DNA of 64,000 nucleotides from Prostheceraeus crozeri. Taxonomy: Eukaryota; Platyhelminthes; Polycladida; Euryleptidae. Of this stretch, positions 1 to 64,000 are shown piece by piece (within the stretch, counting starts at the first letter, position 1; every line of letters starts with the position of its first letter). Under the pieces are notes generated by a model. It did no database searches, had not been told where the DNA came from, and saw nothing but the letters and a program-made list of their open reading frames with translations. The stretch spans positions 5,001-69,000 of the forward strand of contig CAJQUW010005372.1 of NCBI GenBank assembly GCA_907163375.1, read 5' to 3'. The position numbers and the translations under genes were made by a program.

Positions 1-331
1 TTTGCGATTGGTGCTTGCCTTTTTGCTCTTTGTTACTCGTTTACATGTAGATTGAAACTGGAAATAGACCACTAGTAAAAATTATAACTAAATTGATTTT
101 CATGTTCATGTACATGCTAAATATGAACTTTATCAATGAGAAATGTCCACATCCAAAGCGTTGTCAGAACTGCATTGAAAGTGGCGACATTTCTTATTGG
201 AAATACTGTAAGTGGAATACTGTATAGCTAAATGAAATTCATTTGCATCATACAAGTACTGATATGCTACTTTAGTACTTACCATTCTCTCTTTTGTGAG
301 GTTTTCGAGTTCACTGCTCCTGGTACCTTCT

Positions 332-643
332 TCAGTTTTGGATGTCTTTGCCTAAAATATCCAAAGCGATCCGATCGTTTTCGCTCAGTCGTTGATAGGG
401 ACCACCTCCAGTTTTTGACGAATTGTCTATCTTCTCCTTCACTCTATCCTGGATGTTTGCCCATTTCTTCTTCAATTGTTCGATTGTCGCCTGGTATGCA
501 CATTTTGTTATCATGTGGGTCAGGATGTCCTCCCAGGCCGACTTCTTCTTCTCTTTGCTCTGATCATCTCTTTGTTTAGATAAAATAGCGGTAGAATGTT
601 TGCTAATTGCTTCAAGAAGATGATGTTCTTCTGTACTATCCAT
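332..643 (-). CDS. Myb/SANT-like accessory protein of a PIF/Harbinger transposon
   Basis: This 103-residue frame reads as a Myb/SANT-like DNA-binding protein. It is rich in Lys and Glu and carries an LKKKWANI segment around residues 58-65, followed by KTGGGP around residues 77-82. That pairing is typical of the accessory DNA-binding protein of PIF/Harbinger transposons, which helps the transposase enter the nucleus and bind element ends. The start is the Met at 643. The gene lies head-to-head with the transposase remnant that begins at 826, the usual divergent arrangement of this superfamily. The 182-bp space between them contains a short GCGAGCGAAGCGAGCGAG run. The frame is uninterrupted but short for the family, so a 3' exon or the tail may be lost. 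Domesticated host genes of this type exist, but the broken partner argues for a dying transposon. Confidence 0.62.
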   Translation of the reverse strand: MDSTEEHHLLEAISKHSTAILSKQRDDQSKEKKKSAWEDILTHMITKCAYQATIEQLKKKWANIQDRVKEKIDNSSKTGGGPYQRLSENDRIALDILGKDIQN

Positions 644-825
644 GACTGTGACAAATGCAATACAATCTTAACCTTTCAAACAGTTCAAGCGAGCGAAGCG
701 AGCGAGTTCAGTTGAGCGATAATCTAATTATCTTTTAACCTGAACAATGCTACCAGTAATGTGTACATGCACATGTTATTCAATAGAGTATTGTCTGCAG
801 ATCAGAAAGTCAACATACGTACAAT

Positions 826-2512
826 ATGGATTTTATGTTCAGAGATCTTGCCTTGAGAGATGCCGCCAGATCGAGTCTTGCTCGAGAACGGCGTTTAAGA
901 GACCACGTCAATCCCCTTGACATATATGAAGAGGAAGAATTCAGGAGCATATTTCGGTTTTCAAAAGAAGGAGTGATGGACTTAGCTACTCATCTGAGCC
1001 CTTATCTCAAACGGAACAGTAGGAGTGATGTTCTAAATCCTATTCAAATGCTATTCAATTAAATCCTATGAAAATGTATTGGATGACGGTTTTATGCTAC
1101 TGGTGCCATGCAGCTAAGTTTGGCTATGTGGATGCAGGTTGACCAGAGCACCGTTTCAAGAGTGTCATGGGAAGTTACATGCGCCATATTAAACTCATTG
1201 AGATCCAGAGTTCAGTGGCCATCACGAAATCAAATTAATATGACAAAAGATAGATTTTTTGATCAATATAATTTCCCGATGACTGTAGGTTGCATCGACT
1301 GTACCCATGTACGTATCGAAGCACCAAACGCTCGTTATTTCCCGGATGAATATATCAACCGCAAGGGATTTCATTCAATGAATGTTCAAGCCATTTGTGA
1401 TGATGAATATCGATTCATAGACATCTCAGCCGAATGGCCTGGTAAGTTGATTAGTTTTAAATGTTGATATGTTTAATGTTTACAAGTACATAATACAGAT
1501 TTATTCAGTTAAAGTAATTCTGTATAGGCCTAATATTTACAGTAAACATTATTAATAAGCTTATCAAAGTTACTTTGCTCTAGACCTACTCATAGATAAA
1601 TAATAAATGACATCACGTATGAAACTATTGTTTGGGTAATACATGTAATACAAAGGTAATACTTCTACTGGAAATTTATTCAAAATATCTAAGCTTATGA
1701 TTAGGCGAATTGGATGAGAACGATGTGATTCGTGGCCAAATAGGGGCGGCTGTGTTTCAATTCATTGTAAATCCGAATTCAGTTTTCTCTACGCCTTTTA
1801 TATGAATGAACCAATAACAAAAGTGAAATATTAATAAAGCAAGGTACAAATGTTTCGTGCGACACAACTCAATCCCTAAGAAAGAGTGGCATTCGAATCG
1901 TCAGATAATTATTACTGTGTAACCTGATTTAATACTTTGTATTCACTATAGACATACATGTATACTGTATATTCATATAAATGTATGTAGGCCTATCAAT
2001 AACGCATGTGTATTTATATTTCAGGTAGTGTTCATGATAGCCGAATTTTTAAAAATTCTCCTATCTACAAGACGCTTTCAGAAAGTACCGATGTAATCAT
2101 CTTGGGCGACAGTGGATACGGCGTAACCCCATTCCTCATGAATCCATACCCTATTCCCGAATCCGAGAAAGAGCGGCACTACAACAAGCTTCATAAGAGG
2201 GCGAGATGCTGTGTAGAGCGTATTTTGGTATAGTGAAACGCCAATTCCCCGTGCATCAAATACAGTCTTCGCATAGATCTCGAGCGTGTTTTGCCCAACC
2301 ATAATGGCTGTGTGTACTCTGCACAACATGCTGATAGAAAGTGGTGAACAAAACTTGGATTTTGATGAGATTTAAGCTGTGGAATCGGGGGATGATGAAA
2401 GTGAGGAGGAGGAAGAAGAAGAAACTGTGCGAAGTCGGGTCTCTGCGCGAAAGGGGAAAGGTTGCCAGAAGAAGAAATTGCTGACATTTTATGGTCTCAA
2501 CGTTGCCTGTAC
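826..2512 (+). pseudogene. HARBI1-like PIF/Harbinger transposase, disrupted
   Basis: Successive segments give a HARBI1-type DDE nuclease. The N-terminal helical part is at 826-1062. From about 1090 follow RFYATG, a helix-turn-helix with QSTVSR, GCIDCTHVRI (first catalytic Asp) and KGFHSMNVQAICD. An intron with intact splice sites (GT at 1442, AG at 2023-2024, phase 1) splits WPG from SVHDSRIF. Then come LGDSGYG (second Asp) and RARCCVER (catalytic Glu), and a C-terminal ERVLPTIMAVCTLHN segment with an acidic tail. Breaks: roughly 30 bp of out-of-frame sequence including a stop between 1062 and 1090; a one-base frameshift after CCVER near 2225; and a stop near 2374. All catalytic residues survive, so the loss looks fairly recent. 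The protein cannot be made as it stands. It pairs with the divergent Myb-like gene at 332-643. Confidence 0.85.
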
Positions 2513-2732
2513 TTTGATTCGTATATAATACATAATTTTTTTCGGATACATTTACTGTTCTTGATTTAGATCTTCGCTTGGATATGAATTTTTTATAGAT
2601 AAGAATATTAAAAACCTTTGATAATTACCTAGGCTACTCCTATATGTGTTAAGTGGTGTTAATCTACAAGTTTTAAATTAAAAAATAGAATATTCAAGTA
2701 CGTATTTTAATATATATTCATTAATTTTATCA

Positions 2733-2995
2733 ATGCCTAGCAAGCTTGACCTGCAACTAGGCAAAATCAGGGAATTCCACCTAGTTGTAACTACCCTGTG
2801 CATGGTAATCCTAGTAACAACTAAATATCGATTTATCGGCGCTCTATCTACTGCATATCCAATTGTCCAGAAATCAGAGCAAGTTACAACTAGCTCGCTG
2901 CTAGTTATAACTAGGATGTGCATACTAAATTTCTAAAAATAAAACTCATCTAGTTATAACTAGGGTAGTTTCTAGGCTGTGCATACGGCCCATAA
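2733..2995. repeat. Cluster of CTAGTT/AACTAG palindromic repeats
   Basis: The 14-bp palindrome CTAGTTATAACTAG occurs exactly at 2901-2914 and 2950-2963. Degenerate copies occur near 2781, 2808 and 2888. The repeats are accompanied by recurring TGTGCAT motifs, and parts of the block read as inverted copies of each other. It sits just beyond the end of the Harbinger coding remnant, so it could be that element's subterminal region or a separate small MITE. A matching left end was not found. Confidence 0.5.
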
Positions 2996-4713
2996 TCAGA
3001 TCACGTGATTGCTGACTCTTGGTGCAGCGCTTATGTACTCGCGTGGAAGCATAAGCTGCCCTTAACCACGGCTATTTGGGATGCTCCGTAGTTACGCGTG
3101 GCAATGTCACCTAGTGTCAATTTTTTATGACATGTCATATTTTGTCTACATTTTTGTCACATTTTTTGGTAGGGTGATATTATTATTTTTTCTGTGTCTG
3201 ATCATATTTTGTCATATTTTGGTCATTTTGCTGTAGTTTTAGACTGTTAGAGTTACTGGGAAGTAGATATAGAAGATGACCGATGCTTACAGAATGACGC
3301 AATATTGGTCTTCTCAGCAGCGAGTTGCAGTCTAAGGACAGCTACAATGCGTGCATTGCCTATAGATATGAATAGATATGGCCGTCACCGACGGCGCCAG
3401 GATTGGCTCGTCTGTCATATGCCTTCCCTTGCCAGTTAACCGCTGCTTCGGTAGAACGTTCTTCTCCATGTTGAAGAAGATGCTATGCAAAGGCAGACTT
3501 TTCTAACATCAAATGAAGTAAGTTACATACCTGTTTTGTACAACAAGCTGTAAATGGGCATACTGTGGTAAAAGTTTTAGATAAATCGTTTTATTTGTCG
3601 TAAATTGAACTTGACACTTGAAAACTTATGATTTCACGAAATCACTATCTTTTGGTGCAGATATCGAACCTTGAAAGTATCATTGGAAGTCGGCAGGAAG
3701 GACATTCGGAAGAAAGATCACAACGCTTCAGATAAACGTCGGATTATATTCAGCACCATCGAAGCTCTCAGTATCGGGAGCACTGTTCCCGGAGAAGTGA
3801 CGTTCAACACCGTACGTCATAAAGACTTTTAAAGCTCAGTTGGCTAGAACAACGGACAGCGGTGATCAAGAGTGAATTGCATTTGTTGAAAGCGAGGCAA
3901 CAGTATCGTATTGGTTAATTTCTAGCGGAATTGAATTATTGTCAGCTTGCAATGATGATGGCGAGATGAGAGCTTAGATCTTTCATATTGACCGCCGGTC
4001 TGAGTGGTCTGGAAGTGTAGGTAATCAACATCGATAATTCTGCTTGACATAATTGAGATAACATTGTAAACATTATCAATGTATGCTGCACATAACAAGC
4101 ATGCTTTTCAATTGAAACGAGTAGTTGATTATTGTTATAATCAATAAGTAAATGTATGCTACTCATTACTTTTGCAAGTAGTCCATCATGAATTCAAAAT
4201 TCATCATTTGGAATCAAAAGTGTCTTGTTGACATGAAACTGCGGATTTTTCATGCAAGAAAAGGTATTTTCAGGTTTGGACCAATTTTCAGGACCTTTTT
4301 ATATAGATAAATCTGAGCTGCTCAACCAACTTCGGATAAAATCTGGGTTGCATGATCCCAAAGAAAGTTTTCTGCATGCATGAAGAACGAGCAGAATTCA
4401 AGTCGGAAAACGATCATGTTTTTTTCATAAATTTTCAACATAATTCAAATTAAATTAAAATTTCCATGAACCTGTAGAAAATTTCCATTCACGATAATTA
4501 AAACCACAATTCCTCTGACAGAACACTGAACACTGACTCAGTCAAAAAACTAATATCCGATTCGTGGTGAGACTTGAGTGAGCGAGTTTTAAAGCTGAAT
4601 AAATTTTGCTGAAATTAGTCAAATAGGGTAAGTCAAAATTAGGCTGGCCAAAAGCAAGTGACTATTTCGCATTAACCGTCATTTAGAAGCACTTTTAGAG
4701 ATAGTAGATTTAT
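2996..4713. other. Spacer, mostly without a recognisable gene
   Basis: Positions 3118-3240 hold a T-rich stretch with several GTCATATTTTGTC-like units. Two short open segments are the only coding-like signals: 3378-3506 (42 codons from ATG) and about 3661-3830 (57 codons, arginine- and lysine-rich). The second follows an acceptor-like TTTTGGTGCAG, and a GTAAGT donor-like site lies near 3520. The frames do not join into one protein, so no gene is called. Nothing else is evident. Confidence 0.35.
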
Positions 4714-5216
4714 TCAATATAGGCCCTCGCTGCTCACTACCCCACTCTTCGTCCTCAAGGCGGATATGGGAATTCCTCTTCGGGGGACTGTGTCGAATAA
4801 TACGGAATAGGACATCACGAAGAAAGGGAAATATCCGAGGATAAACCCGGGTAGGCCGAACTCGCAGCCTTGGATGGCAATTGACATAGGAGAAGGAAAG
4901 CTCCGATTTAAAACTGCATGGAGGGAGGGTAATTCCTGCTGAATAACGGCTTCATCACGGAGGTGCCAGAAGTTTACGTAAGGAAGGGCATCTTGTCGCA
5001 ATTTCATCGTTTCACTTGCTTTCATGATGGTTGGAACCATTAATAGGCAGCGCACTGCCTCAAGTGTCCGGTGGGGAGCCCCACCTGCCTATGTCAGGGA
5101 GAAACGTACAGGAAGAGACTAAGACGTATCAGTGCATGAAGGTCGTTGACCAGATGCTGTAAGAGGAGGTCTGAAGGCAAAATTTGAGAAAGTGAGAATG
5201 TCATATTGGGATGTTG
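4714..5216. other. Unexplained GC-richer segment upstream of an RTE-like LINE
   Basis: This stretch is less AT-rich than its surroundings and is open for 113 codons on the minus strand (4714-5055). No motif in that frame is recognisable. On the plus strand it runs directly into the LINE endonuclease remnant, so it may be the 5' region of that element, but the plus frames are broken and do not align to anything I know. I give no function. Confidence 0.25.
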
Positions 5217-6340
5217 GATCTAAGTCGCGCAGACGAAGCATCGATTTCTGCTGTGTACAGGAGTCCATATGGAAAGGAACTGGTACGCGAATGTTGGATG
5301 AACTCGAGAAATGCTCCAAGTAAGGTTGTGGTAATGGAGCAGGAGATCGCAGACCGATGGATAGAATACGTGGGGAAAGTCACAAGAGTCAATGAGCGAC
5401 TGGCATTTATCAAAGTTTTTGTCGGCAAACCTTTGGTGAGCACCGTATCGGCTTACGCTCCTCAAATCGGCAGGAGTGCAAAAGAAAATGATGATTTCTA
5501 GTATATGGTGTTATGTGAAGTCATGGAGATCCCTACTAATGACGAGGCTATTTTCCCACGTGGTGATCTCAACGGAAATGTAGGAAAGTCAACTGATGGC
5601 TACGAAGATGCTCATGGTGGTTTCAGTTTTGGTAAGAGGAATGCCGAAGGTGAACGAATCCTGTGATCCACTCAGTCTGGTAGTGTAACACAATATGCGA
5701 GCACGTCATCAATAAGTTGATCACTTACAGCTCTGGTAGTTGCAAATCTGTGATCCACTACTTCCTCGCAAGAAATATAGACAAGAGTTCGGTGAGAAAA
5801 CAAGAAGGCACTGCCAAGTGGGAATGTGTGTCTCAACATTGACTTGAGCTGTGAATGCAAAGTAAACATAAAAAAGAAAAATCAATGAGTATTTGTGCCA
5901 AAAATAAAGCTGGGTGTCTTCGAAGCGCTGGAGTCTTGGAGTGGCTAGTTACGGCCTTGATGTCACTTTACAAACACGATCGCACATTTGTTAGGACACG
6001 AGTTGGCAACAGTGAAAGCTTCCTCGTAGACATGCAGACATGTTGCAGACATGGGGTGGGCGCGAATTCCTTCAAGTACGGTGTGTGCGACTACTGGATC
6101 AACAAACGGTATGGTCACATTCTGAGAAGATCTCTCCGGTTGGAGGTCGAAGGGCAGAAGGCTGAGAGGAAGACCGAGGAAAACATGCTCGCAAGCCGTC
6201 TCCGAGGATCTTCACTCTCTGGACCTAAATCTAGCAATGGTCTACGATCAACAGGAGTGGAGGCGCGCCAGCAGAAAGCAACAACCGTCTGACCCCGTTC
6301 AATGTGGACATGGACAAAAAACGGGAAAGTCTGTGCTACT
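5217..6340 (+). pseudogene. RTE-like LINE relic (endonuclease, partial RT, C-terminus)
   Basis: The APE-type endonuclease is readable across several frames: RRSIDFCCVQESIWKG near 5235, then VSAYAPQIG near 5445, RGDLNGNVGKS near 5560, GGFSFGKRNAEGERIL to 5665, and LITYSSGSCKSVIHYF from about 5717. This is the endonuclease of RTE/BovB-type LINEs, related to the domesticated CFDP2 protein. After a deletion, 5920-6030 encodes a reverse transcriptase fragment (EWLVTALMSLYKH with RTRVGNSES). It jumps to the C-terminal VGANSFKYGVCDYWINKR and GHILRR segments and ends near QQEWRR at 6248. The YADD core is missing, and there are several stops and frameshifts. It is an internally deleted, dead copy. Confidence 0.8.
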
Positions 6341-6470
6341 CAGTGCGCCTACTATAGGAGGAACGTGTGCATGTAACTTCATGCGCTGCAATACTGATAA
6401 TGAGGAAGCTGTGAGAGCATCTACAATCATCCCATTAACTCCCAATGTGCCCTCTCTGTTGGCAGTCGTA

Positions 6471-7036
6471 GTCCGGCAGCCAGAACGAGTTTCTGCAGGG
6501 AACGAGGCTGAAAGTGAGACTTTCACAGAATGATGTGCACCCGATGCCTACTGCGAATCGACACGTCTGCAGAGTTCTAGTGAGTTCCTCTTCTTGTCAG
6601 ACAGGATCAAAGAAAAACAAACACATGTAAATCCAATGAGACGCAGATTGAAGATTTTGGCTAAAATGAAATTTTCTATGTTTTCTCTGATTAAAGGAAA
6701 AGTACTTAGCCCAGAGTCATAATTTTTGGCGTGGAATGTCTTTAGGTCAGTTCCTATGATGTGCATGTGCTTTTTTCATGCTTCTGATCGGCAATGTATG
6801 TGAGAATGTGGTTGAATGTGGATAAAGTTGCACAAAATGTTTGTGTTTGCCGACATTAAGAGGCTCGGCAAATCTAAATGTGCTTAGCTTTATAGACAGG
6901 GGTGCATGAACATGAAAGGAAATGACCTGAAGACATTCCATGCCAAACATTATGACTCTGGACTTAGTACTTTTCGTTTAATCAGAGAAAACATAGAAAA
7001 TTTCATTTTAGCCAAAAACTTCAATCTGCGTCCCAG
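6471..7036 (+). mobile_element. Foldback element, copy 1, right end missing
   Basis: This copy begins with GTCCGGCAGCCAGAACGAG and is highly similar over most of its length to the complete element at 41391-42113. It holds the whole left arm, the centre and most of the right arm, but stops near 7036, about 180 bp short of the expected terminal sequence. No target duplication can be read because the right end is gone. Short open frames inside (for example 6548-6766, minus) mirror frames in the other copy and arise from the repeat, not from a gene. It lies about 130 bp beyond the end of the RTE-like LINE. Confidence 0.8.
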
Positions 7037-7242
7037 TAAATCTATTATCAGGTCGATAATTAGCCTTGTCTTTATCTTGTAATATTATATTTACAAGTAG
7101 CTGTGACCACTAAATGCAATGCATTTTGACGAATGCGGTTTTAATTAATCCCTCGTACTATCATGGACAAGTGCGACTACTCACATATTGCAACATTCAT
7201 TTTTATAGTAGAAACATAAAGTAATCTCAATCTGCTGATGGC

Positions 7243-7623
7243 ACAGAATTATATATTTTGTTTATCTGTTTCGGTTTGCTAGAAGTGTGATTAATACGAA
7301 ATTGACGGTACATCGAGGAACCTATTAAGGGGGCAAAAAGGAATTCCTAATACCCTAGAGAGATAGGAAAAAAGTCGTGCGTCGCTTGCGGATTAATATG
7401 AGTTCCAGCAAAGTGCTTCGATTGCCAAAAATTCCTTCATATTCGAAGAATTCAGATCATTGAGCACAAGTTTTCTCCATAATGTTGGCCCTTCCCATCA
7501 TTATCAAAGAAAGTAGCAGGCGCAAGTTGTCTAAATCTGTGATGTGCCATTTCGATATTTTGGTTAAATGCAATTCTTCCTTTCTAGGAAGCCGAAGCGC
7601 GCGCAGATGAATCTAATTCTGTA
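7243..7623 (-). mobile_element. MITE of the ACAGAATTAGA family, copy A
   Basis: The element is bounded by terminal inverted repeats ACAGAATTATA on the left and TCTAATTCTGTA on the right. It is flanked by exact copies of GCTGATGGC at 7234-7242 and 7624-7632, an 8-9 bp target-site duplication depending on where the terminal base is assigned. The interior, read on the minus strand, aligns with the element at 10912-11428, including the segment CCGCAAGCGACGCACGAC. There is no coding capacity. The duplication length suits hAT, Mutator-like or Merlin-type elements; I cannot decide which. Confidence 0.8.
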
Positions 7624-7632
7624 GCTGATGGC

Positions 7633-8949
7633 TTGTTTTTCATCGTCTCTCTTATGTTGCTTTGTAATTTATTTGCAATGACATTTCTTATCAAGTGCTA
7701 TTAACATGATAGCGATTTTTACATCGATATTACGAAAGATCGAATTGTCTATTAAGATGCCCATTGGATGATCATGATAACGCAAGATCCATTAAAAAAT
7801 CAATTTTCATGTGATTAAGAATTGGCATATTTAATAGAGTTCCTTATTTATTACAAAAATTCATTATTCATTACCCGCATGCCAACAGCCCGGGCCCGTA
7901 TCAACTAAAAACTATTAGGCCCGTCCCGGATGAATTTTGTATCTGGGCCCAGGTGAGAAAGGTGAGACATTTCATCGTTTTGCTCACTTTACCATCTCTA
8001 ATGAAAACATCAATTACGTCAGCCGAGTGCAGTCGCCTTATCCTTTGCACAACGGAAACAGCTTTCACTCATTAACTACGGGGGTGCTTTCCGCCACATT
8101 TTGTCACAATTATCCCATTTAAAACCAAACAACCCTTCGCAATGATACAGAAAAAGTTCGCTTATCGACTTGTTCATAGCTAAATAGCTAAAAAAAGCGT
8201 TAGGACTTGTTCTATGCTAAATTTTCGCACCATGCTGCACCCAAGAAAATGAACTTGAGCAGGGCGTCCTGTAAATGATGTTCGCGCACAGCTGTGTTGT
8301 TTGACAACTCGAAAGCTGATTGATCCAACCTATGTAAGCGTATGTGTACTTGACATGGGACATCTCAAGTGAATGAACAATGTAGAGACACCGCAGGAAA
8401 AATGAAATTGACTCGTTGAAATGAAAGACGATATCTGTCTTCTGCGCCACTCCCAATACCCTCGTATTACGCAAGTCATCTAAATTTGGAATTCATGAAA
8501 TGTCAGAGCATAGATGAAGAACTAGAGACTTATGCAAGGATAAGAGAACATCATATCATTGACAACAACAAACAAAAATACAAATTACTCACTGCCTATG
8601 TAGCTTAAAGCGCTCGACGCCTCGCGTTTCGTGTTTCAAACAACACAGACAATTCACTCAATTATGGTGCACTGCAAACTACGCGGTAATAAACATTTCT
8701 GTGAGGCGACATGTTAAATTACAATCAAGTTTGAGTTGAAGTACGCTGTCTGATTTTACTAAGAGATCCTCGTGACCTCTGACCGGGTGTTGTTCCTCGC
8801 AAATAAACATACATTGGACTCACAACTGCCACTCGCACAAAGTGAAAGTCATTTTCTCGTCTGCTCTGTTGTCGCCTCCAGTGGACCAAATTTCACGGAA
8901 TAACTCCGCACCATCTCATCATTCGGTCACCTCAGCTCTTTTACATTCT
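7633..8949. other. Spacer without a recognisable gene
   Basis: This is AT-rich sequence with a small GC-rich patch near 7885-7955 containing repeated GGCCCG motifs in both orientations. Frames up to 85 codons (8217-8474, minus) show no domain or repeat match. I see no gene. Confidence 0.5.
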
Positions 8950-9275
8950 CTTCAATATTAGAGCAACAAAAAGCAAAAGGAAGATTCGGGAAATGCTTGG
9001 AATCAGAGGAATAGATAAATGAATGGAGTGCGAATGATTGAGATGGTATGGACATGTTAAAAGAAGACCGGAAAACAGCACCGTGAAAGCAGTGATGACA
9101 CTGAAGTTTAACGAGAAGCGGAGGAAAGGCATTCCATTCAGATCGTGTGAAGAGCGACCTGCGCAGAAGAAGTATCGCGGAGAAACCCTACAACCGGACG
9201 AGATGGAGACAACACCTTCATCGGGCTTGCTCTCGCACGCGGGATCAGCGGCCCTAAAACGGTAACAGCATTATT
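8950..9275 (+). pseudogene. LINE 3' terminal fragment
   Basis: The reading REMLGIRGIDK, then LRWYGHVKRRPENSTVKAVM, then EKRRKG and an MRWRQ-like tail matches the conserved region after the reverse transcriptase in RTE-like and related LINEs, where RWYGHV followed by a basic segment is characteristic. Two in-frame stops precede the RWYGHV motif and a frameshift follows it. Only the last hundred or so codons remain, as expected for a 5'-truncated LINE insertion. No poly(A) or microsatellite tail is clear after 9275. Confidence 0.65.
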
Positions 9276-10911
9276 TCTTGTGTAAATCTAAGTCATAAGG
9301 TTGATAGCCGTCAACGTTCTCGTCACGATCTTCAAACGTTTGATGTAATAACGACGACTTTCCACAACTTATCAAAATAATGTTCTTCGCCTCATCCAGA
9401 ACCAAGTCATAATCTCGTGTCCTCTACAACTCATCTCGACACGGAAAACTTAGTTGAAGTTCTCATTAGGAATTGCAATCCCGGGATATTCTGGGATCCT
9501 GAGATCTTACAACAATAACATTTTGGAGTCTCTGAGCAAAAGAAATCTATGGTAGGTTCTGCAGTGATGAAGTTGGAAACATGGAACTGCACGGATGGTA
9601 ACGCAATTTCACTCCAGACTGGAATCGTTCTATCATTCGGCGCGCCCAGACTAAATCGTTCCATTTTAGCCCGGCCTTATCCCTATTCAATGATTTTTTC
9701 TGGATTTCACAAGACAGATTACAGCATGTCACAGAAAAATATACATGTGTATTTTTTTCAGGATATACATGTGTTTGCATCTAATTGTCATTGTGCATTG
9801 TTATACTTGTATACGAGTAAATAGAATAGGTGGATAACCGCTGTATAGATAGTTTTATCGCTTTATATGCTCTCCGTGAAATGCTATGTCTGAAGACTGA
9901 ACATAAATGATGCCTTCAGTAATTGCTACTATTATAATGCACCAACTGGGTAGTTAGTCTGAAATTTGCAATTCAAATTAAACATTTTAGCAAATATTTT
10001 ACATTATACAGCAATTGCACACGGTCATCATTATTGTGCCAAAAACAACATTATTAGAGTTACTTATTCGAAATTATTAGACATTGTCGTACGTGCTGTA
10101 CTTGATCGTTAGCGATTTAAGCTCTTATGATATTGCTTGGTAAGCCTATTTTCTCTCTCTCTCTCATTTATTTTTGATATGTAGTGCCAAAGCATAGAAG
10201 CTGCGATCATTCTACTGAAATCAGTAATAGAAGATATGCAGTCTTGATATTGTTGTTGGTAACAAAGAATTGAATATCATTTTCAAACAGCATCTGTCTT
10301 TGAAAACAATTCTAAAAAATAGCTCATATTGCTCAAATTGCAAAAGCAATGAGAAATAAATAGCCCACTGGAGATACAAAATTTGCTCATGTTCTAAAAT
10401 TGCAAAAGGCTCAGCTTATCACTAATGAGATTGGATAACAATTGTATTAATAGGTATTTTCTTAACAGAGTCAAACTCGTTATACTTTCTGGCACCACTC
10501 GACACCTCAAGTATGATAGGAACAAACCAGCAGCACTGAAGGCGCGTTCCGCTTTCACAGATAGGGCAAAACAAGTCTCCGGTCTCCCGGCTGCAGTCTG
10601 TAGGCAGTGTGATACGACGGGATTGCGGGATTGGAATCCCTTATCTTTATATTCTCGTTTTCAACTTCCTTTATGTAGTAACTGATCCAGGTCAATGGTG
10701 AACAGGATAAATACTATTTACAGGCACTACCAAAGTTTATGGGAAAGGAGTAGTCTGCTCAGAAATGACACTTCATGTTAGTGTCCCTGTTGTCACTGCC
10801 TTTTGATGCTTCTGTTCTGATAGATAATCTAATTATTCACTGTTTTTCTTTTAGTTCTTTCAGGGGCACTTTTGTAAACAGATATCTTGTTTGCAACTGA
10901 TATGGGTCAAC
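9276..10911. other. Spacer without a recognisable gene
   Basis: Frames of 77 to 91 codons at 9431-9824 overlap on both strands and have no recognisable motif. The frame at 10425-10685 (86 codons) is likewise unrecognised. A short CT-rich run lies near 10153-10165. Nothing here supports a gene. Confidence 0.45.
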
Positions 10912-11428
10912 CACAGAATTAGACAGGTCGTCCCCTCTTCTGTTTGACTAGAAAGGAAACATTGGAACATGCAACGTTAATGAAATGGCACAATCTGCTG
11001 ACATAATACCATAGCAATCGAACAACGAACAGCCAGTTCAACATTAAACACGCCAAATTGTGCGAAGCTTCAGTGACTGTTATCACCCGGACCACACAGC
11101 AAAGAGACACAGACGATGTCAAGTACTACGGAGAAGATTGTGAACGTTTTTTCGTGCGCCTCCTTACTTTTAATAATGATCGGAGGGCTCAACATTATCG
11201 AGAAAACTTTTGCGAAAAGATCTGAATTCTTCGAATCTGAAGGAATCGTGGCGATCGGAGCATTTTGAAGGAGTTTACAGCAATCCGCAAGCGGCGCACG
11301 ACTATTTTCCTATGTCTGCAAGATATTAAATTTCTTTTTGCCCACTTAGTAGGTTCCTGTATGTGCCACTGTTTTGAATCAGTTTGGCCTTCTAGCAAAG
11401 TGATACGATTAAACAATCTAATTCTGTG
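10912..11428 (+). mobile_element. MITE of the ACAGAATTAGA family, copy B
   Basis: The terminal inverted repeats are CACAGAATTAGA on the left and TCTAATTCTGTG on the right. GGTCAAC flanks both sides exactly (10905-10911 and 11429-11435), giving a 7-bp perfect or 9-bp one-mismatch target duplication. The right half aligns with the reverse complement of copy A (7243-7623) and with copy C (28585-29123). At 517 bp it is the longest well-bounded copy in the window. It has no transposase; small open frames at 10919-11122 and 11195-11437 are repeat-derived. Confidence 0.85.
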
Positions 11429-11435
11429 GGTCAAC

Positions 11436-13673
11436 ATTTTGATCTGGATGTGTCGAGCAGACGTCTGGACACCCTACATCATAGAAATTGAAGACAATGA
11501 AACCTCTAGAATGGAAGTAAAGCTTCATGCAACGCACAATATTGGCACAAAAATCGCACGCATTTTCACGTGGATAGACTTGTCAACGGCTGAATCATTG
11601 GGCTAGATTCAGTCACATTTCTAATTCTAAGCTTTTCATCGGTGGTTCATGCCCCAAGTTAGTTCCCCAGATGTGCTGCAACCTTAAGTCAATCTCCATT
11701 CTAGTCAACTTCAGATAAACAATCTATTTCTATGGCCTAGATATTGAAGCGTGAAACGATCTCGTTAGCGACAACAACAGTTTTTCAACAATCAACAGAA
11801 GCAAAATTATGCAATATAGGACATCGCAATCTACCTAAAAGTGCACCGATTTCGACGAATAACCCTCGCCCCACTGGGAAGGACGTTTTTCGCCCCTACT
11901 GGTGAATTTTAAACCAAGGCTTGGTTTTAAAGATGGTCACCAGATTTCTAATAGCTTACTTTCTGCGTATTGTGCAACTTTTGAATGAAGGAAAATAAAT
12001 TTGGCACTATACTTTTGGCGTGAGAGCTATTTTAAAATTTGAATTTATGGAATATTTAGAATGATTTCGGCATATATTCACTTCTGATGTATACACCTAT
12101 TTCGGCATTGATCCTTGATGAAATAAGCTGAGATTCCATAAAGGATTCTTCCTATGAATATCAAGATATTCACAAATGCAAAGTTTTTGAATTTGAAATT
12201 ATCTGGTTACTATGCATGCATGTTTGAAATTTAAATTTCGCATTTGATTTTAATTTTTTCTGGAATGGTGTTTTATTCGTCATGCAAAAGGGGGTTGAAG
12301 GGCAGGAGAATCGATTCAAGTTTGAAATAATTTGAAGTAGTAAGGTGGTGCGTTTTTCATCATTACCTCTGTAGTTTATAGAACTGTGAATAAATACAGT
12401 GGCATCCAAATGAAATATAATTCAGTCATTCTACCAATAAAAGCCAGCCATGAACAGTCTTCAATGCACTTCTGTACTATATATTGCTGGAGCAGACCTG
12501 GAAACAGGTCACTCTCATTGACCCGTGATCCGCCGACCCGGGTTGCCCCGTTTTCTAAAATGCACCGGAAGCACCAGTCTCTTACACCGCTATATTGCAA
12601 GCCTTCATGTAACGCATATTTTGACCTTTATATGTGCGATTAATGCCGATAGATAAGCTCCCAACGTTCCAAGTTGCAGCATGCCTATAATTCACTGAAA
12701 GTTGTACCCATAAGCGTTTTTGACTTGTGCTAAAGATGTTGGCATAATTGGCCTAGGAAGCGGAGTACAGCATGTCCGAATTGAATCGGAGAACGAGCTC
12801 ACTAAACGCGAACTTGACATGGATTTCAGTGCATAATCTGATTGATCCACTTATGATTTGATTTATATTCCTTAATTCAAAATGAATAAATTAAATAATT
12901 AATTAAATTAATAAATTACTAATTAGTGAATAATAATTAAATTAATAAATCGAATTAATAAAATAATTAAACAAATTGCTTTGTTTTTGTGTTTCAACAG
13001 AGAGCTACATGCGTACCAGGTATCCTAATCTGTTGGTCTTCGCAGTGATGTAGTGAATCTTCTGAGTCAGCAAGGTAGCCGAGCACATCTTTTCAGAACT
13101 TATCAAAAAGACCTGTCCATTTTTGAGCACTTTAGGGCTACCTTCTTTTCAATAGAGCTTTGTCATCGGTACTTCTGAATTGAAAATGATTAGTCATTCA
13201 GTCATTGTTTCTTGATACATTGTGTGGTTGAAAAGATGCACTTTGTAAGCATTATTTTCAAGGAAGGACAGACAAAAGGTGAATAAAAATAGAGTGTCGG
13301 TTTTGTGTCAAATGATAATGTAATTTGGATGGCTGACAATTTCAACACTAGAGAACACTTGATGATGTATTCAGTTGTTTTGAATATTTTCTATCAGCAT
13401 TCGAAAAATGTATTCAAGTGGTGGATATAAGCCATGTAAGTATTTTTAGAATGTAAACAAAGCATATGATTTTCTGTGCATTGTCACCACCGGTTTGCTA
13501 TAAAAACGTCAATAGCAGGTTCGGGTTGATTTCTAAAGATAGACAGCCAGTCTTTCGAAAATGATCCACTTTTTCTATCTCATAAATTCTTTTTCAACTT
13601 CCTTAATTGAAGTCTATGTGTGCAAGCTACCGAAAGACATGTTGAGATTTGCGGATAAATAGTCTTTAAGTTC
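11436..13673. other. Spacer with an A/T-only-like tract
   Basis: Positions 12866-12975 are an imperfect AATTAA/TAATAAATTA low-complexity tract. A short GC-rich patch at about 12520-12570 holds a 74-codon minus-strand frame (12376-12600) without known motifs. No gene or transposon ends are recognisable in the rest. Confidence 0.45.
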
Positions 13674-14009
13674 GCTTTTGATCGGCGATGTGTAAGACCA
13701 TGTGGTAATGTGGACAAAATTATTCAAAGTGTCTGTGTTTAGCTTTATAGACAAATGCTCATGAACAACTAATGACTTGAAAACATTTCATATCGAATTC
13801 TATGACTACTCTCGACTTTAGAAAAGTTCAAATGCGCAATCTTCAGTCTGCTTCCTATTGGATTAACATACGTGTCTCTTTGACAAGAAGGGGAAACGGG
13901 TAGACCTCGGCAGACGCGTAGATTGGCAGTACGCATAGGGTCCACATCATTATGTGAAAGTCGCAACTTCGGCGTCGTTCCATGCAGAGACTCTCTCCGG
14001 GTGCCGGAC
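13674..14009 (+). mobile_element. Foldback element, copy 3, decayed right half
   Basis: From GATCGGCGATGTG near 13680 to GTGCCGGAC at 14009 the sequence follows the centre and right arm of the element at 41391-42113. It includes diverged forms of the segment containing CTCGGCAGACG and of the CATCATTATGTGAAAG region. The left arm is missing or unrecognisable. Divergence is clearly greater than between copies 1 and 2, so this is the oldest copy in the window. Confidence 0.7.
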
Positions 14010-14111
14010 TATTACTCATGATACTTAAAATCACTCGTCACATTAACGAACACATCATAAAACATGAAAGACATATAAACAGAATTGCATTTTTCCAGAC
14101 CACTTTTCACA

Positions 14112-14240
14112 ATGCCATTTGATCCAACATCAGCCTGGTTCGATGCTACATTGGTGAAAGCGCCAGATAATAACCCTACGTTCGTTGATGCAGTATTTAC
14201 TGAGTATGAATTTGATATTTATTTGATAGCTGAATCTTAA
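14112..14240 (+). CDS. Hypothetical 42-residue acidic small ORF
   Basis: The frame starts with CACAATGC, an acceptable animal initiation context, and begins MPFDPTSAWFDATLV. It is strongly acidic, with about nine Asp/Glu against one Lys. The composition looks protein-like rather than random, but no family is recognised. A GTATTT near 14192 could act as a splice donor, in which case this would be a first exon. There is no supporting neighbour. It may be chance. Confidence 0.2.
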   Translation: MPFDPTSAWFDATLVKAPDNNPTFVDAVFTEYEFDIYLIAES

Positions 14241-16939
14241 GAGCGAAATGTTTTATTAGAATCGATTGAATTTTATTGTATTTTATTGCTATCTGAAATC
14301 AAAGAATTATCTATTTTCAATGGCACTGATACTTTGTCATTCAGCTGAATGCCAGATACTTGTACAATGGTATCATTTTTGTAAATTCTAGACAGGTAGA
14401 AATATTTTCCATCACTTGTAAATGACTAAACTCGATATGAAAGTTGATGACCTTATAATTTGATTATTTTCCGACATATTTTCAGTTCAGGACTTCATGA
14501 TAGACAATAGCGGTAGCTGAACGGAGAACATTAGAGGAATGCAATGAAATTATATAACAATGTTCATGAGCATAACGATGCACATTCAACTGCTTCATGT
14601 TAGTGAAACACTCAAAGATAAGTAGATAAGTGTCGTGATTCGGTTACAGAAATGACGGAGTCCATCGTGCGGAGCAGAGAAATCATTATCATTGTGAAAT
14701 ACACATTCCACGTGTCTCATTCAGTTGCAAAAATTGCCTTTATTGATTTGTTTAAGTTTTCTTAACAGTTTTTTAGGAAAAAATTTAGGAATATGCGTTT
14801 TATAAAGGGTCTTTGAGTTATTGGAATTTATTTGAGTTACCTAGCTAGCACTGTCGATGAATTATAACAAGAACATTAGGAATGTTAGCGATGTCGAAAA
14901 TGAGATATGGCAGCGAACTGCGTTTTATAAGGGTTTATGTGACTTGATTCGTGTGAATGACGCTCAGCGGCTCAGCGAAGAAGTGCACACGTGTACAGTT
15001 TGTAAACAGCATCATTATGCTTCATTCCAACAATAGATCCAGCAACTTCTGCAGACAGTCTGATGTCTCACCGCAAAATTGTTTTCGATATGGACTGTAT
15101 AGCAATTTTTCTCCGTTACAAGAAAAGCGTTGTTCTAGCTTTTGATTCTCGATGTTGAAAGTTGTTAGTGATGTTCACCTGCATGTCTTGCGTCGAGAGT
15201 TGAACTCCTCAATGCAGGCATCCATGTTGTCTACTACGAACTTTATCTCATTGTCTAAGAATGATCCGGTTTCTTATCTGGCCGATCGGATGCCTTCACA
15301 TAACTGTCAGCTGTCGATAACTGAAGAACATTCTTGTTTTTTTGCACATAGTGATGCCCCCGTCAACACGCTACACTGTACGCCGTGCGCTCATAATTCC
15401 GCTTCATTTTGCTCTAACCGTTGAGAGTCCTGGAGTTGTAGCATGGCAATAGGAGTGCAAGTCTAAATTCTACGGACTAGCCTCTAATACTATGACGCTG
15501 TCGTAAGTAGTGTAAAGATGATTGAAAATGTTTCAGATAGTCATTTTCCAAAGCCCCTAATGTTGCTCGAGATGCTTACTAACATTCGGGGTCCTAGTGT
15601 TCTTGATTAGCGGCTTGCATTAGGAGTTTATTCAGCTTACTTTAGGAGCGTGCGGTTTACAGTGTGCCGCAATATAATCTAAGCAGGTTTTCGTCGGATT
15701 TTGTTTGAGACAGATTCTCCGTTGTTGCTACACTGTTAAGCAGAGTGGTCCGTATTGAAGCTAAGAAGAAGTCCGCATCTATAGGTGCGGAGAGTCACTA
15801 TATGGGGACCATGTGGCCGTGTTTACCAAGGGTTCGTATTACTATAGAGTCCATTTTGAAGGTCTAAAGGGGTCCATAGAAAGACTTGAGGATAAAATGA
15901 TCTAAAGATTTATGAGCCGGTTAAATGGTCCTACAATTTTCTACTTACCTTCAGATACCATGCCACTCTAACACCATTCTTCGCTTTCCACCACTTTACT
16001 AAGAGGAAAATTTGTCTTGCAATTCATCGGTTAATTTGTCAATTAATATAAAATACTTTTCAAAATGTTTGCAACTAACATCACCAACGAAGATATTAAC
16101 TTTAAATTTTTTTACAGATTGTTCTAATTCTTATTGACATATGACAATTATCCATATTTTATTCATAATAAATTGAGGCTTAGATGACTTTGTCTGTCAT
16201 TTCAATTTTCAAAGGAGATATTTTGGCAGCTGTGAAGTATGCTGTCAATACTATTGATAAGTTCACCGAACCCGTCTTCTCTTTTGCACCATAAATAAGT
16301 ACCCATCCAGAATGCGGACTGTATTTGTTTCTTCGGAACCTTAGTTGTGACATTTGACCGCGGACATTATCCAGATTTTACACAGAAGTGCATCTTTCTT
16401 GCAACATTTCTTTGGATTACTTTGTATAATTAGTTATTTCATTGTCATATCTGGACAAATTATTTGCAGAGAGCATACAATTCAGAAAATGTGTCTGATG
16501 AATTTCGGACCCTTATTATACGGACCCTTCTATACTCATCATTTTGTCGGACAGTGTACGCAGATTTTGGTCAATTAACAATATTTTCCGCTTGTGCTTC
16601 CCAATATATTTCTGCCTTTACTGCAGAACAGACAATGTAATTCATTGCCTCAGTTTAAATTCTCATTATCATGCATGTTTTATATTATGTGCTGCTCGCA
16701 AATATTCATAACAACATTGGCTACTTCCCTTAGGCATTCACCTCATTACATCGGTGTGCTTATATGTGTGACCTTAGTAGTGCAGATATGACTAAACGAA
16801 TCCCACAACTTGCAATTTACCAAAACTTACGTAAATGCAACGTATGGTCAACCATACAAAAATACGCAACTATTGAGCAAATGAGACATAAATTGCTTGC
16901 CGAGAGTTTCCACCCTGCTGATGTTGAGATCAATAGACA
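14241..16939. other. Spacer with unrecognised short frames
   Basis: Frames at 14957-15145, 15152-15424, 16354-16578, 16594-16791 and 16764-16958 are 62 to 90 codons long. None shows a motif, signal peptide or repeat match that I recognise. The 15700-15900 segment is less AT-rich and repeats GGGGTCC/GGGGACC words, but no ends or inverted repeats could be placed. Confidence 0.4.
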
Positions 16940-17446
16940 GTGGGACTGTACAACGTAGATAATATTGCTGTTTTGAGATTTTCGGCTCCATTATTTGTTA
17001 TTGGACGCGAGATTATTACCAATCTTATTAGTGCTTCCCTTCTTGACTTGTTGACTGTTCTGGTGACACTGAAAGCTAACAGAAGAGAGTTTCCACCCTG
17101 TTTGAAGGATGTGTTGAATGCAGAAAAGTATTCTAAACAGCGACTTCAATTTCAAAGGAAGCGTCAAAATAAATTGGAGCAGGCAATTTCGAAGCCTACG
17201 CTGCACAGCTTGGCATGTCTGTTTTCCTGTGTAGGCCTAAATGGAAGCGTTCGAGGTGAATCCGGTAGTCGCCTTCACATGCCCAGAGGATGTCTACACC
17301 TCACATCTGGGTTCGGTAGGCGTGTCATGCTGTTCGTCGATGGGTTAACGTTTATCGTATACTTCGTGAATAGTGTGAGTGCTATTGAAGCGAACGTGCT
17401 ATTGATCTACGGCGAGGTGCTGAGAATAGGTATCTATGATGTCTGA
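16940..17446 (+). CDS. Unrecognised 168-codon ORF
   Basis: This frame is longer than expected by chance in AT-rich DNA. It contains a basic, glutamine-rich stretch (YSKQRLQFQRKRQNKLEQ) around residues 64-81 and hydrophobic runs near both ends, one around residues 130-145. I recognise no domain. The start Met is arbitrary; a preceding acceptor site was not evident. It could be a transposon remnant or chance. Homology to a protein family would be needed to keep it. Confidence 0.2.
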   Translation: MGLYNVDNIAVLRFSAPLFVIGREIITNLISASLLDLLTVLVTLKANRREFPPCLKDVLNAEKYSKQRLQFQRKRQNKLEQAISKPTLHSLACLFSCVGLNGSVRGESGSRLHMPRGCLHLTSGFGRRVMLFVDGLTFIVYFVNSVSAIEANVLLIYGEVLRIGIYDV

Positions 17447-17869
17447 ATTACTAATAATGACGATAAAATCCTGCCTTCAAACGATTTCTTCGTCAACTTC
17501 ACATGGAGACAATTTGTATAGGTTTGCACTGGACATGGATTATAAGACTGGGATTCTCGCATGGAGTCTTGCGCATGTCCGTTCCCTAGACTGACATGGA
17601 AATAGATTTTACAATCTCACTTGCATAAGAAAGAAATAAAGTTTGAATTTTCAATGTGTACAGTTTGTCTGTACGTTTGTGCAGTTGAGGGCTAAGCAGT
17701 TACATAAAGGGTATCGCCATTTACGGATAATTACACTTAGCTATTGTACCATCGTAGATTTTGATATCAAATCAATTGAATATTATTTTGTAAATCAGTC
17801 ATGAATAAAATCATTAAGTTAAATAAGAGCGATGAGGTCATCAATCCCACGAATTATTAGAGACACTAA

Positions 17870-18680
17870 TGTAAATTAGATAGCAAACAGTTTCGTGACA
17901 CATGGCTTGAGGGAATAAATAAATCACTTTACAAAATTCATCTTCAACCAAATACATGCACAAACTTGAAATACACTGAAAAGTCTAAAATATTAATTGA
18001 CAAAACTGCATTAATAGAACAATTTAGAATAGAATGGATCAGCAGCGGTAGACAATATTAACAGAAATAAAGGGTTTGAACATTTAGAACTATGCAGATT
18101 CCAGTGCCAATTAAAACTGTTCTTGGCAGTAAGTTGATGGATAGAATTGCGATAAAAACAAACAGTTTATATCATAGCAGAAGGGATCAACGGCAGGCTA
18201 GCATATTGACAGACATTAGCTTAGAGCATTTATCTATTTCTTTTGAGCTCTAAATTTTATACATGCACCTATTGTCTGTAAAAAATTGACAACGACAATT
18301 TCAAAGTCAACACAAATTTCTAAGTAATTGAGGATTTCCTGTGCATTTGATAGTTACGAAATCCAAGTATTTACGACTGACTGGGTCATTATGATTATTG
18401 ATAAATTAATTTATTGCTGAACTCATATCAAGTTATTCGAAATCTCATAATGCGACGATAATGCGGTGCTAGATCAAGAGGAGAAACAAATTGGCTAACT
18501 CAGGAATTCACATTGCCGCATTAAAGCCAAGACTGCTCGTTTTACAAATTATTTTATAAAGTATGCATGACACTCAGCTTTAATATGATTTTATTCTGCC
18601 CTTATGATTGTTCCGCTACTTCTGAATTTGTGTTGTGAAGTTTGAATAAAGCAATTATTATTATTATTATTATCAAATTA
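17870..18680 (+). pseudogene. Possible LINE 3' end with ATT tail
   Basis: The segment reads as FRDTWLEGINKSL near 17890, then KSKILIDKTALIEQFRIEWIS to about 18045, followed by broken frames. This resembles the weakly conserved region that follows the reverse transcriptase in several invertebrate LINEs. The stretch ends in GAATAAAGCAATTATTATTATT (18643-18672), an AATAAA-like motif followed by an ATT microsatellite, a common LINE 3' tail. The protein similarity is loose and no core motif is present. Confidence 0.35.
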
Positions 18681-19299
18681 CCTGAACCTGAATCCGTTTA
18701 GATGCAACTACTAGTAGTCTTGTGCTACCTTTGGATGCCCAGATATGATACAACGAATACAGGCATTTAAGGACACTCCATTAAGCTTGCAAGGAAGATA
18801 GACTGTAACTATTCCTAACCACAAAATATTGGCAAGTACTAGCAGTGAACCTGACAGTGGTGACACGCCTTAACGCAACAATTACCGCTATTCAAGTTCG
18901 TGGTCTGGAAACATACAGTGTAGACTGCAGATGCTCATATGGAAAGCTGTCATTATCCACCAACCTATTCAGCAACCGGACTCTAGAGATGTTTCCTGGG
19001 ATGAATGATCCATGGAACAGAAGGCAAATCAATACCAATGCAATCACCGCAACATGCAGCTTCTCCAAACCGACCGCCACCAAGAAATGAATGTTGACAG
19101 ACTTTTTCAATTCATTACCGACCGTGGAGAAAGTGGAAACTTCACAGGTACTATGGTCTCTCCGAAAATGTGAATCCAGTGTGTATCTCATTTCTACTGT
19201 GGGTCTCATCAATCATGCTCTTCAGTTTTAGTTTTGATTGTGGTTGGCCAACTCACTGTCATTACACTGTCATGTTTTCCAGCAATAAAATAACTCAGG

Positions 19300-20345
19300 T
19301 TCAGGTTCAATGCCGCAGTCTGTTCACCGGGCTGTGGTCGTCCGTCGTAGATCGTCAATCCGCGCCTTTCTACGTCTTCCTCTCTGCGCTTGTCCTACAC
19401 TTCGCCTTCGATAGTCGCCAGCACCAGGCTGTTGGGCTCCTCTTCCAAAGAGCGTATTTTGCGCATTTCCACCGCTTGATGGTCTCCAGCAGTCCATTGT
19501 TCTCTGGCACTTTCACTTTGTCGCGCACCTACTCGCTTGCATTCCGCTGACATCAACTGATCCTTTCTAGTCTCCACCAGGTCCACATCTCGAGCTCATT
19601 GTTTTCCTTTCGCAATGTCCCACTCTCTGCTCAGTACGATGCGGTACTCTATATAAAGAACTTCATAAGTTGTTTCTTCAGGCGCAGGCTGATATCTTTG
19701 CTCGTCCATGCACCTACAAGCTGGTAGTTGGCGTTTCTGGCTATGGCCAAGCGCACTATGATGTCTTGCTCACTGCTGCCCTTCTGCGTTACAGTGAATC
19801 CCCGGTACATGAACTGTTGTAAGCAGTTCATCGCTGTCCTACCAACTGCAGCAGGTGATTGTTGCATCTGCTGTTCGGAGACAACCATTGAAGCATTTTT
19901 TGAGGTGTTGATTTGCAGTTCGAATATCTCATTATGCCACTTAAGCAGCTGCCTCGAGCTCCAATTGTATCCGACTGCTCGCCAGTAAAGCTGCGTCATC
20001 AGCTTATCTGATGTTCCACAGCGCACGTCCTGCAACGATTGTACCTGCGCGTTCAGTCAGCTCGGCATCCATTCTTCGCCAGATGTCTTCTGCACACGTG
20101 AGAAAAAGGAGTGGCGACAGAGGGCAGCCTTGTCTTAATCCTCGTTTGAACCTGACTATCTGGCGTGTGGTCTTGACCTTCCCGGATCATGCCGTGTACG
20201 TCGTTGTCTTAGAGGGATTACCAGAACCAAGCTAAATGCGCTGGAAAGCTTAAGTTAGGCATCGACTTCCAGAGGGCGTGATGTTCAACTGAATCAAACA
20301 CCTCTTCATTATCCACGGACATCACCCACAGCTCTTCCCCTTGCC
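19300..20345 (-). pseudogene. LINE reverse transcriptase relic with destroyed YADD
   Basis: Reading the minus strand from 20345 downward gives EEVFDSVEHHALWKS (RT motif A region), then VRFKRGLRQGCPLSPLLF near 20150, a helix ending in TIVAGRALWNIR, and the active-site motif near 20000. There the Tyr of YADD is replaced by an ochre stop (complement of TTA at 20004-20006), leaving stop-ADD. The thumb region and a GFTVTQKGSSEQDIIVRLAIAR segment follow to about 19700. Several frameshifts and stops occur elsewhere. The copy is 5'-truncated just before motif A. The exact clade was not resolved; RTE-like or a related APE LINE is likely. Confidence 0.8.
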
Positions 20346-22104
20346 GACACTGTAGCTATCTTATAATAATACGCTAAATATATGTAGCAAATAGCGTATC
20401 TATATTTCATCTTTGGTTATTACTCGAATAGCATCAAGATAACTTTTAAAGTGTAGCTTCATTCTACCTGCAATCTTTGCAAATACCTGTTTTGAAATGA
20501 TGTTGACAAGTCATAAAATACAAATTTCTACAATTTAGTACTTCCCCTCTCCAACCTGATTGACCTTCTCGTGAAAACGTTTCTGGTGACCGCGGTAAAA
20601 TGCAATGTCACCTGAGGTCTGCATGAATACTGACATTTGATCTGTTTCTTTGGAATGCCGCTATTCCTTCTATTTACCTTCACTCTTGCCTTCACTTTCC
20701 GACAATGAACAGTAATAGTCATGTGACCACGTGCAATTTATGCATGACTTAACAAGTGTCGCTATTCTCTTCACAATCGAGTTCAGTTTTCAATTATCTT
20801 TATGAAAATGGACAGTTGCATGTGACTTTATAAATGTAAGCGAAATGTGTTTGTTTTTCTGATAGTCGAAGCTGCTACCACTCAAAGAAGTGCACTGTAA
20901 AATTGATGAAAACGCAGTGCGGACTCTCACTCTATCCAAAATAGGGCCAAGCAAACAGCAAATTGTCGATGTGATGGCGTGGCAAGTCATCAACACGTGA
21001 AGTAACTGGTTTAGCGTAGTGGCAGCTGTTTTGGGCAGCAATCTAAGTCTTCATGAGCGATGTTTGCCGTCCAGCTTGTGGAAATGAAGTGACCATTTCA
21101 TAACGAAATTAGAAAACAAAATATGCATCATTTATTAGTGAGCCTATTATAAATTCTATTATTTTACACATTTTCTGCTGAAGGAACTACTGCCTGGAAC
21201 AGATGTTGAACAATGCTACATAATACTTTGCATTCTTGAAACTTCGATCCTATGTTTTTGGATTATTAGAAGGACATTAGGGCCAGTTTTGTTCATAAGA
21301 ATATTTTCATTATGTGCATTCATGGTAGTGTCTCACATAGGAAGTGTCCTACCCACCAGTATGCAAGCATACCAAAATGAGGAAAATCCGAGAGAATGCC
21401 TCAAGCTATTAACTATTTTTCTATCACTTTTTTTGTCCATATTGAAGTCACAAAAACACTGCTCGCGTAACAATGCATCGCATGTTGCAACATTCTCTTT
21501 CAGTTTTGCTGTTACACTTCCCGCATCGACCTCGGTGAGAATCGATTTTTATCAAGTGGAGGCCGTCTGATATCTTTCACAACATTCGAGATTGTCTCGC
21601 TCGGTGCATTTTGTTTGGTAGGGCATCCCATGAACATTCAGATACATCTGAGCGATAATTCTTTGAAAAACCAATAAATCTGAAACGTTGCCGTATTTCG
21701 TTTTATACAGTATACCCATGCACTTTGCAAGAAATTTCTAGACACCATGAAAAAATGGGATGCCACCACTTTGATCTCAGATAGATGCTATACAATGTAA
21801 ATCGCTGGATACGAAAATTACACACAAACATATATCAAAATCGCATGTAATTTGAAACTAACATCTGATACGAGATTCTCGTATGTTTACAGAGATCTGG
21901 TATGTTTTTCATACGAAATGTCACTTACTTTTGTATGTAATTGGTATGTAGCAATACGAACTATTCTATCTGTGATTGGCTGTTTTACACTGAAATACGA
22001 GTTGTTGGTATATAATATATTTTATATACGAGACCCGATGCAAATTCATCTTCATTCGCATGCCTCTGGTATGCCATTGGTATGTAGAGCTTTAAGTCAC
22101 ATAG

Positions 22105-22107
<3 letters not shown>
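20346..22107. other. Spacer, AT-rich, no gene recognised
   Basis: Frames up to 93 codons (21289-21570) lack recognisable motifs. Between about 21870 and 22090 the words GGTATGT and ATACGA recur many times, a weak repeat structure that leads into the AT microsatellite. Further TCGTATGTAAAGC and ATACGAAAAGC motifs occur near 22700, so the same loose repeat may flank the microsatellite on both sides. Confidence 0.4.

Positions 22108-22161
<54 letters not shown>
22108..22161. repeat. (AT)27 microsatellite
   Basis: This is an uninterrupted alternating AT run of 54 bp. It creates a spurious Ile-Tyr repeat in one plus-strand frame. Length polymorphism is expected. Confidence 0.97.
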
Positions 22162-22163
<2 letters not shown>

Positions 22164-22880
22164 CATACTACTGTCAAATTATTTTTTTCAGTAATACCAG
22201 ACGTGAATACTTCGTTTTTGATAGTGTGATATTTTACTAGATTATATTAATTGTGAATTTTATGCTCTGCGAGTCTGTCGTCATTGCTACTTGTCTAGCA
22301 ACATTAACAGGACGCTATACTTAATAAAACCAAGTTGATTAACATGAATTCATTCAAACGATACTTCTTGTGCAATCATACTGACTTATATATCTCAAAC
22401 ACAACTATTTTTGCGTTCATGAATTATAATGTGTTTTTATTTGGGATTGATAATATGCTTAATTGCAAAATTACATAATGCATAATTGTTGATGGTTGAA
22501 TACATATTGATTATTTATGAAATGCCTTAGACTTACATGTGTTAAAATCGATTTTAGTACTGAAAGTATAACTCTTGAATGTCATTATCTCACTACTTAC
22601 AAAACAGTATTAACATCAGTGTGATCTTTATTGAAAAAAGGCTTTAAATCAACATACTTTAGACATAATAGATGTTTTTTTTAACATTGTGCTGGTATGC
22701 CTTTCGTATGTAAAGCATGGCACAGTTGAAATATCATACGAAAAGCAAGTGTAATTAGAAAATTAGTTACATGACATTTTATAGTAAACAGTAAGTTTTC
22801 TAGCTTAATTGATTGAATTTGCTTCCTATATCATTAACTATTTCTCTATGTTACATGTTGGCCCAGTAAGGGTCTAGTCG

Positions 22881-23549
22881 TTAAATGGGATTAGATCTTG
22901 CCGACCAGTCTAAGGTTCGTATTCCTGCCTGCCTTTTATATAATTGAGTTGCCCTGGCACGATGGCATGGAGCGTTGTCATCCATGAGAATCCAATCAGA
23001 TGATGCATCACCGAAACTGAACGCTAAGGATAAACATGTTCTTCGAGCACTCGAACGTAGCGCTCGGAGTTCATGTCTTCCCTCATGCTGCGGACAGCGA
23101 TCATCACTCAAGATGGCTCCCCAGAGGAACAATATCCTGCAATTGTCCTGTCCTGACTCCTCGATGTAAAAAACGATCAGGAATGTCTTGCCCAAACTTC
23201 AACCAACGCCACTGTAGTCTCAGTTTCTTGTGTCACTCGGACATATTCAGCTTCAATGGTCTCTTACGACTGGTGTAGTTCAGCTCCTTAAGTCGTCTCT
23301 AAACAGCTGTCCTGGAAAGATTTGAACTTGCTGAAAGCTCAGATAGAGGCAGAGGGATCACTATCGACCACACTGGTGATGTAGCGATTTGAAAGACCTT
23401 CCATCAGGCCGCTGACAGCCTCTTCGCAACCAAATATAAATAGTACTTTTGGGGAACTTTAACTGTTCCGACACTGTGGCAACTGGCCGGCCACTTCGGC
23501 ACAGAGCCTCAGCTTGACTTCTAAGATAACCTTTCTGGCAACCTTTCAC
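22881..23549 (-). pseudogene. Tc1/mariner-like transposase relic
   Basis: On the minus strand, 23549-23361 encodes an N-terminal helix-turn-helix (SGRPVATVSEQLKFPKSTIY). Broken frames continue through 23350-23200 (EAEYVRVTQET). 22881-23195 gives WGAILS, the first part of the catalytic region, then WILMDDNAPCHRARATQLYK followed by AGIRTLDWSARSNPI. The MDDNAPCHRA and DWSARS-NP motifs are the second catalytic Asp region and the PARSPDLNPIE region of Tc1 elements. The SPDL residues are deleted, and the frame stops just after NPI, before the final catalytic residue's helix. Several frameshifts are present. No terminal inverted repeats were located. Confidence 0.82.
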
Positions 23550-23808
23550 TACAACAGTTCACATGTTACTGAGAGACACAAAACAAATGAAATGAATGAA
23601 TTCGATGCTTTTCGATTATTGTGTTTCATATCCCCGCTAATCTGACACGTTAAGGAATCCATACCGACCGTCAGTGTCATCTGTGTGACACGTCAATCAT
23701 CGCCGTGCCCTCTCTGGCTATCATGCGGCATTGCAGAGCATGTTGCACGCACCGGTACGGTTTGGTCATACAAGCGATTTTGGAAGCAGTTCCCCCCACG
23801 CAGATGAA

Positions 23809-24194
23809 GTTAGCGGAACCACCTTTATCTTTAAACTTGAATTTCTCGATAACGACTACGAATTTGTGGAATCTGATCAAGGGGCTGAAATCGAGAAAAT
23901 AAAAATCAGCAAGTAAAATAAAGAAGAATCACGCTGTAATAAAAAATGGTTCCCTAACTTCACACGTACATGAAAATGTTGCAATACTACCGTTTTTAAC
24001 CGCATTGTTGTGAAAAATGAAGTATATATTTGTGATCAGAGCCACAAATTGGAACACGGTGATGACAAAATAAAATTGATTTACTGCGCCTATCAGCGAA
24101 ACTTAGTTAAGCGTTCTCTTCGTTAACTTCACAACGGAACCACTATTTGTAAACTTGAATTTCTCAATAACGGCTGCTAATTTGTGGAATCTGA
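23809..24194 (+). repeat. Two direct copies of a ~65-bp sequence
   Basis: Positions 23809-23875 and 24133-24194 share GTTA followed by CGGAACCAC, AAACTTGAATTTCTC, ATAACG and AATTTGTGGAATCTGA, with scattered mismatches. The copies are about 320 bp apart in the same orientation. They look like an old local duplication. No open frame is shared. Confidence 0.6.
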
Positions 24195-25554
24195 GCCCAG
24201 ATTCGTGATCAGGAGGCTGATCTCGTTAAAGGAGAAGTTGCTTCTTCTGAGAGTGGAATGCCGAGATTTCGTTGCTCCATCGGTGAGGAAATCATTTATT
24301 GAAACCAGTGTCTAAGTGTAAAGATGTTGAGTGCAAAGGGTAGGACCTGGGCGCAACTCGCTGCTGCGGACCCACCATCTTGACAGATGCTGAGGTAAGT
24401 GGTCCGAAATCTCAGTGACGGCTGGCGCCGATGTCTCAAGTCCTTTTCGGTGCAGCATTTGCTGTTTCACATAATTCAACCATTTCGTTTATCAAGCGAT
24501 TTTATTTATAGCAGATTTCTAGCACTTATTGAATACTCAGTACTCAGTCACTCAAAAGTTACTTATGTTATCTTCAGCTACTTTTAGGATTTATCTATCA
24601 TTTTGTCACGATTTCATAATACATGTAAGCTCATTTTCAATTGTCAACGGATTACTTAGTGACATGATGACATGAAGACATCTTTGACGCAATCAACATC
24701 GCTGATATTCTTATTGAAAGGCATGTAAATATGTACAAAGTATACGTATGCATGAAAATAGATAGGTCGAGTATATTGCACTGTCTTTCCTTTTCTCAAA
24801 GTACTTTCGAACGATTTATTGCAATATTGAGTTTCATTGAATGATTCACTGCAGAACATCACCGTCTTCTAATTGCGTATCAATTGAGAGGTTTCCAAAA
24901 ATAATTTTGCGTTTGTGAAAAATAGCAAATCATAAATGGAGAGTGATAAAAAAAGTGCTGCCATATCAACTTCATCAAATAAAGATGCGTTTATTAACCA
25001 ATAACATATTGAGAGTTTTCAAAGGCCAATTGTGCAGATTTTATTAATAGACGCCAAAGTCAATGAGATCCTCTCATATTGTCTTGAGCAAGCAAGGAAT
25101 AGAATAGAAGAGAGATATCTTTATTTCTCATACAAAACAAACATTCTCATGAACAGGATACTGCAACTTGCTACACAGGTAAAAGCAGAAATCTTAACAA
25201 AGGATTTGTTTTTTGAGCGGACTTCCTCTGTAAAGGTAGAGAACAATTATATTGATCGTCTGATTTCGCGTACAGAATCGCGAACAACATAAGATTATGA
25301 CAATGAATGACAATCCTTATTGGCTAATGATTTTCTTGATTAGATTTACACAAGATTTGTCCAGATGTTATTAATTATCCATGCGGATTAATTAGAATAT
25401 CTCAGGCATGATTTAGCAAAATTACTTTCAATAAATCAAGGACCGGGCAATATGTTTTATCTGAATAATATTGTGGACCCATTTATGTCTCTCAGTTAAT
25501 CATGACCACTGTCATCTTTTTTTAGTACACGACCGTGAATCTTATGCTATTTTC
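24195..25554. other. Spacer with one coding-like frame
   Basis: The only notable content is an 86-codon frame at 25032-25292. It is helical and rich in charged residues (for example EQARNRIEERYLYFSYKT and ILQLATQVKAEIL), and is preceded at about 25023 by an acceptor-like CCAATTGTGCAG. No family is recognised and no partner exon is visible. The rest shows nothing. Confidence 0.25.
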
Positions 25555-25936
25555 GACAAGTGAATGTTATCATCTAGACCTCGGAGTCCTATCAGGCTCA
25601 GGGAGGTCAAGTGAACGTTTAAGGATGTGGGCACTGCCAAGGAGTGCTGCCTTGACCAGCTCCAGAATGTGTAGCGTGGTATGTGGTTATATATGTAGTA
25701 TGCCTGTATGTAGTATGTGGTATGTGGTCCCTCTTGGAGCCCACAACTTTGTCTACCACTACTATGTCTGATCTTCTCGCAGATATTCTATGATTTGTTC
25801 TGATCTCAAAGTCCCGCAAGATCTTCACTTTATCACTCTGTGACAGCGAGGGGGACATGTCGTTTATCTTATCATTATTGGATTTAATCATTTCTATATG
25901 TTGTGGCATTACAGGCTGCTGAGATCGAAGTTGCAA
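25555..25936 (-). pseudogene. LINE C-terminal relic of the DIVVVDK type
   Basis: The minus strand reads KVKILRDFEIRTNHRISARR followed by SDIVVVDK. This matches the conserved block found after the reverse transcriptase in one group of animal non-LTR elements, where W-D-F-x-I-x-T-D precedes RRPDIVVVDK. Simple-repeat-like sequence (repeated ACATACCAC/CATAC) follows, and then LVKAALLGSAHILKRSLDLPE, the typical C-terminal LLGSARILR segment, ending near 25555. The insertion of CAT/ATAC repeats replaces the middle of this domain. The copy is strongly 5'-truncated and non-functional. Confidence 0.65.
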
Positions 25937-26200
25937 TGATACTGGCGATGTAATTAATTCTGACTTGCTACTCTGCTTGAATACACTTTTTCTATACGGT
26001 CAAGCTATTGAAAAAATTGTCATCATTGTTAGAATATTCTTAAAATTGATGAAGTCTATGGCTATCATTAGTACTTAGATTTTGAATATAACTGAGAAGG
26101 GACCTCTTAGAACATGTTCCTAAATGAGCTGTTCAGAGTCAGATGAGGTAGATCTATGGATGATCCGAAGAATTTTTCCATTTTCATACCTGGACTAGTC

Positions 26201-26946
26201 CAGGGATGCGGAGTCCTATCATTTTGATTGGACTCCGACTCCGACTCCGGGTGGCAAGTATATAAAGCCTAGTTTTTTGAAAAATTAGCTGGTAACCTAC
26301 ATCATAGATCATTATAGGTTTACCTGAACCTATTTCTAGTAATCATTGTTGCATCAAGCAACAATCATTTTCGATGAAAGTTTATCAAATGTCGCTTTCA
26401 GTTAGATGCATGCGACTCGGCTCCTCCCATCTTCTTGATGTGTGCTTCACACGGCTTTTCTTCAGTCTCTACCAGGCAGGAAAATCCCCATCCTTCTCAA
26501 AAAAATGAATACACTTTCGATTTTAATATGCGCTTTAGAGGACCCATCACACACGATTAGCGTAAGGGTAAGAAGTAATGTTCTCAAATAAACTAGTAAT
26601 TCATTTTTGTCTCTGATATTACCTTTGGCGCGCAGGTGTGATCGAGGCTAGGAAGGCTTGTCTTCTCTATTAAATCACCGAGTGAAAAGACAATCCCTTT
26701 TTCACTATCACGGTTCATTCCCTCAACTATTTCAAGCTTTGCATGCACTGCTGTGTCTGCACTTTTGTTTGACGGTGAAAGTTGATATCATGACAATGAC
26801 AGCTATGCACGAGGATAAATAATTTGTTTGTATTATATTTCGGGTCTGGTTATAGGCCGGAGTCTGGAGTCCTATCATTTGATAGGACTCCGTCTCCAGC
26901 AAAAATGATAGGACTCCGGGACTCCGACTCCGACTCCGCATCCCTG
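26201..26946 (+). mobile_element. hAT-like non-autonomous element
   Basis: The ends are CAGGGATGCGGAGTC and its inverse GACTCCGCATCCCTG, 15 bp perfectly inverted and with a CAGGG terminus typical of hAT transposons. The flanks are TGGACTAG (26191-26198, followed by two extra bases TC) and TGGACTAC (26947-26954), an 8-bp target duplication with one mismatch, the length expected for hAT. The subterminal regions carry runs of the hexamer GACTCC and the palindromic word ATGATAGGACTCC, also inverted between the ends. No transposase frame is present, so it must have been moved in trans. Confidence 0.8.
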
Positions 26947-27174
26947 TGGACTACATTGCTTGTTTTTATTGCTTTGTAACAATAATTCTCATACGATGAT
27001 GAAAGTCATCCCAGTAGCCATTTATAATAGAATATAATGCTTACTAATTTAAATTATTAGTTAAAGTAGTCCTAATGAGGACTGATGGCGTTCTCCAATC
27101 CGCAAGTGTACAAAGGCAATGCTACTGTAACCATTGGATTAATCAGTTCTTAAAAGAACTCAATGTAGCTTTCT

Positions 27175-27871
27175 CGTGGCAACAAATTAAAATTGATCAG
27201 CTTTTGCCCAATATCTGGTAAAAATGGAGATCTTAAGACTTGTAATACTACTCATTCTTGCTGTTAATATACTAATACCATAGATTCCAAACACTACCGT
27301 ATACACGTTCAAAACAGACGTCTAATATACTGTACCGACTATAGATGCTGATAGTGGAAATAGAATAAGACAATGGTCACCATAGGTTAAGGAAATTAAA
27401 AATGGATATTATAAAACAACAGGAAACCGATGAATAAAAAATGGAAAAGTGGAGGTAAAATATGGAAATACAACGATGCTACTACACCGATTACAAGTGA
27501 ACTATATCTGACACTACACAAAGTGGATAATGGTAAGAGTGGATAAGTGGAAAGTGGAGAATGGAGGTAAACAATAGAACTACAATGACACTCTACTACA
27601 CCGAAATCAATGAAACTATACACACTATACCTAAGACTACACATGGAAAATACTATTTCTTCACTTGAATTTGTTATCGCCAGTTTCTTCATCCGTCTAT
27701 AGTACTTCATGTAATTCCACATTTCTTCATTTGAATTACAATACATCGACCACTACTTCAGCTACCGATTCAGGGATATAAAACATAATACTGCAGTCCG
27801 TCAGTCATCAGCAGGTACTCGTCTAGTTGTGTTTCGACCCCTAACCTGAACACTCAAACGCAGACGAGCGG
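27175..27871 (+). mobile_element. LTR-like repeat, copy 1
   Basis: This stretch is nearly identical to 51125-51778, apart from about 55 extra bases near 27238-27290 and a missing final GTCCCACA. Near its right end it has a TATA box (GGGATATAAAAC at 27774-27785). An initiator-like CAGTCCGTCAGTCATC follows about 20 bases later, and then a U5-like segment, all features of an LTR promoter. Both copies hold a 116-codon minus-strand frame, but no recognised protein. The copy ends exactly where the 78-bp duplication at 27872 begins. Confidence 0.6.
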
Positions 27872-27949
27872 GAATGGAATTTTCATATCTGTCCCTAACA
27901 TCGAAATGGCATATCACAGAATTAGACAACTTGCTCCTTCTCGAATGGA
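27872..27949 (+). repeat. Exact 78-bp direct repeat, left copy
   Basis: This is identical over all 78 bases to 28541-28618. It begins immediately after the LTR-like repeat and contains, from 27916, the terminal ACAGAATTAGAC of the MITE family seen at 10912 and 28585. The absence of any mismatch points to a recent event. Confidence 0.9.
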
Positions 27950-28540
27950 CATTATATAGGCCTAGTCTTCTGATTAGTATTCTAAGTTGTCATGTCGCCT
28001 GTTGTCACAACAGAAGTAAATAAATACACAACCACTTGAAACTGTCGAACCACTTACCTGCAGTAGACTGGCAGATGATTGATTGATAATTAGCAGGTTG
28101 ATACTTATCTTATTTTGTCAACAATTCGGATACCAACATGAATTTATTTCACATTTAAATCTACTCTTTTTTTCACTGTTGAACTGCTGGCTTTTTTTCT
28201 AGATAAGTGAATTGGTTCATCAAAATACCAGTGGGCAAGGTTGTTCTACAAATAAGTTGTCGATTTTTTGAAAGTATTAAAACTCCATCCACTTCTCTGT
28301 TAGGAAAAGGGTTTGAATTTAAAATTAATGAATCGTTTATTTTAAAAACACACACCGAGAGTTTTACGTGGATAGTGAGGGGTTGAAGCATCAATCAAGG
28401 GTGTTAAATCACCTATGAAGAAACAAAAATGGTCTAGATAAATACATTTCTTTCTTGCTCACACACAATCCGATAGAGAACCAACACATAGGGGAGAGTA
28501 GGGCACATTGAATCATCTGCGCGCGCGTCTTGGGTTTCTA

Positions 28541-28618
28541 GAATGGAATTTTCATATCTGTCCCTAACATCGAAATGGCATATCACAGAATTAGACAACT
28601 TGCTCCTTCTCGAATGGA
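28541..28618 (+). repeat. Exact 78-bp direct repeat, right copy
   Basis: This is the partner of 27872-27949, 591 bp away in the same orientation. Its last 34 bases are the left terminal sequence of the MITE that runs to 29123, so this copy is in its natural context and is likely the source. Confidence 0.9.
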
Positions 28619-29123
28619 TAATTTGTATATCGCTCACTATTGGAAATGACGAACAATAGGGTGTCAGCCGGTTTGGACACCAGAGACAGTGAGTGAGTGG
28701 CGTGCGTGCTGTGATATCACTTCGCACACACCAAAACACACATCGCTGTGTGGCTACAATTCAGGGTATGCACTATGCAGCGAGGATGGAGAAATCATCC
28801 TTATCCAATGGTTATCCAGATAACCCTACCTGATCTCTAGAATATGAAGTTATTCGGCGTGCGCGTCGGATAGCTATTGGATAGGGGTTATCCTGTGTCG
28901 AGTATTTGGGCACAGGTGAACTAATTTTAGAGCGCCTGCTATTTTCTTAAATAATGATCGGATGGAATTCACAGCAGTCCGCAAGCGACGCCCGACTTCT
29001 TTCCGATCTCTGTAAGGTATTAGGAATTGCTTTTTGCTTATTTACTAAGTTCCAGTATGTACCATCGTTTTGAATTAGTCTTCACTTTTAGTAAACTGAA
29101 AGAGTAAAACAATCTAATTCTGT
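28585..29123 (+). mobile_element. MITE of the ACAGAATTAGA family, copy C
   Basis: The left end is ACAGAATTAGACAAC and the right end is CAATCTAATTCTGT. The part at 28950-29123 follows copy B closely, sharing AATAATGATCGG, GTCCGCAAGCGACG, GGTATTAGGAATT-like sequence and the right terminus. The left half differs. A nested inverted repeat at 28796-28895 (TTATCCAATGGTTATCC against GGATAGCTATTGGATA) may be a second small insertion. The flanks do not match as a target duplication, so one side has been rearranged. Confidence 0.65.
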
Positions 29124-30308
29124 AGAGCCACCAGCCTTTAGAGAACTTAGTAGAATCTCCATGCTTTAAGACAATGTATGTTGCATCAAATAAACATGTC
29201 ACATGTACCTTTTGACAATTTCAACAGTTTCTGCTCTTTTTCATTATTATCACTGGATTTCTTAAAATTTCAGTGAAAAAGTAAATTTTCAGAAAATCGG
29301 AATCTTTGTTTTAATATAGGCCGAACCAAAAACCTAATTGCATTTTTATAAGACAGCATTTTTCTTAGGCATTCTGTATCAATTTCAGTAATATAACCGC
29401 AAAAAACTTTTAGCGTCGACTTATCTACATGCGAGCAAGTTCATGAAAGCTTAGAACATGGTTCATGAGGACATGACGCATTGAACATGATTCCTCGTGC
29501 CCCACTTCGATGCTCATGTTCTTTTTATCTAGCGAACGAAGTGATCTGTAAGTTTTGAAACGCTATCAGATTGATTATTTATGAATATTTTGAATATTTG
29601 ACGTTTTTTATATAGTATTCGTTTGGTGCGCTGCAATCCTTATCGAGAAAGACAGAAGGACATCACGGCGAAGAATCAGGGCTAGGGATGGAGAGATGAC
29701 GGAAGAAACTAATGACATCAAGCAGAATGAAGTCCTATAATTCCAGCGTATAGGCCTACTAATGCGAAAATGACTAAATTTCATCGAGCTTATTAGATTT
29801 TATGGCATTAGGAGGAATTAGTAACTCTTATTAATATGTTAACAACTGATCAAGAATGGTGTAAAACCAATCAAGTGAAGAGAATCATTTCCCTAAAGGT
29901 CTGGAAGAGGAGTCATCCCCGATTAAGCTGTGTGTAGAATTATTTTAGAAATAGCAAGAAATAGGTCATTTCATTGCAAGTACATGTAGTTAGAATAGGC
30001 AGACAATGCTAGAAAATATGTGGCAAAACGTGGTAGACCTATTTGCAATAGTAGATTAAAGAATTCAGCATGGAACTTTTACAAACATTGCCTAAAATTT
30101 CCCTACATTCTGCTAGCTTTAAATTAATGTAAGGCAGTGATCTCAATGAAAATCATCCGTTCAAATACACCGGAACCTCCCTTACTGTTGAAACATAATC
30201 GAATTGTGATTGTTTCTTTTCTTCGTCTTCGAAGATTTCGCAGCTTTGGTGGTCATAGACCTACTCTTATTTTACATGTAGGCCTATGCTTCAATTAATG
30301 ATCATAAT
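29124..30308. other. Spacer without a recognisable gene
   Basis: This is AT-rich sequence with no frame above about 60 codons and no repeat ends found, apart from two TAGGCCTA octamers at 29751 and 30279. Confidence 0.5.
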
Positions 30309-30396
30309 GGGGCTGTTCATTAACTAAAATTCTGCCGATAGAATATTAAACCGATTTAATATTCTCCCGGCAGAATTTTAGTCAATGAACAGCCCC
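30309..30396. mobile_element. 88-bp hairpin MITE with GGGGCTGTTCAT ends
   Basis: Two 42-bp arms (30309-30350 and 30355-30396) are inverted copies that match at 39 of 42 positions, separated by CCGA. The ends read GGGGCTGTTCATT and AATGAACAGCCCC. AAT flanks both sides, compatible with a 3-bp target duplication. There is no coding capacity. It is essentially two terminal inverted repeats back to back. Confidence 0.88.
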
Positions 30397-33300
30397 AATG
30401 ATGAGCTAATATTGTCTGTCAATGCATTTAAAAATAAAGAGTTTATAAGCCTATTCATGAAATGATAATCGTTACATATACAAGAAACTTTCATAGAAAA
30501 TCATAGATTATAGTCTAAACCAAAATAAAATAGAATGACAGTTAAGTAGTGTCACGTTTGCTCAAAATTTCAAAATTCGTAAGGGCATTAATGTTCTTAC
30601 GTAATTTAGCATTAATGTTCTTACCAAGGCTCTTCTATCATGAATAATGTTTCTTAATCTGAGAGCTCTGATGAACTATGAACATTTTCTTTCAGAATAT
30701 AGAATCTAATGTTTCATATCTAACACATGCCATCCTTTTGACGAATTTTTTTGCTCACTTATGAATTGAAATATCTGATACATGAAGTCTACAAAAGTTG
30801 CCAAAGTCTACAAGAACGTAATGAATAAAGGTGGCCCAATTGCCCCATACATGGGACACATTAGACCACTTTCGCAAAAAATTTATAATTCAAATTGTGA
30901 GAAGATGAAATGTTACAGAAGCGTCCAACAACTCAGAGATTACTTAGCATGCCCTCAACTTTTCATCTGAGTTTGATTTTGGTTCATTTGACTAAGTATA
31001 ATCAAACTATCGAGAAAAGTTCAAAATCATGTTCAATGTGCTGCACACTCCTTTACTTCCTAAAAATATCTTGTGTCTGATTTGGCAGTGGCTTTGACCG
31101 CTACGGTTTTCCAAAGCATCTCAACGACTCCTGTCAAAGCCTGCGCTTTCGCTTGATTTTTGTAGGCTGTGTTGCGATCCAGCACCTTGGACTCGATTCA
31201 GAAGAAAGTTCTCTGTGATGACACCCACCTTTATCGACAGCAGCAGCATGTGACGGCTACTGCCTTATATTACAGGAAAAATCCGATATTCTCATTAACG
31301 CATAATATATTGAGGAATATTTAGTCGACGTTTACAATATGGGTTGTCAAGAAAATTATCATGAAAACTACCATCATCCGGATATATAAATGAATACCTC
31401 AATAATTAGCAACAATTCATCGACGACAACCTAATTAATCATTTCATTTCAACTATATTTGACTCTCAGCATCACAATGCATGCGAATGTCAGAGTTTGA
31501 TTTATCGATCCTCAATTGATATTTTTATTCGAAAAGTTACCTTTGAGTTGAAGCAAACAATATCTGCGCTGGTTAAAGTTCAGGTGTTTGATCGGTTTTA
31601 TATATTTTTTGGTCCGATTTTCATCAAAAATAAAATGATCATCACCTCTTTTCATCAATAGCAGTTATTACTCGCATCGCATACTATTCGTTATGCTCAC
31701 TGAATCAAGCTCAAGTGCTCGTTAACAACTCTAAATGACTGTACTTCGAAGATTGAGTGTGTGGTTCCTTTCTCGTGTGTTCTTTACAGTTAGAATCCGT
31801 CGAACCGTGATTTTCCCTCCGTCAACCTAAATACCTGTACATGTAGTTTCACTAGTGTTATAAACTCTTAAACTCTAGTGTTATGAGCTCCTCTTAAGAA
31901 ACTTAGTATTTAATTAAGAGTGGTTGCAGGCCTATGGATATTTTTCAAAAATCCGTTTATATTTCGGCAACATATTTATGCAAAACTCAGTTCATTCTGC
32001 TATTTCGTATGTGTCACTAGTGAAAAACTTCTCAAATCAGATTTGAATTACGAGCAATGTAGCGGCTCTCCATGCGTAGCAATTTTTGCGTTCCCAACTC
32101 AGATTCCGGCGAAAAACAACGACTGCGATTCTGCACTCCTGGACGTAACCCTGTGATACGCCCACGTTAATGCTCAAAGCATATTTCCTTACCATACCAT
32201 GCACGTTTTGCTCAATTATTGCACCGATGAAACACAACTATATAATGAAGCAACTTAATTTCATTCATCTTTAATTTCATCTCTCATGGTTTGCTTATTT
32301 TTCCAATATTGTTGAAGAAAAAAAATAACAGAGAAAGTTGAGAAATGCTCACTCATGCATTATAAAATCATGAGCATCAAGAAGTAGTTGACGTGAACAA
32401 ACAGCTTCAACCAAATGAAGAAAGAAGCGTAATGCTATTCTGCAGCTCAAGAAAGACATGATTCTTTGTGCTGAATTCCGCAAATAGAAGAGAAGTAGCA
32501 ACTTTGTAAGACATTTTGTATTTGCATTTTTATATAGTTACATATTTACAGATATACGCATTTAATATCAGACAGAAAAATACCTCGATGTTTTAATAAG
32601 TGAATGCTGCGTTGATATTCGTTTGTAAAACTGAGTATATGTTTTGATGACATGCAAATATCACAAGCAGATGCAGCGTTTACGCACCAATTTCTCATAA
32701 ACAAAATATCATTCCTTCAATTTACTGTTTAAAAAATCGATTATCAGACAAACACACATTTTTGATTTTCTGAATTATTAGGCCTCGAACGCAAACGACA
32801 ATTTGCCATTGGTTATTTGCCCTGATACGCAAAAGGACTTTCAGTTATTCAATAAGTACTCTTTTTGTGTGGGATGTTCTGGAACGCATCATATGCGCAT
32901 TTGACTGGATTTTGTAGTAATGACTTCCTTGTCATTGATAATTGATAAAAAATCGCAGGCTACAGAATGCAAATGCTGACAATTAATACAAGTCTACAAT
33001 GCATGTCATTGTGACATAACAGATAACCCTTTGAGAGGTAGACAGTTGCGAAAATATTGATAAAACCATTTTGAATTCTATAAATATGAGTATAGAACAA
33101 AATGAATCCTTCCAGTTAAATTTGTTAATTGTTTTTATTATAAATAGTTTGTTATGTTGTCACAGCAATAGATTTTACACCTTATACAAGTACTTCAAGC
33201 TGTCAACAGACCAATTACTGACTACAAAAAGATAATAATTGACGATTACTGTGCATACACCTTTGATCCTGATTCCTGAGCTTATCAGCCAAAAGTGACG

Positions 33301-33711
33301 GATGCTGTGGTGAATTTATTTCATACGGGAGAAACATCGGAACTCTAGATGTCATGATGCTAGATAACTTAGTCATTGTCAAAATCACGAAAAGTATTGT
33401 CTCATTATCTTATATTCTCGCTCAATATTTGAGAACTGTGGAATAAAATGATATAAATAGAATAGCAAATCCGAAGGGCTATTTCATTGGAACCTGAAGT
33501 ATGTAAACAGTTTACTTGATACAATGTATACATTGCAACATTTTGTTTGTATAATGAGATTTCATGTTAATTGCAGTTATTACGGTGAATGAGTCACATC
33601 TGATTTACATGAAGATTGGCTGAGGTATAAACTATCTCAGATATGGCTTAAATCCACAATAACACCATTCATGAAAGTAATCAGTCCATTGGGAGACAAT
33701 ATTTCGTTTAA
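30397..33711. other. Long spacer with one small coding-like relic
   Basis: On the minus strand, 31194-31060 is open for 44 codons ending at a stop. It reads like protein (RNTAYKNQAKAQALTGVVEM and a following KTVAVKATAK), bounded upstream by a stop. The family is unknown; it may be an exon relic or transposon piece. The frame at 31920-32156 is unrecognised. Nothing else above noise was seen in this 3.3-kb AT-rich region. Confidence 0.3.
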
Positions 33712-34960
33712 CCCTCAAATGTATGAAATATTTTACTAACGTTTTTGCATGAGATAGGTCTCATAGGACCCAATGTGTAATTTTGAGTCATTAAAGCAAA
33801 TATAAATTTGTTGAATGTACGAAGCCACGTGATATTGTTAGAATGTCATTAACGTGAACGCATCATAAAAACGCATCATGAAACATAATTTATCATTACA
33901 ATTTTAATTTTTTTAAATCTTGCCTTCTTCCAATGAAAATTAGACACATATTTCTACAAATATTCAGACTATTTTTCTTAAGATTTTTCTTATGAATCTA
34001 CTAAATCTATTATATTTTATGATTCTTCTTGAAGATATATTTTGCTGTCTTAAGCCACATTCGGTTATAGTATGAGATTTATACCATAATGTATAAGAAA
34101 ATGAATTACAATACAATCTTCACAAAAGCGAAATCTGTAGGCTAGGCCTACATCTAAAATAGCGTTCAGAAAACTATCTAACATGTCGGTTCGCATCGAA
34201 ACATTTCGATTTCTGAAGAATGCTCAGCACACAATGGTTTTGTCCCAACTTGTGCATCATACAGGAAGATTTTCGGTCAACAATACAACGATGGCATCTC
34301 TTTCTCTTTGATCTTGAAACGACTGAATTTGCTTCATCAGATTCCGCACTTCCCGATGGCAAGTCAATGCCACATGCTGAAAGTGCATTCAGTATCGGAC
34401 GCCTCACGCCGACAAAGGAGGAATCGGCTCTTCTTCTCAACACATGCTGGACTAATTATAATCCCAACTTTCGAATGAACAGCCTCCTTTTGAAGCACTT
34501 CCATTCCGGAAACCTGGAAACATGGTCCTCAGTTGCTATAGCAATACCTTCAGAATTATCTAGCTCATCACCGTACGACGCAACAGAATTAGTCACAATC
34601 ATCGTCATGTTCTTGATCAAATAAGTTCTGCATTCTGAGAGCAGCATCCCTCGCTGATAGTCTGCTTCGTTTCATCTCGCAGTCGATGAATATGAACCCA
34701 TGTGTCATAGAATAGACTATAACTTATAACATATGGAAGATATTTCATCAGCTCGATTGTGATTGGAGCCCTCGCCAAAGGAAATCGATGAGAAGTTATT
34801 TCTGACTTGTTTAGTTGGATGTAAAGTAATGACGCCTACATAAGGTATTGCTCACTATTTTCATGTTTTAGTTGACCTCAGTAGACAACTGATGGCATTT
34901 GCAAGAGATGGGTCCTCGAGGACCCAGTACTTTTCTGTAGTAAAATAACGATCATAGTGA
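33712..34960 (-). pseudogene. piggyBac-like element relic with both protein ends
   Basis: The left end is TTAA followed by CCCTCAAATG at 33708-33721, the target and terminal form expected of piggyBac. A subterminal GGTCTCATAGGACCC (33757-33771) and the inverse-related GGGTCCTCGAGGACCC (34910-34925), each next to TAGTAAAATA-type sequence, mark the two ends. On the minus strand, about 34690-34620 reads LSARDAALRMQNLFDQEHDDD, like an N-terminus. 34330-34178 gives KRKRCHRC, DRKSSC and, after a one-base shift, GTKPLCAEHSSEIEMFRCEPTC-stop. That last pattern fits the C-terminal zinc-binding domain of piggyBac transposases. The DDD catalytic core is deleted. The right terminal sequence is not preserved. 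Confidence 0.6.
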
Positions 34961-35178
34961 TAGTCAGAAATTGGAAATTCTAAAGAAGATCAACGCTAAC
35001 TTAAGAAGTACCTCTTACAGGCCAAAGTCGAAGTTGACCATATTCACTTCAGCGATTCAAAAAATGTCACATTCGATGTGAGTATCGGTGGCAGTCCACC
35101 CAATATGCGTCGGCTGGTCATCAAGTGTCCCATGGGCCACGTTCTGCCCTCCGCTGTATTTAGTCAATGAAAGACAAT
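34961..35178. other. Short spacer between piggyBac relic and SINE
   Basis: A coding-like phrase near 35045-35170 is less AT-rich than its surroundings, but it has no stable frame. It may belong to the SINE-flanking repeat. Confidence 0.25.
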
Positions 35179-35325
35179 GACACCCTTAATTCCCTGACCG
35201 CGCTCACCTGACCCAGGAAACGAACCGCTACGAGTTCGCATCTGCTTCACTAGGTCACGCGGACGGAAGCAGGAATGCGAGTGAAGACAGAAGTCATATC
35301 CAAGTGATAATCGGCAGGTTATTGC
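35179..35325 (-). mobile_element. tRNA-derived SINE, copy 1
   Basis: On the minus strand the sequence holds an RNA polymerase III A-box-like GTGACCTAGTGAAG (near 35246-35258) and a B box GGTTCGTTTCC (35216-35226), then CTGGGTCAGGTGAGCGCGGTC. The copy at 59169-59334 matches throughout, including a roughly 60-bp stretch upstream of the A box (ATGACTTCTG, CTTCACTCG). Box spacing is as in a tRNA. The 3' side ends in GGGTGTC without an obvious tail. Confidence 0.75.
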
Positions 35326-36869
35326 TTAATTGTACGTGCGCATTTCTCCACATTGAAATGTTTATAGCATTTGCGTCAGCAACCAAAAGTCTGTAATAAT
35401 CTCTCTGGTGCATGTTAAACATCCGGCTGGCTGTTTGATTATTATCTAACCACTTAATGTACCGATATTTCTTGTCCACCAAAGTCGGTTACAATTTAAA
35501 AGAAGACAACGAAAATGATGGTAAAGTCATGCTTTATGACATCGCTCATTTTGAGATGAATTTTATCAATAAAAACACAAACTGAATCATGTACTCACTA
35601 ACTCGTATTGTTCACGATTGTGGCTCTTGAGGAGTTGGAGAATTGGAGAACGAAGTAGAGTTGATTTTGCTAGCTCTTGTTTTGCAAAACGACGTGATCC
35701 TTTAACTTGATTGATGATAACAAAAATCTGCAAGTGTTGAACAACTCAGCAATGTCTTGCTCTTTCGTGTGTGAGATTTCTCATGTAGCACATGCAGCTG
35801 ATAGCTTCATGGCGCACGTCCGAATTGAATGAAGAACGCAGTCGAAACTGCATAACCGGGAAGAATACTCGAAAAAATGACTCACTCGGCAGATTTCAAG
35901 GAATATAAAGTGCGGGCGATTACTTTCCCAACATTTCTCTCACTTTGGATTCAAATTTGACATTTCAATAATTCTGTTAGCTATATTTTTGTTCATAATT
36001 ATTGATGCTGAGGGAAAAGGCCTTCCGTACTACACGCATTCGTGCTTATGTGCATGTGGGTGCGAAGTTCTTCTATACCACTTTCGCACAGAGCTTTTGC
36101 TTGGCAGTCTTATCTTGCTTTCAAATCTTCCAAGAGTTGCCAAGACAGTTTGATAAGTGCGAATTAGCTCATGAGAATGCCCTGCTTCCAGCTTAAGAGA
36201 CCCTCATGGAAAACTGTCAAACATTCAACAAACCCTATAACTACTGAGAAGAAATGTGACTTTCGCGACTGCAAATATTGTAATTTATTAGCGAATATTA
36301 CCTTCTGTCTTGGAGAAAAATGATAAGCTGTATCAAAAGCTGTAGTGATCACCTTGGCCTGGAGAAAGGTTTATAGGCTGCATCAGATTACAGCTGACTC
36401 AAGTTGCAGGCCTAGAACATAAACAACATGAGCGGTGGAGATTTTGATAGAAACTTTACAGGGTTACGTTAAAGTTTGATCTGGAGCTCCTAGAATAGGA
36501 GTTAGTACAGGAGCATTTAATCAATATTTTGATTGCTTACTATCTCATTCTATAAACTTGCCCGGTTGTAGTCTTGTACTAGATTTGATCGTGAATTTGG
36601 GGAAGTAGTTCAGGTAGTCCTTAGAATAGTCTCACTTACAAAGAGAATATACACAGTATAGCCCAATTTTCTTCATTTTCAAACCTTCGTTAATAGAATC
36701 TTTAACAAACGCGATCAATTACTTCTTACAACAATTGATCAGCAAGATGCTGCAATGATTTGTGAGCACTCGAAAGAAAACAATTCTTCAGTTTTCGCAT
36801 ACACGAAGTAAGCAAGTTCACTAATTTCCTTTATTCCGAAGAATAAAACTTATTTGATCTTCATATCAT
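35326..36869. other. Spacer without a recognisable gene
   Basis: Frames of 62 to 64 codons show no motif. I see no repeat ends or inverted repeats of note. Confidence 0.45.
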
Positions 36870-37410
36870 CATGGCATTACGACTGTATACATTTCTGGTA
36901 TACTTCCTGTACAAACGATAAAAATTCTGGGAGTGACTTTCTCTTCAGATCTAAAATGGGATTCTCACTTCGATATTGTCAACAGAGTTGCGTCACAGCG
37001 ACTGTATGCCTTGAGGATTCTACGTCCTGTGCTTGGTTCGATGGATTTAAAACGTGTATACTGTGGTTTGATCCTCTCTACTATTGAGTACTGTTCTCCT
37101 TTGTTCGTATCATTATCTTCTCGCAACAAGAATTTGCTGAACAAGATACAACGTCGTGCTCATCGAATTGTGTGTAGTCAAGAGTGCAATTGTACTTTCT
37201 TTCCGGACTTAGATTCCCGTCGATTAAATAGTGCTGTTCGACTTTTGCACAAGATCTCTACAAATCCTGACCATCCTCTGCATCGGTTGTGTCCGGTCAC
37301 ATTTGCTCATTCTGGAAGATTTCTTCAACCCGTTTCTCGAACCACACGCCGGCTTAATTCCTTTTTTCCGTATACAGTTGCTATTTCTAACAATTCTAAT
37401 ACATGGTAGA
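36870..37410 (+). pseudogene. jockey/CR1-like LINE 3' fragment
   Basis: A continuous frame begins with QTIKILGVTFSSDLKWDSH (RT motif E/thumb start). It continues through ILRPVLGSMDLKRVYCGLILSTIEYCSPLF and [12 protein letters not shown] to the C-terminal HPLHRL, SGRFLQPVSRTTRRLNSFFPY segment and a stop near 37407. This C-terminal signature is widespread in jockey/CR1-type LINEs. The catalytic part of the reverse transcriptase is absent, typical of 5' truncation. The noncoding 3' region ends in a CTTA microsatellite (about 37588-37606), a likely tail. It resembles the relic at 59462-60292 and probably belongs to a related lineage. Confidence 0.82.
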
Positions 37411-37610
37411 ATTACTTTCTTATAATGTCATTTCTATAATCGATTCTGGATTAACGATAAAGATTAAATTCTAATGGCTGTGCTTCCTGTTAGTTCATTT
37501 CTGCTGATGTTGCTCTTGTACGTTCATGTACAGAAATTTTATCGTGAAGCATAGTGTACATTATAATTCCCAATGTCTTTTGAAAATATACATTTACTTA
37601 CTTACTTACT

Positions 37611-38750
37611 GTGAGGTAAGGAAAAGAGATGACAATCGAAGCTTGCATCCCAGTAGAAGAGAATCAAAGGTGACCTACAAGGACACAACTGACCAGGTGA
37701 TCCGAACATGTTCGATTAGCATCGTCATGATCGATTGAGCTCAACGATCAACGTAATTCATTGCGACGCTCTGAAACTCTACCTTCCATTCTTCATCAAA
37801 GATAAAGTCTCTGATGTAGTATGAAATATTCAAAATATGCTGTGTGGTCGCCCGCGACCCCATCCTAAGTAATGTTGCATATTTTTTTAAAAAAGCCAGT
37901 AATTTTTATCTAAATGATAATATTCTTTTCGAAACATCAGTCTATCTATAGCTTAGTCTATCCACAAAAAATAAAATGCGCTACGTTGAGAAATCACGAG
38001 AAGTAATTTAAAGCGAGGAAAGGATGGGAAAGGAGACAGGGGTCAGCCCACCGTTGTTATGAGATTTAAAAATGCTCATCTGCGTAGAGATTTTACTTCA
38101 GGAATAGAGTCAACCAAAATACAAACTGTAAATTGTTTTGAATTTAGTCAATCCTGATATATCTACTTCGAATTGTTTAGATTTACTGTTAACACCGTCG
38201 GTTGCATAAAATTTCATCTCATCTGGAAATTCTGCCAACTTCCGTTGATAGAAGCGATAAAAGAAAAGGTTTTTTGCCTCTTGCATTAAAAAAAGAAGGA
38301 GATAAACTTGCAATTTCAAGATGAAGGTAATTACTATCACAATGCACCTTCTGCTAGTTGTCATCGCATTTCAGTATGCATGTAAACTTGTCTTCCATTT
38401 GTAATGCCATTGAAAATCGCAAAGGAAATATCAGATTCCAAATCAAACTAAATCAAATTACAATGTGATAGTGAACTAGAAACAGGTTAACTCATTGACG
38501 TCACTAGTTTACATGACGATCGAGATAAGAACTCAAGTTCCAGGCGGAAACGATCAATATCGTGTTCGGTAATTTCCGTTAGAATAAGATTTGTCACTGT
38601 AAGTTCAACGATGTTGCGTGACTCATCAAAGAGCATCAAGTACTTTTTAGTTGGCAACAAGCTTCATAAATCTTTTGATGAAATTTTTAAATGAACGAAA
38701 GAAAATTGTACTTTTAATTTTATCCAGCTAAACCAATTCGTGTTACCTTC
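37611..38750. other. Spacer without a recognisable gene
   Basis: The minus-strand frame 38110-38364 begins with a hydrophobic stretch (VIVITFILKLQVYLLLFLM), but no domain follows and no splice structure is apparent. Nothing else is supported. Confidence 0.35.
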
Positions 38751-38888
38751 ACTGTAAACCGCTAACTGACAATTGACAGACATTCCTCCTACAAGATCTA
38801 TTTTGTCGGTAATTGTTAGTTCCTGTAGGATGATTGCCACTGAACACTTACAAGAACTGACAGAAAGCGACAAAATGAATAGCAGTGA
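38751..38888 (-). mobile_element. Partial MITE with ACTGTAAACCG end
   Basis: This is the reverse complement of 50401-50538, with roughly 85-90% identity by eye. It starts with the terminal ACTGTAAACCGC and contains CAATTGACAGACAT, ATTTTGTCGGTAATTGTTAGT and GATTGCCACTGAACAC. Only one end of the element is present. A minus-strand frame over it (38664-38873) is repeat-derived. Confidence 0.75.
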
Positions 38889-41390
38889 TTTATAGCTTAT
38901 GTCTAGATAAATAAATCAGAGCTGTATATTTCGCAAAAAAGCGAATTTTCAATATTCTTCTACCTGCACTATGAAATCAACACATTCATAAAAGCAGAAT
39001 AATTGAATTCACAGCTTCATCGTGGGAATGAAACGATTTCCTCGCCATTGTCAGTATTTTTGTTGCACTTTTATTTCAACAATTTTTGTCATCTAGGTCA
39101 AGGATTATTTGAGATCAATCATGGCCATCACTATTAAGGAATCCATGGATCAATGACGACAAGCACAAAGGCTAGAAAATGATGAGTCAAAATTTTCTTA
39201 CTATCAAAAGCGAGTGAAACAATATCACATCATCCTCTATGTGTCTATACAATAATCGCGGTTTTGACTTGTAAATAGTCGCAATTATTTGGAGCATTTG
39301 GTGCCTTATCCAATCCAAGGTTTACTATTAATTGATTACGTCATGTATAAGACATTCTGTAAGTTTGCTTCAACCAAACCACATGTCAACTACGCAAGCC
39401 ACATGATTAATCAAAAGTCAAGAAACTTTCAAGAAGAAAGGTTTACATGGTTTGGGTATGATATTTTCTCAGAATCAATGATGCACAATTTTTGATAATT
39501 ATTTGATCTGAGAAATACAAATATCTCTGTTAGTCCAAATTGTAATGCGACTGTTGCATCAATTGTGTGCTACAACTGGATTTGGAAATTCGTTCAATAT
39601 TCTAGCTATAATATTTATTGAGAGGAATGATGGGACTGTCTTTCAGCCAATCATCTAAGGATCCAATTAGAAATGCATGTTAACTTCCTTGTGCCATCGA
39701 TTCCCAAGCACCTTTCATAGCATTGCTATGAAGTCAGCAAGTTGTTCCTAATCTTCCTAAAAGTGAAAATTAGACTAAGAGTCTTATTTTCACTTCTACC
39801 TTTTTAAGAAACAATTGAACTAACTTGCTTTTGATAATAAAATGATCTCCCGTGGACTGGTCAACTATGTGTTCATAATCTATTTTAGAAAATGAAGTAT
39901 GAATTTATTGATTAAGTGTAAATTGAATGACCTACGCTTCAACTTCAATGAGTGACATCTGACTGAGAAAAGTGACAGCAAAAAATGAAGTATTATCATA
40001 TCTATTCTGAAAGCATAACTGGTGGTAGAAACTAAGCAATTTTGGAACAATCTGCAGAAAAAGTTAAAAAAGTCTCGACGATCACTCATTTACATGTACA
40101 CAATATAAATTCATATATTATTATTTGAGATTACAGCATATGATTGTAGCATTTCATAGCGATGCCATCAAAGAATATGACTTGTGGCCAAAGTTGTTTA
40201 TGATGGTCTGTTGTTGGTTGACTAAATTTGGCGCGGAAATGATGACTGCATATATCGGATCACCTTTCCTCACCTTTTCCGGAGCTACTGCGTCATCATT
40301 TCCACGTCCCAATTCGAATTTCGTTTAATGTTAGGTCTAATGAACCTTATTAATTAAATACAACTAGCCGCCCAGCTTTTGTGAAATGTCAAAAAATGCC
40401 GAATCAACTCATGTAAATAGAACATTTTTGATCAAAATTTCAAATTATTTCAGTATTAGATCCAAAATATTGAAGTGAGCATGCTAAATTTTCTAGCCAA
40501 ATTCATAGTTTAATTGATAATCTCAATGCGCACTGGTCTTTAATCCTCAAACCTTTTCTTAGAAAATGGGACATAGTTTGCTAGCGCATGCCTTCACTTT
40601 ATGTATTTTCGATGCTTATGTCGGTTGTCGGGAATGGCTGGAGATTTACGTCAAGTTCGGGGTTTGATGAAAGCACATTCGGTCTTTTTGAGGAATATGT
40701 AATACTCAAATATTTTTTAACTTATTAAATGTGACTCAGACGACAGAGGTGAGGAGGACTAAATAGTCTGATTATCCGAATATTCGCGAAATCATTTCCG
40801 AATCGCATAATTGGATCAGAAATTATTTGCCAAACGAATAGGACACTCGAATCCGAATGGCGAAAATTTGTGAGATTCAGTGAAGTCGGCGTCGTCAATA
40901 TCTTACACTCTAAATGTTTGTTGTCGAACCCATTTTTCATTTCCTGCTTTACAACTTTGGCATTACACTTCAAACAATTTGCACATCACTAAGCATGGGA
41001 TATTCGAAATTTAGCGCACAACCCAATCGTTGACAACTGCATCTAAGTGAAAATGTGTGCGATTTTTGTGCTGTTGTTGTGTATTGTATTAACCCTTTCA
41101 CGCTCAAGTTAATTTCAAAATTGAGGTTCCAAATGTTTGAAAAAACATCAAAAGCTATTTGCGGGCGTTCTAGACATCTTACGAGGGTGGGGTGGTGATA
41201 GATCTCCTCTTTCTTTTGGTTGTACATTTTTGCCGCGCAGTTATACATTGCTGCGCAGTGTTGATCTGAAAGATGCAGGTCGAAATGATGCCAAAAGACA
41301 CAAAAAGGTTCAGCTTAACTTCCTTTCTACATTTAGAAGCCCTTGTAATGAACACAGAAATCAGACTTCGCTTGTTATTGAGACTATAAT
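38889..41390. other. Spacer with a 94-bp hairpin
   Basis: The hairpin at 39736-39829 is listed separately. Frames up to 92 codons (40970-41248, minus) have no recognised motif. The sequence is AT-rich. Confidence 0.4.
39736..39829. repeat. Imperfect hairpin, 94 bp
   Basis: The inner arms AGTGAAAATTAGACT (39762-39776) and AGTCTTATTTTCACT (39780-39794) match at 14 of 15 positions around a 3-base loop. The outer parts AGCAAGTTG and TAACTTGCT continue the inversion with more mismatches. It may be a tiny MITE or a regulatory hairpin; no target duplication is certain. Confidence 0.6.
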
Positions 41391-42113
41391 TGTCCGGCAG
41401 CCAGAACGAGTTTCTGCAGGGAACGAGGCCGAAAGTGAGACTTTCACAGAATGATGTACACCCTATGCCTGCTACGAATCTGCACGTCTGCCGAGTTTTA
41501 GTGAGTTCCTCTTCTTGTCAGACAGGATCAAAGAAAAATACATGTAAATCCAATAGGACCCAGATTGCAGGTTTTGGCTAAAATGAAATTTTGTATGTTT
41601 TCTCTGATTAAACGAAAAGTACTAAGCCCAGAGTCATAACTTTTGGCATGTAATGTCTTCAGGTAATTTTCTTTCATTTTCATGCATCCCTGTCCATATA
41701 GCTAAACGCATTCAGATTTGGCGAGCCTCTTCGTGTCGGCAAAGACAAACATTTTGAGCAACTTTATCCACATTCAACCACATTCTCACATGCATTGCCG
41801 ACAAAATGCATGATATAAGCACATGTACATTATAGGAAATGACCTTAAGACATTCCATGCCAAAAATTATGACTCTGGGCTTAATACTTTTCGTTTAATC
41901 AGAGAAAACATACAAAATTTCATTTTAGCCAAAAAATGCAATCTGCGTCACTTTGGATTTACATGTGTTTTTCTTTGATCCTGTCTGACAAGAAGAGGAA
42001 CTCGCTAGAGCTCGGCAGACGTGCAGATTCGTAGCAGGCATAGGGTGCACATCATTCTGTGAGTCTCACTTTCAGCCTCGTTCCCTGCAGAAACTCGTTC
42101 TGGCTGCCGGACA
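41391..42113. mobile_element. Complete foldback element with ~300-bp inverted arms
   Basis: The arms of about 300 bp begin TGTCCGGCAGCCAGAACGAG and end with the inverse GTTCTGGCTGCCGGACA. They remain highly similar along their whole length. A central region of about 100 bp contains the word GTTGAATGTGG in inverted form. ATAAT flanks both ends exactly (41386-41390 and 42114-42118), a 5-bp target duplication. Two more copies are in this window (6471-7036 and 13674-14009). There is no transposase frame; frames of 60 to 105 codons are by-products. Transcripts would fold into a long hairpin. Confidence 0.9.
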
Positions 42114-42118
42114 ATAAT

Positions 42119-42833
42119 GGACAACAGCCGGTTGTTGATGGTAATTCCTACTGCTCAGTAATGCGCCGATTGCTAGATCTTTAAAAGAAGCAAAATACTA
42201 AAGCCTTCAACAGTTGTTGATTCTTGCCACAAGGTGATTTGATGTTATCAAAATGCTTTTATATACAAAGAAAAATAACAATAACTGTGAATATTTACAA
42301 AGTATACTGATCAGCTGCCGGTATCTCCTCATTGTTAACCACTGGAAGCCGCCATTGTTTGGTGCCGCTGTCATAAAAACAAATATCCACGACGTTCTAG
42401 TCCTTTGTTATTATAGTGTCGGATTTCTATGGTTTTGAATTTCTATGAGATTCAGTGGCGGGCATGAAGGTCAGTTTGCGGCAAGCATGTTGACTGTAAT
42501 GTTTCTCTTTTATGTCCTAGGCCTTGGGAAACACTGGCCGATAGGAAGTTGTTGCAGCGGACTCCGGGTGAGACTCCGTCGTAAGCGGACTACAACAACA
42601 GCAGAAACGCTTTGAAATTGATGAACAATGGACATTCAGCAACCACAGCTGATGACATTTGATAGATTTAGATACAAAATGTTTTTGATGCCAGAAAAGG
42701 TACTGTACAATGCACAGAATAGACTGTACAAGGTGTGCTAGCTTTGGTTATTCCGATCAATACGGTGAAGTTCAAACTTCACGTGTACAATGTACATGTA
42801 AATGCATTTTCAGATAAGGCCATATAACGCCGA
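42119..42833. other. 3' flank of the PGRP receptor gene
   Basis: This should hold the receptor's 3' UTR on the minus strand. No canonical AATAAA or ATTAAA was seen in the first few hundred bases downstream of the stop, so the poly(A) site is unplaced. No other gene is visible. Confidence 0.4.
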
Positions 42834-45449
42834 CTACGAACTGTGCTCGGAATGTCTGTCAATCGACACCGTACTTTCACTCCTGTCAGACCATGTCCTG
42901 TGAAAGTGGATTGAGATATCGTTATTTACTTCACCCCTCACACTGCTAACCTCATCCTCATTTATTATTTGTTCTTCTTTCCACTTTTCACGCGTGATTT
43001 CAATTTTGTGAGGGCCACGTACTTCAAAAAAACGTTCATAAGCTGCTAGATTAAGACGAGCTGTGGCCGACTCCTCGGGACCGCTGTAGCAATAGTGCGA
43101 GGCTGCATGAACATTTGCATCCATTTTCGTTCCTGCTTCATGGCACACAGTTGGCCATTTACAAATGCAGTGATGCTCTAACACTTCTCTTGTTATCGTC
43201 TTGAGCTCTTCAACAACTGGAGAATGAATAATGTAGATGTGAGAAGTTGACTGCGTTTCCGGAACCAAAAGTAATATAGTGAAACATCTGCAGGATCTAG
43301 GACCTACTTTATCAACATCAAGAAGTCTGGGGAAATCATGTCTTTGTTTCCGTGCACAGTAGATCCAAAGGAGATGCATGCGATGGAGACACCGACAATG
43401 TGTGGTGTAAAGAAGACTGAGACGTGCCTCATCGGGGTCGATCTTCAATGTTAAAGGCTGTCTCACCTCACAAGGAGAAGTACATTCATCTAAAAGTCCA
43501 TTGATATATCGATCACTGTCAGCACCAATGTCCGTTAACAATCGATGAATTTCTGTTGCACGTGTTTTAACAAATGGACACCAATAAGCGTGACGTTTCC
43601 ACCGCAGCAGACAAGCAGTTATTGCAGCAATTAGTAAACCAACAATCGTTATTACAGATACAGAAATAAGGATGATTTCATCCTTTTTGGATTTTGGACA
43701 GTGGCTTCCTCTGTATTGGTATCGATGCCAGTTTTGCATAATATCATATAATGCCATTCCTGGAACTTTACTGGTTGACTTATAAATGTCACGGTGAGCC
43801 ATTATTTGGTAATGTGGATCTAGTAAGCCTTTCTTTTCAAGACAATGAATTAACTGTTTTGCTGCTTTTAAAGCCTTGATCTTGGGCGCCGTTGAGTTAA
43901 AGTCTCCTATAAAAGCAATTCCATAGCTCTTTGTATTATATTTATATGTATGAGCTCCAACATTGCCTTCTCCTCGTCCTTCGTATACCTTTCCGTCTCC
44001 TCCAATCAAATAATTGTAGCCGATACTCGACCAACTTCTATCAAGGTGAAATTGCTGTATTCTACGCACGTAGTCCTCACAGGCTTCGGATGTGTAACAG
44101 CGGTATCGCGGAGTATGCGTATTGAGAATCATGACATATATGGGTAATTTTTTAAACTTACTGTAACTTTCTGTTTGTGGCCTAGCAAACCATCCTGCTG
44201 GTCGAATTATCTCTGGACAGTTCGCCTCTCTGTGAGTGCTTTGAAATTCACAAGAACGCTGTGGCTGCAGTTTAAGTGAAGAAGGAGGTTCGTTGATCCA
44301 CACATATTCCTCACCGTCGTAAACGCGAGTCCATGACTCAAATGTCTTTGGTCTGTCCGTAGTCATCCAAAACGCTGCATCGGATGATTTGCGTCTTGTC
44401 CAAGGGAGAGAGAAATCGAGTTTTCCACAATGTTCTCTGGCAATTGTGAACGTTGCATTTGAGGGACTGACACATTTCCACCTGTTCTTCAAATGTCTTT
44501 TGTCAATGGGTCTTTTCCTTATCCTCCTTGTCACGCATTTACATTCAAAAGCAACGCCAGTGAAATTTAAAAGAGCATCTTCTACCTCGTAGTCAGGAAT
44601 AAAGTTCTGCACATCGGTGGACATTTGATCATGGAAACCTTTGAGGACGCATCGTCCGGTAGAAGCGTTGAAGTGAGCAACAGAGCATTGGTGCATTTCT
44701 TGGCATGTGTGTAGGCAAACATCTATGTCTAACGTGTAGAAATATGCCACTGTGGTTCCACTTTCCAATGATTTATGTCTTTGTACTGTCCATATTCCCT
44801 TACATTGGCTACGAGCATCGATGCAAAATTTTTGCTTTGGTTGAGAAAGTTCAGGACAACAGGTCCATCGACTGACGCAATTAGATTTGTTGCCTTTACT
44901 CAATTCTACGTCACTGTACATCATCATTTGACATGTTTTTTCAACATAGTCAAAATTGACGGTTTGACAACGTGGCTCGTTCAGACACTTTCTATGACAT
45001 TCTAAAACATGGGCAACATTTTCCAGTGGAGGTCCAAGGAATCGATGCTCATCCTTTATCTGTTTTCTCTCTGCTGATGTCCATAATCCTCGACAACGTC
45101 CTTCCCACGATGAACAGTCAGAGGACTTACAACACTTCCAAGTTCCCAGTATGTGACGTCTAGTTTGACTAGGAGCCAAAGATTTATACAGAATACATGT
45201 ATTTCTTCCTCTGAATTCCATTCCGACGGCCAACGGCTGCTCTCTGAAGAAGAATTTGCACTCTTCTTCGCTTTCTGCTGGAGAATTATCAAGAATTTCC
45301 GAATCGGCGAGAGAAACAAGTTGAGAATCCATGATAACCTTCCCAAAACAGCGACCTCTGGCGTAGTTGCAGATTGTTGGGTGATCATATGAATAGATTG
45401 ATTGGAAAAGAAATAATGCAAAAATATAAAATACTAAGCCTGACTTCAT
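42834..45449 (-). CDS. Transmembrane PGRP receptor with Apple-like modules, predicted non-catalytic
   Basis: This is a single uninterrupted frame of 871 residues. Residues 1-20 form a signal peptide (FYIFALFLFQSIYS). Three cysteine-rich Apple/PAN-like modules lie at about 27-108, 112-199 and 209-305. Residues 324-400 look like a reduced C-type lectin fold (WKC, REHC, WINEPP, C400). A PGRP domain spans about 411-578, with IGYNYLIGGDGKVYEGRG at 476-492, YGIAFIGDFN at 509-518 and AHRD at 551-554. Residues 591-616 are a transmembrane helix with Arg/Lys after it, and 617-871 face the cytoplasm. Tyr478 and His552 match amidase zinc-site residues. However, the first His of the usual HHT motif is Thr444 and the Cys of CPG is Val562, so zinc amidase activity is unlikely and peptidoglycan sensing is inferred. 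The start is set by the signal peptide. There are no introns, unlike the nearby lipase gene. Confidence 0.9.
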   Translation of the reverse strand: MKSGLVFYIFALFLFQSIYSYDHPTICNYARGRCFGKVIMDSQLVSLADSEILDNSPAESEEECKFFFREQPLAVGMEFRGRNTCILYKSLAPSQTRRHILGTWKCCKSSDCSSWEGRCRGLWTSAERKQIKDEHRFLGPPLENVAHVLECHRKCLNEPRCQTVNFDYVEKTCQMMMYSDVELSKGNKSNCVSRWTCCPELSQPKQKFCIDARSQCKGIWTVQRHKSLESGTTVAYFYTLDIDVCLHTCQEMHQCSVAHFNASTGRCVLKGFHDQMSTDVQNFIPDYEVEDALLNFTGVAFECKCVTRRIRKRPIDKRHLKNRWKCVSPSNATFTIAREHCGKLDFSLPWTRRKSSDAAFWMTTDRPKTFESWTRVYDGEEYVWINEPPSSLKLQPQRSCEFQSTHREANCPEIIRPAGWFARPQTESYSKFKKLPIYVMILNTHTPRYRCYTSEACEDYVRRIQQFHLDRSWSSIGYNYLIGGDGKVYEGRGEGNVGAHTYKYNTKSYGIAFIGDFNSTAPKIKALKAAKQLIHCLEKKGLLDPHYQIMAHRDIYKSTSKVPGMALYDIMQNWHRYQYRGSHCPKSKKDEIILISVSVITIVGLLIAAITACLLRWKRHAYWCPFVKTRATEIHRLLTDIGADSDRYINGLLDECTSPCEVRQPLTLKIDPDEARLSLLYTTHCRCLHRMHLLWIYCARKQRHDFPRLLDVDKVGPRSCRCFTILLLVPETQSTSHIYIIHSPVVEELKTITREVLEHHCICKWPTVCHEAGTKMDANVHAASHYCYSGPEESATARLNLAAYERFFEVRGPHKIEITREKWKEEQIINEDEVSSVRGEVNNDISIHFHRTWSDRSESTVSIDRHSEHSS

Positions 45450-47726
45450 TGCTCAGCGTAAAATTGGTAACGGTGATAAGAGCATTCAGCAGCTGATTTT
45501 GATGAATTGAGTTGTGAATGCAACCTGAAATGCACTGTATTTGTCGAACTGGCAGCCAATGACGCTTTACAAAGCGATCGCCATCGCTGCGGAATTAATG
45601 AATTTCGAATCACGTGATGGCTGTTTGATTTACAATGTGCTGTGCACTAACAGTCCTAATTTTGCCTGTCGATTTGTATTTTGGTACTTCTAAAGCTAAA
45701 ATAAGATACTTGAACACATTTAATTTATGTTGATCACGCGCCAATTGTAGTAGTTTGTATGTGACAGAAGCAGTTCAAAAGTAACGGAGATATCAAAATT
45801 CACTTCATGAAATTCATGAAAGTCATATCATAGACGGACCAAGAGAAATGTATGATAGATAGCAAACTGCATTATTCACAGAAGATATGCTTCACATGTG
45901 AATTACATATAGTGCTTATACGGCAAAAGTGGTGATTGGGTATGGTCCTCAATGTTTCCAAGCTATATTCGGCAACATTGCTGCTTTACATTAGTAAAAA
46001 TACTGATTATGGAGACATTCATCTCCTTACTCAAAGAGCGATTAACATGTACCTTTTTCAAAAAGACAAGATCAGATAAATATAGAGCATTTGTATAAAC
46101 GCATGCTTGACTGTAGAATATTCTGCAAGTATGTGATTAAATAACCTATAGTATACAAAATTACCTTATTTGAATATAGTTATGCACGTACAACTCAAGC
46201 TGAATCGCATTTTCTACGTTACAGCTACGTTACGCATTGCGCGATTTCATCTCCTCTTCTTTTTAACGTCTCATTACCAGCGCACGTCATGCTGACAAAA
46301 TGATGTATAGGACATTCGAATAGATATTAGGACAATTAGATAATCCGACAGTATATTCGAAGGGCGATCCTTAGACTGTGATTCTAGAAAGCAGAAACAA
46401 CTTCGAAACTTTGCATGTAATTCTATTGTATTCTCTTGTTATTTCAATTTATTTATTAACGCCCAATTGAAGTTGAATCGCATTTTCTACGTTATAGCTA
46501 CGCATTGCGCGATTTCATCTCCTCTTCTTTTTACCGTCTTAACCAGGGCACGTTACATAATGATGCATATGTCAAGAAATGAATCACTAATCCATGTACT
46601 TTCATGAATTTTCTCGGGTGATTTCTAAGAAGATTGTGCAACTCTACGCAATTTACTAGCACTATTATCAACAGCGTTCGCATTCTAGAATCATCAATTA
46701 TTTACCGCCGAACTTTAGTTCCAGTGATTGAAGAAGGAAAGTAGAGGGCCTACACTGAATAAGAATCATTATTAGGAGTCAAGGTAACTTATTCTGCTTG
46801 ACATCACGTCTATCAGATGGCTAAATTCCAAAAGCGATCCTTAGACTGCGATTCTGGAAAACAGATACAACTTCGAAACTTCTAATTTTCTTGCATGTCT
46901 GCATTTTGAATTTAATTGTTAAAATATGGCAGGGAACTACATGGATTTCAAGCAGGAAGAGGCTTCAAACATTCTTTAACTACTAGGTTCTCTGAGGCGA
47001 GGAATTTTGATTACAAACCGGTTATATTTCTATTTTAAACTATATATTAAACATATTCGATACCTTCTTCAGTGCACTATTATTCCTCAACTCAATAACT
47101 TTGTTAATATATCATTCTTCTAATAATACATCCTCCTTGTATTTCAGCTCAATTATTTTACGCTCTTATCTGATCAAAATCAAAATGGATAAAATATCAA
47201 TGAGAATTTATCCACAGCAACACGATGAGCAAGTTCGTCTTCAGTTGAAAATGTGAAGTCCTATTTATACTGTGGCATTTGTGAAATATCTCATACAAGC
47301 CAGATAGCTGAATTTTTGTATTTTAGTCTGGAACCTTCTGTCAAGATTTCAAGGGATATTTGACGCTTTGGCCAGCCATAATGTCTAATTGGGAAGCTCC
47401 TATAAAATGAACTTTAGAATGATTGATGCTCATGCCCGACTTTGCATCCTAGATGAAAATAGTGTAGATTCACAATCAATGACCACATCTATGGTAGCGT
47501 ATACTATCAAAGAATCATGTCAAATTATAAATAAACAGAAAGTTAGCAGGCTCGCTAATTATAGAAACCTTAAAAGTCCTTAAAAAGGCAGAAGAAAATA
47601 AATGCAAAATAAAGAAAGCGAAATTCAGCAGCGTTGCCCACAAGAATGGCAAACTGCATCCGTTGTATCAGGTGGGAGAACGACAAATTGTCGCTGCAAT
47701 GATGGCTCCAAATTCCTTTAAGAACT
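45450..47726. other. Upstream region of the PGRP gene, with an old duplication
   Basis: The first few hundred bases are the expected promoter and 5' UTR of the minus-strand receptor gene; no clear TATA box was identified. The duplication at 46199-46900 is listed separately. The 64-codon frame at 47389-47583 is unrecognised. No other gene is seen. Confidence 0.4.
46199..46900 (+). repeat. Diverged direct duplication, A-B-A-B order
   Basis: Block A (46199-46289 and 46473-46555) shares TGAATCGCATTTTCTACGTTA, GCATTGCGCGATTTCATCTC and CTCTTCTTTTTA. Block B (46363-46420 and 46834-46890) shares GCGATCCTTAGACTG, GATTCT and CAACTTCGAAACTT. The order A-B-A-B in the same orientation indicates a tandem duplication of about 270 bp. 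About 250 bp is inserted in the second copy between A and B. Confidence 0.7.
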
Positions 47727-48540
47727 CTAGCGTTTCAGCCCAGGAGCACTGAGAATCTCAAAAGCTATGGGCGTAAGTTGATATCCTTGTCGCAGAGGAC
47801 TCTGATATTTCCTGCGTTTCTTTTTCTCTGTATCTTCTTTGACACGCCCTGAACAATTAGCACTTAAGTGAACATGGTTAGGTGCTGAAGAATCCGCAGC
47901 TGTGGCTTCCCAGGTCAATATTCGTACATATGACCAAGGCGTCAATGACATTCCATCAACGCGCTTACCATCAGATCTTGTTAGGCCCGTTGGCTCCAAG
48001 ATGGCAGGAATGTTGATTGACTTCAAAGCGCGTTGTATTTCTCCCCATGTCGAGGGAGTCGCACTTCTTTACAATGAAAGTCCACGGTGACCATCTTCAG
48101 AAGCTTCCACGCCACGGACGCATATATGAAGCTCAACAATTTGCATCCTAGTGGTTCTAAATTCATCCAGAGCTGGTTATCTGTCAACTTTGTGCCGAAA
48201 CCAGAAATCGGGAAAGCAGATAACCACGCTCTGACAGTGCCGCTCGAAGTGGTGGTGATTGCGCGTGCCTTCGAATGATGGTTGGTAGAGGACAACAGCA
48301 AAGTTAGAGCTTGTGAGTGAAATGGGTTCATCCATTCTCGCTGGCTAGTCTGATTTGAAGGCAAGTTCTCATCAGTGATTGCTTTCCACTGAACAGTGGA
48401 GTTTGCAACTTCAACATCATGGAGGTTCGAATTTTCTTTCAAAAGTTTGATAGTCAAGGAATTGCTGGCGGCCGCAGAGGATAAAAAGCAGAATGTGCGA
48501 GCGTTTGGGCATAGCAAATTCCGAGACCACCAATTCGTGC
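47727..48540 (-). pseudogene. LINE C-terminal relic of the DG..L.PW type
   Basis: Reading the minus strand: QREWMNPFHSQALTLLLSS, ARAITTTSSGTVRAWLSAFPISGFGTKL near 48290-48180, then after a frameshift GHRGLS and WGEIQRALKSINIPAILEP, and finally GLTRSDGKRVDGMSLTPW, RILTWEATAADSSAPNH, KKRRKYQSPLRQGYQLTPIAFE to 47727. This series (AWLNALP, LGHHGLSC, DGxTLIPW, L-W-D-V-T-x-x-D-T) is a familiar conserved C-terminal region of an animal retroelement group annotated mainly in invertebrates and fish. At least two frameshifts are present and the reverse transcriptase core is missing. The family name was not resolved. Confidence 0.72.
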
Positions 48541-48959
48541 TTGAAGATACACTTGTCTCCGGGCATTTTAGCTGAGATATATATTATGCAGAGATTCCAC
48601 TGATTCATTAGGGGTCTGGTCGTACTTCTGAAGAGGATGAGGCTCTTCATAACATGATGCAGTGCGCAAAAAGTGTGTTAATCTTGGAATAAAGACAGAT
48701 TCTTAGTAGAAAAAGGGCACCATGCGCGTCTAGATGCTTCATTCTGCCTGCAAAGATGTTTAAGGTCTTAATCTTATGGCAGAATGTCTAACAGGAGCCC
48801 CTAGTTACCGATGTATAGATCATTCTTCGAGGTTAACTTTTTTCATGAGCAGATCAAAGTGTTATATACTTACTTTGGAGCAGATAGAGTTAAAGACAGA
48901 AAAAATGTTTTTCTTGTCTAATGATAATAATGAATAAATAATACATAATATAGTAAATG

Positions 48960-49022
48960 TCCCGCGCCTTCAAAGGTCAATAAGTAGACGACCTGGTTCT
49001 ATCGGTCTTTGAAGGCGCGGGA
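48960..49022. repeat. 16-bp perfect inverted repeat with 31-bp loop
   Basis: TCCCGCGCCTTCAAAG at 48960-48975 is exactly inverted at 49007-49022. The arms are GC-rich in an AT-rich setting. No target duplication is obvious. Confidence 0.85.
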
Positions 49023-49289
49023 TGCCGAAGTACTGCCTTTGTTTCGACCTTAAAGCAAAGGGGATCTATCTTTTTGCCTTTATCAACTTAATCAGTGCTT
49101 ATTTTACATTTACGGCTCGGCCGCACGGTAGTTTAGTCACAATTCGTGATTGATAAGAAATTCCCAATTTACAGTTTTACATTTTACAGTTTGCAGTTTT
49201 AAATAGACACCTCCTTTAGATAGGAGGATGGCATTAACGCCCGGCGCGTGCATTATTACGGTAATAATGCAAGCAGATTAGGTAATATT

Positions 49290-49358
49290 GCAAGAGTTTC
49301 TAGTGATGTGGATAAAACACCCATATGGGTGTTTTATCCACAGCACTGAAACTCTTGC
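49290..49358. repeat. Near-perfect 69-bp palindrome
   Basis: The core GTGGATAAAACACCC, then ATAT, then its exact inverse (49308-49341) is extended by GCAAGAGTTTC and GAAACTCTTGC at the outer ends, with a few mismatches between. It can form a cruciform or a strong RNA hairpin. It lies about 540 bp upstream of the lipase start. Confidence 0.85.
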
Positions 49359-49894
49359 CCTATCACCAGATGCAACTCAATATTCAATTATTCTTTTTAC
49401 ATTATTATGCTATTAATTATACATTATGCTAATACATCCATTACATTCATCAATTGATCTGTGTCCACAAAAAGGTACATTTATTATATCAGTATTGTGC
49501 CAAACTTTGCATTTAATGAATGCCCTTCGAAACTTCATTTAATATACTAATTGTACATCTCTTTTTTCATAATTCAAATAATAATTTTCAAAATTCAAAA
49601 TTTTGGCTTCAGGTCACAGACTACGAATGTTCAAACGTTTCTGATGACTGACAGTGATATTGGAGAGCCGATATGAAACATTTTGGGATTGTGATGAGAT
49701 CGAATACCAATCATGGTTGCTAATTAGACTTAATTATTCAGTGGCGAACAGGTGGTGCATGTTTCTCCGGATCGTCACTCTATCAATGTTGCGTCATCAG
49801 AATCTCACTCCATTCATGGGAATCATGCCATATTGTTAGTGTGTAAATTAAACTCATAAAACGTGCACTGTCTGAAATTTGCCTTTCCGTCAAA

Positions 49895-49976
49895 ATGCTT
49901 CGATTATGTCTGACGATCATTTTGTTGTGTCCAATTGTCAAATCTGTTCGAGTGATGAATGAATCCCATCTAATAG
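49895..49976 (+). CDS. Lipase exon 1 (signal peptide)
   Basis: The 27 codons plus one base start at ATG in AAAATGC and end at G before GTAAAT. The leftover G joins AT of exon 2 to give an Asp codon. The hydrophobic core [12 protein letters not shown] is a clear signal peptide. Assignment to the lipase rests on matching phase, orientation and the usual position of a signal exon; another gene's first exon remains possible across a 6.9-kb intron. Confidence 0.65.
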
Positions 49977-52900
49977 GTAAATCTGCAAATCACTTATGAC
50001 ATTTTTCAATATCATTTTGAGCATTTTAAACTATGAACTCAATCATATGATGATTTGATCCTTTCTTTTCACAAAGTCAAAAGTTTGTTCGTTCACTTGT
50101 AATCACTAGACTGTAAACCGTAGATCGATATTATCCTACAAAATTACTGACAAAATCAACCGACGATTGTCACCTCCAATATCCTGCGATATCCGACGAA
50201 TTTGTAGGTTCTCCACCGACATCGAAACAGATGCTTTGTATACAAATTAACTAAACAAAAACTGTTGAATTTTGATTGATTTTTTCGTTTAGTGATTGCT
50301 TGACTTTTGGGCAATCTGTATTATTGTGTGGCAAAACGATGATTTATTTTGACATAATTTAATTAATTACCTACATTTTTGATGAAAGTTAAGCTATAAT
50401 TCATTGCTATTCATTTTGTCGCTTTTTGTCAGATATTGTAGGTGTTCAGTGGCAATCCTCCTACAAGAACTAACAATGACCGACAAAATAGATTTTGTAG
50501 GATAAATGTCTGTCAATTGTCAGTCAACGGCTTACAGTGCAGCTTTTATTCAATTAAAAATGAAATAACCCGACGCGTTTGGTCGTTCAGACTGTTCGTC
50601 TTCAAGGGGTATGTCTGACAATTGTGAATTGTGTAAATGCAAATTATCAGCTTTATGAAACTACAAAATATGTATTTTGACTATTTCTAAGCTTCCACAA
50701 GTTTGTAAAGCATATTTGTAAGTTCATGAAAGTACAAGTGCAGTTTCAGTGTATTACAGAACTATTTTATCATTCATATCACATTCATGCTTTCATAGCG
50801 TTCTATAATTAAAAGTACAATATTGGAATAGACCTATGTTAGATTTTGATATGTTATTTGACGCAATTTGCATGTGGACATTTACACCGTGTTTTTCTTG
50901 CTTATTTCTACAAATATGATACACAGATCCTGCATTGTAAACTGTACGCAGTGAAGAAAGTGAATTTCCAAAATTGAATTTTCTTTTCTTGCCGCCTGTA
51001 CAGAGAAAACGCAAGATAATTTCTGTTTTTGTTTTATTAGTGTTATAAGCTATGACGTCATCAATCAATATATTGCGACGTCGTCAAAGTAGTCTGATGC
51101 TAAAGTAAGTTTCCTGTGGATTCCTGTGGCAACGAATTAAAATTGATCAGCTTTGGCCCAATATCTGGTAAAAATGGAAATCTTCCAAACACTGCCGTAT
51201 ACACGTTCAAAACAGACGTCTAATATACTGTACCGACTACAGATGTTAGTAGTGGAAATAGAATAAAACAATGGTCACCATAGGTTAAGGAAATTAAAAA
51301 TGGATATTATAAAACAACAGGAAACCGATTAATAAAAATTGGAAAAGGGGAGGTAAAATATGGAAATACAACGATGCTACTACACCGATTACAAGTGAAC
51401 TATATCTGACACTACACAAAGTGGATAATGGTAAGAGTGGATAAGTGGAAAGTGGAGAATGGAGGTAAACAATAGAACTACAATGACACTCTACTACACC
51501 GAAAGCAATGAAACTATACACACTATACCTAAGACTACACATGGAAAATACTATTTCTTCACTTGAATTTGTTATCGCCAGTTTCTTCATCCGTCTATAG
51601 TACTTCATGTAATTCCACATTTCTTCATTTGAATTACAATACATCGACCACTACTTCAGCTACCGATTAAGGGATATAAAACATAATACTTCAGTCCGTC
51701 AGTCATCAGCAGGTACTCGTCTAGTTGTGTTTCGACCCCTAACCTGAGCACTCAAACCCAGACGAGCGGGGTCCCACACATAGTGGCTGACAAAATACTG
51801 AATAGGTAATGATATGTCTTGAAAGATATGTCACAAAAACACTAGATCACATTTATATGTTTGGCAGCATCGAAATGCAGTGATCCTCTGCTCCACCGAA
51901 TAGTAACGTAACTTCGACATCATTCCGTTTAATTACTGCTATATTATTGGATAATCAAAAACTGGACCCGTTCTCGAACACATAAAGATATCCTCTGCTG
52001 AATGAGATGAATATTTATTAACAAAGAAGAAAGAATTTAACTCCCATTTTCCGACTTTATATTGACTAAAATAGCAGAAGCACCCATCCCCAAATAGAGA
52101 TAGATACTACCGTGAACTTAACTTTATTTTCCGAATTTTTGTAGTCAATCAAATCTCCAATGATGCAACGATGGCATGTATTGTCCTCCAACCAAGATTA
52201 ATGACAATAGCAACTGCTTCCATAATCGACTGCGAGAAGCCACAGGTATTGTAAATAGAATACAATTGAATATTCAGTTGCATCCTCAAAAATGGAAACA
52301 GACCTGAATAGCTGCCATTTCATCCAATATCTAGAATCATCAGGAGGCCTCTCAACATCGACACAACTCCCTGTTTAAAGTTGCATCCATGCCCGGGTAA
52401 ATTTAAGATTTTCAATTTGCAAGTCGGTGAAATTTCGACGGGCATTCATCAAATATCACTTTAGACACAAGCACATATCACAAACATTGAGTAGTGAAAT
52501 TATTAAGGTTAATAAGTTTGTGGACATCCAGCACGTTCCATTTGACTTATAGCCACGAAGCTCTGATTCAACAAGAATATCGAAAATCCAGACGAAAAAT
52601 AATCATCATCTACATCTCTCAAAATGGAAAGACCGAAATACATGAAATAAACCATAGATCAAAACTGCCATGCACAAAATCTGCGGCTTGACATACTATC
52701 AGTTCTTAGATATACATACCACGGGCGTTAATAAGTTGATCTTAACTCTATGTGGCCGGGATACAGATTCTCAAAAACTTATTTTTTCAAGAAAAGGGAA
52801 TTCAAATTTTAAATTGCTATTCATAGCAGCAAGATGACCGAGTTTGCAAAAACTGAAACTTTGGAAAGAACATGCGCCAATTCTACTGTTCAGTAGGTTA

Positions 52901-55900
52901 GGAAACGCTCTTGCTTTTCGGAAGTCAAATTTGCTCGGATAAAAAAGGATAAATCCCTTCTTTTCTTCACTTATTTTGCACACACAGTTCATCCACCAGA
53001 TGAGCTTTTTAGAAAATGACCGTTAATATCGGAACGTCACAGGAAACATCGCTCAATATCAAAGATAAAATTAATTCTTCTTTGAACTGTTCTGCTCAGC
53101 CTTTAAACGTATATCTGTTGTTTTATACATCGATTTGACACGCTTGAGCACGCTCTTAAGTAAACAAATTTGAATTTTGCTGCGAATTACAGGAAGCGGC
53201 CATAAACTGCCCGGCTAGCGTGGACATCGGCTTATACCTGATGGGCAAAATCCCACCTGTTCCAATCTCTGGTGTGAGATTGTAGTGGTTGACACCGAAT
53301 TAACTTTTAAGTTTTCTTTTCTATTTTTTAAATGCAACTTTGATGCTGCTACATACTACTGATGCTGTTAAGTCTGTTGTATTTCATGATTATGGGTAAG
53401 ATACATGTATCTGTTCAATGTGACATAGTGTTTCCATGATTGTTCTTCACTTCGCGTTGATTTCGTACAGCAGATTTATGGATCTTGAAATTAGATTTAC
53501 TGTTGGTTCTGCAAGTCACTATGGATATTTACACACGTTACAATGGTGCACAAGTTCAATAGTCCCGGCCAATGTACCTCAGCCGCTTTCTCCATTCATG
53601 ATACCCCGCATATAGTGCTACTATCAGGAGTTAACACTTTTCGTTGATTTTCCCTGCTTTCATGAATACATGGCTCGATCTAAAAGCAGATAAAAGCAAA
53701 TCCTTTCAACAAGCGCTCAAGTCAAACGGTTGTTATATCAGCAATGTAGAGCAGTTTGCAACAACTGCAGTTGTTAATATCTCATGTGTGAAATAAAATT
53801 TCCAATCAGATGTGTGAACATTCACAAGGGCAATAGGTGACTGAACTTTTACATAATGTTGAAATGGAATGAAGCCCAAAAGCAACATTTTCGACAATCA
53901 CAAGACTTTAACTATTCTTTGCCTTCATTTCAACGTAGCAAAGTGCATCAAGGTAACAAAATTAAAAATTAAAAAAAGCAAGCTAACGACTAGGTGCAAA
54001 TTATGATTTAGAAGAAAATTTTTATATCCTAGAATGTCTAAAAATTTAAAAATACTTACTAGAAGGACAAACTACGGTTCTCCTCTCCTCATGTGTAATG
54101 AATTGGCGAGTAAGTCGTTCTGTTCAAAATTACTTATATATTGAAAAGATTCTATTTAACTGTCTGCCCATTCAGATGATGAGAGGACAGGACTGTTTCC
54201 AATCAAAATACCAGATCTAGCTAACACAGCAGGATTACGCTATCTATAATCTACCAGGTGTGAAAGCGGGTAGATTCACACGCCATGAAAGATTTCGTCT
54301 TCAACTTACACTGTAATCACACTCAAGCGTGTCAAAAGCAAGATGCATTTTCTAACGTCTACAACTCTCAATAACAGATTATTTGAAACTCGGTATTCAC
54401 AGGGTGCGTCAGAATTGCCGCCCAATTTCAGACATCGATATGATTACGTGTACCTTAATTCCTGTCGAGTTTCAAACATGCAGTTTACTTTCAGAGGCGC
54501 ATAAGACAATGCAACCATTTATTCAACTCAGGAGCACAAGCTGCAATCAAAAAGTTTGGAAAAGCCAAGTAAAATCATTATGATATTGTGAAATGCAAAC
54601 TATTTTACTTGTCTGTCCCAAACTTTTCAATTGATAATGACAAATAGTAGCGGCATATTTGAACATTTAAACCGAATTTCGGTAGATTTCATCAAGCAAC
54701 TTTGAATGAAAAATACAAGTGTACATCATTCGTGTGAGATGATTACAGATATCGGTTGTCAAGTATGTTCATGCATTGCGTTTTTTAATTAAGTTATTGC
54801 ACAAAATGTCCAGCACAAGTTTAGACCTACATATACGAAAAAAGTCCTTTTTGTAGTACTCGTAGATCATGTATGACTTCCAGCAGACCACATCAAACGA
54901 GTTTGAGAACACGCTAAAGCTAAATGGCCTGAATTTACAAGGACCATAGCAAAAATTCGACAAGGGCCTAAGGACAGTTGTTTAGGCATTTGATGTACTC
55001 CAACATGGTACTGTATGTCACATGTAAACACAACTCAGCTTGTTTAAGCATTCCAATTTCAAAATCAATGTCACAACAATAATCGAAAACGATGTGACAT
55101 GGCTTCGACGATACTACAGATTGTTTCATAAAAAATGGATCACCCTTAAACATCGCCTTAACTTCAACTTTGTCTAACTCCGCCACACTTGAACGAATTT
55201 CTCTGAAATTTGGAAGATATGTCAGTTGTGCTTACTAATATCATTGTTGGAAATTTCAAGCATGAATATTGAGTTGTTTTCCTGTTATAGATAAAAAAGT
55301 AGTAGATAATTTGATCTTCATTTAGCAATGTTACACAAAATCATACCTCACTCTTATAAAATTACATTTGTTTCCTTTGTTATGTAATATGTTGTTCTAC
55401 AAGCCAAAAGCTATCAAGCAAAACAAAAATAAAGAAAATCGGTCAATCAGAGCCAGTATAGCACCATTATTCATCAGCAATAATGTAACTGCTACATGTG
55501 ATTAACTGGACTTCATGTTCCATAGCTTCCTGACTTCGTTGCGGTGGTGTTGGCAGCACTCCTGATTGCTTTCAGCTAGAAATCTATCTCTTACCGGTTG
55601 AAAACAATACAAAGCACAAATGAACAATAACAAGATCGCATTCACAAAAGGCAAAGTGTCAGCCTTGTTAGAACTAGGCTTTTCTTTGCGAGCTACAAGC
55701 AAGCGATTAAATGTCCCTTACACAAATGTGCATCGATGGCATAATGATGATTTTCGACTCTGTCTTAAAGAGGGCTCTGGCCGTCCACGCAAAACACCCA
55801 AACGTAGAGACCGCCTAATTTTGAGATTTGTTAAAGTTGATCCAAGTCTCTCGTTAAGTGAGATGGCTGCACTAGACTCGTCTATTTCTAAGTCCACTAT

Positions 55901-58900
55901 TCGTAGAAGACTTATTGAGTCGAATTTCAAGAGCTGTAAGAGGCCCTCTCAGATCGAATCATCAACTTGGTGATCCATCGACTTGGTTATTTATGGATGA
56001 TAATGCTACGTGTCACAGGAGTAGTAGAGTCAACTTATGCAAGTCTCAATTAGGGCTTAGGATCTTCTAAATCTTCTACAATCTTGGCCAGCTCGTTCTC
56101 CTGATATGAATCCCATAGAAAATGTATGGAGTATTCTAAAACGTAACGTTCGTCGTTCACTGCTACCTACAGATGGCGTATCACAACTTACGTCACTGTT
56201 AAAAAGAGAGTGGAGAAAGTTAGATCAGTCAAAAATCAACGATATCATCGGATCAATGCCTAGACGAATTGGTAATGTCATTGACAGTAAGGGTAGGGCC
56301 ACAAAGTATTAGCTTCTTAAGAACCGTTACTGTATCATAGCTTATCAGATTATATAAGGACTTTTAAATATACGAGGATTAGGGACATGAAATAACATGA
56401 AAAATGCTTTCTGTATCATACTTATGTTTTATTTAGTCAAATTTTAGGATGATCCACTTTTTATGAAACGGACTGTATATTGTATTTACAGCCGGTATTA
56501 ATTGTACAAGTAGGACGAGGTCCTCAGACTTCAGCAATTGAAATACAACAGTTCCTTGGCAGCTGTAGACACTGCGCTAATTGTTCAAGTCTGATAACTT
56601 CTCTCTGTTCTATGCCCAGGGGAACTGGCACTCTGCATTCTTGATGATTATCAGCGGCATTAATTGATAAGATGCAAGTGAACAATGGCATAGAACTTAA
56701 ATAGTCCGCACTTTATGAGCAACGTTTTAAGTAAAATATAATTATATTCATCCTCTATGCCATTACAGTCGTACTCAAGACCATGGAAATCCGTCACTAT
56801 CATGAAAAGAGGACTAAAACATCCACAGCTGCACATTGTAAACAATGTGCTATACATATATAGCTGATGGAAGCCCATTTGTTCTCATCATGATGTCTTT
56901 CTCACATCTACAGATAAAAAATTAATCCCAATGACTAAATGTTACGGCAATCTTGGCTGTTTCTCCACTGCGGCTCCTTTCTTTGATATTGGAACACGAC
57001 CGATTAACTTCTTGCCTCAGGATCGCGATGTGATTAACACTGGATTCACTCTCTTCACGCGCATGAATAAACTGTGGCATCAGAGGATCGTAACTAATGA
57101 TACAGGAACTCTCAGAAGCTCATTTTTTGATGGAAAAAAGAAGACGAGATTTATTATACACGGTTTTTTGGAGTTCGGGGGCGTCGACTGGATGAATGTA
57201 AGTAAGAATAACATTTGATAGCATTGAAAATGGTAATTAATTCAGTTTACTATTTTCTAAAGGAAATGAGAATTGCTCTATTGAACGCGGAGGATGTCAA
57301 CGTTATCCAAGTAGATTGGAGTGGCGGATCCCGCAATTTATACACCCAAGCAACTGCAAATACGCGGCTAGTCGGGGCTGAAGTCGAGCATTTTATACGC
57401 TTTCTGGAGGTACGGTGAGATCGAAACTGGGTTGCTAAATGTATACATGTAATTTAGCGCAATGTATGTACCAACTCGATAGTGACGCTCAAGGTCGTGA
57501 TTGGAAACTATATTTCTAAATTCGAGTAATGATAGAAATATAAGTTTCCGCAATCTACCGAAGCTTTTCTTATCATTTTTCGCTTGAATTCATTATATAC
57601 AGGCCTATATAACATATTTCATATTTTAAGGACAAAGAAGACAAGGTCAACAAAATTGGAAAGTTTTCGACAAAGGCCTTTTTCAATCCAAAAATATAGC
57701 AACAATCTTAAACCAAGCAAAAAGGAAAGAAGTAATACAAGATATTCTAAGTCATTATATCTAAAATTCAAACGCTAATGCAAAAAGTAGATACTATGTA
57801 AATGTGCCAAAAAATGGACATCATATGTTTTAGTTATCAATTGTGCATCGCATTAATAATGCATATTATTTGACATAAATGATATGTAATGTATTACCAC
57901 TTGTCAGTACATATTACATAAATATTGAACAAAACATGTTTCCTATGGGAGCATGCTAAAAGAATGCTATAATAAGATCCTGATCAACAAATGACAAAAC
58001 TAAGAAGAAACTAATAAAGAATAATTGAATAAACTATTCAATTATTCAATTATTCAAAAAAAAGAAATAATTGACATATGCATTCGTAATATATATTTAC
58101 ACATCAAATTTGCTGATAAAAATAACAAGGCCATTATAGTAAACAAATTCAAATCGATCCTTGCAAAAAAGCCATGTCCTAAATAAGTTATTGGAGACGA
58201 ATTCTCTAAGCATGTACCAGATTTAATTGTCATTAGTGTGTGCATTTTATTTACATTTCATTAACAGATTGTTGATTATTATTATTGAAATATTAGATTA
58301 TGTCAATGACAGTTATTAGAAATTTGATTCTGCACTAACACTTGGTTACTTGGTCTGCAGAGAGAAAGTACATCCGGAGCTCGAAGACAGGATATGCATA
58401 TAATTGGTCACAGTCTTGGAGCTCATACCGGTGGATATGCTGGCGAACGTCTCGGAGGTCAACTCGGTCGAATATCAGGTAATTTCCTTTGACATTGAAG
58501 AATTTGCGAAAACACTTTGCATTTTGCTATGGCCTTTCGTATTTTCTTGCATGCATTGAATGTGAACTATGTAACCGGAAAAAGCAATATTTTTCAACAT
58601 AATTAATAACGCTCCCTAAGCACCTTTCTAACTTTTACTCAGACTCAGCGTGTTCCGTCTGAATGCTCATAAGTAAGAGATACTGCTTGCGTCTATACGA
58701 TGGTTAAAACCATAAGGAATTGCTGCCCATTCATCATCGCAGTATTTCTGGAAGATATGCTATCTCTACCAACATTTCGGCCAATAATATTGATGTAAAA
58801 TTTCCTGCTGGATAAGACTCGCTGTTTTTCAAACTTTGTGCCAAAAAGAAAAATGTCTTGCTTTCATCAAGTTCCCAGTCAGTGTGGTATCTCTGTTTTT

Positions 58901-61900
58901 CTCTCCTCCTCTGACATTAGTCCCTTCATGCTTTTCGTCGATACTTGCAATCGTCCAGTCTTCGACTTGAACAGAAATGATCAGGCTTGAGATTTCACTT
59001 CTCCCGCAAGGGTTGTTAAAGAGTGTTGTTGCAACGTTTGTGGTGCTGTTAGACTAAGTTCTGGAGACTCAATGGCTCCGCATCTTCTATACACACTTTG
59101 ACAGAGTTACCAAAGAAGCGCTCTCCATTGAATATCCAAAGGGAATGACAGCTATCAAGTCAGTACAAGACACCAACACCTTTGATTCCCCGACCGCACT
59201 CACCTGACCCAGGAATCGAACCGAAGTCTGCGGTGGAGACGATCTCGCACCTTCTTCACTAGGCCACAGTGACGGTTCAAGGAGAATTCGAGTGAAGGCA
59301 GAAGTCATCTCCAGGTGATATCGACAGCTTATTGTCCTATTATTATATTATTATCGACAGAATGCCATCAGTATTCATGTTGTAGCGAGACAGCATATGA
59401 GCTTGTCATTTGACTACGTCACACTATTGACAACAAAGTTGGTGTGTTATATTGAATTACTTTAGATACCTGCAGTTCGTTCAGACTTGAACCATGAGGA
59501 ATTCCACAAGGCTCATCTTTGGGACCAATTCTCTTCAGCTACTTTGTATCCGATTTGCAACCTCAGTGTGATGACTTAATCGTCAAATATGCTGACGATA
59601 TTTTTCTTCTTTCCAAAATGAATTCTCAGCACTATGATTCTAATATTCCTCTGTTGCATCGCAATGTTTTACAATGGGTAGAGGAAAATGAAATGGTTGT
59701 CAAAGAGGAAAAGAGCAAGCAGGTTATATTCACAAACCGATTGACTGATCCTAGCACATCGATCGCTCTTCCAAACATTCCGCCGATGAAAACTGAAATT
59801 CGAATTCTAGGTGAGATTTTTGATTCAAGGTTCAAATGGGATACTCATATTGAGCACATTTGCAAGAAGGCATCCACGAAGCTTTTTATATTGTGTCAGT
59901 TGAAGAGTTTTCTGAGCAACAAAGAACTAGCTCAAATTTATCAACACTGAATGCGAGGCATTATGGAATATTGTGCGCCACTCTTCTCAGAATTAAGTGT
60001 TGGGCTATCCACCAAACTTGATAAGATTCAGCGACGTGCTCATCGAATTATATGTGACACTTGGCATTGTAGCTCCAGCGACTTCATCCATCTATCGTAT
60101 CGACGGAAAACAATTGCATTTCGATCATTTTTGAATATTGTGGAAGATTCTCAGCATCCGCTTCGTCACCTACTGCTGCCTATAATGATTCACTCTGGTC
60201 AATTCCAACTGCCCATCTCACGAACATCCCTGACCCAACGGTCGTTCATCATTAGCATCTCAAAGCTTTATAACTCTGGCTTTAGTTTGTAACTTTATAA
60301 ACGAACATTCTTTTTTCCTGTTATGTTTCGGTTCACTTAAAAGTCTATGTCTTTTGGGGCCCTACGATTCTTATTATTGGGGCTGTTGTAATTTTCTGTA
60401 AATATATGGTGATTATTATTATTGTTATTCAATGTACTACGACAGACATTTGTTGTCAAAGCACTCTCGATGTTTGTAGTCGATCTCTCACACATGTTTA
60501 GAGGGATCTGCCATTTTTCAGAGTGATAGATGTATTTAATGGAATTTTAATAAAACGAATATTAAAATTATATATTTAAAAAAATATTTAAATTAAACGA
60601 ATTTTAGAATACCTTGCTTCCCTTTGCCTGCACGTGGACATGCATGTGTACATTTTCCATGTGACTTAAATGTTTTTGCCATTTTCATTGTCTTCAGCAT
60701 TTTCTGTCAATCTTTACTTTATCATTCACCTATTCGTTGCTTTCATTTCTATGAACAGAAAGCGGATTCTTATGAATCCTCATCCATGCAGTAAATGTAC
60801 ATCTGCATTCAAGTTTCCTTATTTTAAAACTTGGTAGCTCTGCCAAACCATCGTCCGTCCTCATTACTGTTCATTCCTCCATACAGACAACCGACGATGG
60901 TTTCCATCTAATCATTGGAACTGAACATCACAAGACTTCTTCATGTACATTGTTTTTGTTTAATTGGCATGTCAATCCGTACTATCAGTCGCAATCATCC
61001 GAATCAATCTGTGGCAAAATCATCACAGTCATCCACAGAAGCGGAATCATTCCAAAAATTGCAAATTCAGATTTTAAAATGCTGGCATTCCGAAAAAGCT
61101 ATTGCCGCCATTGACGTTTCCATGCTCGAAATGTAGATCTTCTCGATAGGATCGATAGGAGGTCATGGAGAAGAAACCAACTTTGCTCGATTCCACCGGG
61201 AAGAATGGAATTGTCAATACATCAACTGCGAGAACACATTATAATGAAAGTTTGATGAAATACTGTAAAACAACAATTTTCGCGAATTTCGCGGGGGCGA
61301 GTGTCTCGAGAAAATTTTTTGCCATGGATATTGCGAATGGTGCACGACATGAAATCACGAAAACAAGTAACTTTTGTCGCTAACTAGTCCACGAGTCGAC
61401 AGTCGCGAAAATTTCGTGGTTTACATTAGGTTAAGTGAAAGGGTTGACTGAAGTGTGACTAATGGTTTTTTAAGAATGTTTTATGTGACAGACCTGCGCT
61501 GATATTCACAATATCTTCTATTGAATGTTTTCTCAGATCGTGGACTGCAAACAGTGATCATTGTTAAAAGTTAGCAGTATTTCGATTATGAATTTCTTCT
61601 AAATCAGCAATCAAATAATTCCAATGCAATTGATCTTGACAACACCTGAACCACGTAACATCTAATGTAACATCTAAATTCCATCCACATAAAATCTACA
61701 TGAATGATGACTTTGAATGTCCCAAAAATGTCTTCTTCATGTTTTAAAGTCCTTTTGAAAATTGTTGTACGTGTTTCTGTAATCGAAATGCACTTTATTG
61801 CTAGCATAAATTCTAAACAGATTTCTTTCTAGGTCGCTCTAAGTTTTCGCTTTCATGAAGACAAGTGAACACAAATTTGCATAATTCCTGACTTAGTGCG

Positions 61901-64000
61901 AGAAGTTGGCGAGTCGATGAAGAGCAAATATCAAATCACCAGATCACCATCAAATGATAAATAAATATTAAGGGTCATTGTGTCGAGAGTAAGAGAGTCT
62001 GGTCCAGTGTACTTGCGAACTCAAAATATTGAGGCACGTGCAATCAGTGCAGTGGCGATCTTCGGACTGCTAATCATCTCTGCAATTTATTGCATCCTTA
62101 AGAACCTGTTGCACTCTTTTAAAAGCACGGCATTGATATCAAAATCAACACAATCGAATTATAGTTTGTTACGACAAATTTCGTCAATTAGGCCCGGAAT
62201 TTGTCTTATATTTTTTCATAAATACTTGTGCGTAGTTACATTTATGGCATAAATGAATATTTACTGTTTTTCAAATAACATCTGAAGATAATCCATTATT
62301 TTGCTAAGTTACGTTTCTTAAGAATAATTCGGGTTTCAAATACTTTCTAAAATTCAAGAAGCAATTTGTAATTACACATGTATGTAAATGGGGACTATTC
62401 ATGTCAAGGCACACTTCATCTAACACGATCTCTCCCCTCATCTAACACATATTGGTAATAAATACATTTACTCACTAAAATTGCTATGACGACTGATGTG
62501 TGATGGTGACGGGTGCATGCAGTCACAGCGCACTTGGCAGAGCACAAGTCTAGATACCTTGCCGTCGCAGGTTCGAGTTCTACAACCTGTACTTCTCTGG
62601 CATGGTACTCGTAATTTGATCTATTGTTTTATCATATCATTTGTCGTTAATAAAACACAGAAACTTGATTTTTAGATAAATAAAAGTCATATCTAGATTC
62701 ATTTGCACTATTTAATTGGAGGTTTGATTTGCAACATGCGCCTCGTGCTGTTGATCGAACAGCAACATTTAAAGCAATGTATTGTAATCTACTCACTGTC
62801 AGTTCACACAGTAGTGTACGCACACCTACCTTTTGCGATTTCTGATCACTTTAGTATAAGTTTTGTCATGTGCGGCGATTGTGTGAAATGCTGTGATTTT
62901 TTCATACATTTTATCAAAAGGATTTTATCTCAATAAAGAACAGAACACATGAATTTTACTATGCAGTTTTATCCCATCATATATTTTACATTTATATAAA
63001 TATATCATATATTTTATCTAACGCATCAGCAACACCTGAAAATAAAGAAGACAAACTCAATCCTGATCTGATTGAATTAGTTCATCTGACGTACTGCATT
63101 ATTACAAGTATTAGTTCATTAAACGATGAAAAGATTCAATTGTCGAAGAAACATGCAAGGTACATACTTTCTTACAAATAACTTTCTTCTTTCGAGGTAA
63201 TGAGCGGTGATCCTTCTAGTCCTCTTGTTTGCAGGAATGGATCCGGCTGGACCGTACTTTGAAGATACTGATCCACTGGTTCGTCTGGATCCCACTGATG
63301 CCATTTTTGTCGATGCCATACACACGGATGCTCACAGTATCATCACGCTGGGTAAGATATTTCATTTGGACACTGATCTGTTCCACACATCTTCCCACTC
63401 ACTGATTGATTGTAGGAAGTCTTCATTTTACATAACTTTTATTCTCATGAAATGCCCAATAAACAATATTAAAGTTGTATGCACGAATTGATAACCAAGC
63501 AATTATTCTTCGTGCTGAAAACACAATTTTGTATACAAGTGATAAGAAGAATGAGTAAGAATCATTACTCGAAGGACGATAAATGACCCTCATCGTGCAC
63601 TAAATTTTATCAAAGATTTTATCGCTACATGACTGTTGAAATCTCCTATTGCACTATGGTTGTATTCGTTGCATGCAAGCGTTTATTTCAGGTGACAAAC
63701 AGCGATTAGATAGCATTCACTTTGAGATTTCTATAATTGGTGACACAGTACCTTGTTCTTTTAAGTCATAGAAATCGAATTATTATCAATGGTATTCATC
63801 TACGTTATTGTCCATAAACGTTTTTACTGCAAAGCTCAGTCTGATTTGCGCAGTGGCATTTCGTGAAAGAATGCGCTAACTTAGTGCTCCGTCAGCGCCC
63901 CCAATATATGACAACGTGCTGCAAATGAATTCTGACTGATCTCACGGTGTATTTGCGCATGTTTTGTAAATAGCTAACCTGTGAAATGAGGCGTACACCT
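49895..64000 (+). CDS. Pancreatic-lipase-family gene, 5' five exons, continues past the window
   Basis: Five exons join in frame: 49895-49976, 56914-57197, 57263-57409, 58361-58478 and 63235-63351. All introns are GT-AG; the phases are 1, 0, 0, 1 and then 1 at the last donor. The product begins with a signal peptide ([17 protein letters not shown]). It then follows the animal pancreatic lipase fold: [26 protein letters not shown] (oxyanion-loop region), [38 protein letters not shown] with the nucleophile Ser, and GMDPAGPYF with the catalytic Asp, [17 protein letters not shown]. The likely role is secreted hydrolysis of tri- or phospholipid esters. No stops or frameshifts occur. Catalytic His, lid and C-terminal PLAT domain lie beyond 64000. 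Introns 1 and 4 hold many transposons. Confidence 0.92.
50110..50538 (+). mobile_element. Complete MITE with ACTGTAA-CCGT ends, in lipase intron 1
   Basis: The left end ACTGTAAACCGTAGA and the inverse of the right end ACTGTAAGCCGTTGA match at 13 of 15 positions. Internal CAAAATTACTGACAAAAT and CGACAAAATAGATTTTGTAGG sequences are further related inversions. The right 138 bp recur inverted at 38751-38888. No clear target duplication was found, and there is no coding frame. Confidence 0.72.
51125..51778 (+). mobile_element. LTR-like repeat, copy 2, in lipase intron 1
   Basis: The copy begins TGTGGCAAC and ends GTCCCACA, giving TGTGG...CCACA inverted termini of the TG...CA form used by LTRs. A TATA box (GGGATATAAAAC, about 51672-51683) is followed by an initiator-like CAGTCCGTCAGTCATC. 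It is nearly identical to 27175-27871. No primer-binding site, polypurine tract or gag/pol sequence was recognised on either side, so it would be a solo LTR or an unrelated repeat with promoter-like elements. Confidence 0.6.
51779..55619. other. Lipase intron 1, middle part
   Basis: This is AT-rich intronic sequence. Frames of 64 to 73 codons carry no recognised motif. A less AT-rich patch near 53205-53290 shows no inverted repeat or coding signature. Confidence 0.5.
55620..56475 (+). pseudogene. Tc1/mariner-like transposase with internal deletion, in lipase intron 1
   Basis: The first frame (117 codons) has a helix-turn-helix ([20 protein letters not shown]), the linker GSGRPRKT and a second DNA-binding part ([18 protein letters not shown]). 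After a deletion that removes the first catalytic Asp, 55987 onward reads [17 protein letters not shown] frameshift follows, then [22 protein letters not shown], which includes the last acidic residue region, to the stop at 56310. The probable right terminal sequence ends at AACGGACTG before TA near 56475. It is a non-functional but well-preserved copy in the same orientation as the host gene. Confidence 0.88.
56914..57197 (+). CDS. Lipase exon 2
   Basis: The exon opens after CATCTACAG and closes before GTAAGT, phase 0. It encodes [15 protein letters not shown], the family's conserved start of the mature enzyme, and RFIIHGFLE, the strand and turn contributing to the oxyanion hole. Confidence 0.93.
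57263..57409 (+). CDS. Lipase exon 3
   Basis: The exon follows TTTTCTAAAG, after a 65-bp intron, the shortest in the gene. It encodes [24 protein letters not shown] in two adjoining parts and [13 protein letters not shown]. It ends in phase 0 before GTACGG. Confidence 0.93.
57410..58360. other. Lipase intron 3
   Basis: This is a 951-bp AT-rich intron. A near-palindromic ATTCAATTATTCAATTATTC run lies near 58034-58058. No insertion is recognisable. Confidence 0.6.
58361..58478 (+). CDS. Lipase exon 4, nucleophile elbow
   Basis: The exon follows GGTCTGCAG. It encodes [20 protein letters not shown]; the active-site Ser codon AGT is at 58412-58414. It ends in phase 1 at G before GTAATT. Confidence 0.95.
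58479..59168. other. Lipase intron 4, left part
   Basis: No gene or repeat is recognised in this stretch before the SINE. Confidence 0.5.
59169..59334 (-). mobile_element. tRNA-derived SINE, copy 2, in lipase intron 4
   Basis: On the minus strand the A-box-like TGTGGCCTAGTGAAG (near 59255-59269) and an exact consensus-type B box GGTTCGATTCC (59212-59222) are spaced as in a tRNA. CTGGGTCAGGTGAGTGCGGTC follows. TCAC before the A box can pair with GTGA after the B box, as in an acceptor stem. It matches the copy at 35179-35325 and lies antisense to the lipase gene. Confidence 0.8.
59462..60292 (+). pseudogene. jockey/CR1-like LINE RT fragment, in lipase intron 4
   Basis: The frame starts within RT motif B ([16 protein letters not shown], near 59500), then [10 protein letters not shown] (active site, intact), [16 protein letters not shown] and [12 protein letters not shown] stop at 59948 interrupts it, and it then continues in frame with [41 protein letters not shown] and a stop at 60290. 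A TGA also precedes GIPQG. The 3' noncoding part leads to an ATT-rich tail near 60412-60428. It is 5'-truncated but less decayed than the other LINE relics. Confidence 0.88.
60430..61261. other. Lipase intron 4, spacer
   Basis: Short coding-like frames (60915-61136; and about 61150-61242, reading [20 protein letters not shown]) have no recognised family and no splice context matching the lipase. No exon is called. Confidence 0.35.
61262..61425. mobile_element. Short MITE-like inverted repeat with TTTTCGCG arms
   Basis: The left end ACTGTAAAACAACAATTTTCGCG and the right end CGCGAAAATTTCGTGGTTTACAT are inverted relatives sharing TGTAAA-C and ATTTTCGCG. The interior is unusually CG-rich (GCGAATTTCGCGGGGGCGAG). 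It resembles the small TGTAAA-ended, TTCGCG-rich MITEs common in invertebrate genomes, but no target duplication was confirmed. Confidence 0.55.
61426..62519. other. Lipase intron 4, spacer
   Basis: The 90-codon frame at 61980-62252 contains one hydrophobic segment, but has no recognised domain and no consistent splice sites. No other feature is seen. Confidence 0.4.
62520..62597 (+). tRNA. tRNA-like sequence, likely tRNA pseudogene or SINE head
   Basis: A B box GGTTCGAGTTC (62570-62580) and an A-box-like ACTTGGCAGAGC (62531-62542) have tRNA spacing. An anticodon arm CAAG...CTTG with loop CTAGATA and a T arm can be drawn, giving AGA at the anticodon position. The acceptor stem pairs at only about four of seven positions and the D and T stems contain mismatches. 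A functional tRNA is therefore unlikely, and the AGA anticodon would demand a long variable arm that is absent. Confidence 0.4.
63235..63351 (+). CDS. Lipase exon 5, catalytic Asp
   Basis: The exon follows TTGTTTGCAG. It encodes [13 protein letters not shown], with the catalytic Asp codon GAT at 63240-63242, then [19 protein letters not shown]. It ends in phase 1 before GTAAGA. The following exon, expected to encode a GHLDFYPNGG-like segment, was not found before 64000. Confidence 0.94.
63352..64000. other. Lipase intron 5, partial
   Basis: This is intronic sequence to the window edge. TTTATTTCAG at about 63684-63693 is acceptor-like, but the following sequence does not encode the expected lipase segment, so no exon is called. 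Confidence 0.5.

Follow-up and report, generated by a model that had tools for sequence, protein, structure and literature searches.

We propose, with a probability of roughly 0.55, that the window (the whole 64-kb stretch of DNA analysed here) carries one member of a hitherto undescribed multigene family: type I PGRP receptors, amidase-dead, that would signal through a new cytoplasmic domain. The family, its domain order, the membrane helix, the loss of the zinc ligands and the conservation of the tail can be observed directly in the sequences. The existence of a gene family, the conserved tail domain, a topology reverse to that of PGRP-LC and the zinc-ligand loss had escaped an earlier, sequence-only reading of this DNA.

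The window contains a single open reading frame (ORF) of at least 200 aa, located at 42834-45449 on the minus strand and encoding 871 aa counted from the ATG; length and position agree with that reading. In 200 simulated first-order Markov windows, the longest ATG-initiated ORF has a mean of 132 and a maximum of 225 codons, which rules out a chance ORF of 871 codons. The remaining two frames of the same strand contain 42 and 71 stops. An in-frame stop lies two codons 5' of the ATG, indicating that the hydrophobic leader is the start of the protein. The features of the gene are as follows.

42834..45449, minus strand: 871-aa coding sequence in one exon, including the stop codon (sole ORF of at least 200 aa)
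45390..45449, minus strand: hydrophobic leader of the signal-peptide type, aa 1-20 (sequence and hydropathy)
45123..45389, minus strand: PAN/Apple-like module 1, degenerate, aa 21-109 (resembles module 2; counterpart aligned in six paralogs)
44847..45122, minus strand: PAN/Apple module 2, aa 110-201 (matches PAN_1 in isolation, E 8.3e-8)
44523..44846, minus strand: PAN/Apple module 3, aa 202-309 (matches PAN_1 in isolation, E 8.5e-7)
44223..44498, minus strand: Cys/Trp-rich domain without a name, preceding the PGRP domain, aa 318-409, about 90 residues (conserved in the family)
43701..44222, minus strand: PGRP (Amidase_2) domain with zinc ligands lost, aa 410-583 (Amidase_2 profile and PDB match)
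43605..43685, minus strand: transmembrane helix, about aa 589-615, within 589-618 (hydropathy, 7/7 members)
43469..43470, no strand assigned: point between aa 660 and 661, a phase-0 intron in six paralogs and none in the window gene (splice sites)
43026..43469, minus strand: conserved cytoplasmic tail domain, about aa 661-808 (18 invariant residues in 7 sequences)

Besides the receptor gene, the window contains a piece of another host gene, a lipase exon at about 63204-63491 on the plus strand (Pfam Lipase, E 5.7e-13), and fragments of Harbinger-type, Tc1-like and LINE reverse-transcriptase elements at about 332-1467, 55602-56312 and 59498-60292. A foldback (MITE-like) element, its long inverted arms 91-96% complementary, occupies 41386-42118, starting 716 bases past the receptor stop codon, and a second copy, about 90% identical, lies at 6471-7033. 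A pair of direct repeats of 588 bp, 97.6% identical, lies at 27285-27872 and 51183-51770.

A search of the same genome (2,048,925,868 bases in 14,165 contigs, 2.05 Gb) with the window protein returned 19 matches, the window itself included. Six of them (L002-L007) are paralogs that cover the query from residues 6-79 to residues 643-677 in single open frames of 678-793 aa, while the remaining 12 are pieces. In an alignment begun at their likely start codons, the paralogs share 26-28% whole-protein identity with the window protein, retain its Cys and Trp skeleton, and present its parts in the same order: leader, three PAN modules, unnamed domain, PGRP domain, helix and juxtamembrane stretch. The unusual domain order that had been claimed for the window protein thus recurs in six further genes, which strengthens its reading as a membrane PGRP, although the lectin part of that claim does not stand. 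The presence of several such genes in one genome suggests a bacterial sensor of a kind not described before.

The genome also contains related genes with PAN and PGRP parts on separate exons (PAN parts at L015, L016 and L018; PGRP parts at L015, L016, L017, L019 and L023), among which the near-identical L015 and L016 may be two haplotypes; L020-L022 look like ordinary PGRPs. In a PGRP tree of 16 rows, built without the Chironomus proteins P0008 and P0009 and without L016, L022 and L008 (the last sharing its location with L023), one split (98/96) places the window gene, L002-L007, L015, L017, L019 and L023 on one side, and the ordinary PGRPs L020 and L021 of the same genome, two domains of a spider protein and one shrew PGRP on the other. 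Within the family side, the window gene branches first and the other ten members join at 94/94. In a tree of the PAN region, the window gene sits on a very long branch, which makes its precise position uncertain. The close paralogs L005 and L007 lie about 80 kb apart on opposite strands of contig C12025, and their nucleotide differences are bunched, with 30 in codons 421-480, 44 in codons 601-660 and at most 13 in any other 60-codon block; the pattern resembles that of gene conversion or of local diversification at two places, where the PGRP domain begins and around the membrane helix.

Outside this genome, searches of the protein database with the window protein yielded 6, 9 and 0 rows, comprising 14 distinct proteins, none of which lists a PAN domain; as the database looks thin for animals and the query is divergent, this speaks only weakly for a true absence. 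Drosophila PGRP-LC, a protein of about 500 aa, is not among these matches. The viral and prokaryote contigs searched yield no relative. The two Chironomus sequences, P0008 from C. tepperi and P0009 from C. riparius, come from midges; both are long and carry several PGRP units (P0008 has six, counted from GGDG-type anchors), none of them showing an intact zinc triad in the alignment.

The N-terminal leader, predicted earlier as a signal peptide, is confirmed as hydrophobic, from hydropathy only, with a best 19-residue mean of 1.3-2.2 across the members. It is followed by what are likely three PAN-like modules, the first of them degenerate. Specifically, the whole window protein matches the Pfam profile PAN_1 with E 2.8e-12 over two stretches, which correspond to modules 2 and 3 only, and the profile is matched at E of at most 0.001 in all seven family members. 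The C-x3-C-x5-C spacing of PAN domains is found in the window protein at C151/155/161 and C245/249/255. Module 1, when cut out, has no Pfam match even at E 10. Its alignment score to module 2 is equalled by 5 of 2000 shuffles in global alignment and 49 of 2000 in local alignment. For module 3 the corresponding counts are 1353 and 890 of 2000, which is no match. Because module 1 resembles module 2, though not module 3, we consider a third, degenerate module likely; the Apple/PAN triplet named in the sequence-only reading is therefore firm for two modules and weaker for the first.

The segment at aa 318-409, earlier read as C-type-lectin-like, does not bear that assignment out. The cut-out segment has no Pfam match, and the Lectin_C profile is absent from 7/7 members. 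Furthermore, aligning it to a hand-written C-type lectin domain (CTLD) consensus gives no more than shuffle-level scores in all seven proteins, the score being reached by 172 of 1000 shuffles for the window protein and by 410-786 of 1000 for the six paralogs; the same consensus scored higher against the cytoplasmic tail than against this segment. The C-type lectin reading was accordingly rejected. Since HMMER filters discard weak matches, a very divergent lectin fold could have escaped these scans. The segment is a conserved domain of the family, with 12 of 92 residues invariant across the seven members.

In contrast to the lectin assignment, the claimed PGRP domain is well supported. Amidase_2 matches residues 438-559 of the window protein with E 1.6e-16 (Pfam) and is matched at E of at most 0.001 in all seven members, placing the family in the PGRP (PGLYRP) superfamily. 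The top PDB match of the domain is amphioxus PGRP3 (E 6.4e-37), a protein that also carries a chitin-binding domain, and PGRP-LCx is likewise among the PDB matches. The His-His-Cys zinc triad of PGRP amidases is intact in none of the seven members. In alignment with relatives, Thr or Ser stands in place of the first zinc His in 7/7 members, the Cys ligand (before PG) is missing in 7/7, and the second His is kept in 3/7. Whichever His of the HHT motif is taken as the zinc ligand, neither register leaves a His at the first position. A catalytic amidase was rejected on the absence of the first His and the Cys in every member. By the zinc-ligand criterion applied to noncatalytic arthropod PGRPs, some of which are used as receptors (PMC4833078, in the part of the article available), the loss of these ligands makes the family PGRP domains noncatalytic, like known PGRP receptors.

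The altered zinc site also bears on the ligand. The Thr of the HHT motif is changed to Cys in 6/7 members, and the new cysteine adjoins the first ligand position; with the groove altered there, peptidoglycan binding is not assured. One could envisage that the PGRP fold has been co-opted for another ligand, be it a host protein or a marker of self, and that the family does not serve to sense bacteria. The rebuilt zinc-site region, with its new cysteine and its lost first His, and the wide divergence among the paralogs are consistent with such a change, but the PGRP domain is the best-conserved part of the protein (38-40% identity between window protein and paralogs, compared with 15-30% for other ectodomain parts), with 42 of 174 residues invariant in the family, and we regard a switch of ligand as quite improbable.

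Consistent with the prediction of one membrane helix, the window protein has a single strongly hydrophobic stretch within residues 589-618; like the leader, the helix was assigned from hydropathy only. The predicted long tail is present as well, with 256 residues beyond the helix. The N-terminal leader, the helix and the C-terminal tail together define a type I receptor. Although the tail of the window protein is only 20-25% identical to those of the other members, its invariant residues include C685, C687, W695, C720, Y739, H742, S743, R754, C761 and C763. The ratio dN/dS, calculated from the paralogs only, the window gene being too divergent for it, is 0.12-0.30 for the tail in 10 of 15 pairs, the other 5 being saturated, and 0.17-0.39 for exon 1 in 5 of 6 computed pairs. 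The values in unsaturated pairs indicate that the tail domain is under purifying selection.

The tail domain has no counterpart among the resources searched. Five tails and a consensus gave no Pfam family above cut-off, no PDB chain matches the domain, and a protein-database search gave no match at E 10 among 850 candidates. The SEFIR and TIR Pfam profiles are unmatched in the five tails and in the tail consensus; a search of the same genome with PF08357 gave 0 matches, but so did its 14 controls, which leaves that search uninformative. By eye, the strand-helix pattern of the tail recalls what we take to be the second half of SEFIR domains, a likeness without profile support. Single-sequence AlphaFold prediction gave a mean pLDDT of 31 for the whole window protein and 34 for the tail, with no confident fold. 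ITAM, ITIM, RHIM core and TRAF6 motifs were not found in the tail (RHIM core in 0/7 tails, by a simple pattern and not a profile), and loose TRAF2-type matches in 2/7 tails were judged to be chance.

The tail thus has no known signalling motif or recognisable signalling fold, and this counts against signalling. It would suit a receptor that binds and takes up bacteria or pieces of their walls on phagocytes or gut cells, in which the tail serves internalisation or anchoring instead, and the window tail does contain a YxxPhi match at aa 804 and dileucine-type matches starting from aa 633 and aa 705. On the other hand, a Cys-rich domain that looks folded and is under purifying selection exceeds what a short sorting signal needs, and we consider an uptake receptor unlikely. 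We favour a tail that would signal.

The gene structure of the paralogs is informative as to the history of the tail. A homologue of the tail exon lies 3' of each of the six paralogs (L009, L011, L012, L013, L024 and L025), about 1 to 14 kb beyond exon 1 as determined by hand from contig coordinates; the tail piece downstream of L006 had already been matched in the first genome search (E 5.8e-4). Exon 1 ends in 6/6 paralogs with ...G(L/I)Q followed by a GT donor, and exon 2 begins, after AG, with (A/T/V)R(E/D)DN at 4/4 inspected acceptors. In the window gene, the reading frame is uninterrupted at the junction (...SPCE/VRQPL...), the intron being absent exactly there. A donor-like site, GAG/GTGAGA, falls at exactly the codon 660/661 junction, so splicing there may occur; the homologous tail nonetheless follows immediately, in the same frame.

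The missing intron could be explained by intron loss or by an old retrocopy. If the latter, the window copy might be a relic without a working receptor product, even though the family works. Along with the exact absence of the intron, a transposon-rich neighbourhood and a tail codon usage that exceeds the 95th but not the 99th percentile of random stretches fit such an origin. Nevertheless, 871 codons are still open at about 27% protein identity, with the Cys and Trp skeleton retained; neither an A run of at least 8, over 2.5 kb, nor a flanking 12-base repeat marks it as a retrocopy; and in the PGRP tree the window gene branches off before the ten other members, indicating that it is old. A dead window copy is very unlikely in our estimation.

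Among known membrane PGRPs, Drosophila PGRP-LC resembles the family in having a noncatalytic PGRP ectodomain and a single helix across the membrane. In the available parts of the sources, the cytoplasmic part of PGRP-LC is described as N-terminal (PMC4309185), and PGRP-LC is described as signalling in the insect Imd pathway through an intracellular RHIM motif (PMC4833078). The window family has the reverse topology, with the leader N-terminal and the tail C-terminal, and differs further in its PAN modules and in the absence of a RHIM core from 7/7 tails; the feature of a PGRP-LC-type Imd receptor, a RHIM in an N-terminal cytoplasmic part, is not present. Outside insects, a PGRP combined with a transmembrane segment is described, in the available text, for the centipede Strigamia, whose membrane PGRPs have no detectable RHIM and one external recognition domain (PMC4833078), and for Mytilus edulis (PMC3308963); judged from these descriptions, PAN modules and the new inner domain set the window family apart. 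Fusion of a PGRP domain to another domain is likewise known, in oyster CgPGRP-L, which is joined to a g-type lysozyme and described as homologous to short PGRPs (PMC5877582, available part), in a Mytilus PGRP joined to SH3b (PMC3308963, available part), and in amphioxus PGRP3, and the descriptions at hand report PAN modules for none of the three. Among 5.39 million open-access papers, we found none naming a PGRP plus PAN/apple domain order and nothing pairing PGRP with SEFIR. Relative to known membrane PGRP receptors, the ectodomain, the reversed topology and the inner domain are new.

For the ligand, the clustering, the signalling and the pathway of the receptor, we infer the following scheme. 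The ectodomain would comprise three PAN-like modules, the Cys/Trp-rich domain and an amidase-inactive PGRP domain, and would be connected through the helix to the inner domain. The PGRP domain would bind peptidoglycan or its fragments without cutting them, while the PAN modules might bind a second ligand or pair receptors. Clustering of receptors would then allow the inner domain to recruit a signalling partner. More tentatively, and at somewhat less than even odds, the family may represent a new class of animal innate immune receptors, in which a type I PGRP with a PAN-module ectodomain and a new inner signalling domain, multiplied into a family within one genome, would provide a second, RHIM-independent route from peptidoglycan recognition at the cell surface to an intracellular signal. 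For the way in which membrane PGRPs of animals other than insects may signal, the window family gives a concrete object; in particular, a conserved, unnamed inner domain on an amidase-dead PGRP would offer a handle for finding a non-insect signalling route.
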